64,000 nucleotides of DNA from Patiria pectinifera (taxonomy: Eukaryota; Echinodermata; Asteroidea; Valvatida; Asterinidae), in the NCBI GenBank assembly GCA_029964075.1, contig CM057142.1, forward strand, positions 26,166,392 through 26,230,391, in the 5' to 3' direction. Below are positions 1 to 64,000 of this stretch, piece after piece; position 1 is the first letter of the stretch; each line of letters starts with the position of its first letter. The notes under the pieces were generated by a model that was given only the letters and a program-made list of their open reading frames with translations, was not told the DNA's origin and made no database searches. A program made the position numbers and the translations under genes.

Positions 1-624
1 CAATGAAGATTTTTTTCCAAGGATATACAAATTTACTATGACAATCAGTTACATGTAGTCCTATTGTAGTGTTTATTATACAATGTGAACGTGTGCCACC
101 AAATGAAAAAAATGTCCTTTACATTTATAGTACATATACCAGTACATGTAAAAAACTCTTCATACATGTATACATGTACATGTACATGTAGGAGGGTTAA
201 TTTTAGGTAATTGCTGTAATTACTTTAGGTAATTACTGTAGGTTATTGTTGCAGAATGAATAGTCGTTTAGCTGCCGGTTTATGCAATTATGAGTATTAA
301 AACTGCACATCTATTCTACGTGTATTAGATGGATACAAGCATCATACTAGTGCATTCTGATTGCAAAATGGATCGTCATTCGTCCGATCAAGGCAGTGAT
401 TGCTTTAATCAGTGATTCACACCATGCAGGCACATGTGTGTAACACCGTGGTGCGAAGGCTCCCGTGGGTTTACGTTGTCATTGGATACTGTGTAATTTA
501 AAAATTATCTCTACCTAGTAGAAGGTCAAGGGATCCACTAAGAGTTGTCTCCTTAAAGGTAATATGCAGCATTTGCTTTGGGCTGTTAATGGATGGACTT
601 GGGATTCATAGCAAATATTTGTTT
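1..624. other. Non-coding, no recognised gene
   Basis: AT-rich sequence with a TGTACA-type self-complementary run at about 165-190 followed by GGAGGGTTAA. No exon with splice sites and family similarity is seen. Confidence 0.6.
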
Positions 625-1519
625 TTAAAGGAATGTACAACATTTGCTTTTGCTGTAATTTTCAGAAATAAATGGATTTGGATGAATACATGTAGTATGT
701 CATAGCAGATATTGTTACACTGACTTGTTTGATGCTTTGGGCTTGTAGATGCTGGAAAAACCAAGAAAACCAATCATGTTCTTGTAGTCTGGTTCCCTGA
801 CCCAGTTAAGATGAAACGGAGCAATTTATAAACGTTGGGGAATTTAAGGTCAGAGAATCAGCTGGCTTGTACCCCTTTACAGGTGTGTAATCAAGTGCAA
901 AGAAAATGCGGAATAACTAAATATAAGAATTTAGTGAGCAGTTTTTGACAAAAGCCAGTTTTCTCCAACGCTGGTCAGTTGACCAGCATTGGAAATTGAT
1001 ACAAAAATACCACTTAACTTAAAAATGTCAGCAAACCAGGAGCCACGATTTTACATGATGCTTTAGACTGTCATTCCTTAAGGCCAAAAAAAATTGTCCT
1101 CGGTGCGGCGACGCAGCTTTTTTTCTTTTTTTTTACTTGTTTTTTCTTCAAATGTCGGCTGATGCCTGCAAATGGTGCCCGACTAAATTTAGTGCAAAAT
1201 GTATGGGAACCCAAAGAGGCCACACAAAGCTTATACTCGATCGTAACCCCATCTAAAAACATGTTAAAATTGTGCAGCAGCAGGATTCCAGTCAAACCAG
1301 TGAGTTTGGCTGTTTTGAGACATCATCTTACATTGAAAAAAAACACCACTTTTTAATTTTGCCGACGTGCATGGCTACGGCGAAGCATTCACAGACCAGA
1401 AACCAGAGCCTTTTTTTTTGCCTAACAATCCAGCAAGGTATTTCATGGTACATGTACATGTACATGTAATTTGATCATTTTGTTTTTTGATGTTTGCAAA
1501 TGTTGTATCTTTCCTTTAA
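625..1519 (+). mobile_element. TTAA-bounded MITE, family A, with a nested insertion
   Basis: Starts TTAAAGGAATGTACAACATT and ends in the inverse (AATGTTGTATCTTTCCTTTAA); TTAA is at 625-628 and 1516-1519. A 28-bp near-palindrome lies at 965-992. Other copies: 4569-5110 and 5107-5582 (inverse), and 43470-43993. Compared with the intact copy at 43470, about 345 bp at 1079-1422 is a later insertion of another element. Confidence 0.8.
1079..1422 (+). mobile_element. Poly(A/T)-rimmed short element nested in the family A MITE
   Basis: Begins AGGCCAAAAAAAA and ends TTTTTTTTTGCCT, so its ends are rough inverted repeats. Its core (GGTGCCCGACTAAATTTAGT) recurs at about 40530-40825 and, more divergent, at about 7348-7700. 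Confidence 0.65.
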
Positions 1520-4500
1520 AGTTTTGTGTTCATAGATGCTGGAAAACCCAAGGAAAAAATGTTCTTGTACATGTAGACTGGTGAGAGGCCTAAATTGTAC
1601 ACATTGGTGGTGACTGCTAATTTTTGCCAGGTTAGCACACTGCCTCTAATTCTTAAGCAGCTCCATAAAACTGGTTCCCATATCTCTGTACCATGCAGTT
1701 TTGTTGGTTGTCAATTTTTAGCTGCGGGTAGACAGCTCAACAAATTATCATATCTCGCCATTAGTACGTTCGTTGGTTAGTAACACTCGCTGACATTGTC
1801 TATTGCTCCTACATATTTTGACTGATTTCAACCAAACTTTGTAAAAGTATCAGTAGCCCAGCCTCAACATTTTACATGATCAAACTGGCGTCAAAGGCTA
1901 CCATTGGGTCAATGTCAAAATAACGTCAAATTTCAAATAAGCTGACATGACAACTTAGCGCTGTCAACATGTTGGCCTTAGTCAAACATTAAAAATGTCC
2001 ATGGTGATCATTTCATCTGACATACCACTATAGCTATGGGGTCAAAGGTCAAAATAAATGTAAGATTAACACAAATGCATTGGCCCGCAGCTTCCGAGAT
2101 CGGATCGATCTTGTTTTTTACTGAAATAAAACCACAAAAATTGCGTTACCTTACATATGAACAATGTTTTGTAAAAATATACATTGATGGAAAATCTGTA
2201 AGTTGTACATGTAGGTTTATTTCTAATTGATGATCAACAATCCTGCACAACAATGGTCCTACTTTGACATGCCAATTGTCAAAACGTTGATGTAGAGTAC
2301 AGGCATACAAATTAAGATTGCCATTTATGTTTGTTCAAGATAAGAGAAACGCCATAATAATGGGACTTGGGTCCAAACTTCAAGTGTCAGAAATGGTGTG
2401 AGGGAAAGTCCACTTCATTTAGATAATTTTATGCCAGTTGTGGCATGTATTGCGTGTACAGGTCCATGTGAGTATGGTCACAATACATGTAACGTGGTAC
2501 TTGGATTTAATGAAACAAAACAAAATTAAACACCCACCCCCAAAAAATATTTTTTTAAAAATATAATGAAATGAAATGAAATTTAATAATAATAATAATG
2601 ATTAAAAAAAATAGTCCTCTAGCTTTAAACAGATTGCCATCAATTTAATAATCAAATAACATTTACATAGTGTAGTAACACTATGTGTACATTACATAAC
2701 CCAAATTTGAACAACAAAAACCCAATGCAGTCCAAAAATCACCATCCCTTTTCCAATTGCTTATTATCAAAACAGAAACAAAAGTAGCCAAAAAAAAAAG
2801 GAAAAGATATCTACATGTGTGTATGTAGATCAGAATTACATCGAATAAAACCATTTCCTCGACCAAAAAACAAGTGTAATCTCTGGCACTAATCTACCGG
2901 GTTAAGATTGATACCACCAGATATGGAAAACACATGCCCAAGATCCTGACTGATTTATACGCCAGACTTGAAATCCCAACTAATATCCTCTTTCGGCCGG
3001 GACTGCATCTAAGTACGTTCTGTGTAAATGCTGGCCAGTAATATCTGCCTCCTTGTAACCGACACAGTGAGGCTGAGCGATTGATCATTATGAATCGCTG
3101 CAGTGTGACTCACCTAAAGCTCTTTCGTTTTACTTTTTCAGGTTTTTTTTTTACGTGTGCGTGTGTCCTCCTCCCTGGTGGATGAATTACCATGGTCGGC
3201 ACGAGTCGGGCAAAGCCTAACTAAATGAGAATGTGTCAAATACAAATCCTTGCAACGAAGTTGAAATTTAAAACAACTTCAAATAAATAAATTTAAAAAC
3301 AGAAGATCTTTTGCAAGGTGCCGGTACACATGTAAATGTACAGTAACATGATGCTGAATAGTGTGTACATGTGTACATGTACAATGAACATGTATACATG
3401 TTTGCATACACTATAAATATAAAGTCTTGCCATAATGTACATGTACAATGTACATGTACATTGTTGTACATATTTATGTATCTCAATTTCTCTGTCTGAG
3501 CAATAAAATGTAGGCCTATCGGTGTATATAACATGTATTTTACATACATGTACATGTACATTACAAACTGGGCGTTTACCTAATTTGTGTATATTTTAAG
3601 CACCTTTGGGAATTTTTGGCAAATTGTGATTTTGCTTCTAAATTGATTTTGCTTGTAAACTAAGTAAAGTGTATTTCACCTCATTCAGTTTACCAACCCT
3701 TCATCCTACAAGCCTCTTGACATGCATGCATTCATACATCCATGTACCGGTATTTGTATTCTTGGACTATTTTTACATCAATCTCCAAGCCGTTTCCTCT
3801 CCATGGAGTCCGTCAGAACTTGCTGAGCCAGTTGATAGACATGGAAAGAAGGGTTAATTCGGATGTAACTCGATCCCCGGATCCATTTTGTAATTGCCCG
3901 ACCGCTTGATTACCATCATGAGAAAGAAGAAAAAAAACCCAGCCCTTGCTTTTGAACTTAATGTGTGCTGGGTCCCCCTTCTTCCCTCCAGCAGTTCCAC
4001 CGCCGCGCTCCAATCAATGCCTGGTTTCCAATGCCATTGTGCCCTCCGTGGCAGATTTGTAAAGTTGGGGGCACACCTTGGCTTCCTAAATCTATGCAAA
4101 TTGGCCAGAGAAAACCAGAGGAGTGCAGATATTTTTTTCTTTAATCCAGAAAGCAAGAATTAAAGGTGAGATTCAAGTCTGACAGATTTAGTCTGACAGA
4201 TTTGTTTGAATTCCCCCCCCCCCAAAAAAAAATACTGTAAATAAAAATGGGCATCAGACTGCAGTAATGAATTTAGACTGAAGCTTTTATGTCAAAATGT
4301 GTTTTTGTGTGTGTGTGTTTTAACAAATAAACTTCTAACATGAAGCTTCATTGTACATGTACATGTATGTACTGGTACATGTAGGGACAGTGGAGCACAT
4401 GTGCTTATATGCTGGATTTTGCCTTTGCCTCAAGTCTTTTGTAAAGTCATGATTCATTAATTGTGTTCGTGGAAATTGTGTGCAGGTAATGTATTACTCA

Positions 4501-4568
4501 TTGTGCAGTGACAAATATCTTGTTCTGTGTGTTTGTACCCAGTGCCACAGAAGAAATTTTGTATAGTA
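1520..4568. other. Non-coding stretch with dispersed and simple repeats
   Basis: About 1765-2000 matches 19200-19375 in inverse orientation (a dispersed repeat sharing CTCCTACATATTTTGACTGA). An AAT microsatellite lies near 2583-2600. 3340-3560 is crowded with ACATGT/GTACAT hexamers. 2880-3130 and 3780-4150 look unique and less AT-rich; no exon could be recognised there. Confidence 0.5.
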
Positions 4569-5110
4569 TTAAAGGTCACCTGTACCGTATACAACATTTG
4601 CAAACATAAAAACAATATACAACTTAAATACGGTACTTGGCTGTAACTTAGTCTCAAGCATCCTGTGAAATGATGGCACCCCTGTTGTGCTGTCATTTTC
4701 AAGAAAAGTGGAATTTTGGTATCAATTTCCAATGATGGTCGGTTACCCATCGTCTTTTTTTCAAATATTACCTCCAATTTACCAAACTTAGTTAATCCAC
4801 ATTTTGTTCGCCATCGGTTACACATCCGTTAACGTGTGCAAGCCAGCTATCGAGTATCGGTAGTCTGGTTCCCTGACGTGACAATTCTCCGACGTCTTGC
4901 TCTGTTCCGTCTGAAGTAGGGTCAGGGAACCAGACTACAAGAACACCATGTTTTTCTTGGTTTTTCCAGCATCTACATGTACATGTACATGTGCGAACAC
5001 AAAACTGTAAACAGGTCAGTGTACTATCAGTATTTGCTATAAAATACTCCCCCCATCCATCCATTTCTGAAAATTACAGCAAAAGCAAATGTTGTATATA
5101 TTACCTTTAA
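4569..5110 (-). mobile_element. TTAA-bounded MITE, family A (copy R1)
   Basis: Inverse copy; ends are TTAAAGGTCACC near 4569 and TTACCTTTAA at 5101-5110. The central palindrome is decayed. It shares its right TTAA (5107-5110) with the next copy. Confidence 0.75.
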
Positions 5111-5582
5111 AAGGGAAAATACAACATTTGCAAACATCAAAAAATAAAACTACCAAATCATTTTGAAATACCTTGCTGGACTGTTAGTGAATGACAGTGT
5201 AAAGCATCCTGTAAAATCATGGCACCTGGTAAACTGTCATTTTCAAGAAAAGTGGTATTTTTGTATCAATTTCCAACGCTGATCGGCCGATCAGCGTTGG
5301 AAAAAACTGGCTTTTTTTCAAATACTGGTGAACACAAGCCAGCTAGACTGACTGGTTCCCCCTACAATTACAATCAATGTATGTAAACTGCTCTGTTTCT
5401 TCTTAAATGGAGTCAGGGAACCAGATTACAGGAAAATGATTGTTTTTCTTGGTTTTTATAGCATTTTTAACCCAAAACCTCAAAAAGGTCAGTGTAACTA
5501 TATTTGCTATATATTTCCAACCCCCCAATTCCATCCATTTCTGAAAATTACAGCAAAAGCAAATGATGTATATTCCCTTTAA
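5107..5582 (-). mobile_element. TTAA-bounded MITE, family A (copy R2)
   Basis: Begins TTAAAAGGGAAAATACAACA and ends TGTATATTCCCTTTAA (TTAA at 5579-5582). A perfect 28-bp palindrome sits at 5273-5300. It abuts copy R1 head to tail with one shared TTAA. Confidence 0.78.
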
Positions 5583-7347
5583 CATTTTTTTTTATTTATT
5601 CGCCAACCTAGCCAAGAAAATGGGAGGGGGTCCTTCCCTCAGGTTAAAACTGGTTGCCATTGAGTTCATTGGCATGCAGAATCCAGATCTTTATCTTGTG
5701 GCCTACCACCAGGGGAATTTTTCTCAGCATAAACACTTCTTATCAATACCATTGCTGTCAAGCTGGCCAGGATTACTGTGTGCATTGTAACCGTGTGTAA
5801 TCATGGAGGAATTCCTCCATGGTGTATAATGTATGACAAATAAACCAGACTGTGGCAGTAACGAATGATGCAGTTCCCATGTAGACCCAACTGGGCATGA
5901 ATATTGGAATCTCTTCACTATTGTTTTTCGTACAAATACCCTACATTTTGCCCAAATTATTTTCAATGATATGGAATTTATTAAGTGTGTTTTGTTTCTT
6001 TCAAAAACGTACTTTGGTAAATTTTTGCACAATGCACACATGTAAACGTTATAAAAACATTCAGGGTGGCTATACGAGTTGCAACACTTGTAAATTAGTA
6101 ACATTTGACTGTCAATCTTTTGTTGCTTTTTTTGGGGGGGGTAAGAACAGTATATGTACATGTATCACCAGCTACACACATTGCAAGACCAGCTGGGTGA
6201 GAAATAACTGAACTGGAATCATTAAAAAAAAATGGAAAAAATAAAATAAAGTGACTGACAAAAGAACAATGCCCCCTACTGTGCATTATGACACCTTCCT
6301 ATTAGAAACTACAAATTGGCAGTAAATTACTTCCGTGTGCACTTCACACCTCTCTTGGCCTTGTGGTCAGCTGTCATTGCTGGCCTTGCCCCTTTAAGTA
6401 GCCAAGGAGATTCTAATTCTATTATGTTTTGACAGGTATTCTCAAATGATATGCTGCTGAGCACCATTCTTTTCTTTTGCTTTCAATCAATGCTGTTTTT
6501 TGTACAAAATGTACACACATTCTTGTTCCGTAGTTGTGGGGACATACACTCGTCTGTACGAGGTATTTGTGGGGACCGAAAATGCTGTGGGGACAGCAGA
6601 AAGTCCCCATAATTCAGTCCTAATTTGCCTAACAATAAAAAACTTTCCCATTACTCGGTGTTGGCCTACCCACTTACACACGTACACAACCCCAGTTTTA
6701 TGGGTAATTTATTCAGGCACTAGCCTTTGCGACCCCATATCCAATCTTTGTTCTCTCTCTGAAATATGAGTCCAGCTCTTTCTGGCAGAGTTCTAGCATT
6801 CACCGCTTCCTGAGGGAGAGCATTCCACACAACATGCACACATTAACGACTCCTTGGGAGAAGAAGTTCTTCCTGCATCCAATATTCAGGTTTGAAGATC
6901 TTCAGAGTGTGACCTCTTGCACTGGTGCTTTTTCTACTGTGGGAGGTTCTCAAATCCTTTTAACAACTTTTAACCCTAACCAAACTCAACCCAAGTTTAG
7001 CAGATGTTGTTGAAATCTGTTGGAATGGGTACAGTACCCCTAAACTGATAGTTTTTTACATTGGGTTCCAGGCATACCTCCAGAAACTACCGGTAAGTCC
7101 AACCAGGGTCCAACAGTGTCAGTGTGTGTGTATTTGCGTGTGTTGGAATTTGCCTGGATGGGCATGGTTCCTAGTAAACTATGCTAGGGAGTTACGGTTA
7201 AGCTGAATGTCTCTATAACTTATAAGGTCTCCTCTTACACGTCTTTGTTATAGCAAGTCGAGGGCCAGGGCACATTATATGTATAGGCCCTTATCTCAGT
7301 ATGTACATGTACATGTGTACATGACAGTTCAAAATAAAACATTGTGT
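5583..7347. other. Non-coding stretch
   Basis: No recognised gene or long repeat. Contains short G- and A-runs and a 'GGTATTTGTGGGGACCG' region near 6560 whose coding potential is not convincing. Confidence 0.4.
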
Positions 7348-7705
7348 TAAAGGCCAAAAAAAAGTAAAAGGTCCGACCGTATTTTGGCTGTTTTTTTTTT
7401 TTTTTTTTTTTTGACTTTTTTTTTTTTTTTTTGACTTTTTTGATGTTTCAAATGGCTGATGACTGCAAATGCAACGTACCGACTAAAAGAGATGCAAATG
7501 TATTGGCTTATTCTCGATCATATAAAATTATCTAAAATCATAACAAAATCTAAAAACCAGTAAAAAAGTTGCAAACCACCAGAAAAAGTCATTTTGTTGA
7601 CATCATCTTTTTTTTCATTTTGCCTTTTGAAAAAAACTTTTTCATTTTGGCGACGCAAAAGCTACGGCGACTTTTTTTTTTTTGGCTTTTTTTTTTTTTT
7701 TTTTT
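7348..7705 (+). mobile_element. T-rich relative of the 1079-1422 element
   Basis: Shares the GGCCAAAAAAAA start, the CTGATGACTGCAAATG core and the ACATCATCTT segment with 1079-1422 and 40530-40825. Long poly(T) tracts lie at about 7388-7440 and 7670-7710. Confidence 0.5.
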
Positions 7706-8222
7706 TTACCCCATCCGAAAAGTAACTTTTCGAATTATTGTTGAAAAACATATTATTAAAAAAAAAAAAAATACTAGAAAACTCCCTGGGAAATTACTCT
7801 TTCTGGATTATTGTATTCTTGAAGGCATCAATGAATTAATCAATGAAAAAAGAGCCTCTTTTTCCAATAATGCTTGAAAGACGTAAATTAGAAAATTATT
7901 AGGTTAGGTTTTGTTTTATATGGCAAGCGCGCAACGACGCACACACGCGCGCGCGCGCGCGCTTTAATTAATTTGATCAGTGAGCGCGCAGTCGCGTATA
8001 AGCAAGCTCGGCTCGTGAGAACGCGTCTCGGACGGACGCTGAATTCAATTCAAAACATGATTCAGCGCATTTTGATTTGAATTTGTGAGATCCTAGAATG
8101 CTGTTTTTCGGAATATACAGCTGAGCTGAGCTGCTGAAACTCTTCATAGTTGTTTGTGTTCCTTCTCTTAGATTTTTTTGACTTTTGTTGCTTCAAACAA
8201 ACAAAATGCACAAATTACGGAC
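7706..8222 (-). mobile_element. Divergent, truncated copy of MITE family E
   Basis: Inverse match to 13516-14054: shared blocks include AACTCCCTGGGAAATTA, TGAATTCAATTCAAAACATG, CCTAGAATGCTG and ATGCACAAATTACGGACTA. The left terminal repeat is missing, where the T-rich element adjoins. Contains an alternating CA/CG run at about 7939-7963. Confidence 0.6.
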
Positions 8223-9169
8223 TACATGTATATCTTTATAGCACTTTCTGTGTCTAATGTCATCCCATTGCATTTACTTGTACTGGTATGTATACATTGT
8301 ATCATAGGTTCATTTGGCAAAATGTCCACTGAACTTGTGGAATTTACCAGATTTACGGGTCTGTGAACATAAAGTTTGAACCAGAGATCATGTTGACTGA
8401 TTGTTAGCGCTGTCTCATGAAGAGATCTTCTGTCAGGCCGCATTGACAAATTGCAACCCAAAAGTCCCATGGTGGGTCAGGGTACCTGACCTTTCTCCAC
8501 ACAGGCCCCGCCCAGTTCTCTGGACAATTTATCATCTTGACAGAAAACGCCCCAGAATGTGCATGTAGTAATCATTCCTGTTTGGGAGTCCTTGTTATTG
8601 TTTGTATACAGTCGAGACTATTTATCCATCTGGGGTTTACAGACAAGGGCATGAGGTTAGTTTGCGCCCAAGTGAGATCTACAGTGTGGCAAGCTGAAGT
8701 CCCTGGTCCCTGGACATGCTGCACCCACCCTACAAGTTTGAGAAGTTTTGTGATTGATTATAGGAAAAGGAGATTTTGGGAATGTACATTTGTATGTTGG
8801 TGAATGTGGTGTGAGATATGGCCTTTTTTCTCAGTCAAGGGATGTGTGGCACACAAGATGAAGCAGAGAGTGCCGAAAAAACATATGTGTCCCACATCTC
8901 AGAAGTTGCACGTACCGGTAACAATTGATTGCATGTGCAAATTACACTTGTCAAATATGTAAGCTCAAAGGATAAAAGTTTTGACTTGCTCTGCATTTTC
9001 TGCAAGAAATTAATCAAAACATGGCAAGTGTGCAGTGTACAATCATGGAGCTATAAAAATACCGGTAGCTCCATGACACATTGTAAACTTTAACTGAGAG
9101 CATTGGACCTGTTGTCGTGTGTTGCAACTTGACACTTTTTTACCATTCTGGACCATTGAAAATACATTA
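8223..9169. other. Non-coding stretch, apparently unique
   Basis: No repeat copy elsewhere in the window was noticed and no exon could be supported. The ORF of 88 codons at 8537-8803 lacks any recognisable motif. Confidence 0.4.
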
Positions 9170-9360
9170 ACCCAACTCCATCAAAATCCATTAGCCATTT
9201 TGGTGGATTTTGGGGGATTTGGTCCTGCAGGCATGGTTTGACTAAATATTGATGGAGTATGATGGACTTGGGCCTGGAGGCCTACATGTAAAGCAAAGCA
9301 TGCATTGGAAGCAGTGTGATTGATGGATTTTGGTGGACTTGGTCCACTACTTAGTAAAAG
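9170..9360 (-). repeat. CCATCAAAATCC-type dispersed repeat
   Basis: Built from GATGGATTTTGGTGGA-like units with GGACTTGGTCC; a second copy in the other orientation is at 51420-51740. The far end (CTACTTAGTAAAAG) matches CTTTTACTAGGAAC of the other copy. Confidence 0.6.
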
Positions 9361-9637
9361 ACAGTAGGTAAATCCAAAATACAACATGATGATATGACAA
9401 GTGTACATTTACATGTACCTGAATAATGTGTACATTGTCCATCAAACTACACCTTTGTAAGGTCAATTAACCATCAAATGGTCTGCAGTTATATTATTTC
9501 ATTTCATTCAAAAGTGAAGGTGCGTACATGTCAACTAACTGTTGAATCCTGGCTGAATCCAACATAATCAAATACAGCGTAGAACACAAGATCCAACAAG
9601 AAATGCCTCCTATAGGTTTTTGATGGATGCCGTCTTT

Positions 9638-9960
9638 TACACTGTAAGTAAGCGTCTCAACCCGGGTTGAACTGAACCCAGTGCTGCCCTGGGCTGAGTT
9701 TTTGATTTTTCAACCCTGCATCGTTTCACACTTGCTTCGTGCAAACTGAGGTGATTGCGCTCTGTTACTTTTGTTTGAACACCTGGGGAGAGTTCCAACC
9801 TGGGCTGTAAATCCCAACCCTGGTCTGGAGCAGGGTTGAGTTCAACCCGGGGCGAAACCAATCTCAAGGTTGACCCAGGGTTGGCGCAGGGTTGAAAAAT
9901 GTTGTCGAGTGTGAAACGCCACATGTTTTCAAGCCTGCGTCAGCCCCCCCATCAACCCTG
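9638..9960. repeat. CAACCC/GGGTTG-rich inverted-repeat element
   Basis: Starts near TTTTACACTGTAAGTAAGCG and CAACCCGGGTTGAACTGAAC, ends near GTGTGAAACGCC, with many CAACCC and GGGTTG units inside. No coding content. Confidence 0.45.
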
Positions 9961-11959
9961 AGATTTGTCTATTTAATGGTCCGCGGTTAAACATTTGAAC
10001 GAAATTGTGCCTCACCCCTCAGTAGCAAATATGAATTGTACGTGAAGTACATTACCATAAATGCTTCTGTCAGAAAAGGCCAATTACAATGTAACTTGGA
10101 GTCCCTCCTTAGCAAGGAGCCAGAAATCTAAATCTTCAAAAGATTAGATGTCAACGGCAGACAATATTTTTGATTACTTTTGTCTTCTTCTGAAGTTGTG
10201 CTTGTGTTTGGGCAGACAGTTGGAGACAGTCGGTCATTCCCTGGTGCCCACATGATCCAAAGTGCAAAATGATCGGCAAGCGTTGCTTTAATATTAGCAG
10301 ACACCCGGTTCATGACAGTCCCACGCAAACAGCATCCCTGGTATGAAGTTGGGGAATATCCAAATCACTCGCGTTTAATCCACAACGATCAATCATCGCG
10401 CAGGCTAGCGTTGTACCAAGTATCTGCATTAGCAAAGGCTCCTTCAAGTGCATGCATAATTTTTTTTCCCACAATACACTCTTTTTATGTATCATACATG
10501 TACATGTATGTATAAATGTTTGGATGGTTGTGGTTTTTAAATTACATGTAGTCCCTTGTTTTTTGGGGTTTTTTTTTGGGGGGGGGACAGAGGAGGGAGG
10601 GGGTGACGGAGGAGGGAGGGGGTAAGGGAGGGGATCGAGTCTGAGTTCCTGTCAAAATATGGTTATCTGTTCAAGATTGAGCCACAGTTTGTACAATTGT
10701 GCGACATGTACTACAACTCATGTCAATGAATAGCATACCATACATTGTACATACATGTAACACATTGAATTTAGAGAGAAATTTGTAACATATTAAACAC
10801 AGTAGAACAGGAAAAAAAAGAAATGTATAGTGTAGTTCAGATTTCATTTCAATCTTGTCATATCTAGCGGGCATAGGCGGGTGGGTGAGCGCAATGTTCT
10901 TCTTGTCCGCACATACCTGTCACGTTCTTGCATTGCTGTGCCAGCTTTGTGTCTGTTATACTTTTCCTTTTGTGCACGCCCCACTATTCGTTAAGTCATG
11001 CCGGCGGCTGTCATGTGGGGTAATTTTACATCATGAAAATCAAGTTTAGTGTAATTTAGAAAGGGAGTCCCCCCCCCCCTGTTTTTTAATTAATTTAACC
11101 AGCCTTTGGGCAGTCAACTTCTGTCCAAGGTTTTCTTGGCTGAGGGCGTGTTGTGTTTTCCGCTCAGAGAGCTGTGTGTGAAATTTGTAGCTGCAAGGAT
11201 TTATATTTAAACACATAGTTGAGTCATCGCGTGGTACCTGCGCTCGGGTGTGTGTCTGTGGTTGGGATATTGGAGTTCACAAGCCAACTCCTGACCTGGC
11301 CACATTGGTGATGATTCTCTATGTAAATCAAATTACATTACACGTGTGATCTTCATTGCCTTTATTTGGAAGCAGTGCAATAGAGATTGATGGAAAGCTT
11401 TATCCAGAAGTAAGGAGTTACCCGTACTTTCTATTTCAAATTGTCTTTTTTACTATTGACCCTTTACATCATAGACCTTAGGACAACATGATCATACTTA
11501 TTGTACATTTGTACTCACTGTACAGGTTTCGAAATTCGCCGATCAAGTTTTACACACGCCAGCGGCAACTGTGTGCCGCGCTAAAAGTTGCATGCAAAGT
11601 GCGTCTATTAGAATTTGCGTGCGGCAATTGATATTATGGGCCACTGATCGACAATTTCGTGCTCCTGTTGTAGTATCAAGATTATCATGTGTATATTTTA
11701 AACAGTACTTGACTTGCTGAAGTATTTTTAAAGAAGTGGCATCTGACAATATAGTGCTGCACAGTCGTGTTGTTTCTGGGTATTTTTTTTTCTTCGAATA
11801 TTTGAACCGGAAAAAAGCTATTTGAATATTTGGTTGATGATCGACTCGGAATATGCAAATATTCAGTATATTCTGGACAGCTCTATATTGTACATGTACC
11901 GTACGTATACACGTTATGTACATTGTCATCATTTTTTGGAATTAGTCTTTGGGAGATCC
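9961..11959. other. Non-coding stretch with a G-rich tract
   Basis: 10575-10635 is a G/A-rich strand with many GGG runs. TGTACA hexamers occur at 10495-10510 and 10740-10760. No exon found. Confidence 0.45.
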
Positions 11960-12302
11960 TTAACCCTCCTGCTTTTTAAACAGTCACAGACAGTCAAAAT
12001 TGACTTCCACTTCCCCTGCTAAACTTTAAACAAAGGCTAGTCACCAGCAGTTAGATCACATGTCAAGCAAGCACTGTGACTAGTCAAACTGGGTCAACAG
12101 ACAAAGCAGGCAAGTTGTGGTCACAGCTGTTTTATCACTCACCGGGAGTCAAAGCATAGCTGTATCAAGTTATTTTAACAGTCCCCGCCAGTTGATCCTG
12201 CTTTATGTGGGCTGGGAATTCTGAACTGTTGAAAACAGTCTCTTGTTTTTTGACTGAAAGGACTTCTTGGCACATAATGTATGTTTGCATAGGAGGGATA
12301 AT
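11960..12302 (+). mobile_element. TTAACCCTCC-ended MITE, family D
   Basis: Begins TTAACCCTCCTG (TTAA 11960-11963) and ends GGAGGGATAA. A second copy at about 63480-63817 shares GTCAAAGCATAGCTGTA and GTTGAAAACAGTC and ends GGAGGGTTAA. CCC...GGG ends inside TTAA are like piggyBac-type elements. Confidence 0.65.
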
Positions 12303-13515
12303 TTATGAGAATGAACTGTACATGTTCAGTGTACTTGTACATGCACTGGTAACTGTCCATTCGTATATTTACACATGCAGTTGTATTTTTTTTTTAATTG
12401 TACCATGTGAAAAAAGCGACTCACTTTACAAAAATGCCATGTGTAGGCCTACCGTACATGTAGATATTCTGTCAATATCTACTTACTATAGAAATAATAC
12501 AAATACATGTACATACATGTACATACATACATGTACATGTACATATTTGTGCTTGCAAATAACTTTACTCTGATTTGAGCACACATCTGCAAGTGTTGTC
12601 AAAATTCCCTGCATATTTTCCCTGAAGCAAAGACTAGAACACTCCCAGTTGCACTTTCATGACATGTGCTTTAATATGAAATCTTTTAATATCCAAAACA
12701 AATTTTAAAAATGGGAACTGATTGTCAGCTGCTTAGTGGCCGAAATTTATGTGACGGAATATTAATTCTGATTGTGAATCAAAACAGACATTTCAGCGGC
12801 ATCCTCTCCAGGCAATTTATGAGGGGCTAGTGAGCGCTCTGATTTACTGCTATTGGTGTCGTTGTAAATTGAACATAATTGTGGGCAACCAGACCCATTA
12901 CTACCTCGGAGGTTCAAGGGAGAGTTCACTTGTCGCTGGGGCAGATGTTAAAACCATTGCCAGTTGTGCATGCTTTTCTCAAATGTTCAGGAAGTGATTC
13001 AATTGCCAAAGATCGCCAAGAGCTTTGGTCCAGACTTGAGTCCAGATTTTCATGTCTGTTTTTACAAAACGTAGGTTTTGTTTGTCAGACTTGTTCGTTT
13101 CAACAGACAAATTATGTCAATGAAAAGTGAATGTGGTCAGATTCCAATGTGGTTTATGCATGTAACTGTATTGCTTATAAATGCATCGCTACATATAAGG
13201 CGTGAGCCCTTTTGCCACATGGCACAAATGGGTTTACGACTTTTTAGTTTGCAACCCTTTTGAGCACAGAGATTTTGTCAGCATTTTAGATCAGGACTTT
13301 ACAAAGAACTTATGACCATAGACTTCATGCAGTATCTGCATGTATATTAATTTCAATAAAAGAGATTTTAATTAAATAAAGATGTACGAACTGTACATGT
13401 ACCACTACTCATCCTATTATGTGGGTTGTGGAGTAACAAATCTACCCTTTGGTTTTATGTGATCCTCACAGAGTGTACATGTGTAGTCCTTGGAGTTCAT
13501 ACTTGGAACATAGTC
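12303..13515. other. Non-coding stretch
   Basis: ACATGT/GTACAT runs at 12505-12545; the rest looks unique. 12720-12890 is less AT-rich than its surroundings, but no exon is recognisable. Confidence 0.4.
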
Positions 13516-14054
13516 TTAAAGATATACAGTACGTGTAGTCCATCATTTGTAATTTGTGCATTTTGTTCGTTTCAAGCAATAAAAGTGTTCAAAATCTAAT
13601 GATACTGAACAACTAACCTGATGAAGTTTCAGCTCAGCTTCAGCTGTATGTCCCGAGAAAAACAGCATTCTAGGATCTCAATTTCAAATCAAAAGTTGCT
13701 GAATCATGTTTTGAATTGGGCCTGAATTCAGCGTGCGAGACACGTTCTCACTGAGCCGGTTGCAGCTATACGCGATGTCGCGCACTGATCCGACAAATTA
13801 TAGCAACCGCATGTGCATCGTGCCAATGCTTGCGCGCGCTTCGCTGAATAACAAAACGAACTACTAATTTAAATTTTCCTACGGTGCGTCTTAAGACGCA
13901 CCGTTGGAAAGGCCTTCTTTCGTTGATTACTTCAAAATGACAGCTTGCCAGAAAGAATAATTTCACAGGGAGTTTAGTCAACCAAGTATGTATTTCAAAA
14001 ATAATTACGCCAGTTACTTTTCGGATGGCTGCAAATGATGGACTATAGCTTTAA
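13516..14054 (+). mobile_element. TTAA-bounded MITE, family E
   Basis: TTAA at 13516-13519 and 14051-14054, with inverted ends GTAGTCCATCATTTG / CAAATGATGGACTATA. A perfect 24-bp palindrome sits at 13881-13904 (ACGGTGCGTCTT and its inverse). A second copy at 21792-22335 and a truncated one at 7706-8222 share the same plan. Confidence 0.8.
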
Positions 14055-14121
14055 TACCTGTAACTTTGGGCATGATCCCTGGCTGTATGGCATACTGGTT
14101 TATGGCTTCTGACTAGCGCCC

Positions 14122-14252
14122 CTTGAACAAAGATATTGACTAATTGGGGAACCGCCAACATAGGGCTGGATAGCTCAGTTGGTAAGAGCACCAGAACGGT
14201 TATCCGGAGGTCGCAGGTTCAAGCCCCGCTCCAGTCAATTTCTTTGTTCAAC
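14122..14252 (+). repeat. tRNA-like unit between 19-bp inverted repeats
   Basis: 14164-14236 folds as a tRNA-like sequence: acceptor GGCTGGA pairs fully with TCCAGTC, D-arm GCTC/GAGC, T-arm GCAGG/CCCGC with one mismatch, and A box (TAGCTCAGTTGG) and B box (GGTTCAAGC) present. Position 33 is C, not T, so it is probably a SINE-type relic. It is flanked by CTTGAACAAAGATATTGAC (14122-14140) and its inverse (14234-14252). Confidence 0.6.
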
Positions 14253-14661
14253 TTTAGTTCATGTGTAACAGCTGATTTGTCATACAAAAACATCAAATTC
14301 AGATGCTGACAAGGCATCCTTTATTTTTGCTTAACTACCATTCATTAATACCTCAGACAGTTTAGCTATTCCTATTGGTCGAGAGCCCGTCACGTGGCCG
14401 GTCTTAAACGGATGATAAAGATGCCTCTTACCCGTTTTATTGGTTGAGCGTTCAGTTCTCATGTAGGCATGCGCAACACTACCAGTAGTAGAACATTCCT
14501 TGAAACATCTTCAATGCATAAATTATCAGGATCTTAACAGTAATGTACTGTAAGTCCGGTTGTCCTTCAGTAGTTTTGTGCCAGCATCCCTTGGATGTAC
14601 ATGTAGCATGGACTCAGTCTCGATATAACTTCTTGCGTTTTCTTTCATCTTTGTTATCCAG
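14253..14661. other. Intron end with a dispersed fragment
   Basis: 14335-14490 matches 24410-24610 in inverse orientation (shared ATTCCTATTGGTCGAGAGCC and CGTTTTATTGGTTGA). The PTK7 Ig2 exon follows. Confidence 0.5.
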
Positions 14662-14952
14662 GGATACAACCTTCTGCCAAAGTCACCTTGAAGTCTCCGG
14701 ACTCCCTGGACCTGATTAAGGAAGGAAGCCGGGTCACTCTCAACTGCAAAGTGGACGGCAACCCTCCGCCGGACATAGTCTGGTACCGGGACAAAGTCCG
14801 GCTTGAAGCTGATGAGAACATTGAGCTGATGCGTAGCAGGCTGCGGCTCCGCAGTGCCGGCACAGAGGACAGTGGCGTCTACTCTTGTATTGGGCAGAAC
14901 CGGGCTGGGCAAGCCTGGAGCTCGGGCGGAAACCTTACCTTGACCATTCTGG
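14662..14952 (+). CDS. PTK7: PTK7 exon: Ig domain 2
   Basis: The exon starts after CAG at 14659-14661 and ends before GTAAG at 14953; phase 1 at both ends, 291 bp. It encodes one complete C2-type Ig fold: VTLNCKVDGNPPPDIVWYRD holds the first Cys and the core Trp, and TEDSGVYSCIGQNRAGQAW holds the D-x-G-x-Y-x-C motif. The GQAWSS segment matches GQACSS of human Ig2. An NLT glycosylation sequon lies near the end. It is the first recognisable coding exon in the window. Confidence 0.95.
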
Positions 14953-17900
14953 GTAAGCAACCATTCCGTTATCTCAACTTCTGTAAAATAACCAGTACCC
15001 ACACATTTTTTTTTTTTAGTATTTTAAATGATTTAGGATTTTACAGTACAGTCAATTGAACTCTGTGCAAAAGAGTGTTGCCATTCCTGTGTTTGAGACA
15101 TGTATGCTAATTTGTGCATAATTGTCACATGTACTTTTTATCTGAATATTCACTTGTCTTGGCATGGGCGGCTATGACATTGCAGTGTCTTTCATATTCT
15201 CCCTTTGACATCTTTGATGTCTGTTTCTTGTAGGAATAAAACCCTTACAGTTAGCAAAGCCTTGGAAGTTAGGGTTTCTAGTCATGTGTCCAAAAAATAA
15301 TACGTAGAGACTATGCATTGCAAGTCGCAAAACCAGTTTTTAAGTCAGTTTTTTTCTTTCTGTTTATGTTTAGTCACTCTAGTGCACTTGTGACAGCCAT
15401 ACCATTCACAATCACACCTGCCAACTATTAATTGTGTAAAAGATGGATGGAATGGCAACCAGTGAGCAGTGAATCAGTCATTTAATCCCTTGCGAGCTGG
15501 GCAGGTGTGCAAATTAAAGCAGCAATCTGAACGCCATTTGTTGTTTTTGCATAGAAATTTTAAAATAATGCAAGTCTCTATTTTAGAGCCAGGGCATAAA
15601 TCAAAAGGATTAGCAAGTTTGAATTCCTTTACAGTGCACCAGTTTTCAACCTTAACTCTAAACCCCTAGTCCCTTTTTGCTAGGAACCATCCTCAATCCT
15701 CTAGAATTTTGCACAAGTGATCAAATGAAGGATACCCACTGCCTCAGTCCTTCAAAATCCTCCGACAGCCCTGCCTCTCAAAATACATTCATCCTCTATC
15801 CTCCGAAATCCCCCTCTTCTTCAAACACCATTCATCCTCAATCCTCCAAAATCAACTGGTACTGAATGTGCATTCATCCTCAATCCTCCAAAATCCTCCA
15901 AAATCCTCCGAAACTGCCCAGAGGACTTGGAGGAGTGAGGAGGGTAAGGGTTTGATTAAAGGCGAAACCATTGTCAAACAGTAAACAAAAAGTGTATATT
16001 GGAAACCTTTGGAAACATTGTTACTCAAATGCCCAAAATTACGTTAAAACTGCTGCAAGTGGAAAATAAGTACATTTGGCAATGTTTCCACGATGCACTT
16101 TGGATAAAGTAGGTTAAGCATTTTCAACGGTAGCTTTCCACATCACGATTGCTCATGTTGGCTGCCAGGCTTGCATCTCTGTCGACGAGCAGATTTTTGT
16201 GATTTATTCTCACGTGTCACTTGTAACTCTTCTGTCTTCACAGATGCCGACTTTCCCGTCAACCAAGAGTCACCAGAGGATGTGCTAGCAGTTGTCGGGA
16301 CGTCGGCACAGTTCCGGTGCTCCTTTTCTGGCAACCCAAACCCAGACATGGAATGGTACTTCCGTCGGTCGAACGAGGGGAACAACGTGGTGCATCTGGC
16401 AAATGGGACGAGGTAAAAAGTTTTCTGTGCTAGCCACACGAATGGCCAGCAGATGTTGAAAAGTTTACCCCTAACTCCCTACGGCGTGTGAAAAAAAATC
16501 ATATTAAAATTGGAACATTCAGGACTATATGCAAACACAACTTGACACATTGTGAACATTTTTACAGGTCCATAGATAGACAGTATATTTGTACACATGC
16601 TTTCTGTTGTACTTTACTGAAGGTTATCCATGCAAATTTACAAGAACTTTCAAGGTGTAGTCAGCCCCGTCGCAAGCCCTGAGCATCTGGGGGACCATAG
16701 TACCAACTAGGGGGCCCACTACCATAAAAAAAACCAAAAATACATATGTATGGCTTTTGCCGTTTGGGGGGGGGGTGGCAATTGCTTGCCAAGGGGGCCC
16801 TGCCCCTCCAGGGGGCCCCAAGATTTTTTTCTCTGAAATACTGCAACATCTAGAATGAAACATTTAAGCCCCCCCCCAAATGTCTATTTGCTGAGTTCCC
16901 ATGAGTTGCTTGAAAAACTATCGTGCTATAGTCTTGGATTCAAGCGGGTGAAGCGACTGGTAATCGACGCTCGCGGTATGTAAGCCAAACAAGCACACCT
17001 GGTACCCTGCTACATGTTCCGTACTGTACAGGTCATTTTGTCTGTAAATAGGGAAGAAGTTGAAAAGACTGCAACAAAGCATTTTAACAAAAACCACAAG
17101 AATAAAATTTTCAAACCGAAATTTCAAACATTTGAACAGATCAACCCTGAGGAATGGCTCTACAGTAAAAACGTTATATGTATTCCAATTCTTTCTAGAT
17201 TCAAGACCAACAATTTTGCATCGGTGAGCAGTGACACCTTTTTTTATTGATTGGTCTATTGGTTTTAATCGTTGTTTACAATTTTGTCCTTTTTCCGTAA
17301 CTGTTCCAACAGCACCAGGATCTCACCAGATGGCACTCTGCACATCGATGACATCATGCTTACTGATGAAGGCACTTACATCTGCATTGGGAGGAATGAG
17401 GTCGGAGAGGCTGACGTTGAGGCCCAGCTTGTCGTAGCAAGTAAGAATCCCGTGATCATATTTGAGTTGGTCAACTTGGTCCCCTTATCACCTCTACCCG
17501 TAGCTCAGGTCTGCCTTGTTGTCCCAATGATAGCCCTAGCTCACTGTGTGGTTTTCCTCAGGAAGTTTCTCAAATCCTTCAGAATGCTTGATTCTGTGAC
17601 ACATACCAGAGATTGTAGGGTCCATGAAATTAATTTTTCTGAGGAACGCATTTTGTGCAACTTTCTACTCCTCTTAACCAGTTCGCGCCGGATGATGTGT
17701 ATACCTGCAAAAAGAGTATCCCTGCAAAGGTTTTGCGGTATTCGGAACGGATGATGGATAAACATGCAGGGAGCGAGGCCAGAAATATCTGTCAGCAACC
17801 CGCTCGCAGAGAGCGAGGCAAGAAATACGAGTGTGCTGCCAAAGGGTGATGGCTTCAACCTGCCTGGCATTAGTTCAAGTGAAAAGTAATCCTGCTCCTC

Positions 17901-20900
17901 GTTCCGTTCTGGTCAAAATAATCCCGGCGCGAACTGGTTAAATGAATGAAAACTATTTGACACTCCTTTGTGGTTAATCTTATTAACCAAGAAGAAGTGC
18001 ACTTCTTTAAACATTTAAAATGTTTCCCATGCTTTTCTGGACAACTTAGGGCGCTGTTGCTATGATGTCATTTCAGGAAAACACTGTTCAGTGCAGGTGT
18101 TCTCTGTCCAAATTGAAAACCCAAAAATTTGTTAGTTGAAAACATTCGTGAGAGAAGTTTGCTCATTGGCTTTACTGCCATGTACTGACAAAACAATGAA
18201 CCACCAAAGAAAAGAAAATATACAACAGCCAACTTTTGGTGCTGAAATAACTGTAAAATTGAGGTTTCTGCCTGAAATGATATTTGCCATAACTACCCAT
18301 ATGTACGTGTTCTACATAACCCCCTAGGACCGACACACAAAGGGATCCTTTCAGTCCTTGAGAGTTGGGTCTTTTTGTTCAAACAGTCCTCTGTAGTAGG
18401 TTTGTGTGCTTAGTCTATGGGGGAGTGTTATATTACAGGGACAAAGGGAAACACAAAGCATTGTCCTCAGGTGTATAGTAAAACAAGAGTGCATGTGCAG
18501 TTTTGTGTGCACACTCAGGTCTCATGAGTGGTCTTGAAGCACCATCTGTTGTTCGTGCGTGATATAAAATGTTTTGGTACACCTGGAAGAGCACTCAAGT
18601 ACAACACCAATGTTTCTGTTTATCATACTCTTCCCAACTCCTTCCCCAATGCAGAAGTGAAAGATCTTCCCAACCTTGGCACCCGCATGGTCCCCGATGG
18701 TGAACCTCTATCAGTCAACTGCACCTACCCCTACGGCGAGACGGGGGGCATGCCCACACCCCAGATCAGCTGGCTGGACCAGTCCAACGCCCCCATCAGT
18801 GTTAACCCAGATGACAGGGTCCACACCGTAGGGGGGACCTTACTAGTCTTCAACCGACTGGTGGAAGCTGACAATGGCAACTACACATGCAAGGCTTTCA
18901 ACTCCGCTGGAGAGAAGACTACTCAACTTGGTGTTGTTGTTGCAAGTGAGTATTAGTTTGGAAAAGGGGATACTAAATTCTTTCTGGCTATGTACATTTT
19001 GTTTGCCATCCCTTTTCGCAACCAATTCAGCCATTCATGTTGAAAGAGCATTTTTGCTGTTAAGCAACATCTACAAAGGAATACTGGTATATTGCATCAA
19101 AACAAGCTCGATCGGAAAAATCTCGGAAGCTGCGGGCCAACGAATTGGTGTTCATGCATGAGTCACGTGATTGTGCCATGTAATTTCTGGAAGGAGTAAT
19201 GTTTTGAGTTTCAAAAAAATAAGGTTTTTGATCCCAGTGACCCCTAGATGACCTTTGACCCCAGTTTGGTCATGTGACATGTTGGGCTGGGCTACTGATA
19301 CTTCTGACAAAGTTTGGTTGAAATCAGTCAAAATATGTAGGAGCTAAAGACAATGTCAACATTTGTTACTAACTAACTAGAGAGACATGATGATTGTTGA
19401 GCTGTTATCCCGCGACTAAAAATGGTTTCTCCGGTATAATCACATTGTGGGGCACTGCCTCTTCTTCTCTGCTCCTCCTTTTGTACTGCTACAATCTCCT
19501 TGCAGGGATTTTTGAAGTTGCAGGCACCCATTCTCCATTCACACTTCTCACACATGCTTTGCGATTCTTTTTTCCAGCATAATTCTTGCTCCGTTAAACA
19601 TCAGTGCAGTGTAGCTCAATTGAAATACATTCCTTTCCACAGCTGTCCCGGAATTCACCGTGCGGCCTCAGGACACGGCGGAGAAGGAGATGAGGGATGC
19701 TTGGCTGCACTGTCAGGCGGACGGGAACCCCAAACCACAGATACGATGGTTGAAGAAAGATAACAGCGAGCTGCAGGTAAGCAAGACGATGTAGACAAAC
19801 AGTCTTTAGCCACTGCCCTTCTGCACCCTCCAAAACACTTCAAGTTTGGCTGGAAGAGAATGCCATATGTTTGCTGCAAGGACATAACTGTAGGGTTGTG
19901 CAGCCTCACACACCATATAGTGCCAAGCAGTTTTCTCTGATAGGCAAAGGAGCATCTTACAAATCACTCCATTTGTTGTCTTTGCTGAAAACTACACACA
20001 GTAAGCATGGGTATAATGGGAACGAATTTGTTCAGTGTCTTTTCTTCATTAATTAACCCTAACCCATCTCAATCCCCCAAAATCCTCATTGCGGTTTTGG
20101 AGGATTTTGGAGGAATGAGGACGAATGGTGTTTGAAAAACATGAGGATTTTGGAGGATTGAGGATGAATGGTGTTTTACATGTAGCACATGAGGATTTTG
20201 GAGGATTAAGGATGAAGGGTGTTTGAAGAAGAGGAGGATTTTGAAGATTGAAGATGAATGCATTTTTTGAGGCAGGACTGTCTGATGATTTTGAAGGATT
20301 GAGGAGCTGGGTATCCTTCATTTGAACATAGGCGCAACATTTTGGAGGATTTTGGAGGATTGAGGATGGTTCCTAGCAAAAGGCCCTGGGGGGTTAGGGT
20401 TAGCCCTTCCCAAATACTCCAAAATCCTCTTTGCAAAATGCAGGATTGAACCTATGTGGCAAAAATGTGTGGCTGATATTGGAGGATGCACTGTTTCAAG
20501 TTCGTTGGCCGGACCTTGTGTTGTTTATGCTCAGACATGCATACATTTAGGCCTAGTAATCCTGAAATCCTAGTAACCCTTGAATCCTCTGCACTGCTCC
20601 AGGATGTCACTGGCTCTGCCTCACCAAATATTAACAGTGATTGCGGAGGATTTTGCAGGATTGAGGCAGTGGTCACCCCTCCAAGGACCACACTCAAGAA
20701 ATAACACAGGAATTTGCAGGATTGAGGCTGTATGCAATTTTTTACATGGAGGCAGTTGGAGGATTTTGCAGGATTGAGACAAAAAGTATGTTTAACAACA
20801 GTAATGACCATTGTTGATTTGCTAACGGAAAGGTTTTCTTTTCTATTTCAGGACAGTAGATTTGTTACGTTGGACAACGGAACGCTACACATCCGAAACC

Positions 20901-23900
20901 TTATGATGAGTGATGAGGGTGTTTTGTTGTGTCAGATTGCGACAATTGCAGGCAGTGATGTTGCTCAGGCCACACTATCCGTCATACGTACGTATCATTG
21001 TAAAAGACTCAGCAAAAGAAGAGTAAAATCTACGTATCAATGTCTGATTTCATCAGTTGGCCATATTTGGAGCGTATGTGAGCGCTCTTACGATGCCATT
21101 GTAATGTTTTTACAGACGTGAGTGTTGCTGAGAGTCAAAATTACATTTATCACAATCTTTAATATTTTTTTCTATAAAGGTGCCAAACTGAGATTCAATA
21201 ACTGTTTGTACCAAAAAAATGGCTTAGTCATTAAGTACATTCTATTAAACAATTGTTGACTGATGTTATTTGGGATATGACGTTTTTAACACCCGAGGGG
21301 CGTATAGCACCCAAGGAGCGCATAGCACCCGAGGGGTGCTTCGCCGAGGGGTGCTATGCGCCCCAAGGGGGTTAAAAACGGGGGTTAAACGGAGCAAAAC
21401 CTGGTTTGATTGTATCCCTTTTTTTTCTCCTACCGTCTCCCCCTTCCCTCCTCCCTTCATCCCTCAGCGGTCCTGAAGTTCTCCCCGCCACCAAACAGCA
21501 AGCCCCTGGAGCGGTATGAGGACTCCAAGATTGTCTGCCGGGCCACAGCTCGCACCCCGCCCATCATCCGCTGGTTCAAGTTGCCTGACCGGCTAGCCAA
21601 ATGGGACGACCACATCAACGAGACGGACGGCAAGCTCAGCTTCCACCCGGCTAAAAAGACCGACGCTGGCCGGTACATGTGCGTAGCCACGGCCGGCAAT
21701 GAAGTCATCAATATCACGGTCACAATTGACGTCTTCGGTACGTCATTCTAGTCAGACAAATTTGCATTGCCCTTGGTATTTACATTTGCAGTTAAAGGTA
21801 TAGTCCATCATTTGTAATTCCTGCATTTTGTTCGTTTGAAGCAACAAACGTGCTCAAAAACTAAAGAAGGGTGCTGAACAACTAACCTGATGAAGTTTCA
21901 GCACAGCTTCAGCTGTGTATTTTGAGAAAAACAACATTCTAGGATCTCGATTTCAAATCAAAAGTTGCTGAATCATGTTTTGAATTGGGCCTGAATTCAG
22001 CGTCGGAGAGATGTTCTCACTGAGCTGATTGCAGCTGAGCAAATTCGCGCACTGATCTGCCGAATGGTAGCAACCGCGTGTGCATCGTGTCAACGCTTGC
22101 GCCCGCTTCGCCGAATAACAAAACAAACTACTAATGGAAATTTCCAACGGTGCTTCTTAAGAATCACCGTTGGAAAGGCCATATTTCGTTGATTGCTTCA
22201 AAATGACAGCTTGCCAGAAAGAATAATTTCACAGGGAGTTTAGTCCCCTTACTATCTTTCACCCAAATACATTTTTCAACAATAATTACGCCAGTTACTT
22301 TTTGGAAAGCTGCAAATGATGGACTCTGGCTTCAAAACATCCCTCTGTCCAAGAATTACATCATAAAGTCACTGGTTATGTACCTCGTGCACAAATACCC
22401 CCTCAACCTTACTAAAGGGAGAGTTTGGGAAGACCACTCAGAGGGACATGCCAACTCGTTGCTGATGGCACCTGACTTAAAGCTCACACGACGCTATGGG
22501 ATTATGCACATTCAGAATAACATAATGCCCTTGTATTGAAAATGGCAAAATGAAATTTGAAAATAAGGTTAAATGGGACATAAAGGTGCATTTTCAAGGA
22601 TTGCATTGCAAAAATTACGTTGCTTGGCCCTTTAAAAGAAATTAATTTAACCAGGTCCAAAACGAATCAGTTTACTGCACTCATCGCCTTTACATACAGA
22701 CAGTGTGATACACTGCATCGCACATTCCTGTATGCACGCACGTTACTCTGGACAAGCCAGTTGCTCTCCTCATGTTTTTCAGTGTCTGAAACCAAAATGT
22801 TGCTAGCATCGGTCACATGGTCAATGTTCTTCCTGTACTGCAGCAATTGCAGTTGGGTCATTCTATAAATTTGGGGTCCACTTTTTTTCCCGTCCCTGTT
22901 ACATCTGACATCTATGATTGTATAATTCTGATGCACTCCTTAATGCAGTCATCCTGCAAGAGTGATTATGAATAGCAAACTACCTACCCAACAAATAAAC
23001 AATCATTTGAAGTCACTTTTAATGATGCTTGAATGGCAAATTACAAAGTACCAAGGTAACAGGGACGGGAAAAATGTCACACTTTGGACCCCAAATTTAT
23101 AGAATGACCCAGTTACCAGGAATGTATTTTGAATGCAAATGGATGTTTTGAAAACATGTCTTATGATGCAAAACAGTTCCAACACTAAATCAAATTAGGT
23201 TTTGCCCTTCACCGACGTTTAAACACTGTATACTCAGTGTGTTACCTCCCGAGTGAAAGTTTGGAAAAAATCACCCGGGGTGGGACTCGAACCCACGACC
23301 TCCTGCTTTCTAGTGCAGATGTCTTACTAGAAAGCAGGAGGTCGTGGGTTCAAGTCCAACCCCGAGTGATTTTTTCCAAACTTTCACTCGGGAGGTAACA
23401 CACAGAGTATACAGTGTTTAAATGTCGGTGAAGAGCAAAACCTAATTTGATTTATATCACCCCGACGCAAAAATTCTATCTTATAATTCCAACACTAGTG
23501 AGTGAACACAAAAGTGACTGCCCTTTTCTTTAATAGAAGATTGAATATTTTTCTTAATTGTATTTAATTTTTTGTTATCTGCTCGGCAGAACGTCCCAAA
23601 TTCACCATCCTTCCCAAGAACATGACGGGCTATGAGGGCTACTCCCTGATCATTGACTGCCAGGCTAAGGGCGACCCGCTCCCACGCATCACCTGGTTGG
23701 GTATCGCCCCGGCCAAGGTGGAAGCCCCTCACATGATCAAGCTGGATAACGGCTCACTCCTAATTGATGAGATCAAGGCCTCGGACGCAGGCAATTATCA
23801 GTGCATCGCTGGCAGCGACGCGGGGCTGAGCAACCAGGAGATCACGCTGACTGTCAAAAGTAGGTCCTCCTCTAACAAGCTGGTTCACACTCGGCGTACA

Positions 23901-26900
23901 AGGGAATGAGAGTTTGTGACAAGTAGTGGCACAGCGATTTTGCAAATGTTGAATACGCAAGAACACCGGCGAATTCTGCCGGAAATGTTTCATAACAAGG
24001 GAAGAAATGTGTGCTTGGAAAGTGTTAAACACTATGTTTAAGACTGGTTGGAGTCTGGATGCTGATAACTACTTGGCGAGGCGAAGCCGAGGGTAAATTA
24101 TCAGCATTCCAGACTCCAACCTGTCTTAAACAGAGTGTTCAATACCGACCAAGCACATATTTATTTCCATTCATAAATACCTTTTTGGTCAAAAAATCTA
24201 AACTTTTCGGTCAAAACAAGTCAAACATTATAAAGTTTCAACGATTTTGATCAACAAAACACCCCTCTAGCTATACAATGGTAACGCCCTCTGGCAACCA
24301 ACTCCTTACATGGAGATAAAACAACGCACGTCGCGCATACTGCGTGATGTGGCGCACAACGCAGAGTGTAGTGTGAATTTAGGACTATGAAATACTGACT
24401 CACTGGTAGTATTACGCATGCCTACGTGAGGATTGTGAACGTTCAACCAATAAAACGGTGCTGGCACCGGATTTCATAGGAGTCAAAATTTCATGTTGCA
24501 CTGGAAAAGTGTTTAAGACCAGCCAGCCATGTCTTTATAAACAGTTTAAAATTGGCTACGGGCTCTCGACCAATAGGAATGGGTAGACTGTCCTAGATAT
24601 TTATGAATGTCAATTTTTCTTCTCCGTGAGCTTCACATGAAGCTTTGTTTAATGTTAACACCTGGCCCAAGTTTATGGTGTTGCTAACTACAGAATTTTG
24701 TGCTTATGATCACCATTCTTTGCTTACTGCATTAGCACAGAAATTCAACACTAACTACATGTATCTAAGCGCACATCCACTGTGTGCATGGAATAATTTC
24801 CAACTCCAAGATCTTAGGACTTGTACAATTATAATTTTTGGTGGACTGGGCTTTTCTGTTCCGAATTTATCATTGCATTTTTGATACTGTTTGTTTATTT
24901 TCAGAGGGAACTCCGCCAGGTTCCACCCCATTCACCCCTCAGCTGATGCACCGCACCATCGCCATCGCGGTGGGCTGCGCCCTGGCCTATATCATCCTAG
25001 TCGTGGGGTTGATGTGGTGGTGTCGGCAGCGACGGCGCAAGCAGCGACGCCTGATGAAGGAAGAAGCAGCAGCTGCGGAAGCCGCTGCGGCCCTAGGCCC
25101 CGGGGCAGCGGGCGCCGACGGGGAAGTGGCTAAGCTGAACGGCAGCTTGCCCCACCCACTGGCTAAGACCTACCACGACGAGGAGCAGAAGGCAGCGGCG
25201 GGCATGAGCAACGGCGACATGGCCATGAGCCCGCTGACGAAAGGTGCAGCGGGGAGGAGAGGCAGTTACGACAAGCTGCAGTTCCCGCGCCACGACCTGC
25301 AGACACTTGTTGTCATCGGTAAGCCTGAAGATCCACACCATTGGTGCATTCCAGTTATGCGAACAGGAACGTTGGCAAAGCCCTCAACTATTTTCAAAAT
25401 GGCGGCTCCCTGAATGCCAGTCCTGTCATGCTGTTTTTTAGGGAAAGTTGCTTTAGTTCCCAGAATTTCCAAATTGATGCACTGTTTATGAATCTTTAAG
25501 TAAAAATGCCTTTTTAAAAAGTTCATTATGTGATTTTCATGTAGGAAAATGTATCTGTTTAATGGCTTGTGTAAACCTTCAACTTCACAGAAGGTTGGAT
25601 AAAGACAATATGCAGTTACATAACTACATGTAGTTCAAGCAGCTTCTGGCTACTACTATGGTTTCTTTTGTACTGAGAAATTTTAAAACTCATCCTTGGT
25701 TAGTGAAGATACAAGAATGATTCCATCTCAAAAATGCATTGACTCGTATTCATGGGACAGTGTTCATATTCACCTCTATGTCAAGTTTTAGAAATGAACG
25801 GTCAAGCCGTTTGTCATTTGAGTTTTTTACAACTTTTGTTGATGGCCATGCATCCTCTGACTTCAGCCCCTATTAAGTTTGAACTAACATAAAAGTAAAG
25901 AGCACAAGTTTCTATCTTGAAAAATGTCACCTTGTGTCAGTAAGATTGTAGGAGCCTTCCCCCCCCCCTCTCATCGTAACAAATTTCTAGTTGTAAAGCA
26001 TAAGTTGGAAAGCAGTCACTCAATCTTAAGGTTTTTTTTAACTCGCCAGGCCATGGCTCGTATGGAGAGGTATTCCTGGCCCGGGCGGTGGGCATCACGG
26101 AAGGTGTGGAGGCCACCACAGTCATGGTCAAGAGCTTGCAGAGCAAGAACGAGAGCCAACAGATGGACTTCCGACGAGAGATGGATATGCTGAGCAAACT
26201 GTGCCACGAGAACGTGGTCAAGCTGCTGGGCATGTGCAGGGAGGCTGAGCCACAGCTCATGATCACTGAGTATCTGGAGTGGGTAAGTGGCAGACTTGTT
26301 TTGCAGTCCTCAGACCTCAAGGCTAAGTCCCAATCGGAGTACAGTACATTGCAATTGAAAGTTAACCCGGGAATGGGAATTTGTCTTCGCACTTTGTCTC
26401 TTCCCAGAGAATTCACTTTCATTTCACAAAGTGTGAAAATTTTGTCCAACATTGGGAAAACATTTTCACGCCTTTTCACACAATTAGGAAAACATTTTCA
26501 CGCCTTTTCACACAAGCGGGAAATGTTTTCAAACCTTTTTCACACAAGTGGGAAAACATTTTCACGCCTTTTCACACAAGTGGGAAAACATTTTCACGCC
26601 TTTTCACACAAGTGGAAAAACATTTTCACAAAATTTCCCATTCCCATTGACAGTGATAACTTTCAATTGCAGTGTACTGTACTCAGCGTCAAGTCCGAGT
26701 CCACCGTGGAAATACATGAAAAAAAACCTGACACAAAAATTTCAGAGAATCTTGGTTGCATAACTACAGAAGAAGGTTTCAAGAAGACGGTACAATATGA
26801 AAGATTTATTGTTTCAATTAAATGACTATTATTTCGAATTAAAACAATTTCAATTTAAAATGTTTATATTGCTGTTGAGTCTTAGTCACTTACATCGATT

Positions 26901-28742
26901 CCAAGTCCCAAGTCCAGGTACGGAGTATCAAGTTTAAATCCGAGTCTGAGTCATTATTTATAGTAACTCGAGTCAGGAGTCTGAGTGACAAAAATCTGAC
27001 GGGAATCAGAGTCTGTTTGAGTCATGAGACGTACATCTCTGGTAAGTGGCCGATGACCTCCATGCCCTGTCTTCCAGCCCATCACAAAAACGGACTTTTG
27101 GAAATTGTGAATTTGCATGCTGGCAGTCAAGAGCCAAATTTGACTTTATAACACAGAGATGAAACTTGTTCAATTTTAATTGGATCTAAAGTTTGTTTGG
27201 ATCTAAAATAAAACAAAAGTCGGTGTCCGGCAATTGGGCTCAAAGTTTATTGTACAAACTGCACGTATGTGTAACTGCGGCGCGGCCCAGATTTCAAATT
27301 ACACAAATTTTTGTTTGGCCTATTTTTCTTTGGTTTCCCCATAGGCCAGTTTCATCTCTGATAACAATGATCATGAACTTTTAGCATGAATTGAATCTGC
27401 AACCGGTGGAATAGTTAACAAGTGACAATTCAATTCTTGTGAAAAGTGATTTACTTGCCGGTCAGTTTCCTGTGTGTAATTACTACTTTAGGCACAGGTT
27501 CACTGTGCGCCGAAAAAGCCACCCGGTATTGGTATTGGTGGAAGCGTTGTGCAAGTTATTGTTAAGAAATACCTGTCATGGAGTAGTTCTGCTTTGTACA
27601 ACAACTGACACTGTGCTTCTGCAATGGGTGTACAGGGATTCTATGCCTGAACAGGTTTGCGGACCAATCTTGGCATGATGACTGTATACTCATGGGAGCT
27701 TTGAATGTTGTATAGATAAGATGCTTTATGTCGTTCACAATTCCTTCTTTGATCTGACAGAAATTTGATGGTACCTTTTCTAAGAAAAAAAATTATTATT
27801 TTACTTATTGTACTATTGAATAATTTTGATTTGAAGTTGTAAAATGGTGATTTAAGAGCATTTTACTTATCTAAATTCATCTTAAGACAAGATAAGTTTG
27901 CGGAAGCACCATGTGAATAAATCTCTTTTGTGGGTATGTGTGGTTCTGAAAAGAACCGGAGGGACTCAACGTTTCGAACAGTATGCTCTACCTGATGCTT
28001 TGCCTGATTCTCCTGACGATGGGCAGAGCATACTGTTCGAAACACATACTCACAAAAGAGATTTATTCACATGGTGCTACTGCATACTTATCTTGTCTTA
28101 GCATCTTTCCACCATGCGAACCTTCAAATCTCATCTTAAATTCATCTTTGCCTTAAAATTTGCCAGGGAGACCTGAAGCAGTACCTGCATGCCACCCGCG
28201 GCGAGAACGGTACAACCAATGTACCGCCACCTTTCACCCTGGCCCAGAAGCTGGATGTAATCAACCAGGTGGCCATGGGCATGGAGCACCTTGCCAGTCA
28301 TCGCTTCATCCACGGTGACTTTGCTGCCCGCAACTGCCTACTCAGCCCGGCCATGGAGACCAAAGTCAGCCTGATGAGCGTCAGCCGGGACCTGTACCGG
28401 TCCGAGTACCACGAGTACAAGCAGAAGCTGGTGCCCGTGCGCTGGATGCCGGCCGAGGCCATCTTCGAGGACGAGCTGTCCACCAAGAGCGACGTCTGGG
28501 CCTATGGCGTCTTTGTCTGGGAGGTCTTTGCCCAGGGCGAGCTGCCCTACAAGACCCTGGACAACGACGCCCTCATGAGGGCGCTGTTGGACGGCAACCT
28601 GACGCTGGAGACGCCGGCCGGCACTCCGGATGAGGTAGAGATCCTGATGCACCGCTGCTGGGCTGAGAGTGCCAAGGAGCGTTACTCCTTCAGCGATATC
28701 GTCTTGGCGTTGCAGAATATATCACCTGATAGCAGTGTGTGA
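14662..28742 (+). CDS. PTK7: PTK7-like receptor pseudokinase (Ig2 to C-terminus, 11 exons)
   Basis: Spliced exons 14662-14952, 16244-16412, 17319-17440, 18655-18945, 19643-19776, 20852-20987, 21468-21737, 23590-23859, 24905-25318, 26050-26282 and 28167-28742 (stop TGA) join in one frame and give 967 residues. All borders are GT-AG and phases agree. Order: six Ig domains, a single membrane helix, a basic then Ala-rich juxtamembrane region, and a tyrosine-kinase-like domain. The segments VMVKSLQSK, DFRREMDML, FPRHDLQ and MEHLASHRFIHGDFAARN match vertebrate PTK7 closely. PTK7 is a catalytically inactive co-receptor at the plasma membrane in Wnt and planar cell polarity signalling. The DFG triplet is replaced by LMS and HRD by HGD, so it is expected to be inactive. 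The signal peptide and Ig1 exons were not found; human PTK7 has seven Ig domains, and the first visible one aligns with human Ig2. Identity is near certain; only the 5' end is missing. Confidence 0.96.
15671..15945 (+). repeat. CCTCCAAAATCCTCC-type dispersed repeat, copy 1
   Basis: Header CTTTTTGCTAGGAACCATCC, then AATCCTCCAAAATCC units, ending in GGAGGAGTGAGGAGGGT. It shares the header and the ATGAAGGATACCCA segment with the copies at 20055-20400 (inverse) and 44365-44745. Lies in a PTK7 intron. Confidence 0.7.
15946..16243. other. Intron remainder before Ig3
   Basis: Nothing recognised apart from the splice acceptor. Confidence 0.4.
16244..16412 (+). CDS. PTK7: PTK7 exon: Ig domain 3, first half
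   Basis: Acceptor CAG ends at 16243; donor GTAAAA starts at 16413. Phase 1 in, phase 2 out, 169 bp. It encodes the first half of an Ig fold with AQFRCSFSGNPNPDMEWYF (first Cys and core Trp), followed by NGTR. The fold is completed by the next exon. Confidence 0.93.
16413..17318. other. Intron inside the Ig3 domain
   Basis: 16655-16870 is a G/C-rich patch with GGGGGCCC and CCCCCC runs and the motif AGCCCCGTCGCAAGCC, possibly a short DNA-element relic. The rest is AT-rich. Confidence 0.4.
17319..17440 (+). CDS. PTK7: PTK7 exon: Ig domain 3, second half
   Basis: Encodes ISPDGTLHIDD then DEGTYICIGRNEVGEA, the D-x-G-x-Y-x-C half of Ig3, ending at donor GTAAG (17441) in phase 1. Two in-frame acceptors lie 6 bp apart, AG at 17311-17312 and at 17317-17318. 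The second is chosen because it makes the two Ig3 exons sum to 291 bp like their neighbours and restores an AGG Arg codon. The first would add Ser-Thr. Confidence 0.88.
17674..17941 (+). mobile_element. TTAACCAGTTCGCGCCGG MITE, family B, copy 1
   Basis: TTAACCAGTTCGCGCCGG at the left end and CCGGCGCGAACTGGTTAA at the right are perfect 18-bp inverted repeats including the TTAA duplication. 268 bp, no ORF. TTAA with CC...GG ends is typical of piggyBac-class elements. Copy 2: 47858-48115. Confidence 0.82.
17942..18654. other. Intron remainder before Ig4
   Basis: AT-rich; no repeat copy or exon seen. Confidence 0.4.
18655..18945 (+). CDS. PTK7: PTK7 exon: Ig domain 4
   Basis: Acceptor CAG at 18652-18654, donor GTGAG at 18946; phase 1 at both ends, 291 bp. 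A whole Ig domain: VNCTYPYGE (first Cys), ISWLDQ (core Trp), EADNGNYTCKAFNSAGE (second Cys). The stretch between first Cys and Trp is longer than in its neighbours (an ETGGMPTP insert), as in human PTK7 Ig4. Sequons NCT and NYT are present. Confidence 0.95.
18946..19642. other. Intron between Ig4 and Ig5
   Basis: 19200-19375 is an inverse copy of the dispersed repeat at about 1765-2000. Nothing else recognised. Confidence 0.45.
19643..19776 (+). CDS. PTK7: PTK7 exon: Ig domain 5, first half
   Basis: Acceptor CAG ends at 19642; donor GTAAG at 19777. Phase 1 in, phase 0 out, 134 bp. Encodes VPEFTVRPQDT, then LHCQADGNPKPQIRWLKKD with the first Cys and core Trp. The domain is finished by the exon at 20852. 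Confidence 0.94.
20055..20400 (-). repeat. CCTCCAAAATCCTCC-type dispersed repeat, copy 2
   Basis: Inverse of the 15671 copy: GGAGGATTTTGGAGGATTGA units, then TGGGTATCCTTCATTTGAAC and GGATGGTTCCTAGCAAAAGG at the end. Further GGATTTTGCAGGATTGAGG units lie at 20640-20780. Inside the intron that splits Ig5. Confidence 0.7.
20852..20987 (+). CDS. PTK7: PTK7 exon: Ig domain 5, second half
   Basis: Acceptor CAG ends at 20851; donor GTACGT at 20988. Phase 0 in, phase 1 out, 136 bp. Encodes DSRFVTLDNGTLHIRN then SDEGVLLCQIATIAGSD. The usual Tyr two residues before the second Cys is Leu here (GVLLC), an uncommon change in an Ig fold; human Ig5 has TWYRC. Human PTK7 has EDSRFEVFKNGTLRIN at the same place, which fixes the domain identity. 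Confidence 0.94.
20988..21467. other. Intron with a short G/C-rich hairpin element
   Basis: 21280-21390 is an inverted repeat: GTTTTTAACACCCGAGGGGC on the left, GCCCCAAGGGGGTTAAAAAC on the right, and GGGGTGCTATGCGCC-like units between. Confidence 0.55.
21468..21737 (+). CDS. PTK7: PTK7 exon: Ig domain 6
   Basis: Acceptor CAG ends at 21467; donor GTACGT at 21738; phase 1 at both ends, 270 bp. Encodes VLKFSPPPNSKPLERYED, then IVCRATARTPPIIRWFKL and KTDAGRYMCVATAGNEV. The LKFxPPP start and the Ig core match human Ig6 (LKFTPPPQP). Sequons NET and NIT are present. Confidence 0.95.
21792..22335 (+). mobile_element. TTAA-bounded MITE, family E, copy 2
   Basis: TTAAAGGTATAGTCCATCAT at the left, AATGATGGACTCTGGCTTCA at the right. 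It is colinear with 13516-14054, with the central palindrome slightly decayed. Intron before Ig7. Confidence 0.78.
22336..23186. other. Intron stretch with a dispersed fragment
   Basis: 22378-22520 belongs to a family also seen at 39935-40090, 48270-48440 and 58960-59100 (shared CAAGTACCCCCTC / ACCACT / CACACGACGCTATGG). 22855-23115 contains an inverted pair of TTCTATAAATTTGGGGTCCA. Confidence 0.5.
23187..23453. mobile_element. Foldback element with tRNA-like arms
   Basis: Nearly perfect inverted repeat of about 127 bp per arm around a 13-nt loop (23314-23326). Each arm holds a tRNA-like 3' half with a B-box type GGTCGTGGGTTCAAGTCC. A short fragment of its end recurs at about 51248-51286. 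Confidence 0.8.
23590..23859 (+). CDS. PTK7: PTK7 exon: Ig domain 7
   Basis: Acceptor CAG ends at 23589; donor GTAGG at 23860; phase 1 at both ends, 270 bp. Membrane-proximal Ig: IIDCQAKGDPLPRITWLG, then KASDAGNYQCIAGSDAG. The segment aligned with the human MT1-MMP cleavage region (KPLIQW) reads LPRITW here. Sequons NMT and NGS are present. Confidence 0.95.
23860..24904. other. Intron before the transmembrane exon, with a hairpin element
   Basis: 24036-24131 is an inverted repeat (GTTTAAGACTGGTTGGAGTC and inverse). The segment to about 24610 includes the inverse match to 14335-14490. Confidence 0.55.
24905..25318 (+). CDS. PTK7: PTK7 exon: transmembrane helix and juxtamembrane region
   Basis: Acceptor CAG ends at 24904; donor GTAAG at 25319; phase 1 at both ends, 414 bp. 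A short Pro/Thr-rich stalk leads to a hydrophobic helix at about 24955-25023 (IAIAVGCALAYIILVVGLMW), then a basic stop-transfer cluster CRQRRRKQRR. AYII-V-GLM matches the human helix AYIIAVLGLM. The cytoplasmic part has an Ala-rich run (EEAAAAEAAAALGPGAAG) not seen in the human protein and ends with DKLQFPRHDLQTLVVIG, equivalent to human DKMHFPRSSLQPITTLG, at the start of the kinase fold. Confidence 0.95.
25319..26049. other. Intron before the pseudokinase
   Basis: No repeat or extra exon recognised. Confidence 0.4.
26050..26282 (+). CDS. PTK7: PTK7 exon: pseudokinase N-lobe
   Basis: Acceptor CAG ends at 26049; donor GTAAGT at 26283. Phase 1 in, phase 0 out, 233 bp. Encodes the glycine loop (with the preceding split Gly: GHGSYGEVFLARA), the VAIK-type lysine in VMVKSLQSK (Lys codon 26130-26132), the C-helix segment DFRREMDMLSKLCHENVVKL, and the hinge LMITEYLEW. 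The loop keeps a full GxGxxG pattern, whereas human PTK7 has GKSEFG. Confidence 0.95.
26336..26690. mobile_element. Inverted-repeat element with an internal 32-33 bp tandem array
   Basis: Outer inverted repeats: GTACAGTACATTGCAATTGA and inverse near 26665-26688. Inside are about six units of GAAAACATTTTCACGCCTTT TCACACAA (26430-26640). It lies 54 bp after the PTK7 N-lobe exon. Confidence 0.7.
26691..27882. other. Remainder of the last PTK7 intron
   Basis: 26875-27030 is rich in AGTC/GAGTC words, also seen at 39330-39540 and 47430-47700. The rest has nothing recognised. Confidence 0.4.
27883..28100. mobile_element. Foldback with hammerhead-like core, possible Penelope-type end
   Basis: Arms: TAAGACAAGATAAG at 27883 and its inverse at 28100, with GTTTCGAACAGTATGCTC and its inverse further in. 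On the + strand CTGACGA (28013-28019), stem GGGCAG/CTGTTC and GAAAC (28039-28043) follow the order of a hammerhead ribozyme core. The terminal-repeat link to Penelope-like elements is inferred. Confidence 0.5.
28167..28742 (+). CDS. PTK7: PTK7 last exon: pseudokinase C-lobe and stop
   Basis: Acceptor CAG ends at 28166; phase 0; 191 codons then TGA at 28740-28742. Begins GDLKQYL, as human PTK7 does after the hinge. The catalytic loop is HGDFAARN (28311-28334) in place of HRDLAARN, and DFG is LMS (28371-28379). Downstream the fold is normal: VPVRWMPAEAIFE, STKSDVWAYGVFVWEVF and HRCWAESAKERYSFSDI. G/C is strongly preferred at third codon positions, unlike the AT-rich introns. Confidence 0.97.
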   Translation, partial: GDLKQYLHATRGENGTTNVPPPFTLAQKLDVINQVAMGMEHLASHRFIHGDFAARNCLLSPAMETKVSLMSVSRDLYRSEYHEYKQKLVPVRWMPAEAIFEDELSTKSDVWAYGVFVWEVFAQGELPYKTLDNDALMRALLDGNLTLETPAGTPDEVEILMHRCWAESAKERYSFSDIVLALQNISPDSSV

Positions 28743-29131
28743 GAAACACATACAACAGACTGTCAGGGACTCTCTAGAGAGCTCACGCTGACATGCACAA
28801 TCAAATTCTTAACCAAATCCCTACGCGAATCAGCACAAAAAGGCGAGCTGCGTCATTAATTCATGTGTTTCTCAAGACTTGCAATTTTAGAGAGTAACTT
28901 GTTCTTGACAGTTTTAGATAGTACATGTTTGGTTTCAAATGTTGTTTGTTGTTGCAAACTACATACAATAGTTGATCCTCACTTCAATGGTGTGCAGAGA
29001 CAGGCTAATTAATGTATGAACTTTTGAGAAACCAAAATTTGCTTTTGTATTTGACATAGTTCTCTGTCTTCTCTTTCCCCTCCAAATCCGCACTGTGCCT
29101 AACTAGTTAATGCATTTTAAGTGATTATGTG
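28743..29131 (+). other. PTK7: PTK7 3' UTR, proximal
   Basis: Follows the stop codon directly with no splice signal. AT-rich, no ORF. The first AATAAA on this strand is at 29576-29581. Confidence 0.5.
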
Positions 29132-29551
29132 TCAACCCCTAAAAGGGTTATTTTTTTTTTGATCATCTGCCGGGGCGGATTTCCCCCCTAAGATCTCGGC
29201 CATCGAGTGAAAAATTTTTGAAACTCGGCACATGCAGCATAGAGCTCTTCCTTAACATACCCAAAAAATTTCATGACTATAGGTCAAGGGTTTTGGAATT
29301 ATGGCTGAATGGCAATCTCTCTCTGTTTCTGTGTATATAAAAAAAATTAGTTTTTCACGGCGCCAGGCGCCGAAAATTTTTGCTACGGCAACGGTCCCGT
29401 GGTTTTTTTTTTTTTTTTTTTTTTTTAAAGAAAAAAAAAGCTCAAAGCAAAAAAGTAACAACAGCTCGAAAAAAAAAAATTTTTAGAGGCTATCACGAAA
29501 AATGTTGAGGGGGGGGCGGATTCCGCCCCCCCCCGGCCCCTTTAGGGTTAA
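29132..29551. mobile_element. Short element with CCCCTAAAAGGGTTA-like inverted ends
   Basis: CAACCCCTAAAAGGGTTA at the left and CCCCTTTAGGGTTAA at the right. Inside are GCCGGGGCGGATTTCC and a mirrored GGCGGATTCCGCC, and a long poly(T) near 29402-29426. It resembles the poly(T) elements at 1079 and 7348 in having CGGCGCC and GCTACGGC words. Confidence 0.5.
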
Positions 29552-30830
29552 ACACAAGGCACTTAAAGTGTAGAAATAAACTAAGACCTACTGAACCAAT
29601 AGGTCATATTGACAGCCAGCGTCTATTCAGCGTTATTAAACAAAAGGGGAAGAATTCCATATATGGACATCACTAATTGTTTCCCTGCAGTGAACTATCA
29701 GCCATCAGAAAGGGATAACATGTCCTAAAAAGTCCAATATAGCAGGGAAAATATTGAAGTGTTTACTGAGAAAATAATTGGCAAGTTTTCAGACCAGTCT
29801 CATAGGGTTTGTGCATAGGGTGTCAAGCGATGTCCAAGTATGGAAGTCTATCTGCAAAAAGAGAGCCAGATTTCGGCGCAATCTCATGGCGCCGCTAAGC
29901 AAACAATTTGCTACTAACTGAGCCTCCATCCTTTAAACAGAGACCATATGCAGTAACCACAGCAAAAAAATGGTAGCTGACGAAGATCGTGATGTAAAAC
30001 TAGTCATCTCCGTGCACACATGTTAGCACATATTAGCTTCTGGGTGTCATGAAATTCACTTAAGGTTAGCCCAATGTTTCTACTGTACCTTAAGCATTGC
30101 CATGAAATTGGCCCGTTGCTATCATCAGTTTCTAGGTAAACAGGCTAATTTGTTAAGCCCCCCCCCCCCAAGTCAGTCTCCACTTCTTGCCCATTTTTTT
30201 AAAGTTATGTGTTTGTACCATTGTGTAGTTCTGTACATGTGTTCATTCACTCAATGTCTAAGTGCAAACTGCCATTCAGAAGCACAGTGAAACTTCACCT
30301 TTAAAATCTGTGTACATGTCAGCATAGTTCATTGTCAAAATACATGTAAATCCCTTCTTTGGTTTTAGTATCTCGTGTGCTACAAACACTATAGTGTTTG
30401 AGGAGAATTGACCAAAAATGATTTTTTTTTCTTACTATTGCATTGCAAAAGTACTGTTTCTCTACAACTTTCTTGCTATACCACATGTAGTTTAGCAATG
30501 GGGAACAGCATTGTAGTGTGCAAACTCGTTTTGAAATTTTTGTACAATTTTTTATATGATAGAAAATGCATTATGACATTTGATCAGGTTTACTCAAATA
30601 TTTATTCAGGTAGAGGATTTTTTTGTGGACATTCAAAAGTCTTCCTTCTTTTAACCTCGCACTTTAGTTGATAAACGGTACATTTAACCAAGAGGAACTT
30701 TTTTTCTACATCAAATATCGGACGATTGAGCAATAACAACTAAAAATAGTCACCTCAAATTCAAGCACTCTCTATAAGGGTGATTGCTCCAATATTACTA
30801 AAATGCCCCCCCCCCCTTCTCCCCTAAAAA
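29552..30830. other. Non-coding, downstream of PTK7
   Basis: AATAAA at 29576-29581 is a possible proximal poly(A) signal. Otherwise AT-rich with no recognised repeat. Confidence 0.4.
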
Positions 30831-30839
30831 AGGCTGAAT

Positions 30840-31670
30840 AACCAGTGCACATTTTGTGAAGTGCACAACGTGCAGAGGTGCGATGCACATGTACAACATG
30901 CAATAATGGCGTGAGCAGGGGTGTACTGATGCTTAGCCATGCTGTTCAACCATTCTTTCTTTGGAAAGTTTAACTGTGTGAAATTGATAGATAGAGTTAC
31001 TTGCAATTAACGGCATAACGGACCCTGTGTAGGACCAATGAGTGGCACCTGTGTGGTCTGAGTGCAAGTCATTGTGCACCTTTGTTTGCACACTATAGAG
31101 TACGTATGAACAATTATCACCTGAATGCGCACCTAAATGCGGTATAACGTACCCTGTGTATGACCAATGAGTGGCGCCTGTGTGGCCCGAGTGCAGGTCA
31201 TTGTGCACCTGTGTTCGCACTCTATCCGGTTCGTAAGTGACTTCGTCATACACGCGCACGCACCACTGATTACGAGCGCCCATTGGCTAAACACTCAAGT
31301 TGCGTTAACTTCCGGTTCCATTGGTGCCATGCTACACCATCATGGCTAAGTTGAGATGACGTCACACTTACGAACCGGATAGAGTACACATTTATAAACA
31401 ATTATCACCTAAATGCACACCTAAATGCGGTATAACGGACCCTGTGTAGGACCAATGAGTGGCGCCTGTGTGGCCCGAGTGCACCTCTGTTTGCACTGTA
31501 TAGAGTACGCATGAACAATTATCACCAGAACGCACAGAGAGTAGGTGCAATGCAGCATGTGCATTTAAGTCTTTGTGCACCTTCATTTGCACTCTAGAGT
31601 ACGCATGAACAGTTATCACCTGAATGCGCACAAAGTAGGTGCAATGCACATATTCTCCTAGTCACCTTTG
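30840..31670. repeat. Imperfect tandem repeat interrupted by an inverted-repeat element
   Basis: Units with CGGACCCTGTGTAGGACCAA and TGAGTGGCGCCTGTGTGG start near 31015, 31145 and 31430; half-units (CACTCTAGAGTACGCATGAA, ATTATCACC) continue to 31650. 31213-31383 is an insert with ends CTATCCGGTTCGTAAGTG and its inverse. Confidence 0.65.
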
Positions 31671-32261
31671 AAAGGGCCTGTGCATGACTTCCTCAAGGAC
31701 GCTGTCAAATGAAGTGAAACTGATTCACGTGAACACTCTACTTAGAAATCTTGGATTGTATCAGTCCTAACTATCAGATTTTTTTTTTGAATGAATTCTC
31801 TGAATGAAGATGCTGGCTGTATTGATAATATGATGACTATTTTAGATGACGTTGTGTTTATGAACAACTCTGTTAAACGTTTGGTACCTTGTAGATTTAG
31901 CATCGATTGGACATAATTGTAGTCTGCCTGTATTTCCTTGCCCATCTGTAATCCTTTTTTTATTAATATTAAGTATCAAGTTTTACTCGTTTAGGATTTT
32001 GTAATTTGAATTTGATAGGTTGATTTTTAAAAAGGATTGCTATGTACTAATAACCTGACGTTGTTGGTATTCTACAGGCAACATTCAGCAATGTATTGCG
32101 TGTATGGGAACACGCAACAGAAATTAATTATTGAATATGTCATTTAGAACAAAAACCTAGCCGATGAATTCTGCGCTTACGATCACCATTCTATGCTAAC
32201 ATCGCCAGCAGAAAGAATTCTAGGCTAACCCTGTAAGCACAGAATCCTTAGTTAGAGATCT
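31671..32261. other. Non-coding stretch
   Basis: AT-rich, nothing recognised. Confidence 0.35.
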
Positions 32262-32486
32262 GGGGCCAATTTCACGGCGCTGCTAAGCACAAAAAAAGTC
32301 TTGCTTATAAAAGCAGGTTATCAGCCAAAACTCCATGTGATTTTCATGCTAAGGCAAACAACAGCTGAATACTAATCACGAGCAATATACAACACATGGA
32401 TTTTTTGCTGGTAACCTGCTTTTATAAGCCAGACTTTTTTGTGCTAAGCAAATTTTTGTGCTTAGCAGCACCGTGAAATTGGCCCC
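32262..32486. mobile_element. Foldback MITE (GGGGCCAATTTCACGG ends)
   Basis: Inverted ends GGGGCCAATTTCACGG / CCGTGAAATTGGCCCC, with inner paired words GCTTATAAAAGCAGGTTA and TAACCTGCTTTTATAAGC. No ORF. Confidence 0.75.
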
Positions 32487-33364
32487 TGTATGCATGTACT
32501 AGAGCCGAAATTTCTCGCTAACCTGCAAACTATGCTAATTGTAAGCACAGACTTTTCTGCTGCGGTAAGCAGGGATTTTTCCAAATGTAATCGAAGCCAT
32601 GAAATTTGGCCCAAATTCCGTAACGCTTTGTGATTTAAACAAAAAAGTTCTTTCAGATATTCTACAGAGAATTAATGATGAACAGGAATTAAAAATAAAG
32701 TCAAGCATAGCATGAAGTTTTCAGATGAACTGTACTGATTTGATTTAGAATACATGTGTGAGGCATTCAGACATCAAATGTTTGACATTCCATCATACCG
32801 TATTTAAAAAAAATAATTATTTCACGACTGTTAACTGTCCTGCATTTTGCAATGAGGATCCCACCAATTTGGGTGTTTTAGCCCATGCGTCATATGTGCC
32901 AAATTTTTGTTTGAGGTAGTCCCATCTTATAAAAAAATTTGTTATACTTTACATACATCTTTGCTGTGGAGGGTGTCTCTAATGTTTGATTAACATTGTT
33001 TTTATCAAATTGTGTTGTTTTTTTTATACCAAAGAAAGTTTTGTCTAGAATAACTGTACTGTGAATTTGTTTTAATAAAATTACGATTGGACAAAATAAG
33101 GGCACATAATGTACGGGGTACCAAGTTAAATGTTTTACCCGTTTAAATATGTTAGACTTGTCACAAGCCGTCCAGTGTTCCTATTAATGCATGACTGATG
33201 TAGTGAAAGTAAGGGAGTCTTTAGTGAAGTCTTTGTTATTGTAAAAGTCAAGTTTTGGACACGCATTTGGAAGAAAATGTAAAATGTCACCTGCTTGTTT
33301 CAGGCATTTCAAATCCTATTGGTCTGGATAGTGCTGCAGATATGGAGATTAAGAGTGATTTGTG
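32487..33364. other. Non-coding AT-rich stretch
   Basis: Partial relatives of the previous element's end occur near 32520-32610 (CTAACCTGCAAACTATGC, TTTGGCCC). No gene seen. Confidence 0.35.
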
Positions 33365-33688
33365 GGGCAGATAGGGGAAATATTTGGGGGAATTGTGCCT
33401 TTGATGATACAAGCATGGCATTGGCACACTGTTAGAGTATGTCTTAAGAAAGATATTTTGCTATAGGGCCATCACAGCTTGTCCTTTGAAAAAAATATAG
33501 GTAGAATATTAAGCAATTTTCAAATTTTTCAAAATGGCTGCCATTGCTTGTTTACTACCTATATTTTTTTCAAAAGACAAATCTGCGATGGCCCTATAGC
33601 CAAATATCTCTTGTCATGACATTCTCTGACTGTGTGCCAAATGCCATGCTTGTATCATCAAAGGCACAATCCCATCACCTATCTGCCC
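33365..33688. mobile_element. Foldback element, about 150-bp arms
   Basis: GGGCAGATAGGGGAAATATT... pairs with ...ATCACCTATCTGCCC at the right end; CTATAGGGCCATCACAG and CGATGGCCCTATAG, and ACCTATATTTTTTTCAAA with its inverse, pair further in. Loop near 33515-33550. Confidence 0.75.
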
Positions 33689-35275
33689 TACTAATTCATT
33701 GTATTCGTAAAGGACTCTCGTCTGTCTTGTAAATAAATAAGCTCTTCTTAATGTATAAGCACACTACTCGCTGTTTTTTTACCATTATGTGCTGCAGTGT
33801 GATTCTGCATGGTTGAAACTTCCCAGACTTTGCGGAGATCAATTTGAATGTTGTGAATGGTTTTACTGCTACCAGAATCTTGATACAGCAAGAATGCATT
33901 TACTAGGGGTGCGTTTTGGCGGTCATAACCAAGAATTGGTTCTGTTGTTTCTCTTTGGCTAATGGTTTTGGGGGTTTCAGTATTGCATTACCGTGAGTAA
34001 TTCTCGTCCATTTAAAATTCCCGCAGAAATTCACTGACAAGAAACAACCGAACCAATTCTTGGTTATGACCACCAAAACGCACCCCAGAACCTTTGTGCT
34101 TACAAAAATTGCTGGGCATGTTCAGCAAAGTCTACATTTGATGTCTGGTTGTCTTGCAGTTCAAGTCTGGCTGATTTCCTTTGAACAAGTGAGCAAGATC
34201 GTACAGGTTTGACAACCTATGCAAGTTAAAAGCACAATTGTAGTTTAGCCAGTTCGGTTTTCCATCTGTGCTCAAACACATCAAAATGTCAGTATTTATT
34301 TTGTGCGTTTATCCCCCAGTCAGAATTAAGGTATTCGCACGCACAGTTGGAAAACCAAAGTGGCTCGCTCTGGTCAAAAGATGTTGGATTGTTGGGGAAG
34401 GGGATTAGGCGCTGTGTATGATACATGACATGTACAGGAAAATAAGGCTTATTGTAGTGCATGATTTTTTGATCATTGTATTATTGTATGGTATTTAAAG
34501 CGTTAAGTGTAAAAAAAAAAAAGTTTAAAAGATTGTTGCATAAAGTTCTGGTAACTGCTGTTGTTGTGCGAGTCTCAAGTGACCGGATAAAGAATGTGTC
34601 GTAATTGTATTCCATAGGAATATGTATGTACAGTTCAAGTGTGTATAATGACAACCAAAAAATGTGTTCAATGTAATGTACATGTATGAAAAGTGGTCTG
34701 CCTTGTACTATGATACGAGTGGTCTTAGGAAAGCGGGCTTCGCTGTTCTACAGAGGAAGCCAGAGTTTTTTAAAAACTTGTTTTTGTTCTAAAGTGATAA
34801 CGTTCTCCCTCCTTTAATATTTGAAGGGGGAGAAGAAAAAGTGTCGCAAAATACGCAACAATTTTATTGGTTAAATTGTGATAATTTGTGGTAGATTAGA
34901 ACCTCTGTTCCCAGCGTCTGTGTAGAACTGCAAATTTGTTAAACCAAAAAAAAGTTTGAGGGGAAAAAAAGATGGAAGGTAATGATAATTTTAACTTTAA
35001 TGGAACAAGGTTTGAAGGACAAGTGGAAAGCTTTGGGTGAAGCATTGTGGCAAGAATTCTTCAGCTTTGAGAATTGCCCAAAATAATGATTATAAATTGA
35101 ATTCATTGTACAGGTGCATATGTAATATTTAAATGGCTTACGAATCTTAGATGTGAATTTGGAAGGTGCTTCCTTTCAGCTTGAGGGGATACAAAGGCAA
35201 GCAGGCAAGTAGATACAAAGTAGGATGCCGAACTTCAGCTTGTTCATCGTGTTGATTATATTTTTGGAGACTATA
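33689..35275. other. Non-coding stretch with a short foldback
   Basis: 33906-34086 has inverted ends of about 38 bp (GGGGTGCGTTTTGGCGGTCA and inverse). The remainder is AT-rich with no gene. Confidence 0.5.
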
Positions 35276-35915
35276 CAGGGTGAGTAAAAAAAAAAAAAAA
35301 GCCAAATGGTGTCCCTAATTTTTTTTAAGAAGTTCTGCATGTAGCAATTTTCAGATCTAGGATGTGAAAGCCCAATGAGTTAGCTTTCTTTTTAGTGAAG
35401 AGTCATTCCAATCACTCATGTACTATCCAGTTATGAAACTTTGATCACAAAAAAGGTAAGTGATATCTCAGCAAAACGAAAACTATTCACATGTCTGAAA
35501 ACACAACAGAACACTGTCATAACCATGGTAACTGGCACTTATCATAACATATATTTAAAAACCTACTGCTTCCAATGTTAACATAACATGCTTTATAAAG
35601 TCAAGAGTTAACATTCTTGCCCTGCCTTCTACTTGGCTACCACGGAGACTTGATATCATTTTCAGGATACGACATGGTTTTATTTTTTACTGAAATCATG
35701 TACCTTAAATGTGATCCATGGACAAGGTTAAAAAAACAGTGTTTGTGTTCAAAATGTCATAACTTGAAAGGTACATGAGCGATTTAAATGATTCTTTCAC
35801 TAAAAGAAAGCTGATTAATTGGGCTTTCATATCCTAGATCTGGAAAGCGCTACATGTAGAAATTCTTTACAAAATAGGCGGCACCATTTTGTTTTCCTTT
35901 TGTTTGTCTCGCCCT
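35276..35915. mobile_element. Inverted-repeat element with CAGGG ends
   Basis: Left end CAGGGTGAGTAAAAAA, right end CTCGCCCTG; inner pairing of AGATCTAGGATGTGAAAGCC with GGCTTTCATATCCTAGATCT. 640 bp, no transposase ORF. Confidence 0.65.
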
Positions 35916-37880
35916 GTGAAAGGGCAAGTTTGGTTTTTACAGCTTGCAAAAAAATGTCCGAGCCCATCTTGTTTGTAATGATGTAAACGTGTGTTCTACC
36001 ATCCTTGTCGTGTATACCAATGTTAAACGTGTGCGGCATTTGATGACGACGGGCTTTGTCAGCAGCAACAAAAAAGATGTAAGATTTTGGTATTGCGAAA
36101 TTAATTGTACTGCCATGTGGAACTGTCTTCTGTGACAGGGCCTAACATTTGTCAGTAATGATCTGTGATGGTGATTTTTTAAGATTGTGTGATTAAGGGC
36201 TTTCGTTTTTGTGTACTTTTTGTTTTTCAAAGTATATATTTGTACATTTCTTTATGCAACTGCAATCTCGTAGGAAAAAAAATTGTAGCTTTACTTTTTA
36301 TTGAACTTTTTTTTTTTTAAAAGCTTGACTATTTTAATGCATATGTAGGACACATTATATGTCATGGCTGTCTACCTGCTAATGAAAGTAGTTGGTGTTT
36401 ATCTGCATTCTGTAGAGGGCAGCAAATACCAGATTATGAAAGGACCATTGAGTAACCACCTCCATATACACAATACATGGTTCTCTCTGTATTAAGGGCA
36501 CCATGTTGGAAAAAACTTAAAATTGTTTGTTGCCAATATTTGTCCATTTCTCGCACTTCATTTTGATATTGTGCAGCCCACTAATTATAGAAACAACGGT
36601 TTTATTTTAAGCTGTGCAATCAAAGATAAGTGTTTTAAGAATTGACCCAAAACTTAAATTGACGAAGAGTAAGGAACGGAAACGGGCTTTGGTTGTCCCG
36701 AAAAACCATAGTTGACATGAAACATCCATTTATCAAATAGGTAATATCAAATGTACAAATAATTTTTGGACTATCTTACATTCATGTACGTTTTACTTCA
36801 AATTCCCACAGTAAAAAAAACCTTTAGATATTAAGATCATGAAGCAAGGGAAGACCTTTTGTAAAAAAATAAAAAGTACTATTTTATATGCTTAATAATT
36901 CACCTTTTTACAATTCAATCATTTTTAGACCTTTGATTAAATGTCTGTGTGTATTATTTATTCCCTGTATAAAAGTTTATGTAATGACCACCGAAGTTTG
37001 TTAATGGACTCATTTTTAATAACCATTGTTAAACTGCAAAGACCTTTTGTAAATTGCTGAATTATTGTATTTTGTAAGTTCTCATTTGATTGTTTTTCTT
37101 CCCAATTTTAGAGTAAATTACCCCCTTTGCAGTTAGATCATTGTTATTAACAAGTGTCTCTTACACAAACCGAAAGTGAGCCTCTGTACGGACAAAAAAA
37201 AAAGCTGCAAGATAGATTGTAGAATATGGAAACTCAAAAAAGTGCATAGATCCAAAGCGTCTGTAAAACCAATGTGAACTTTCTTGAGAACCAAAAATGT
37301 GCAGTTTGTAGAAGCAGTGTTTGTGTATTTCATGTAGGTCATGCCACGGTATTAAACGACAGTAAGCATAGGATCATGTTATACTTTGTAATAAGGAGGC
37401 GTATTGTAATAAAAGTAATGTATACCCTCAAGTGGATGTGTTTGTCATTGTTTTTTTTCTGCTGTGTATTTGTTCTCTACTGTGTATTTGTTCTCTACAG
37501 GGTGTATCTTAAGGGTAGTTCATTACCTTTCCGTTGATCAGGCATGCAACTGGGAAGTCACACAAAAAAGTGGAAATTGAAATTTTTTCAAGACTTGTAC
37601 AGTGTTTTTCTATTTTCAATGGCACACTTGGGAAGTAAAAAAAGAGGAAATCAGCTGATCCGAGGAAAAGTTGCATGCCTGTTTGATACCTTATTTGCAA
37701 CTCTTCAGTCACAGATGACCAAGCACCACTGATTTCAAAACAAAGGCAAACAAGCCCCTTAAGTTTGCTGAATTTAAGTGGTTGTTAACTGTTGGATGTA
37801 CCTGCTGTTGCTGTGGACAATGCGCTAAAAGGGGTATGTTAGAAATGTTGTCCATGAATGATTGATTATTCACAACATAG
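35916..37880. other. AT-rich stretch with a possible distal poly(A) signal
   Basis: AATAAA at 37408-37413 is followed within 30-60 bp by GT/T-rich sequence, a good poly(A) layout; it could end a very long PTK7 3' UTR or another transcript. No coding exon seen. Confidence 0.4.
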
Positions 37881-39000
37881 CAGTGCACAACTCCAGTGGT
37901 AGAGGCAGCAGGACATCAACCAAGACCTCGCCTTCCAACCTCGGCCCACAGTGACAATCACAACAGATGCTTCCCCGCTGGGCTGGGGCATCATGGACTC
38001 CCGTCAAACGTTGGATTCCTGGATCCCAACAGAGGCTAGCCGTCACATCAATGTTCTCAAAATGACGGTAGTCTTCAATGCCCTTACCATTTTCAGCATC
38101 TTTCCTCATCGTTACGACAACACAACTGGTGCCATAAATCAACCAACAATACAGGACACACTTCCCAAGCCTATGCCTGCTTGCTTGGCAACTACTCCAC
38201 TGCTGCCACCAGCACACCGTCTCTCTGAAGGCCACTCATATGACAGGGACAGACAACACCACAGCCGATGCACTCTCCCGGGGTTGAATCTGACCCACAG
38301 AGTGGACTGTCCTGGCCTTGGTCGTATGGACGATCTTCTCACAGTTGGATTCCTCTTACAGCAACCTCTTCGCAACGGAACACTATCGCCAGCTTCCAGG
38401 GGAACTGTTACAGATTTCTGGAACCACAGGTGTGGCGAACCAACACCCTCTCCATTCCGTTAACCCAGCCCGTTTGCCTTCGCTTTTCGCCCCAACTCCC
38501 TACTATCTCGAGTAATCAGGAAGATCGAAACAGGAACCATGTCGGGTCTTTCTAATCACCCTGTTCTGGCCTAGGCAAACATAGTTTCCATGGCTTGTCC
38601 GTGTTCTTTATCATGCCCTGCTCCTCCTCCCACACTGGCCAAATCTCTTCCACCAGCCTCAATCAGGTCTCCTTTCATCCTGATCCAGCCAGTACTCAAT
38701 TGACGTGTTGGCTTATTGTCCAGCATTCCTTGCGGCATTCTGGACCTTCTCAGGAGGCTGCCATCCTTGCAGCTGGTAGCCAGTGTCAGTCGACCCCCAC
38801 TATTTACTACAGCTGACTACGGCATTATAAGTGGTGCAACAGCATTCTGTGGATCCCCTCGCTGCACCTCCGAGATTGGCAACTTACTCCTTCACCTCTT
38901 CTAGTCTGATCTTGCTGTTCACACCATTAGGAATTACCACTCGGCAAATGCGGCCATTCATGATTCTACTAGTGAGTACTTAACCGTAGAGCATCCGCCT
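37880..39000 (+). mobile_element. DIRS-like (tyrosine-recombinase) retrotransposon fossil, internal part
   Basis: Shows similarity to the RNase H region of DIRS/Ngaro-type elements at about 37950-38290 (ITTDASPLGWG and HINVLKM words), and farther on, near 38860-38970, a stretch like the N-terminal part of their tyrosine recombinase. No reverse transcriptase and no terminal repeats were recognised, so only an internal piece remains. It is broken, with several breaks, and looks old. Family assignment is from motif memory, not a search. Confidence 0.6.
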
Positions 39001-40321
39001 CCCCACTGTCACGTAGGGCAAAGTGCCAATAGGGGAATAATGCATATGTAGTAAGGCTCCATGAACAAGTACTCTCTAGTAGATTCAACCCACACTTTTT
39101 TAAGGGGGGGGGGGCGATTTTTGAGCAATGTGTCCCATCATCTTACACCAACTGTTCATTTTCTGAAACTTTGGTTTTTATATTTTCCCTGACCACTCCC
39201 TCCCAATCTCATCTCAATGTTAATGAACACCAAAAAATCTGGATGCTATTTCGATATTTACGTGTACCACTTTGCTGCTTTAATTGGCCAATAATAGTGT
39301 ACAAATGTACATGTTATTCCATAACACTATCAAGTGTTGTGGTCGAGTCCATCACACGTCCCTGAAAGTCCACTACAAATCCATCATAAGTCTTTCAGTC
39401 TCAAGTCAAGTCACTAGCTATTCAAATGAACTGTTACAAAAGCACTCCTCTGTAATTTTTCATCCCGTCTCTTGTGACTGGACTTATGAAATGACTTGTG
39501 ACTGGACTTATGATGGACTAGACTACAACACTGAACACTATGTGTTTGAGGCTCAAGTGTGTTTCGTTAAAGTTCTTGTTCTGAAATACAAACATCTGCA
39601 AGATATCCTGATCAACATGCTGTCCAGGGGCACAGTACAGTCTTTCGTATCCTTCAGCACATTCTCATAACAAGGCCTAGTACCACTAGTACCACACAAA
39701 AAGCCGCACAATTACACCCTCGACAATGACAAATGGAGAGATGGCGATCAAAGAACACTCATGAACTGCCGCTGTAGTGCACTCAAATTAAGATGTGTTT
39801 CTCTGCAAGACGCTACAGTTTTGTGCACATTCACATTAAAATTGGTAGCGCATATTCTGTGCCGTAAGCACAATTGGCGTAAACATGGTAAAGCCCTCAC
39901 TGTCCTTCCCTCACTGTCTTTTAAGTAGACTATAATTATGGGCTCCATACGCAAGTACCCCTCAACACCAAGAAAGGGAGATTTGGAGGTGACCACTGGG
40001 AGAGACATTTGAACACATTGCCGATGACGCCCAACACTCACACGAAGACGCTATGGCCTAGTTGTGATTAGATGAGTTGTGCATACTCGACGCTATATGA
40101 GCGTTAACCAGTACATGCAGGTGGTGTGTCCTGTCAACTGGTCTCTCAAAAGTAGTAAAAAAGCGCCCTCTCTGTTCGCGCACGGAGCCTATGCACCATC
40201 TACTGTCCCTGCACAGGGTCCATTACTGTACAATCCAAAACTGCTGATAATGTGGATGATACAGTGAGTGATATTCTGCATTGTTTCAGGAAGTTCACAA
40301 AAGCATTGACTATCTGCAATA
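39001..40321. other. Region between the DIRS fossil and the POLR1C stop
   Basis: 39330-39540 is rich in CAAGTC/GACTTATG words. 39935-40090 is a copy of the dispersed family also at 22378, 48270 and 58960. The 3' UTR of POLR1C lies somewhere here. Confidence 0.45.
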
Positions 40322-40446
40322 TCATCTCTGTTGAGCGCTCAGTTGTTCCATACCACTCTTGAAGGAGCGGCTCTTGGTCATGAGGATCTTGATGGCCTCG
40401 GACACCAGTGTTTCTGGAGGCAGGGCACCAGTTGATTCAACTGAAA
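40322..40446 (-). CDS. POLR1C: POLR1C exon 11 (stop)
   Basis: 125 bp to TGA. Encodes (F)[20 protein letters not shown], then [20 protein letters not shown]. Two CAG acceptors lie six bases apart; AG at 40448-40447 keeps the conserved F-S-V, and use of the other would drop Ser-Val. No canonical AATAAA was found on this strand in the next 1 kb; ATTAAA occurs at 39283-39278. Confidence 0.95.
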
Positions 40447-43400
40447 CTGACAATGTAAAAAAAGAAAACTTGTTCGGTATCATTTAAATAGCAATGCAAC
40501 TAAAATGTAGAAGATCAAGTTTAGGGCCCCCCCCTCCCCCCCAAAAAAGTCTCCGGTTTCTGGTATGCAGCTTGCCCCAAAAGTGGTGCGGCGACGCAGC
40601 TTTTTTAAAAACTTTTTCTGTTCTTCAAATGTCGGCTGATGACTGCAAATGGTGCCCGACTAAATTTAGTGCAAAATATACGGGAGTCCAGAGAGGCCAC
40701 ATAAAGCTTATACTCGATTGTAACTCCATCTAAAAACACGTTAAAATTGTGCAGTCAAACCAGTGAGTTTGGCAGTTTTTAGACATCATCTTACATTGAA
40801 ATTTTTTTTTTTCATTTTGCAGGATTGAGGTTACATCCTAGCAAAAATGCCTAGGGAGTTGGGGTCAATTACTTAATGATGTCTACAGTACTGTCCACTA
40901 CCAATAGTAATGTACAACTCAATGTGCAACAATGATACGACATTCAAAGGATAACATGGTTTCTTTAGAGTAAGCCCATATAAAAACACAAGTTTGTTCA
41001 GGCCTGGCAATTTCTTAGTCTTACCCGTTACGAAAATAACTATAATTCTATTCAACTTTTGTAAATCATACTTACATATGAAATGATCCCGTACCCTGTT
41101 GAGTTTCACACAATCTTTCAAGTCCTTTAGGAAAAAAAAGGAAAAACCATGAGTGTTGTGTCAGATTTCTGATATTTTTTAATTGAGGTACACATTCTGG
41201 TTTTCTTTAATCTTACGGTCAGGGATGTAAATGGATTCTGGCATTTTTTGCCTGAAATCTGAGGTAAAAGAAAAAGAATACACACAAGTACGTGTATGGT
41301 GCTAATATGGTACATGTATTTACAATAAATAAAAAAACCCGAAATCAGGCAACAGACCTTTATCATGCTGCCACCATTTCAGTCATGTTCCCTGTATCTA
41401 AACAGTAATGAATGATAATTTTTTTTGTGCAAAAAGGAACCAGACTATTTTTTCCTTCCAGCCTCGCTTTGGTTATGTTGATTTGAATAGGAAAAAAATT
41501 GGGATGGCCGCAACATGATAATGGTCTATTGCAGGAGGACTTACATCCCTGTAAGATATAAGAGACACACATTGACAGCCTTGTCTATCTCTTGATGACC
41601 ACTCAAGACCACAAAAAAGAAAGTCCACACTCATTGGAGGGGTCATAATTTTGAATCTGATCGTCTTTATGACATCATTTACATAGACCTTTGGGCAATT
41701 TTGTTAGCTACATTTTGATACCCCGTTTGCTACCAAAGACTGTAAATCATCCAAGATTGACAATGGTTTATGAAAACTGATGCAGTTTGAAAAGTTGCAA
41801 ATTTCAAGATTACGCGAGGAGAAATTGTGCAGTGCAAACACACATGCCCGTAATTGGCCCCTATCGACTGCACAGTGCCCCAACAAAGCGTGGGTTATTC
41901 AATTTCGCGTGCTCCCATGCATAGGAGCACTGTGCGATCAATATTCCCTGCCGTTCGTTTCGGGCAGTGTAATTTCCATTCGCGTACTCTTCAAATTTGC
42001 AACTTTTCAAACTGCATAATTTTTCGTAAACTGTTGTCAATGTTGGACAATTTACGGTCTTTGGTAGCAAACACGGTATCAAAATGTAGCCAACAATATT
42101 CCCCAATGCTCTATATAAATGACTTTATCATAAGACGATCAGATTCAAAAGTATGATCTCTTCAATGAGTTCTTGTTTTGTAGTGTTTATAACTAACTCA
42201 ACAAGATACATGTACGTAAGATGCCCTCTGCAAGTACAACTTTGACACTTTGGAGAAAATAAACAAAAGAAGGTTTTTAAGTATGTTATGGTTCTTGAGC
42301 AGGTTTGTTCAAAAATATACTTCGACATCTTAATAGTACCCTTTATTTTTGTTCATTCATTTTCCAGTTTGACACTTGTGTATAGAAAACATCTCTGACA
42401 GATACTCCCCAATTACTCTTGAAATAATACCCAGAGGACCTAGTTGATTTCCCCATAAATTTAAGCCGCAAATCCAAGATATTTTTCAACTGTAATATCC
42501 CTGCCAATTCCGGAAGCAGAATCAGTGGGGTGCTGTGGTCCAATGGTTACAGTGTTCGACTCGTGTGCCGTGGTACATGGGTTCGAATCCTGACCGTGGG
42601 AACATGGTGCTTGTGCTCTTGAGCAAGGCACTTTACCATTTTGCTTCGTCCTTCGGATGGGACGTAAAGCTGTAGGTCCCGTGTGTTGTGTAATGCACGT
42701 TAAAGAACCCAGTAACACTTATCGCTGAGAGAAGGGGTTTGCCCCGGTGTTTCTGGCAGTGGCTGCAATGTGCGCCGCAGCATCTTGTAAACCCTTATAA
42801 GGTGCTACATAATGGGTCTCATATTTCTCATAGACTTCATTGACCTGTCTTTAGTAACAGACATAATTTCCAGCGCCTTGAGTACCTAATTGTTGGTAGA
42901 TACGTGCACTATATAAGACTCCGGTATTATTATTATTATCTTCTTGCCCTACCTCGTGTCTGAAGACCTCTCGACTGCAGGTGTCTCGCCTGGAATGGGC
43001 CACCACTGCTTGCTTGACACCTGTTATGGGATAGCGAATGCCAACAAGAAACGTTAGTGTACATTATACAATAGACCTAAGACGTAATGATGTCACGCTT
43101 TGTTTACATGTGCACTTTCCTATGAGAGCCACGTGGTACACGTCCCACCTGGCTCTCATAGTAAAGCGCACATGTCAACAAAGCGTGACATCATTACGTC
43201 TTAGGTCTACTTTTGTCTGCTGTGGGATATAACTTTGTTTTGTGTCAAAAGTAGTGGTTCCGAATAAACCATGTACAAAATCTATGGAATTTGGGTCATA
43301 ATAGGAAAAAAAAGAGAAAAAAAAATCAGAACAAAAGCAAAGGCTTGCAAAGTAAGTTCCAACCATTTATCATTTTTGACTTATTGGTACGATATGTAAG

Positions 43401-46400
43401 ATATCATAGCACCCTCGGCTTCACCCTTGGGTGTTGAAATCTCACATCCAATCAGTCAACCAATTATTGTTAAAGGGAATGTACAACATTTGCTTTTGCT
43501 GCAATTTTCAGAAATAAATGAATTCGGAGGATTAGTATGTTATAGCAAATATTGTTAAACTGACTTGCTTCACGTTTGGGCTTGTGTATGCTGGAAAAAA
43601 CAAGAAAACCAGTCATATTCTTGTAGTCTGGTTACCTGACCCCACTAAAGATGAAACGGAGCAATTTACAGACTTTGGGGAATTGTTAGATCAGAGAATC
43701 AGTCTAGCAGGCTTGTACCCCTTCACAGGTGTGTAATCAATTGCAAAGAAAATGCGGAATAACTATATATGAAAAATTAGGAGCAGTTTTTGAAAAAGCC
43801 AGTTTTTTCCCAACGCTCGTCGGCCGACCAGCGTTGGAAAAATACACTTTTACTTGAAAATGTCAGCACACCAGGAGCCACAAATTTAAAGGATGCTTTA
43901 GACTGTCATTCCCTAACAATTCAGTAAGGTATTTTGTGATAACTTGATCATTTCTTGTTTTTGATGTTTGCAAATGCTGTATCTTCCCTTTAAATGTATC
44001 ACACATAGGCCTAGTATCACCTAGTGTAAATTTCAAAAATTTTGCTTCTCAATATCGTGGCTTATACATGTACATGTTGAGCAAATGATGAGGGCTGAGA
44101 TAAGCATCCTCACATCCAACTATTTTTCCAACTCACCATTAACTTCTTTGACCTCAATGACCCCTGGGGAGAAGCACTGCGCCAGCCTGTCAGCTTTTTC
44201 CCCTGTCACAGGTTGGGTGAGAACGATTTCTGGTAGTAACCTGTAGGACGCAGTGGCTGTTGAATGGGAGAAAGGTGAATCAAGAATGGGTGTAAAATAA
44301 TATCACTAACACACTACATGATTATTAAACCCTGCTCGTCAAAACCTCTCTGATCCCTAATCCCCTAGGCCTTTTTGCTAGGCACCATCGTCAATCCTCC
44401 AAAATCCTCCAAAATTTTACAACAGCGCCTAAATTCTTCAAAATTTTCAGACAGTCCTGCCCCAAAATGCACTCATCCTCAATCCTCCAAAATCCTCCTC
44501 ATCCAAAAATGTTGCACTTATGTTCAAATGAAGGGTACCCAGCCCCTCAATCCTTCAAAATCGTCAGACAGTCCTGCCTCAAAATACCATTCAGCCTCAA
44601 TTCACCAAAATCCTTTTCTGAAAAATACCATTCAGCCTCAATCCTCCAAAATCCTTATCTAAAAAAACACCTTTCAGCCTCAATCCTCCAAAATCCTCCA
44701 AAACCGCAAGGAGGATTGTGGAGGATTGAGGAGGGTACTATCTCAGCTCCCAGGTGAATATACAGCTCAATGTGGCCATGTTACCAAAGGTACAAGTAAA
44801 AGTAAAGTATGTCACGAGCCAATGTGGCCCATCAGACCGGCGTTTAAAGTCGCATGAAACGACTGAAAATATTTTGTATTCCCCCTGGATGAGATGCCAG
44901 TCCATCGCAGGTGACTCCCCAGCTAATGCCCGTACCAATTTATACTCCTGGGTGGAGAGAGGCAAGTGGGGGTGAAGTGGCTTGCCCAAGGACACAACAT
45001 ATGGCCAGCAGCTGGATTCAAACCCCTGACCCTCATGTGAGTCACGAACCCTAACCACTAGGCTACACTCTCGCTTTTTAAAGGTCCAACCTGCTAAATC
45101 AATATTTGCAACTGCTAAATAAACACACAGCACCTCTGCCATCACAGGTACACATTTTATTCTCGGTTTTAGAAGCGACTTGTGACAAAATGCCTTGCCC
45201 AAGGACATGACACCCACTTCATAACCCCGCGGGATGGACTCCAACCCACATTGTGCAGAATGAACAAAAAGGGATAGTGAAGCACCAGACCACGAGGCCA
45301 AGCTCTCCCCATGTAAAGTAATGCTCCATGTTGGGCTCACATCGAACTTGTCTTATTTGACAATGTCGTACGGCAAAAAACCAAAAGTGTTATTACTCTT
45401 TTGGACAAATGTTCCGAATTTTCTTTGAAAGCAACCAACTTTTAAGTGCCAGTTTGATTTCTACCCAAAAGACTTTGAAGTCTTCCTGGTAGTCCACACA
45501 GATGACAGAGTCAACAAATTTTAAAAGAGTCAAAACGTTAGACTCAAAAATATTGAGCAAGTTGAGTATTTCGAACACTGGTTGGACAACTGAACGGCTT
45601 TAACTTGCCTTGCAAATTGATGGATTTGCGAGGTACTTCTTGAAAATTTCACGGTGTATTTGTGAGGCGTCCGAGCGACTGACTTACCCACAGGTGAGAA
45701 TTTGGCATGGTCCTTGCCGATGCCCTTGACGCAATGCATCTTGATGTCCATCTCCTGGCCGGGTCTGAGCTTGGCAATCAGGATGTCATCTTGGACTGGG
45801 CGTATGGCCCCTTCCCCATACTGAGAATAACATAAAGTAAGAATTGGTCATGTTTCATTAACAAATCTGCACTTTGTGTGAAGAAAAGGCATAAAACACA
45901 ACAAATTAACAGAAATGACTTGAATGGCGATGCACTTCCGACTTGAAACCAAATCAATCACAAGTCATGTATCAAGCAAGCCAGGGAATGAACAATGACT
46001 AACGGATTCCTTCAGCACAATTTCAACACTGGACCCAGCCCCTCACACATCACAGATAGGCACTGCATTACTCAGTGGTGCCCTAAGGTTTTTCAAGAAA
46101 AAAATTCACACGTGCTGAAATGGGTGAGACTTGAACCCACAACCTCCTGCTTACTAGTGCAGAGGTCCAACCACTGAGCCGGCCAGGACTGGTTGGTCAG
46201 TTCAAATATGATGTAGCAGCACCTACTTCTGCAATCATTCACTAATTTTTAGTACTTAACGAGATACAAGACTGATTTCAGTACTGTCACAGTTTACATC
46301 TTGTCACTTGACTGGATGAATTCTGATGACAGGTGCGGATCCGGGAGTTGACTCCTTACTCTGACATTATTGTAATGGGTCATTCCGTATCAAATCACCC

Positions 46401-49400
46401 CAAAAAATTAAAAGTTTAAGCCCCACCCCCTTCAAATTGGTTCAATAGTGTGTGGCAATTTAGGCAGAAAAAGCTGAAATTTTAAGTTTAAGCGCCATTC
46501 CGCCAAACGGTTTTCGCGCTTCTCCCCCCGCCACTGTTTGGCAATATCGGTAAAATGGGTGAGGCCGCCAATTTTCAAATTACCATATCTCCACAACTTG
46601 TGAGCCCATTTGTTAAATGTTGGTTACAAAATACAAAATCCAAATTGACCATTATTTTTTATGTCAGAGTTATTTGAAGTATGATGACCTTTTGACCTTT
46701 ATTTTGACCTTGAATTTGACAATGTTGATCACGAGACCCTAAGACGAACTTGGATGGAAATTATACCACACCATGGTTTTTACAAAATATCCAAAAATTG
46801 AGGGGATAGTTTTTGTTGGGTTTCTAGCTCACTTCAAAGTTGGCATATGTGTTGCAAAATGTGATATCCCTAGCAGTGTACTAGTGGATTTAAAGAGGTT
46901 GGGGAATGCTCGAAGACATTTCCGTCATTTTTCGGGTATATGTAGCCTAAGGTGTGATGAAATAAAAACGAATATTGTGTCTGTCATGAAAGGAGTTCAA
47001 AAGGTACTTTTGAGAGCTGTTTTTCAGGTCCTGTTTCGACCCGAACATGCAATTTGTGTAAAAGTCATCATTGGGGGCAGCAAACAAAACATAGTAAATT
47101 GTGATGTAATAAACAGGACTCGTTTATACTACGCTGCATCGGGAGTCCAGTTTATTACGTCATGATTTACTATGTTTTGTTTGCTGCCCCCAACGACGAC
47201 TTGTACACAAATTGCACGTTCGGGTCGAAACACCTTTTGTACTCATTTCATGACAGACACAGTAGTCGTTTTTATTTCATCACACCTTAGGCTACATATA
47301 CCCGAAAAATGATGGAAATGTCTTCGAGCATTCCACAACCTCTTTAAAGCAGGGAACTGTTTTTACCCTGAAATGTGCACATGTACAGAACCGCTCAAGT
47401 GGCGTCTGCAAGTGGATACTACATTCGTTCCGAATTTGAATTGCATAAATGTAACAGAATTATAATCAAGTCATTGCAACTTAATCACAAGTCATACATT
47501 CTCAAGTAACGTAGCAAGCTATTCAAATGAACACAGACAAACACATTTCTCTTGTCAGCATTCATCCCTTGTAACTTGTGCCTTAACTTGATTTGACTTA
47601 TGATTAACTCACTGACAATGCTGGAAAATAACAAGTACGTGTAACTTGTGATTTGCCTTTCAGAAAACTACGACAAATAGAAAATGACTAGACTGCAACT
47701 CTGCAGTGAAAATCACCAGAAAACCACATTTACCATTTCGGATTGGTTGCCAATAGGGATCCACTTCAGGTACTCTGTAGTCACTTTGAGCAATGAAACA
47801 AAAACAAGACAATCACTATATTATTCTCTCTTTTAATATTCTACTTAATAAGGTCCTTTAACCAGTTCGCGCCGGGATAATTTTGACACTGACCGGACCC
47901 AGGCGCGGGATTGTTTTTCATGAACCTCGATGCCAGACGGGTTCAGGCCGTCATCTGCGGGTAGCACACCCTGATATTTCCGGCCTCGCTCGCTCGCTGC
48001 GAGGGGGTTGCAGATAGATACTTCCGGCCTCGCTCGTTGTGTGTTCATCCTTCATCCGTTCTGAATACCGCAAAACCTTTGCGTGTATACAAGTCATCCA
48101 ACGTGAACTGGTTAAATGAAAAATTCCCTCTTAGCTCATGTCTTATATGTGTGGGCATGAAATTTGATTAAACGCTAAGTGCCATCCAATAAGAGCCGAA
48201 TTTAGAAATTGTGAAGCAATCCCCACAAGAAAAGACAAGGCTGTTGATCGTTTTATAGCCATCAGCTCTATCCGCTCCGTTCACAAGTACCCCCTCACCA
48301 GCAAAGAAAGTACAGTTGGGGGTGACCGACCGATGCCATCTTGCCCGACTGCAATTTTGCCGCGACGTGCAGCCGTACCATTGCGTGTACATACAAATCC
48401 CCTGGTGTACGTGCGTCACACACAAAGTACAGAAGGGTGCACGCCAACAAGCTAAATGACCCGCCCATGAGACGTCGTTGCTAGGTAAAAAGGGCGCCTG
48501 AGTGATTCGGATGTAGAGATGTATTTTCCATCAGCCCGAGCTCCCTTCGCGCATCAACTTCAATGCTGACAGCAGCACAGAAGAAAACTTGGTGCATTGT
48601 TAAAAGAGAAGGCGCTTCAAATTTGTTCAGCTCCCCACTGGCTACAGGAAAGAAAGGTTGGTGTGTCATCTGCCTACTCTCTGCATGAGCATTTATAGCA
48701 TAGGTAACAGCCCACCTACTACCTTTAGAGTGTTTGTAGAGTTCGTCAGGGTCTGTTGCATCCTTGTCAGCCCCAGGGTTCTTGGTGCATTTCACTTTGA
48801 GCTGAAACTCAATGGTATCTTCTGCTGTTCCCTCCTCATCACCTGACAAGAGGAATTGTACCAAAAGTAGACAGATGAGGTAGAAATCACTGAGGCAATA
48901 CGTAAATTGGTCCGACTATATATAATGAGTGTCAGTCCCAGCCAGAATTAAGATCTCCCTTCCACCAGTTAAGTCCCTCCCCCTGAAATACCCTCCTGAT
49001 AATCAAACAAACGTGGGTCTGTCTTGATGAGTATCAGTCCTAGCCTGTGAGTAAAGATCCCCCATCCACCAGTTAAGCCCATCCCCTGAAATACCCTCCT
49101 GTTGATACTCAAACATACGTGGTCTGCCTTGATGAGTATCAGTCCTAGCCTGTCAGTAAAGATCTTCCTCCCACCAGTTAAGCCCCTCCCCCGAAATACC
49201 CTCCTGTTGATACTTAAACATCAGTGGATCTAAATTGATGGGTATCAGCCCCAACCTGTGAGTTAAAATTCCCCTTCCACTAGCTAAGCCCCTCCCCTCC
49301 GATATACCCTTCTGTCAAACTTGAACATCTATGGGTCTGCCTTGACGGGTATCAGCCCCAGCCTATGAGCTAAGATCCCACCTCCAAAAAGCTAAGCCCC

Positions 49401-52400
49401 TCCCCTCTAACATACCTACCCTCCTGTCGATACTCAAACATTCGTTGGTCTGCCTTGATGGATATCAGCCCTAGCCTTTGAGCTAAGATCCAACCTCCCA
49501 ACAGCTAAGCCCCTCCCCTCCGATATACCCTCCAGTCAAACTCAAACACCTATGGGTCGAACTCAATGGGTGTCAACCCCAGCCTGTGTGGTACACGTAA
49601 GATCCCCCTCCCACCAGCTAAGCCCCTCCCCTCTAACATACGTACCCTCCTGTCGATACTCAAACATCCGTGGGTCTGCTTTGATGGGTATCAGCCCCAG
49701 CCTGTGTGCCAAGATCTCATCTTGAATGATGGACGTGTTGTTGTACATGAAAACCTTCTCAATGGCCATTGTCGGTACCTATTTTGGGCAAGAAAAAAGA
49801 AGCAGAGATTAAGTGAGATTCAGCATCTTTCAGACAGTTACAATAAACTTATGATCTCTCCTAGGATTTGAGAAGGAACAGATAGAGCATGAGGGTCAAA
49901 TTTGTTTTGCATTTAACGCTCACACTTAAATAGCTGCAGCTGTTGAACATTACATGTAGGTGAAAACCCAGGAAAAAAGTACTCCTTAAACGAAGGTTTT
50001 GACATAATTTTGATATTCCAGCCAAAAATCAGTTCACAATTGTTTTCTTTTCTAATAACAAGTTTATCATTTTATGTCAATCAACAAAATTGTAAACTAT
50101 TAAATTAGTCACATTCATTGTACAATTTAAATTTTCTTCTAAATGACGGCATTTAGAAGTTATGGTGCGTGTGTTCTTAGGCAAGGCACTTTGTCACTAT
50201 TGCTTCTCCCCACACAGGGGTAAATGGGTACCTGTGAGGGCAGAGATGGTTATTGAGGTCAATTCTAGCTGCCTTGCGCCGAAATGGCAGCATCAAGCTG
50301 TATACTACCCAGGAAGCTGAGATTGTATTTGGTATGTTTCATTGGCCCAATGATCAGGGGTAACAACAATGTAAAGCGCTTTGATCTTACTAACCTCTCT
50401 ATAAGAACCTGGTATTATTATTATTATTTTAAGCTGACAATCTTCCTAGGATGTTTTCACACCACTGCTGTCTTTAAAACCAGGTAATTAAGGTTATGAT
50501 TTAAGTCAGGTTCACTATGTTTCGGGATGATTATTAATTGCGTAATTGATATTTATCATTGATTCAAAATTTTGTGACATTTTAGGGAATCATTACAGCA
50601 CTTGATACCTCAGCCAGCAGGATTCTCCTAAACGCATTGGCTAATGCAGCATCGATGCCAACCATGTCGAACTCCATCTCTGTGTCGGTCAGACGCACAA
50701 TGTCAATGTGGAAATTCTGAACAACAAAATGGGAATCGAGGTTCAAGAAGGGCGTAATCTTCATTCCATTTTGTTAGAAACCTTGAATCACCAAATGGCA
50801 CAAAATTGAAATATACGTGTAAGTCGTGTATGCACACAATGTATGAAGCATTGTGTGTAAAAGCAGAGACTGTGAAGCAGATCTCTTAATTAAATGTTTC
50901 AGGATAAGGGGGGAAAACTTGGTGAGGGTTTTGATAAATTCAGAGTACAAGTAGCAAAATTTCAAAATCAGATTTAACAAAATCTAACCTTTCCATTATT
51001 TCTTCTGTCAAATTTCGTGGTGAAGTACAAAGAAATGTTCAAATAAATGATGACATTTCAGTCGTGTATTAAAATATAAGGTAATTATGGTGAAGGGGAA
51101 ATGTGCAATGCTGGGTTATTTGATCTTTATCAAAGGAAAAGTGGACTGCTTGAGTTGTAAAGTGTCAAGAAAATCCAAGTGTTTTTTCAGCACAAATGCT
51201 ACTTATTCTGGTCAGAACTTTGTACAAGTACTATGGCATATACGAAAATAAACATCGGTGAAGGGCAAAACCTAGGTTGATTTACTATGGCATATCTCAA
51301 TGAGATTTCAGGTTTTTTGAAATTGAACACAGGAACATCAGAGAAACTACATCCACTGGCAAGACTCTGAGGACTGGTTCTCCACTGAACCTGAACCCTA
51401 AACTCCCTAGCGTCTTTTACTAGGAACTGGACCAAGTCCATCAAAATCCATCAATCACTGTGCGTCCAATACAAAACTGTACATGACATAATGGAATCCA
51501 CCACTGACGCACTGGTTGACATTCATGGACTTGCTACACATGGCTTTTATCACAATAGCAGTACAGGAAGCTGGGCAAAATCAATCAGATACCCCTAGCA
51601 CTGCTTCAGGCCATCAGGCCCAAGTCCATCAAACTCCATCAATATTTAGTCACGCCAGGCCTTCTGGACCAAGTCCCCCAAAGTCCACCAAAATGGGGGG
51701 ATGGATTTTGATGCAGTTGGGGTGGTTAGCTAGGGTTAATCAAACAGAGTGATGTAGTTCACTGTCGAAGTAGCATTGCTTACAGATCCGTCTGGACTAA
51801 AATATGAACGTACCTCCACAAACTTTTCGTGGTTCCAGCTGTCATCAAAACCCACATAGTTACCAGGAAAATCTGAGCTGTGGGGCTATAAATTGGACAA
51901 ATAAGAACAAATGGTAAATTCAGATACACCAATAATGCCTATCATAATAAAAAAAAAGATGGAACAAATTTCCAACATGTCCAATATTCTTAAGATACCT
52001 CTATGACTATGTTAAACCTTGATCTTGACAGGCAGTGAATATTTGACTGTGAACCGGTCCTCAATTTCTTCTTTTTTTTTTGGTCGCTCTTGTACAGGCA
52101 GTGTAATAAACATGCGCATTGAATGTTTTGGCAATCAATATCTACGGGCCCGTTTCCTATAACTTATAAGGGAATAAAATCCACTTTTATTTTTTGACCT
52201 ACCAAACTAGCTGGCGACATTGAGAACATACAGGTATGTCATAGATAAAGGGCAGGGCTTTGAATTTTAGAGGGAAATTTTTGGGTAAAATGACGATGAC
52301 AACAACAAAGCGCAACACGAAAATAAAGATGGCGATACCCAGCAATGTACCGTGAGCGTGCAAGGCGCGCTGAAACGCACGGCACCAACCGTAAACTGCA

Positions 52401-55143
52401 TAGGAAAATCGTAATTTCTACCCCAAGAAACTGTTAAAAAAATATTTAAAAAGTGTCATTATATTAAAAAGAGACATACTTTAGGATGAAAATGTCATTT
52501 TTGAGTAATAAAAAACACTCTTGACTCTCATTTGATTGAAGCAAAACAGGGGCCCTACTTTACACGATCGCCAATGTTTTTGGGACTTACAAATTCTTAC
52601 CGTGACAAAACTTTGTCTGGTGCCTTACTAACAATTGTCGTTGTGACTTTGTATTCCGGAGATGGGAATCAGACCTAGTCCCAGGCCTACATGTTAAGCA
52701 ATTTCGGACTCTATAAAAACGCAGTGGCTATTGTTATGGCAGCCGTAACACATTTCCCATTTTCTATCGTTACGGTAGACTGCAACTTTTATAAAAACAT
52801 GAGAAGAAAATATAAAATTAGAAGGAAAAAAGTGAATTTGAACGTTATGAAATTCGGACTTTATTTCCCTTTAAAAAAAAATCCTCCAAAGCCTCAGGTT
52901 AGAAAAGGAAAAAAATTCGAGTGCAAAACTGAGATGCGAACCCGCAACCTCGCGGTGCAAAATCCTTCCCTCTATCAACTGAGCTGTCGCATTGCTAGCT
53001 AAAACGTGGGGAAACAAATAATTATATACCTGTGTGCATATCAAAAAAGTATCGTAGAGGGCACTAAGCAACGGCTGCCATAACGATTATACCCAGCAAG
53101 TTTTGAGACAAATGAATTCAAGGTCTGTGTTTGTAGCACTGCTACATGCTACAAGAAATAGTAAGTCGGGTGATACGTTGATGATTTATTCGAATAAGCA
53201 GAGCCACCGTTCGGTCAAAGAACAAGACCAGGGTGTATACTAAACACACTAACTGAAGTGGGTGGTTGTGGCAAGTAGCAAAAAGTGCTACACCATTGAC
53301 ATGTGCACAAATTAAATGCTACACGGTGCTACACGCGTAAATCAAAGGGCGAAAAGGAAGGGGCCGTGGCAAGTAGCAAAAATGTGCTACACCATTGACT
53401 TGTGCACAAATTAAATGCTACACAGTGCTACTCGTGTAATAAATGAAAAGGCGAAAAGTAAGGGGCCGTGGCAAGTAGCAAAAAAAGTGCTACACCATTG
53501 ACTTGTGCACAAATTAAATGCTACACGGTGCTACACGTGTAAATGAAAGTGCGAAAAGGAAGGGGCCGTGGCAAGTAGCAAAAAAGTGCTACACCATTGA
53601 CTTGTGCACAAATTAAATGCTACACAGTGCTACTCGTGTAATAAATGAAAAGGCGAAAAGTAAGGGGCCGTGGCAAGTAGCAAAAAAAGTGCTACACCAT
53701 TGACTTGTGCACAAATTAAATGCTACACGGTGCTACACGTGTAAATGAAAGTGCGAAAAGGAAGGGGCCGTGGCAAGTAGCAAAAAAAGTGCTACACCAT
53801 TGACTTGTGCACAAATTAAATGCTACACAGTGCTACTCGTGTAATAAATGAAAAGGCGAAAAGTAAGGGGCCGTGGCAAGTAGCAAAAAAGTGCTACACC
53901 ATTGACTTGTGCACAAATTAAATGCTACACAGTGCTACACGTGAAAATGAAAGTGCGAAAAGGAAGGGGCCGTGGCAAGTAGCAAAATGTGCTACACCAT
54001 TGACTTGTGCACAAATTAAATGCTACACAGTGCTACATGCGTAAATGAAAGTGCGTAAAGGAAGGGGCCGTGGCAAGTAGCAAAAAAAGTGCTACACCAT
54101 TGACTTGTGCACAAATTAAATGCTACACAGTGCTACACGTGTTATAAATGAAAGTGCGAAAAGGAAGGGGCCGTGGCAAGTAGCAAAAAAGTGCTACACC
54201 ATTGACTTGTGCACAAATTAAATGCTACACGGTGCTACACGTGTAAATGAAAGTGCGAAAAAGAAAGGGGCCGTGGCAAGTAGCAAAAAAGTGCTACACC
54301 ATTGACTTGTGCACAAATTAAATGCTACACGGTGCTACACGTGTAAATGAAAGGGCGAAAAGGAAGGGGCCGTGGCAAGTAGCAAAAAAGTGCTACACCA
54401 TTGACTTGTGCACAAATTAAATGCTACACGGTGCTACACGTGTAATAAATGAAAGTGCGAAAAAGAAAGGGGCCGTGGCAAGTAGCAAAAAAGTGCTACA
54501 CCATTGACTTGTGCACAAATGAAATGATTCACACACTGGTAAACGTAATACGCCTTTGTTTTCATGCCCAATGGCAGGTTACCAGTCTGTAGCATGTAGC
54601 ATTGCTACAGGATTTGTGGTGGGAGTTTCCATGTCTCAAAAGTTGCTCCATATGATAACGATAGCCACTTCGCTATAATTATAAAAATCCTCCAGAGCCA
54701 AAAAAAAAAAAAAATTCTGTAATCTGGCAATTAATTAAATTTATGTAGAATTTTAATTTACAACAACAAAGTGTCGGCTAAGACTAAACGACCATGACGA
54801 CATATGGTTAATAATTAGTGTAGGCCTACCTACCTACTGCTGCACATTAACTGCATGTATAAAAATGATGTAGGGCCAGGGGCCGGGCCTAGCTGCACAA
54901 GTCAATGCAAATTGCAATTTTGTCGTCTGCTACTGCTACTAAAAAGTGCTACAGTGCCAGTACTACATTATACATGTATATAGGCCTACATGTACATTTG
55001 TACGTTAATAGTGTACACGTTTTTTTCAATCCTCCAAAGTTTAAAGATGCATAATTCACAATAATATGGAAAGAGTTACCTACATTGTCTATTTCATGCT
55101 CTAGCATTCGCACACGTGTGCGAGTTTCTTCAATCGCAGCCAT
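40322..55143 (-). CDS. POLR1C: RNA polymerase I and III subunit RPAC1 (11 exons, complete)
   Basis: Exons in order of transcription: 55143-55084, 51885-51814, 50716-50609, 49778-49646, 48842-48723, 47783-47734, 45820-45688, 44256-44137, 43020-42953, 41124-41076 and 40446-40322 (stop TGA at 40324-40322). They sum to 1038 bp, 345 residues plus stop, against 346 in human; every junction is GT-AG with matching phase. RPAC1 is the alpha-like subunit that pairs with POLR1D in the assembly platform shared by nuclear RNA polymerases I and III. Conserved blocks: [40 protein letters not shown], VEEKVx-type [53 protein letters not shown] and VSEAIKILM. The start ATG at 55143 matches human MAA; an upstream in-frame ATG at 55218 would add an unlike extension. 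Introns hold many repeats. Confidence 0.97.
40530..40860 (+). mobile_element. Third copy of the 1079-type element
   Basis: GGTGCGGCGACGCAGC, GATGACTGCAAATGGTGCCC and ACATCATCTTACATTGAAA match 1079-1422. The right end runs into GGATTGAGGTTACATCCTAG, the header type of the CCTCC repeats. In POLR1C intron 10. Confidence 0.65.
41076..41124 (-). CDS. POLR1C: POLR1C exon 10
   Basis: 49 bp, phase 0 in, phase 1 out; acceptor TAAAG, donor GTAAGT. Encodes [16 protein letters not shown], matching human KLKKVVRLARVRDHYI. Confidence 0.95.
41125..42526. other. POLR1C intron 9, first part, with a long inverted repeat
   Basis: Sequence near 41690-41840 (CTACATTTTGATACCCCGTTTG, GCAGTTTGAAAAGTTGCAAA) is inverted at about 41995-42095 (TTTGCAACTTTTCAAACTGC, ACGGTATCAAAATGTAGC). 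With the CAGATTC... pair at 41655 and 42140 this makes a foldback element at about 41650-42150. Confidence 0.6.
42527..42946 (+). repeat. tRNA-derived SINE with ATT-repeat tail
   Basis: tRNA-like head with A box TGGTCCAATGGTT and B box GGTTCGAATCC, then a body with GAGCAAGGCACTTTACC and CAGCGCCTTGAGTACC, ending TGCACTATATAAGACTCCGG and (ATT)n at about 42926-42940. Its tail ends next to the POLR1C exon 9 donor, in antisense orientation. Confidence 0.85.
42953..43020 (-). CDS. POLR1C: POLR1C exon 9
   Basis: 68 bp, phase 1 in, phase 0 out; acceptor AACAG, donor GTAGGG. Encodes (G)[22 protein letters not shown], equivalent to human [20 protein letters not shown]. It sits between a foldback element about 50 bp from its acceptor and a SINE whose tail ends a few bases from its donor. 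Confidence 0.94.
43072..43209. mobile_element. Foldback MITE next to POLR1C exon 9
   Basis: Inverted arms of about 60 bp: TAGACCTAAGACGTAATGAT and inverse, with GCTTTGTT-xACATGTGC pairing inside. Lies 52 bp upstream of the exon 9 acceptor. Confidence 0.8.
43470..43993 (+). mobile_element. TTAA-bounded MITE, family A, uninterrupted copy
   Basis: TTAAAGGGAATGTACAACAT at the left, ATGCTGTATCTTCCCTTTAA at the right, TTAA at 43470-43473 and 43990-43993. A 28-bp near-palindrome sits at 43810-43837. Best reference for the insertion inside 625-1519. Confidence 0.85.
44137..44256 (-). CDS. POLR1C: POLR1C exon 8
   Basis: 120 bp, phase 1 at both ends; acceptor CAACAG, donor GTGAGT. Encodes (A)[20 protein letters not shown], then [19 protein letters not shown], matching human [17 protein letters not shown] and [13 protein letters not shown]. 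Confidence 0.97.
44365..44745 (+). repeat. CCTCCAAAATCCTCC-type dispersed repeat, copy 3
   Basis: Header CCTTTTTGCTAGGCACCATC, ATGAAGGGTACCCAGCCCCT, several CAATCCTCCAAAATCC units, ending GGAGGATTGAGGAGGGTA. The longest copy in the window; in POLR1C intron 7. Confidence 0.72.
44805..45315 (-). repeat. Two tRNA-derived SINEs in a row
   Basis: On the - strand the inner one (about 45078-44805) starts with a tRNA-like head GTGTAGCCTAGTGGTTAGGG with B box GGGTTTGAATCC, and has CCTTGGGCAAGCCACTTCAC and a TTTACTTTTACTT tail. The outer one (about 45315-45080) has GCCTCGTGGTCTGGTGC and GGTTGGAGTCC, and CCTTGGGCAAGGCA. A 200-codon open frame across both is accidental. Confidence 0.7.
45688..45820 (-). 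CDS. POLR1C: POLR1C exon 7
   Basis: 133 bp, phase 0 in, phase 1 out; acceptor CTCAG, donor GTAAGT. Encodes [20 protein letters not shown], then [20 protein letters not shown] and FSPV, the most conserved RPAC1 block. Confidence 0.97.
45821..46888. other. POLR1C intron 6, left part
   Basis: 46118-46190 is a tRNA-like sequence on the - strand (GGTTGTGGGTTCAAGTCTCA), related to the arms of the 23187 foldback. 46375-46760 is AT-rich with nothing recognised. Confidence 0.5.
46889..47349. mobile_element. Foldback element, about 200-bp arms
   Basis: TTTAAAGAGGTTGGGGAATG pairs with CATTCCACAACCTCTTTAAA at the other end; CGGGTATATGTAGCCTAAGG, GGGGGCAGCAAACAAAACAT and their inverses pair further in. 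In POLR1C intron 6. Confidence 0.82.
47734..47783 (-). CDS. POLR1C: POLR1C exon 6
   Basis: 50 bp, phase 1 in, phase 0 out. Encodes (V)[16 protein letters not shown], matching human VYTRHMTWIPLGNQADL. The acceptor is AAAG at 47787-47784; a downstream CAG would lose the conserved V-T-T and shift the frame. Confidence 0.92.
47858..48115 (+). mobile_element. TTAACCAGTTCGCGCCGG MITE, family B, copy 2
   Basis: TTAACCAGTTCGCGCCGG at the left, GTGAACTGGTTAA at the right. It shares the CCGGCCTCGCTCG / TACCGCAAAACCTTTGC words with copy 1 (inverse), though the middle differs. In POLR1C intron 5. Confidence 0.78.
48116..48722. other. POLR1C intron 5, right part
   Basis: 48270-48440 is a copy of the dispersed family also at 22378, 39935 and 58960. 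Nothing else seen. Confidence 0.45.
48723..48842 (-). CDS. POLR1C: POLR1C exon 5
   Basis: 120 bp, phase 1 at both ends. Encodes [20 protein letters not shown], then [19 protein letters not shown], matching human [20 protein letters not shown] and DSSDPNELYVNHK. Confidence 0.96.
48920..49645 (-). repeat. Tandem copies of POLR1C exon 4 end plus donor, in intron 4
   Basis: About seven degenerate units of roughly 105-115 bp. Each repeats the exon 4 segment for [18 protein letters not shown], its GGAGG|GTA donor and about 45 bp of intron (AAGCCCCTCCC). On the + strand the marker GATGGGTATCAGCCCCAGCC, exact in exon 4, recurs with changes near 48927, 49025, 49132, 49237, 49347, 49457 and 49566. The real exon is the rightmost unit. 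Units are not open in one frame and lack acceptors, so they are taken as non-coding. Confidence 0.82.
49646..49778 (-). CDS. POLR1C: POLR1C exon 4
   Basis: 133 bp, phase 0 in, phase 1 out; acceptor AAATAG, donor GTACGT. Encodes [20 protein letters not shown], then [20 protein letters not shown] and YRQE. The 3' part of this exon and its donor recur about seven times in the following intron (see 48920-49645). Confidence 0.97.
50150..50430 (+). repeat. 5'-truncated SINE with ATT tail
   Basis: Body words GGCAAGGCACTTTGTCAC and GTAAAGCGCTTTGATC, with a tail AGAACCTGGTATTATTATTATT, match the 3' part of the 42527 SINE type; no tRNA head is left. In POLR1C intron 3. Confidence 0.72.
50609..50716 (-). 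CDS. POLR1C: POLR1C exon 3
   Basis: 108 bp, phase 0 at both ends. Encodes [20 protein letters not shown], then [16 protein letters not shown], the alpha-type dimerisation core shared with bacterial RpoA and eukaryotic RPB3. Confidence 0.97.
50717..51419. other. POLR1C intron 2, left part
   Basis: AT-rich. About 51248-51286 is a fragment of the end of the 23187 foldback (CGGTGAAGGGCAAAACCTA). Confidence 0.45.
51420..51740 (+). repeat. CCATCAAAATCC-type dispersed repeat, copy 2
   Basis: Header CTTTTACTAGGAACTGGACC, then AAGTCCATCAAAATCCATCA units, ending GGATTTTGATGCAGTTGGGG. It shares the plan of 9170-9360 in the other orientation. Confidence 0.65.
51814..51885 (-). CDS. POLR1C: POLR1C exon 2
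   Basis: 72 bp, phase 0 at both ends, after acceptor TATAG and before donor GTACGT. Encodes [20 protein letters not shown] and KFVE, the conserved DFPGNY-x-GxDD block of RPAC1. Confidence 0.95.
51886..52704. other. POLR1C intron 1, near exon 2
   Basis: AT-rich, no exon or repeat recognised except GACAAAACTTTGTCTGGTGC, which recurs near 60210. Confidence 0.4.
52705..53100. repeat. Left flank of the satellite element, with tRNA-like segment
   Basis: GTTATGGCAGCCGT (52733) and ACGGCTGCCATAAC (53071) are inverted. Between them, 52915-53000 on the - strand is tRNA-like (GACAGCTCAGTTGATAGAGG, GGTTGCGGGTTCGCATC). Words of this flank recur after the array at 54652-54700. Confidence 0.55.
53260..54540 (+). 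repeat. 101-bp satellite array, about 13 units, in POLR1C intron 1
   Basis: Units of 98-103 bp start with GGGGCCGTGGCAAGTAGCAA and contain GTGCTACACCATTGAC, TTGTGCACAAATTAAATGC and TACACGTGTA. The second to sixth units alternate between two variants (TACTCGTGTAATAAATG and TACACGTGTAAATG), giving a 202-bp higher-order period. TGCTACATGCTAC words occur on both flanks. Confidence 0.93.
54541..55083. other. POLR1C intron 1, near exon 1
   Basis: Holds the right flank of the satellite element (CGATAGCCACTTCGC at about 54658) and then AT-rich sequence with TAGGCCTAC words. Confidence 0.45.
55084..55143 (-). CDS. POLR1C: POLR1C exon 1 (start)
   Basis: Encodes [20 protein letters not shown]; donor GTAGGT just inside 55084, phase 0. 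A second possible donor (GTAACT) 4 bases further on would break the frame with exon 2. The start region reads AAAATGGCTGCG, which resembles a YY1-type motif often placed at housekeeping starts. Confidence 0.9.
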
Positions 55144-55501
55144 TTTGATCAACTTTACTGGAGTAACTATCACACAACATACGGACGGAAACGAACCGAA
55201 ACGAGGAACGTTCGACATTGAAAGAGGAAAGGTTAAGATAGTCCATTAATTTTACTTCAATTCTTATTAATTTTACCAAATATAATTTCCTCTAAACACA
55301 CAAATAATCAATTTAATTGAATTCAATTTAATATTTGTACGTTTTTATTTTTCCATATTGACGAAAAATGTATGTTGAAATAAGGAGTAGATTTACGTAC
55401 CACTCGAAACACCCCCTTGAATTAATCGAACCATCCATTAAGAGGGCGGATGATATTTGCAAGGTGGCGGACGGTCGTGGTGCAGAATCCCACAGATCAT
55501 A
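55144..55501. promoter_or_regulatory. Presumed divergent promoter of POLR1C and AP2S1
   Basis: Between the POLR1C start codon (- strand) and the candidate AP2S1 ATG (+ strand). The middle is AT-rich, and each end has a YY1-like ATGGC/GGTGGCGG motif. No TATA box is well placed. The call rests on the layout and is inferred. Confidence 0.45.
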
Positions 55502-55504
55502 ATG
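55502..55504 (+). CDS. AP2S1: Candidate AP2S1 exon 1 (ATG only)
   Basis: An ATG is followed at once by GTAAAA, a usable if weak donor in the phase 0 needed by the exon at 58066. It lies about 360 bp from the POLR1C start in the opposite direction, behind GGGCGG (about 55445) and a YY1-like AAGGTGGCGGACGG (about 55461), which fits a housekeeping first exon. This is inference: with only three coding bases it cannot be proved from sequence, and other ATG-GT pairs exist in 55.5-58 kb. Confidence 0.4.
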
Positions 55505-55681
55505 GTAAAATAACATTTTAATCCTCATTTTGATGTATTTATTTTATTGCTTTCTATGTCATAATGTTTAAGAAACGTATTCTGGAGTTTTGAGCTTTTT
55601 CCTCTTTGTAATAGTCGGTGATTTCCATGAGAAAACATAAACCAATTTTGACAAAATAATTCCATGGTCAGTGTACAAATG

Positions 55682-56160
55682 TTAAAGGGGCACCGCGTCC
55701 TGAAATCCACGAATTTTTCATGTTTTTGATTGTTTACTTATCCTATTTTAAACATCTGTTGGAAGGGAATCCAACCTAATGTCTTATCGTTCCAGAGAAA
55801 GGACGAAAAACGTGGTTGTTTATATCGGACACGACGGAGTACGCATACGTTTTCCTGTCGTTTCACTTTTGTACGATAGACGCAGCACCAATGCACAAAT
55901 GTGGTTTCTTACACATCTGCAAAAGGCGAACACTTTATGGCTGGAATCACAACTAGCATGAGCAGCCTGACTTTTTTGGGGTCGTACTAAAAGTGGAACC
56001 CAAAAGTTGTTCTCGTACGCATTGACCTCGCACAAGAATAACACAAAAAGGCCCAGTTTTTAAAGGATACACGGATGTTTATATTCTACTTTTAAATGTT
56101 CTTTCCGATTCCGGTTTTGTAGCCCAATTGGGATCATTCCTGGATGCAGTGTCCCTTTAA
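55682..56160 (+). mobile_element. TTAA-bounded MITE, family C
   Basis: TTAAAGGGGCACCGCGTCCT at the left, AGGATGCAGTGTCCCTTTAA-like at the right (CCTGGATGCAGTGTCCCTTT), TTAA at 55682-55685 and 56157-56160. No ORF. In AP2S1 intron 1 if the ATG at 55502 is correct. Confidence 0.75.
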
Positions 56161-56322
56161 CACCCCCCCCCCCCTCCCCGGACTATTTAAGAGGTCACCA
56201 ATGGTAAAAATGTTTGTATCTCACCACCTGGCATACTGTGTACAAACCAATGGGGGTCGTGACCAATATTGACCCAAGTAATAACCAAGCTGACAATGCA
56301 TGTTTCCAAAGAAGGGTTAATG

Positions 56323-56750
56323 TAATTGGGCAATTCCACGGTAACTCATGTTACATTTTTGATGTACTTTTGAGTTTCCTTGGGATGTGATTACCTTACT
56401 GAAAAGGTTTAATAACTGTTATCCCCATGGTAGATTGAGTAGACCTAGACCTACCTAAGCACCAAAGATGACATCCAGAAAAACGTGTTATGTATGATAA
56501 ACAAGACGCACAAAATTGGTTACTCACGTTACATTTTCGTATCGTGAGTAACCGAGTTTGTGCGTCTTGTTTATCATACACAACACATTTTTCTGGATGT
56601 CATCTTTGGTGCTTAGGTAGGTCTAGGTCTACTCTATCTACCATGGGGATAACAACTATTAAACCTTTTCAGTATTAGGTAATTACAGCCCAAGGAAACT
56701 CAAAAGTACATCAAAAATGTAACGTGAGTAACCGTGGAATTGCCCAATTG
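56323..56750. mobile_element. Foldback element, about 200-bp arms
   Basis: TAATTGGGCAATTCCACGGT pairs with ACCGTGGAATTGCCCAATT; GCACCAAAGATGACATCCAG and GATAAACAAGACGCACAAA pair with their inverses around a loop near 56525-56545. Confidence 0.83.
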
Positions 56751-58065
56751 TAATTTGTAACCAGTAGTGTCGGGCGACCGGTGGCTGTGTGATACACTTA
56801 GTAGTATCAGTATCACTACACTCGATCGCGCTTGTGGGTTGTGCGATCGGTCAGTCCTGTAGGAAATCTCAGACTTCTCCTCCAGAGCTGTGAAACCAAC
56901 ATAACGTTAGGTCTATTCCAACAGAGCCAGTTTCGTAACCAACGTCTGGTATATCTGAGCAATTAGAATTTTATGCAAACCCACGCACCAGCCATTCACA
57001 CTCAACTTTAGAAATTGTGACCATTGTGACGTCATTTCAATCAGAAATATGGACTAAGCCATTGATTGGTCAATTTGGCTGACATGTTTAGTAATACAAC
57101 AAGGGGTTACGGAAGACCTGATAGTGATACAAGACGCCTGCTGAATGGTCAGAATCTCGAGGTAAAGACACAGTCTTGTTTGGCATAATTAATTGCCGAA
57201 TCTGCTCGCATCATAGACCTCCATTGCACAGCAAAGGTCTATTCCACAGACTTTAGTTCTCCCTTAAATGACGTCCCTTCCTACAGATTGCCATGTGCAT
57301 CGGCATTTTGGGCATCAAATGTTTGTTGAACACGAAGTTGTAATTTTCCTACGAAGATTGCTGTCTGTGACTATGAGAGGGGTCTATACTGCCAGTGGGG
57401 TCTATACTTTTGTGCATTGCCACCCTATATCATACATGTACCATGGGGGAACCTTTGTCCTCCATGATCGATGTACATCTATTTGTAGTACATCCAACGA
57501 TTCATGTTTATCAATAGTTTGACATGATCTGGCATAATAGCCTACAACTCAAACATTCTCTCCCCCCCCAAAAAAAAAAAGGAAAAAAAGAAAAGAAATG
57601 ACAATCAATGGCTACACAGTCGAGGTGCTACATGTATTTTCCCTTTAAGAAAAGCCTCCAAGGGGAACAAAAAGAGTAAATTGAATGAAGACTGTCGAAA
57701 AAAGTCTGAATGCTACATGTAAGTCAAAAGTGTGTCCCACGCAAAGTGGGTATGCTGTCTACGAGGGGAACAAATCCAGATATGATTGATATGTGTCGAT
57801 TTTGCTGCTCTATAAATGTATCTCGTAAGAAACATCCATGGTCAGTTTGTAATGCCCTAGTAAGTATACTGTTTCCCAATCAATCTAGGAGCAAGTTTCT
57901 CTGGCACTTTGCAGCACATGTGACCAATATCACTTCAGTACATTGCGGAGGTTTATGGGAGTTTTACATGTAGGGTGAAGGCTAGGCAGTTCGAAACCAA
58001 CCAAACTGCACCATCCAAGTCTAGTGAAGTAAGAATTAATCGGTGGCTTGAATCTCTTTGGGCAG
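56751..58065. other. AP2S1 intron 1, right part
   Basis: No repeat copy or extra exon recognised; an A-rich run lies at 57570-57600. Confidence 0.4.
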
Positions 58066-58215
58066 ATTCGCTTCATCCTGATCCAGAACCGTGCCGGAAA
58101 GACGCGGCTGGCAAAGTGGTACATGTCCTTTGACGACGATGAGAAACAGAAACTGATCGAGGAAGTGCATGCCTTGGTCACAGTCAGAGATGCCAAGCAC
58201 ACCAACTTTGTAGAA
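58066..58215 (+). CDS. AP2S1: AP2S1 exon 2
   Basis: 150 bp after GGCAG, donor GTAAGT. Encodes [20 protein letters not shown], then [20 protein letters not shown] and [10 protein letters not shown]: the longin-fold N-terminus, almost identical to the human protein. Confidence 0.98.
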
Positions 58216-61200
58216 GTAAGTACAAAATAACTGTGAAAAGTATGAGAGTAAATTGTTACTACAGTATGTCCCGAAAAAAAGTGATCGTCTGACTATTTTT
58301 AAAATAACTATGAAACCGTGAGGTCAATTTTGAAAATTGTTGGTTTTGCAGATAGTCCTAAGCCTTGGCCTCAACCCCTATGAGTTTCATTTAATTTCAG
58401 TCATGGATCACTTCACAATCGTCAGTTGATCACAACGACATTTTTGGACTATGTGACTAAGTTCCTTGCCTTATTCAATTTCAGTAGTACTGTGTTAAGT
58501 AAGCTGTGTAAAATCCTTCATGTTGTGAAAAGGGCTGCGGTTGGGATTGGAATCATTTGCCTGGCTATCAGTCATCATGGCAAGACCTCAGCTTAATGCT
58601 CAAGGACAAATGATTCCAATCCCAAACCACATCAGCCTTTTTTTTTTACAACATGCCGGTTTTATCACAGCTGACATAACACGGCACTTAAATTGATGAG
58701 GGCAAGGAACTTGGTCACAGTGACAGTGTCCAAAAATATTGTTGTGTTGACAATTGTGCAGTGATGCGTTACTGAAATTACATGAACCTCTTAGGGGTTG
58801 AGGCCAAGGCTTAAGACTATCTGCACAACCAACAATTTTCAAAATTGACCACATAGTTTTGTTGTTATTTTAAAAATAGTCAGATGGACACTTTTTGGGG
58901 GGCGACACACTCTATAATAAACATGAGAGGGTCCACAAAATCCATATTGTACAGTAAGGATTCTGTGCACAAGTGCTTGCTATTAAAGCAGTTCAAAAGA
59001 GAAATTTCAGGGAGACCACTGGGAATGACTTGGAAATGAATACCAACAACACCTCACGTTCTCACTAAGATGCAATGGGTTGTGCACATTCAGGATAAAA
59101 TTAGTCATGCGTACTTGTACTTTACAAAAAGTAACCGATGCACACTCGGTCTTTGGTTACACACCAGTGTTGGAGGTCTCGAGGCCGGCCTCGGCCTCGA
59201 GGCCGGCCTCGAGGCCGATTTTCATGGCCTTGGCCTCGGCCTTGGCCTCGGAGGTGCAAGGCCTCGGCCTTGGCCTTGGCCTCGGAGCCTTCCGGCCTCG
59301 GCGAATCGGTCGAGGCCGGCTCGAGGCCGCCCATTTTGATGTGTTTTCTATTCTAATTAATTTTAATTTTTCACCGTATCAAACCCTCGAGATTCTGCCG
59401 CAATGGGTTCCGTGAAACGAACGCATATACAATGTACGCCAAATGAACTGGAAATGGTTGCATTGAACGTACTCGACCACGTACGTAGCATCTTCGCCTA
59501 GCCTGCGCTTCAGCTTTCTACGTGCGTGCAAACGTTATAACTGTTACCGCGTGCCAGACTACATAAGTCTGGCAGTATTGTACATTTTCTCGTTTCGCCT
59601 CTGTACCCCGACCTTTAAAAATGATTTGCGGCAAGGAGCGGCAAGCTTAATTAATTTTTTTTTATTGGCCACTGTTTCAGTAAAAGTCTGAACTTTCTGG
59701 GTACGATCGAGTGTACTAGTCCGTACCATTTTTTTCATAAAGATATGATAAAAACAGTTACGATTTATCAAGTAGATTTTATTTTTACACGGTGATTGAA
59801 ATAAAAGTTCCGGCTCACACGGTAATGTTTGGCGCAAATGGTCGATATGGAAAGCGCGATTTCAGAATTCGTTTTTCCATCCAAATGAATGCGAAGTTCT
59901 GAATGAATGTTTTAATAAAAGGAATCAGTATTCCTCGTGGTACCAGGATACTTTTTTGTATTTTTAGAGCCATGTTGATACTTGTTACATGTATAAGCAC
60001 GGTTTGAAATTGACTAATTTTGCGTGGTTACAGATATACGGCCAAAACCTCTGGACTCCCTACCTCTTGCCATGATCTTTAAATTCTTCGGAGCCATTGG
60101 ATTCAAATCGGATGATCCAAGAATTCATGGTCATTTTGATGAACTGAGTGATATCATGCACGCATGTTCCGTGTTGCCGTGTTGTTTGGAGCGGGATTGG
60201 CCATTGCCAGACTTTGTCTGGTGCCGCGGTACTAACAGTGATAATGCGTGGACACTTATCCCGTTGTGTGGAGCGGGATTGGAACTATGCTTTGCCCGTG
60301 CGTAACGGCGGGCCGTCTGGCATTGTCTGGTCGCATCGCGGTGTTTGCTTGGCGCGCGCCTGGACAGTGCGAAGGTCGGGGGGGGGGGTCGAAACTTTTT
60401 GGTTATGAGTGGTAAAAACCTGATTCAAAAATCAAGTTGTTGTTTATTTAATGGGGATTCCTATGATATTAAGCATTTTGATAGGTTTTGAAAATAAGAT
60501 TTATAAAACATGCTAAAAGTAAATAATGTAAATCTTACAGAATAAAAACTCAAAATTTGGCCATTTAAATTGTTGTATCTCCAAAGGGCAAACACCTATG
60601 AGCCTGATTCAAACGCCATTGATTTTGTTGTGTAATTTGCTTTCAGTGATACAAAACTTGAGATTTCTTACCTAAAAAAATAAAATTCGCCGGACTCCCT
60701 ACAAGAGGAAACCCATTGCAAGCTGTAAATTTGTAAGCCAGGCACTCCAAAACTCAGTGAATTCAAATAAAAAGATGTTAAAACTCCAAGATAATCTTAG
60801 CCTTGTTTTAGTGAATTATATCGTATTACATGTTTTGACAGCCGGCCTCGGCCTCGGCCTTGGCCTCGGAGGTGGTGGCCTCGGCCTTGGCCTTACGGTT
60901 GTGGCCTCGGCCTCGGCCTCGGCCTCGGCCTCGGAGGTTGTGGCCTCGGCCTTGGCCTCGGCCTCGGAGGTTGTGGCCTCGACTACAACACTGTTACACA
61001 CCAACATGTATGTTCCGACACCCCTATGTTCGGACACGCCCATGTTCCGACATCCCTCTGTTTAAACACCCCTATGCTCCGACACCCCTATGTTCTGACT
61101 GCTCATATTCCTAGCCCTAACCCTAACCGGGAGTAACACAATCTTATGTGCGGGTTGTCGGAACATAGAGCAGTCACCCGGTCTTTAACTGGATCACGAA

Positions 61201-63219
61201 GCACCATCAACTGCTTATGCACAAAGTCTATATTGGTTCTTTAGAGTAATTTTGGCTGCTAAAGCAGGGCAAACATGTACATAGAATTTGTTTTTTTCAC
61301 GCTCCGCCACTGGGCATGCAGAGCCACGATCTGGCAACTTTACACAATAAAAAAAGCCGGTTCAGTGATCTGAACCCCGACACGGGAATCACTGAACCGG
61401 CTATATTGATTGTGTAAAGTTGCCAGATCGAGGCTGTGCATGCCCATGGCAGAAGTATGAAAAGAGCAAATAGTACTAGTGGTGGGAGAAATCAAAGATT
61501 ATGTAATCCAGTTATCCATATTTTTTTTTCAAACCAAATACCATTTAGCAAATTTCCCCGGCGCTTCCCGTCCAGCTCACAGTCATGTCAACAAAAAGTG
61601 ACGAGTGAGGTGCCGCATGAAATGCCCTCCCAGTGACTGGGTATAGTTTGCAGGATTCAATGACCACTGGGCCTTTACAAAACACTTCAGAGCTGTAATG
61701 TTGAAAAATGGGTTGGAACCTTCTGATAGATCGAATGGGAAGGCTATTCATTTACAAGAAGACCACTAGCAAGTGAATGCAGTTACAAACAGAGAACATG
61801 GAGTAAATTGGGGAATGTTATAGTTGTTTTCTTTAGCCTGTGTCACGCAAAAAAGAAGGCTTAAATTTTTTTAAGGATGGTTTCAAATATCCAAAATTGA
61901 AACTGAATAGTATAATTCCATCCAAGTTTTAAAAAAAAAATCCTGGATTTAAATCCCACCACTAAATTGAACATGAAAATTGGAAGCAAAAAAAAATGTG
62001 AGAGGCCAAATTGTAGCCAAATGTTCACTGAGTTCACGTACAAAATGTAGCTACAAGCCTGCTCTTGTGTCCCTAGTGAGTGGTCACACTGTTCTTCTAC
62101 AGTCTATACCGACATCAGTTGATTTGTTCAGTTGTTAACCTTTTTTGGTATATATTTTTATTACACAGTTTCGTAATTTCAAGATTGTTTATAGAAGATA
62201 TGCGGGTCTCTACTTCTGCATATGCGTGGATGTTGGCGATAACAATTTATCATACTTGGAGGCAATACATAACTTTGTAGAGGTGAGTCCATATAACAAA
62301 CTAAAATTGCGAGGGAAAATGCCTGTGCCAGCATGTTGAGCATCAAGATACGATACAAATTCATATCCGTTTGTACACTAATCCACTCTAAAAGACTTTC
62401 TAAGGAATTGCTTGGATAATGATATCAACTTTCTGTTTCTGTGTTGAGGGTGCACTTTCAAGTCTATTTTTATTATATTTCTTAAAATTTGTGTTGATAA
62501 CATCTAGATACCTTGTTCAGTGAGAGTTGGTACATGTACTTTCCAAATCCACATACCGGGTAGCTTTACACTTCACATGAATTCTAAAAGAAGAAGAAAA
62601 TTTATCATGGAAACGGAAAATACATAATTATTAAACTGAATTCATGGATGTCATGAAGTTTGCTCTACGTTTGCTTTCGTGTGAAGTACGCGACAACCAT
62701 ATTTGTAAAATCTTTTCTTAGACATGTCATTGCAGTTAACATCTCGTTAAAAAAATGAGGATTCAAGTCATCAAGAATGCGTGTGTAGGGCAAAACCAAA
62801 TAATAAAATTTACATTTAAGTACAATTTCTTCATAGAAAAAAATACCTGTAGTTTATTTATTCCTGTAGACCTTCACTCAACGGACAACATCACTGTTTG
62901 ACACAATCATGAAAGCTCAATTCTCCCCAGACTTTCTCTCCATTTTGCGGGATCAAATCAGTTTAGAATTTCTTTCTTTTCTTTTCTTTTCTAATGACCA
63001 GTTTGATGTTCATTCCAGTAAGATGTTTGTGTCTTTGCTTTTATCTGCCATCTTCAGGTGCTTAACGAATATTTCCACAATGTCTGCGAGTTGGACCTGG
63101 TCTTCAACTTTTACAAAGTGTATTCCGTGGTGGATGAGATGTTCCTTGCCGGGGAGATCAGAGAAACCAGCCAAACAAAAGTCCTCAAGCAATTAACCAA
63201 CTTGTCGCAGCTGGACTGA
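58066..63219 (+). CDS. AP2S1: AP-2 adaptor complex sigma subunit (residues 2-142)
   Basis: Exons 58066-58215, 62169-62282 and 63058-63219 are all in phase 0 and encode 50, 38 and 53 residues; with the initiator Met this makes 142, the length of human AP2S1. The small sigma chain is part of the AP-2 core that recruits clathrin and binds dileucine sorting signals on endocytosed cargo at the plasma membrane. Near-identical blocks: [80 protein letters not shown] and [14 protein letters not shown]. The C-terminus (TNLSQLD) differs from human LTLNSLE. Since codon 2 follows an acceptor AG, the ATG must lie in an upstream exon; the best candidate is 55502-55504. Confidence 0.97.
58270..58902. mobile_element. 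Foldback element, about 280-bp arms
   Basis: The largest foldback here. GACTATTTTTAAAATAAC pairs with GTTATTTTAAAAATAGTC, CCTAAGCCTTGGCCTCAACC with its inverse, and GGATTGGAATCATTTG with its inverse near the loop at about 58560-58600. In AP2S1 intron 2. Confidence 0.82.
58960..59100. repeat. Fragment of a four-copy dispersed family
   Basis: GACCACTGGGAATGAC and GTTGTGCACATTCAGGATAA match 22378-22520, 39935-40090 and 48270-48440. Confidence 0.45.
59168..59332. repeat. GGCCTC/GGCCTT hexamer array 1
   Basis: Degenerate (GGCCTC)n with short inverted segments such as GAGGCCGGCCTC. The open frames through it are low-complexity and not taken as genes. Confidence 0.85.
59333..60839. other. AP2S1 intron 2, between the two hexamer arrays
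   Basis: No gene recognised. 60195-60300 has GACTTTGTCTGGTGCCGCGG, related to 52600, and a repeated GGAGCGGGATTGG. Confidence 0.4.
60840..60985. repeat. GGCCTC/GGCCTT hexamer array 2
   Basis: GGCCTCGGCCTCGGCCTTGG-type units with GGAGGTGGTGGCCTC spacers; same unit as 59168-59332, 1.5 kb away. Confidence 0.85.
61005..61130. repeat. CCTATGTTCCGACACC minisatellite and CCCTAA words
   Basis: Six or more units of about 15-16 bp (TATGTTCCGACACCCC), then AGCCCTAACCCTAACCGG, two telomere-like repeats. Confidence 0.7.
61312..61444. mobile_element. Short foldback element
   Basis: GGGCATGCAGAGCCACGATC and CAACTTTACACAAT pair with ATTG-TGTAAAGTTG, CCAGATCGAGGCTGTGCATG; AGCCGGTTCAGTGAT pairs around a loop at about 61358-61376. 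Confidence 0.78.
61445..62168. other. AP2S1 intron 2, right end
   Basis: Nothing recognised before the exon 3 acceptor. Confidence 0.35.
62169..62282 (+). CDS. AP2S1: AP2S1 exon 3
   Basis: 114 bp after CACAG, donor GTGAGT. Encodes [20 protein letters not shown], then [18 protein letters not shown]. Human has [18 protein letters not shown], so only two changes are seen here. Confidence 0.98.
62283..63057. other. AP2S1 intron 3
   Basis: AT-rich, no repeat or exon recognised. Confidence 0.4.
63058..63219 (+). CDS. AP2S1: AP2S1 exon 4 (stop)
   Basis: 162 bp after TTCAG to TGA at 63217-63219. Encodes [20 protein letters not shown], then [20 protein letters not shown] and [13 protein letters not shown]. 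The 780 bp that follow hold no canonical AATAAA, so the poly(A) site is probably beyond the window or uses a variant signal. Confidence 0.98.
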   Translation: MLNEYFHNVCELDLVFNFYKVYSVVDEMFLAGEIRETSQTKVLKQLTNLSQLD

Positions 63220-63479
63220 AAGGGCTTTATACATTTGGAACTTAGCAGATTTAACTCTTTTTATTGGGGGGGGGGGTAGTAGATCAAAAGTGAAGAACAT
63301 AAAGTTAGTGCCACTACATTGTGCTCAGAGAATCTTGTGTTACAATGTAAGTGTTCTTGGATATGCAGTACAGTGATTGTTACAATGTACACATTCATGC
63401 TGAAAGAATTATCAGTTGTCAGTTCATTGATACTTGCATGTTCATGTATTTGTGTACATCACTGTAATATTAGCCCTGC

Positions 63480-63817
63480 AGTCACACAGTCAAAAAATCA
63501 ATCCTCTTCCCTTGCCTTTTACACAGGCTAGTCACCAACAGCCAGATCATATTTCAAGCAAGCACTGTGACTGTGTCAAATTCAGTCAACAGACCAAGCT
63601 GGCAAGACGTAGGCACAGCCGGCTCATCAATTAATCAATCACCTACAGTCAAAGCATAGCTGTAACAAGTTACATGTACATACATGTATAAACAGTCACA
63701 GCCAGTCAATCCTGCTTTATAAAGGCTGGGAGTTCTTAACTGTTGAAAACAGTCACTTGATTGATTTTGACTGAAAAGACAACTTTTCACAATGTAGGTT
63801 TGCATTGGAGGGTTAAT
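63480..63817 (+). mobile_element. MITE family D, copy 2
   Basis: Matches 11960-12302 along its length (GGCTAGTCACCA, CAAGCAAGCACTGTGACT, ATCCTGCTTTATAAAGGCTGG, GTTGAAAACAGTC), ending GGAGGGTTAA. Lies in the downstream region of AP2S1. Confidence 0.65.
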
Positions 63818-64000
63818 GTTAAAGTGTGGCTTCGAGTTCCCTGTTGTGCACAAGAATAAGAGTTTTCAGGTTCAAATTTTAAAGAATAAGGTACTAGGTG
63901 CAAGGATTTTTACAGTGGACTCAAATCAAAGTTGGAAGTTGTATCAAAGGTGACGTCTGTGTACAAAATATTCTCTGCAGTTACACGTACATGTATATAT

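What the first reader, a model, noticed from the sequence alone, without database searches (positions are those of the whole stretch)
48920..49778. Host exon end and its 5' splice site amplified in tandem inside the next intron
The 3' half of POLR1C exon 4, the donor and about 45 bp of intron recur about seven times with a period near 110 bp. Each unit carries a decoy GGAGG|GT donor. Such an array could feed alternative 5' splice choice, or be a record of slippage or unequal crossover that included coding DNA. The rightmost copy is kept intact while the others have drifted, which fits selection on the exon only.
Basis: partly seen in the sequence, partly recalled or inferred. Interest (0 to 1): 0.72.

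Follow-up and report, generated by a model that had tools for sequence, protein, structure and literature searches.

The report
Exon end repeated through an intron
In this animal genome the end of one POLR1C exon, with its splice donor, has been copied in tandem until the copies fill nearly all of the following intron; it looks like a decaying by-product of repeat growth and has human parallels, but one copied donor scores as well as the real one and deserves an RNA test.

Summary
On the minus strand POLR1C (RPAC1) exon 4 is 49778-49646 and intron 4 is 49645-48843. Units 0-3 show an A-B-A-B order, pointing to duplication of a two-unit block that included the true exon end. The copies look neutral: private changes show no third-codon-position excess, and the donor bases are not conserved beyond chance. 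The decoy donor at 49420 equals or beats the real one; the other five are weaker, clearly on a recalled matrix, slightly by U1 pairing. Every decoy isoform meets the same in-frame TGA (49565-49563), so none adds a protein variant. Best reading: an exon-end minisatellite, mostly inert, perhaps with minor unproductive splicing. ABCA7 intron 18 and IFI6 are published donor-bearing minisatellites; the coding-rich 103-117 nt unit is the difference.

The parts
49646..49778 (-). POLR1C exon 4 (133 nt), frame VPTMAIEK...FEYRQE + G; real donor AGG|GTACGT at its end
   Evidence: spliced frame open, aligns to the RPAC1 chain 7a6h_C without gaps across the exon 3/4/5 joins
49605..49716 (-). unit 0: last 71 nt of exon 4 plus first 41 nt of intron 4 (true junction at 49646/49645)
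49492..49604 (-). unit 1 (type B); weaker decoy donor AGG|GTATAT after 49529; holds the in-frame TGA met by all read-through isoforms (49565-49563)
49379..49491 (-). unit 2 (type A, 88% identical to unit 0); strong decoy donor AGG|GTAGGT after 49420
49272..49378 (-). unit 3 (type B); weaker decoy donor AGG|GTATAT after 49308
49166..49271 (-). unit 4 (type C); weaker decoy donor AGG|GTATTT after 49200
49061..49165 (-). unit 5 (type C); weaker decoy donor AGG|GTATTT after 49095
48956..49060 (-). unit 6 (type C); weaker decoy donor AGG|GTATTT after 48992
48925..48955 (-). unit 7, truncated: only the first part of the exon-derived stretch is recognisable
   Evidence: local alignment to unit 5, score 32; its intron-derived part, 42-48%, is not recognisable
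48843..48924 (-). non-repeated 3' end of intron 4 with the real acceptor (CTTGTCAG)
48723..48842 (-). POLR1C exon 5 (120 nt)

Best explanation
A tandem duplication took about the last 71 nt of POLR1C exon 4, its 5' splice site and about 40 nt of the following intron, and repeated exchange or slippage grew it into a minisatellite that now makes up about 90% of intron 4. At least one later step duplicated a two-unit block (about 226 bp) that included the true exon end. The spliceosome presumably keeps using the first, exon-proximal donor; everything behind it is intron, so the copies drift neutrally while the true exon stays constrained. Shown: array, units, A-B order, drift pattern, decoy scores, shared stop codon. 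Inferred: the duplication mechanism, use of the first donor, neutrality, and that any decoy use would be removed by nonsense-mediated decay.
For: Array and period. Exon 4 end against intron 4 far above shuffles; the other six exon ends examined score 14-20 there. One locus in the own genome by DNA; all 5 of 5 protein-level matches of exon 4 at E up to 1 lie in this exon or array (the tool scores only its best candidates). A-B-A-B order: units 0/2 88% identical at 226 nt spacing and units 1/3 81% at 221 nt; units 1 and 3 share two gaps; ML tree supports 5+6 at 94%, 4+5+6 at 82%, 1+3 at 63%. Changes private to one copy: 11, 4 and 11 over 24, 22 and 24 sites of codon positions 1, 2, 3; exon-private changes 2, both third position. 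Exon-derived and intron-derived parts of the copies are equally diverged: mean identity 0.783 and 0.785 over the 15 copy pairs. Donor bases AGGGTA are invariant in all seven units, but runs of invariant columns as long as the longest seen (7) arise in 5406 of 10000 column shuffles. All six read-through isoforms hit TGA at 49565-49563.
Against: Raw copy-versus-exon differences are highest at third positions (22/143, 12/135, 34/142), which could suggest constraint on copies; dropping the two columns where only the exon differs leaves 22/143, 12/135, 22/130. A low second-position count remains among the private changes (chi-square p 0.08). The exon's two private changes against a mean of 4.3 per copy is too few to prove constraint by itself. 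The tree leaves units 0 and 2 unresolved (38%, near-zero branch). Use of the first donor is not shown: no RNA and no related species were available.
Confidence: 0.8

Rival explanations
1. The array alters splicing at an appreciable rate. The donor at 49420 (unit 2) competes with the real one, giving an exon 4 longer by 226 nt with a premature stop, or the long array promotes skipping of exon 5 (120 nt, so in frame), so that the array sets the dosage of POLR1C.
For: Donor at 49420: U1 duplex energy -9.4 versus -5.5 kcal/mol for the real donor, 3.96 versus 3.37 bits on a recalled matrix; 3 of 436 intronic GTs score at least as well, itself counted. The other decoys are only 0.4 kcal/mol below the real donor by U1 pairing, and one real donor of this gene (exon 3) scores lower than they do on the matrix (-0.72). 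In-frame stop in every decoy isoform. ABCA7 precedent: a one-unit retention isoform with a stop, raised by cycloheximide, and skipping of the next exon that grows with array length (PMC5954066, passages).
Against: Five of six decoys are 3.4-3.6 bits below the real donor on the matrix. The real donor is nearest to the acceptor of exon 4 and gives a 133-nt exon. In ABCA7 the unit-retention isoform did not change with array length. Donor bases of the copies are not conserved beyond chance.
Confidence: 0.15
2. The G-rich intronic part of each unit (33 GGG runs in the 803-nt intron) is kept as a splicing enhancer or G-quadruplex array that strengthens the real donor, and the exon copies are passengers.
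For: 33 runs of GGG or longer on the sense strand of intron 4 (6 of CCC) and three G3 motifs with loops up to 12 (10 in the whole window, both strands).
Against: No motif with loops of 1-7 in intron 4 (5 in the window). The intron-derived part is not better conserved among copies than the exon-derived part (0.785 and 0.783). G richness simply follows from repeating one G-rich stretch.
Confidence: 0.05

Closest known systems
ABCA7 intron 18 VNTR (human)
   Same: Tandem array starting at the exon's own donor, so each unit can offer a decoy donor; use of one decoy gives a stop and a decay target (PMC5954066, passages).
   Different: 25-bp unit whose first two bases are the donor GT, 23.7 copies in the reference; here units are spaced 103-117 nt, with seven donors, and about 71 nt of each is coding exon. 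Length variation and RNA evidence exist there, not here.
IFI6 (6-16, G1P3) donor minisatellite (human)
   Same: A minisatellite gives several splice donors in one transcript; two downstream repeat units are used as donors, giving three mRNA species (PMC4526556, passage; the 1995 paper itself is not held, its title seen in reference lists only).
   Different: Short unit (12 bp, recalled) and used donors giving coding isoforms; here all six decoy isoforms stop early.
Intron change by tandem genomic duplication
   Same: Tandem duplication across an exon-intron boundary with inherited splice signals (potato RdRp, PMC4974935, abstract), or of coding sequence with a proto-splice site (Drosophila cases, PMC2891723, passages).
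   Different: Those cases create a new intron. Here no new intron is evident; an existing intron was lengthened by copies of its own left edge.

Membership tests
donor-bearing intronic minisatellite (ABCA7/IFI6 kind) | tandem array whose unit includes the host exon's own 5' splice site | tested here: met
   seven AGG|GTA junctions in register
donor-bearing intronic minisatellite (ABCA7/IFI6 kind) | decoy donors used in mRNA | not testable with these tools
   no RNA data; scores only
donor-bearing intronic minisatellite (ABCA7/IFI6 kind) | unit number varies between individuals | not testable with these tools
   one assembly only
intron gain by tandem duplication | a new intron with acceptor and donor made from the duplicated copies | tested here: inconclusive
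   the spliced frame needs only the one intron 4, which speaks against it; but acceptor-like AGs in the array reach 9-10 pyrimidines of 15, like the real acceptor (10), so a new intron is not excluded by that scan
dispersed repeat or transposon | copies elsewhere in the genome | tested here: not met
   single locus, within the tools' stated limits (common words skipped, best candidates only)

The most novel reading that the evidence does not exclude
The array acts as a splice-donor buffer: a stronger donor at 49420 competes with the true donor, so unit number and unit sequence tune how much productive mRNA is made of a subunit shared by RNA polymerases I and III.
Probability: 0.08. Interest if true: 0.6.

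Novelty: new variant of a known kind. Interest (0 to 1): 0.33.

Why it matters
It is a clear example of an intron that grew almost wholly out of its own exon border, with the functional copy and its drifting copies side by side, and it gives a natural test of how the spliceosome picks one donor among seven look-alikes.

Tried and rejected
Chance similarity: rejected. Coding repeat included in the protein: rejected, because the read-through hits TGA in unit 1, although the exon-derived stretch of units 2, 4, 5 and 6 taken alone, with gaps removed, has no stop; units 1 and 3 have one each. Conserved decoy donors: not beyond chance. G-quadruplex with loops of 1-7: none in intron 4. Base rate: the last 75 nt of 54 coding matches (the best 30 of 153 Ras-family matches and 24 of 24 proteasome matches) against their 3' flanks gave 0 of 54 at score 40 or more, against 102 for POLR1C exon 4; the two best, L058 (31) and L059 (27), exceed all 50 of their shuffles and were not looked into. 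These are ends of family matches, not proven exon ends; flanks began 60 nt downstream, and 50 single-base shuffles were used. Literature, listings only: 0 papers; 7 papers; 5; 4; 3; 15 of 43 listed; 3; no listed title concerns this array.

Full report
Observation. On the minus strand the window holds POLR1C (RPAC1). Seven exons (2 to 8), their edges picked by eye, give one open frame of 242 residues that matches the RPAC1 chain of PDB 7a6h at 1.1e-119, residues 27-267, without gaps (human by recall) and Pfam RNA_pol_A_bac and RNA_pol_L. Exon 1 and the exons after 8 were not sought. Exon 4 is 49778-49646, intron 4 49645-48843 (803 nt), exon 5 48842-48723.

The array. TRF finds 48949-49716 with period 105-113 and about 7 copies. 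Donor-like AGG|GTA junctions lie after 49646 (real), 49529, 49420, 49308, 49200, 49095 and 48992; spacing falls from 117 to 103, not quite steadily. Alignment shows units of about 71 nt of exon plus about 34-41 nt of intron. An eighth, truncated unit is recognisable to about 48925. The array thus takes about 721 of 803 nt of the intron. If the extra units are left out, the intron would be about 120 nt; that is an inference.

More than chance. The exon 4 end scores 102 against intron 4; 0 of 200 dinucleotide shuffles reach it (maximum 26). For the other five introns examined the exon end scores 14-22 against its own intron (7 to 200 of 200 shuffles reach it), and the other six exon ends score 14-20 against intron 4. 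In the same genome 0 of 54 sampled coding ends score 40 or more against their 3' flank; the best, L058, scores 31, above its 50 shuffles. A DNA search of the own genome returns this locus only, and all five of five protein-level matches to exon 4 at E up to 1 lie in this exon or array; both searches have stated limits.

History. Units 0 and 2 share the long intron start and are 88% identical (spacing 226); units 1 and 3 share two gaps; units 4-6 share a third form. A tree of the seven units supports 5+6 (94%) and 4+5+6 (82%), less so 1+3 (63%), and leaves the rest open. The simplest history is growth of a short array followed by duplication of an A-B pair that included the real exon end. Slippage and unequal exchange cannot be told apart here.

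Selection. Among the six copies, changes found in one unit only number 11, 4 and 11 over 24, 22 and 24 sites of codon positions 1, 2 and 3; the exon has two private changes, both at position 3. Raw copy-versus-exon differences lean to position 3 (22/143, 12/135, 34/142), but this lean vanishes without the two exon-private columns (22/143, 12/135, 22/130). A low position-2 count stays (p 0.08). Exon-derived and intron-derived parts of the copies are equally diverged (means 0.783 and 0.785 over 15 pairs). AGGGTA at the donor is invariant in all seven units, but 56 of 100 ungapped columns are invariant and 5406 of 10000 column shuffles reach the longest run, 7. Numbers are small; the fit with drifting copies and a constrained exon is good, not proof.

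Donors and reading frame. A U1 gene of this genome carries the usual 5' end (L009). Duplex energies: real donor -5.5, 49420 -9.4, the other five decoys -5.1 kcal/mol. The duplex measure credits G-U pairs, so a recalled human matrix was used as a second view: 3.37, 3.96, and -0.23 to -0.01 bits. So one decoy rivals the real donor on both measures; the other five fall clearly behind on the matrix and only slightly by pairing. Some real donors of this gene also score low on the matrix (exon 3: -0.72; exon 5: 0.84), so low scores do not exclude use. Using any decoy leads to the same TGA at 49565-49563, with the exon 5 to 8 joins after it, which predicts decay of the mRNA.

Known relatives. The human ABCA7 intron 18 array begins with the exon's donor GT, and one decoy unit is retained in some mRNA with a stop; longer arrays go with more skipping of the next exon (PMC5954066, passages). 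By analogy exon 5 skipping, which would stay in frame (120 nt), should be looked for here. IFI6 uses two repeat units as donors (PMC4526556, passage). Tandem duplication across an exon-intron boundary is described as a source of introns (PMC4974935, abstract; see also PMC2891723, passages). The present case is of the donor-minisatellite kind; what differs is the long unit with about 71 nt of coding sequence and the near-complete takeover of the intron. The species was not identified, and no eukaryote relatives could be searched.

Noticed in passing
46889-47348: A long fold-back element in intron 6 of POLR1C: nested inverted arms of 117 nt (95% complementary) and 90 nt (91%), like a non-autonomous palindromic element.
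   Followed up: partly
53268-54533: A 100-bp minisatellite (12.6 copies, 92-95% matches, with a 202-bp higher-order period) upstream of POLR1C exon 2.
   Followed up: no
15882-15913, 20100-20260, 44581-44697: Related short tandem arrays built on TGGAGGATT/AATCCTCCA words recur at three places in the window, suggesting a dispersed minisatellite.
   Followed up: no
46120-46190, 45000-45070, 52920-52990: Stretches that read like tRNA-derived SINEs (box-B-like GGTTCAA/GGTTCGC words) seen by eye; ARAGORN calls none of them, only a tRNA-Thr at 14164-14237.
   Followed up: no
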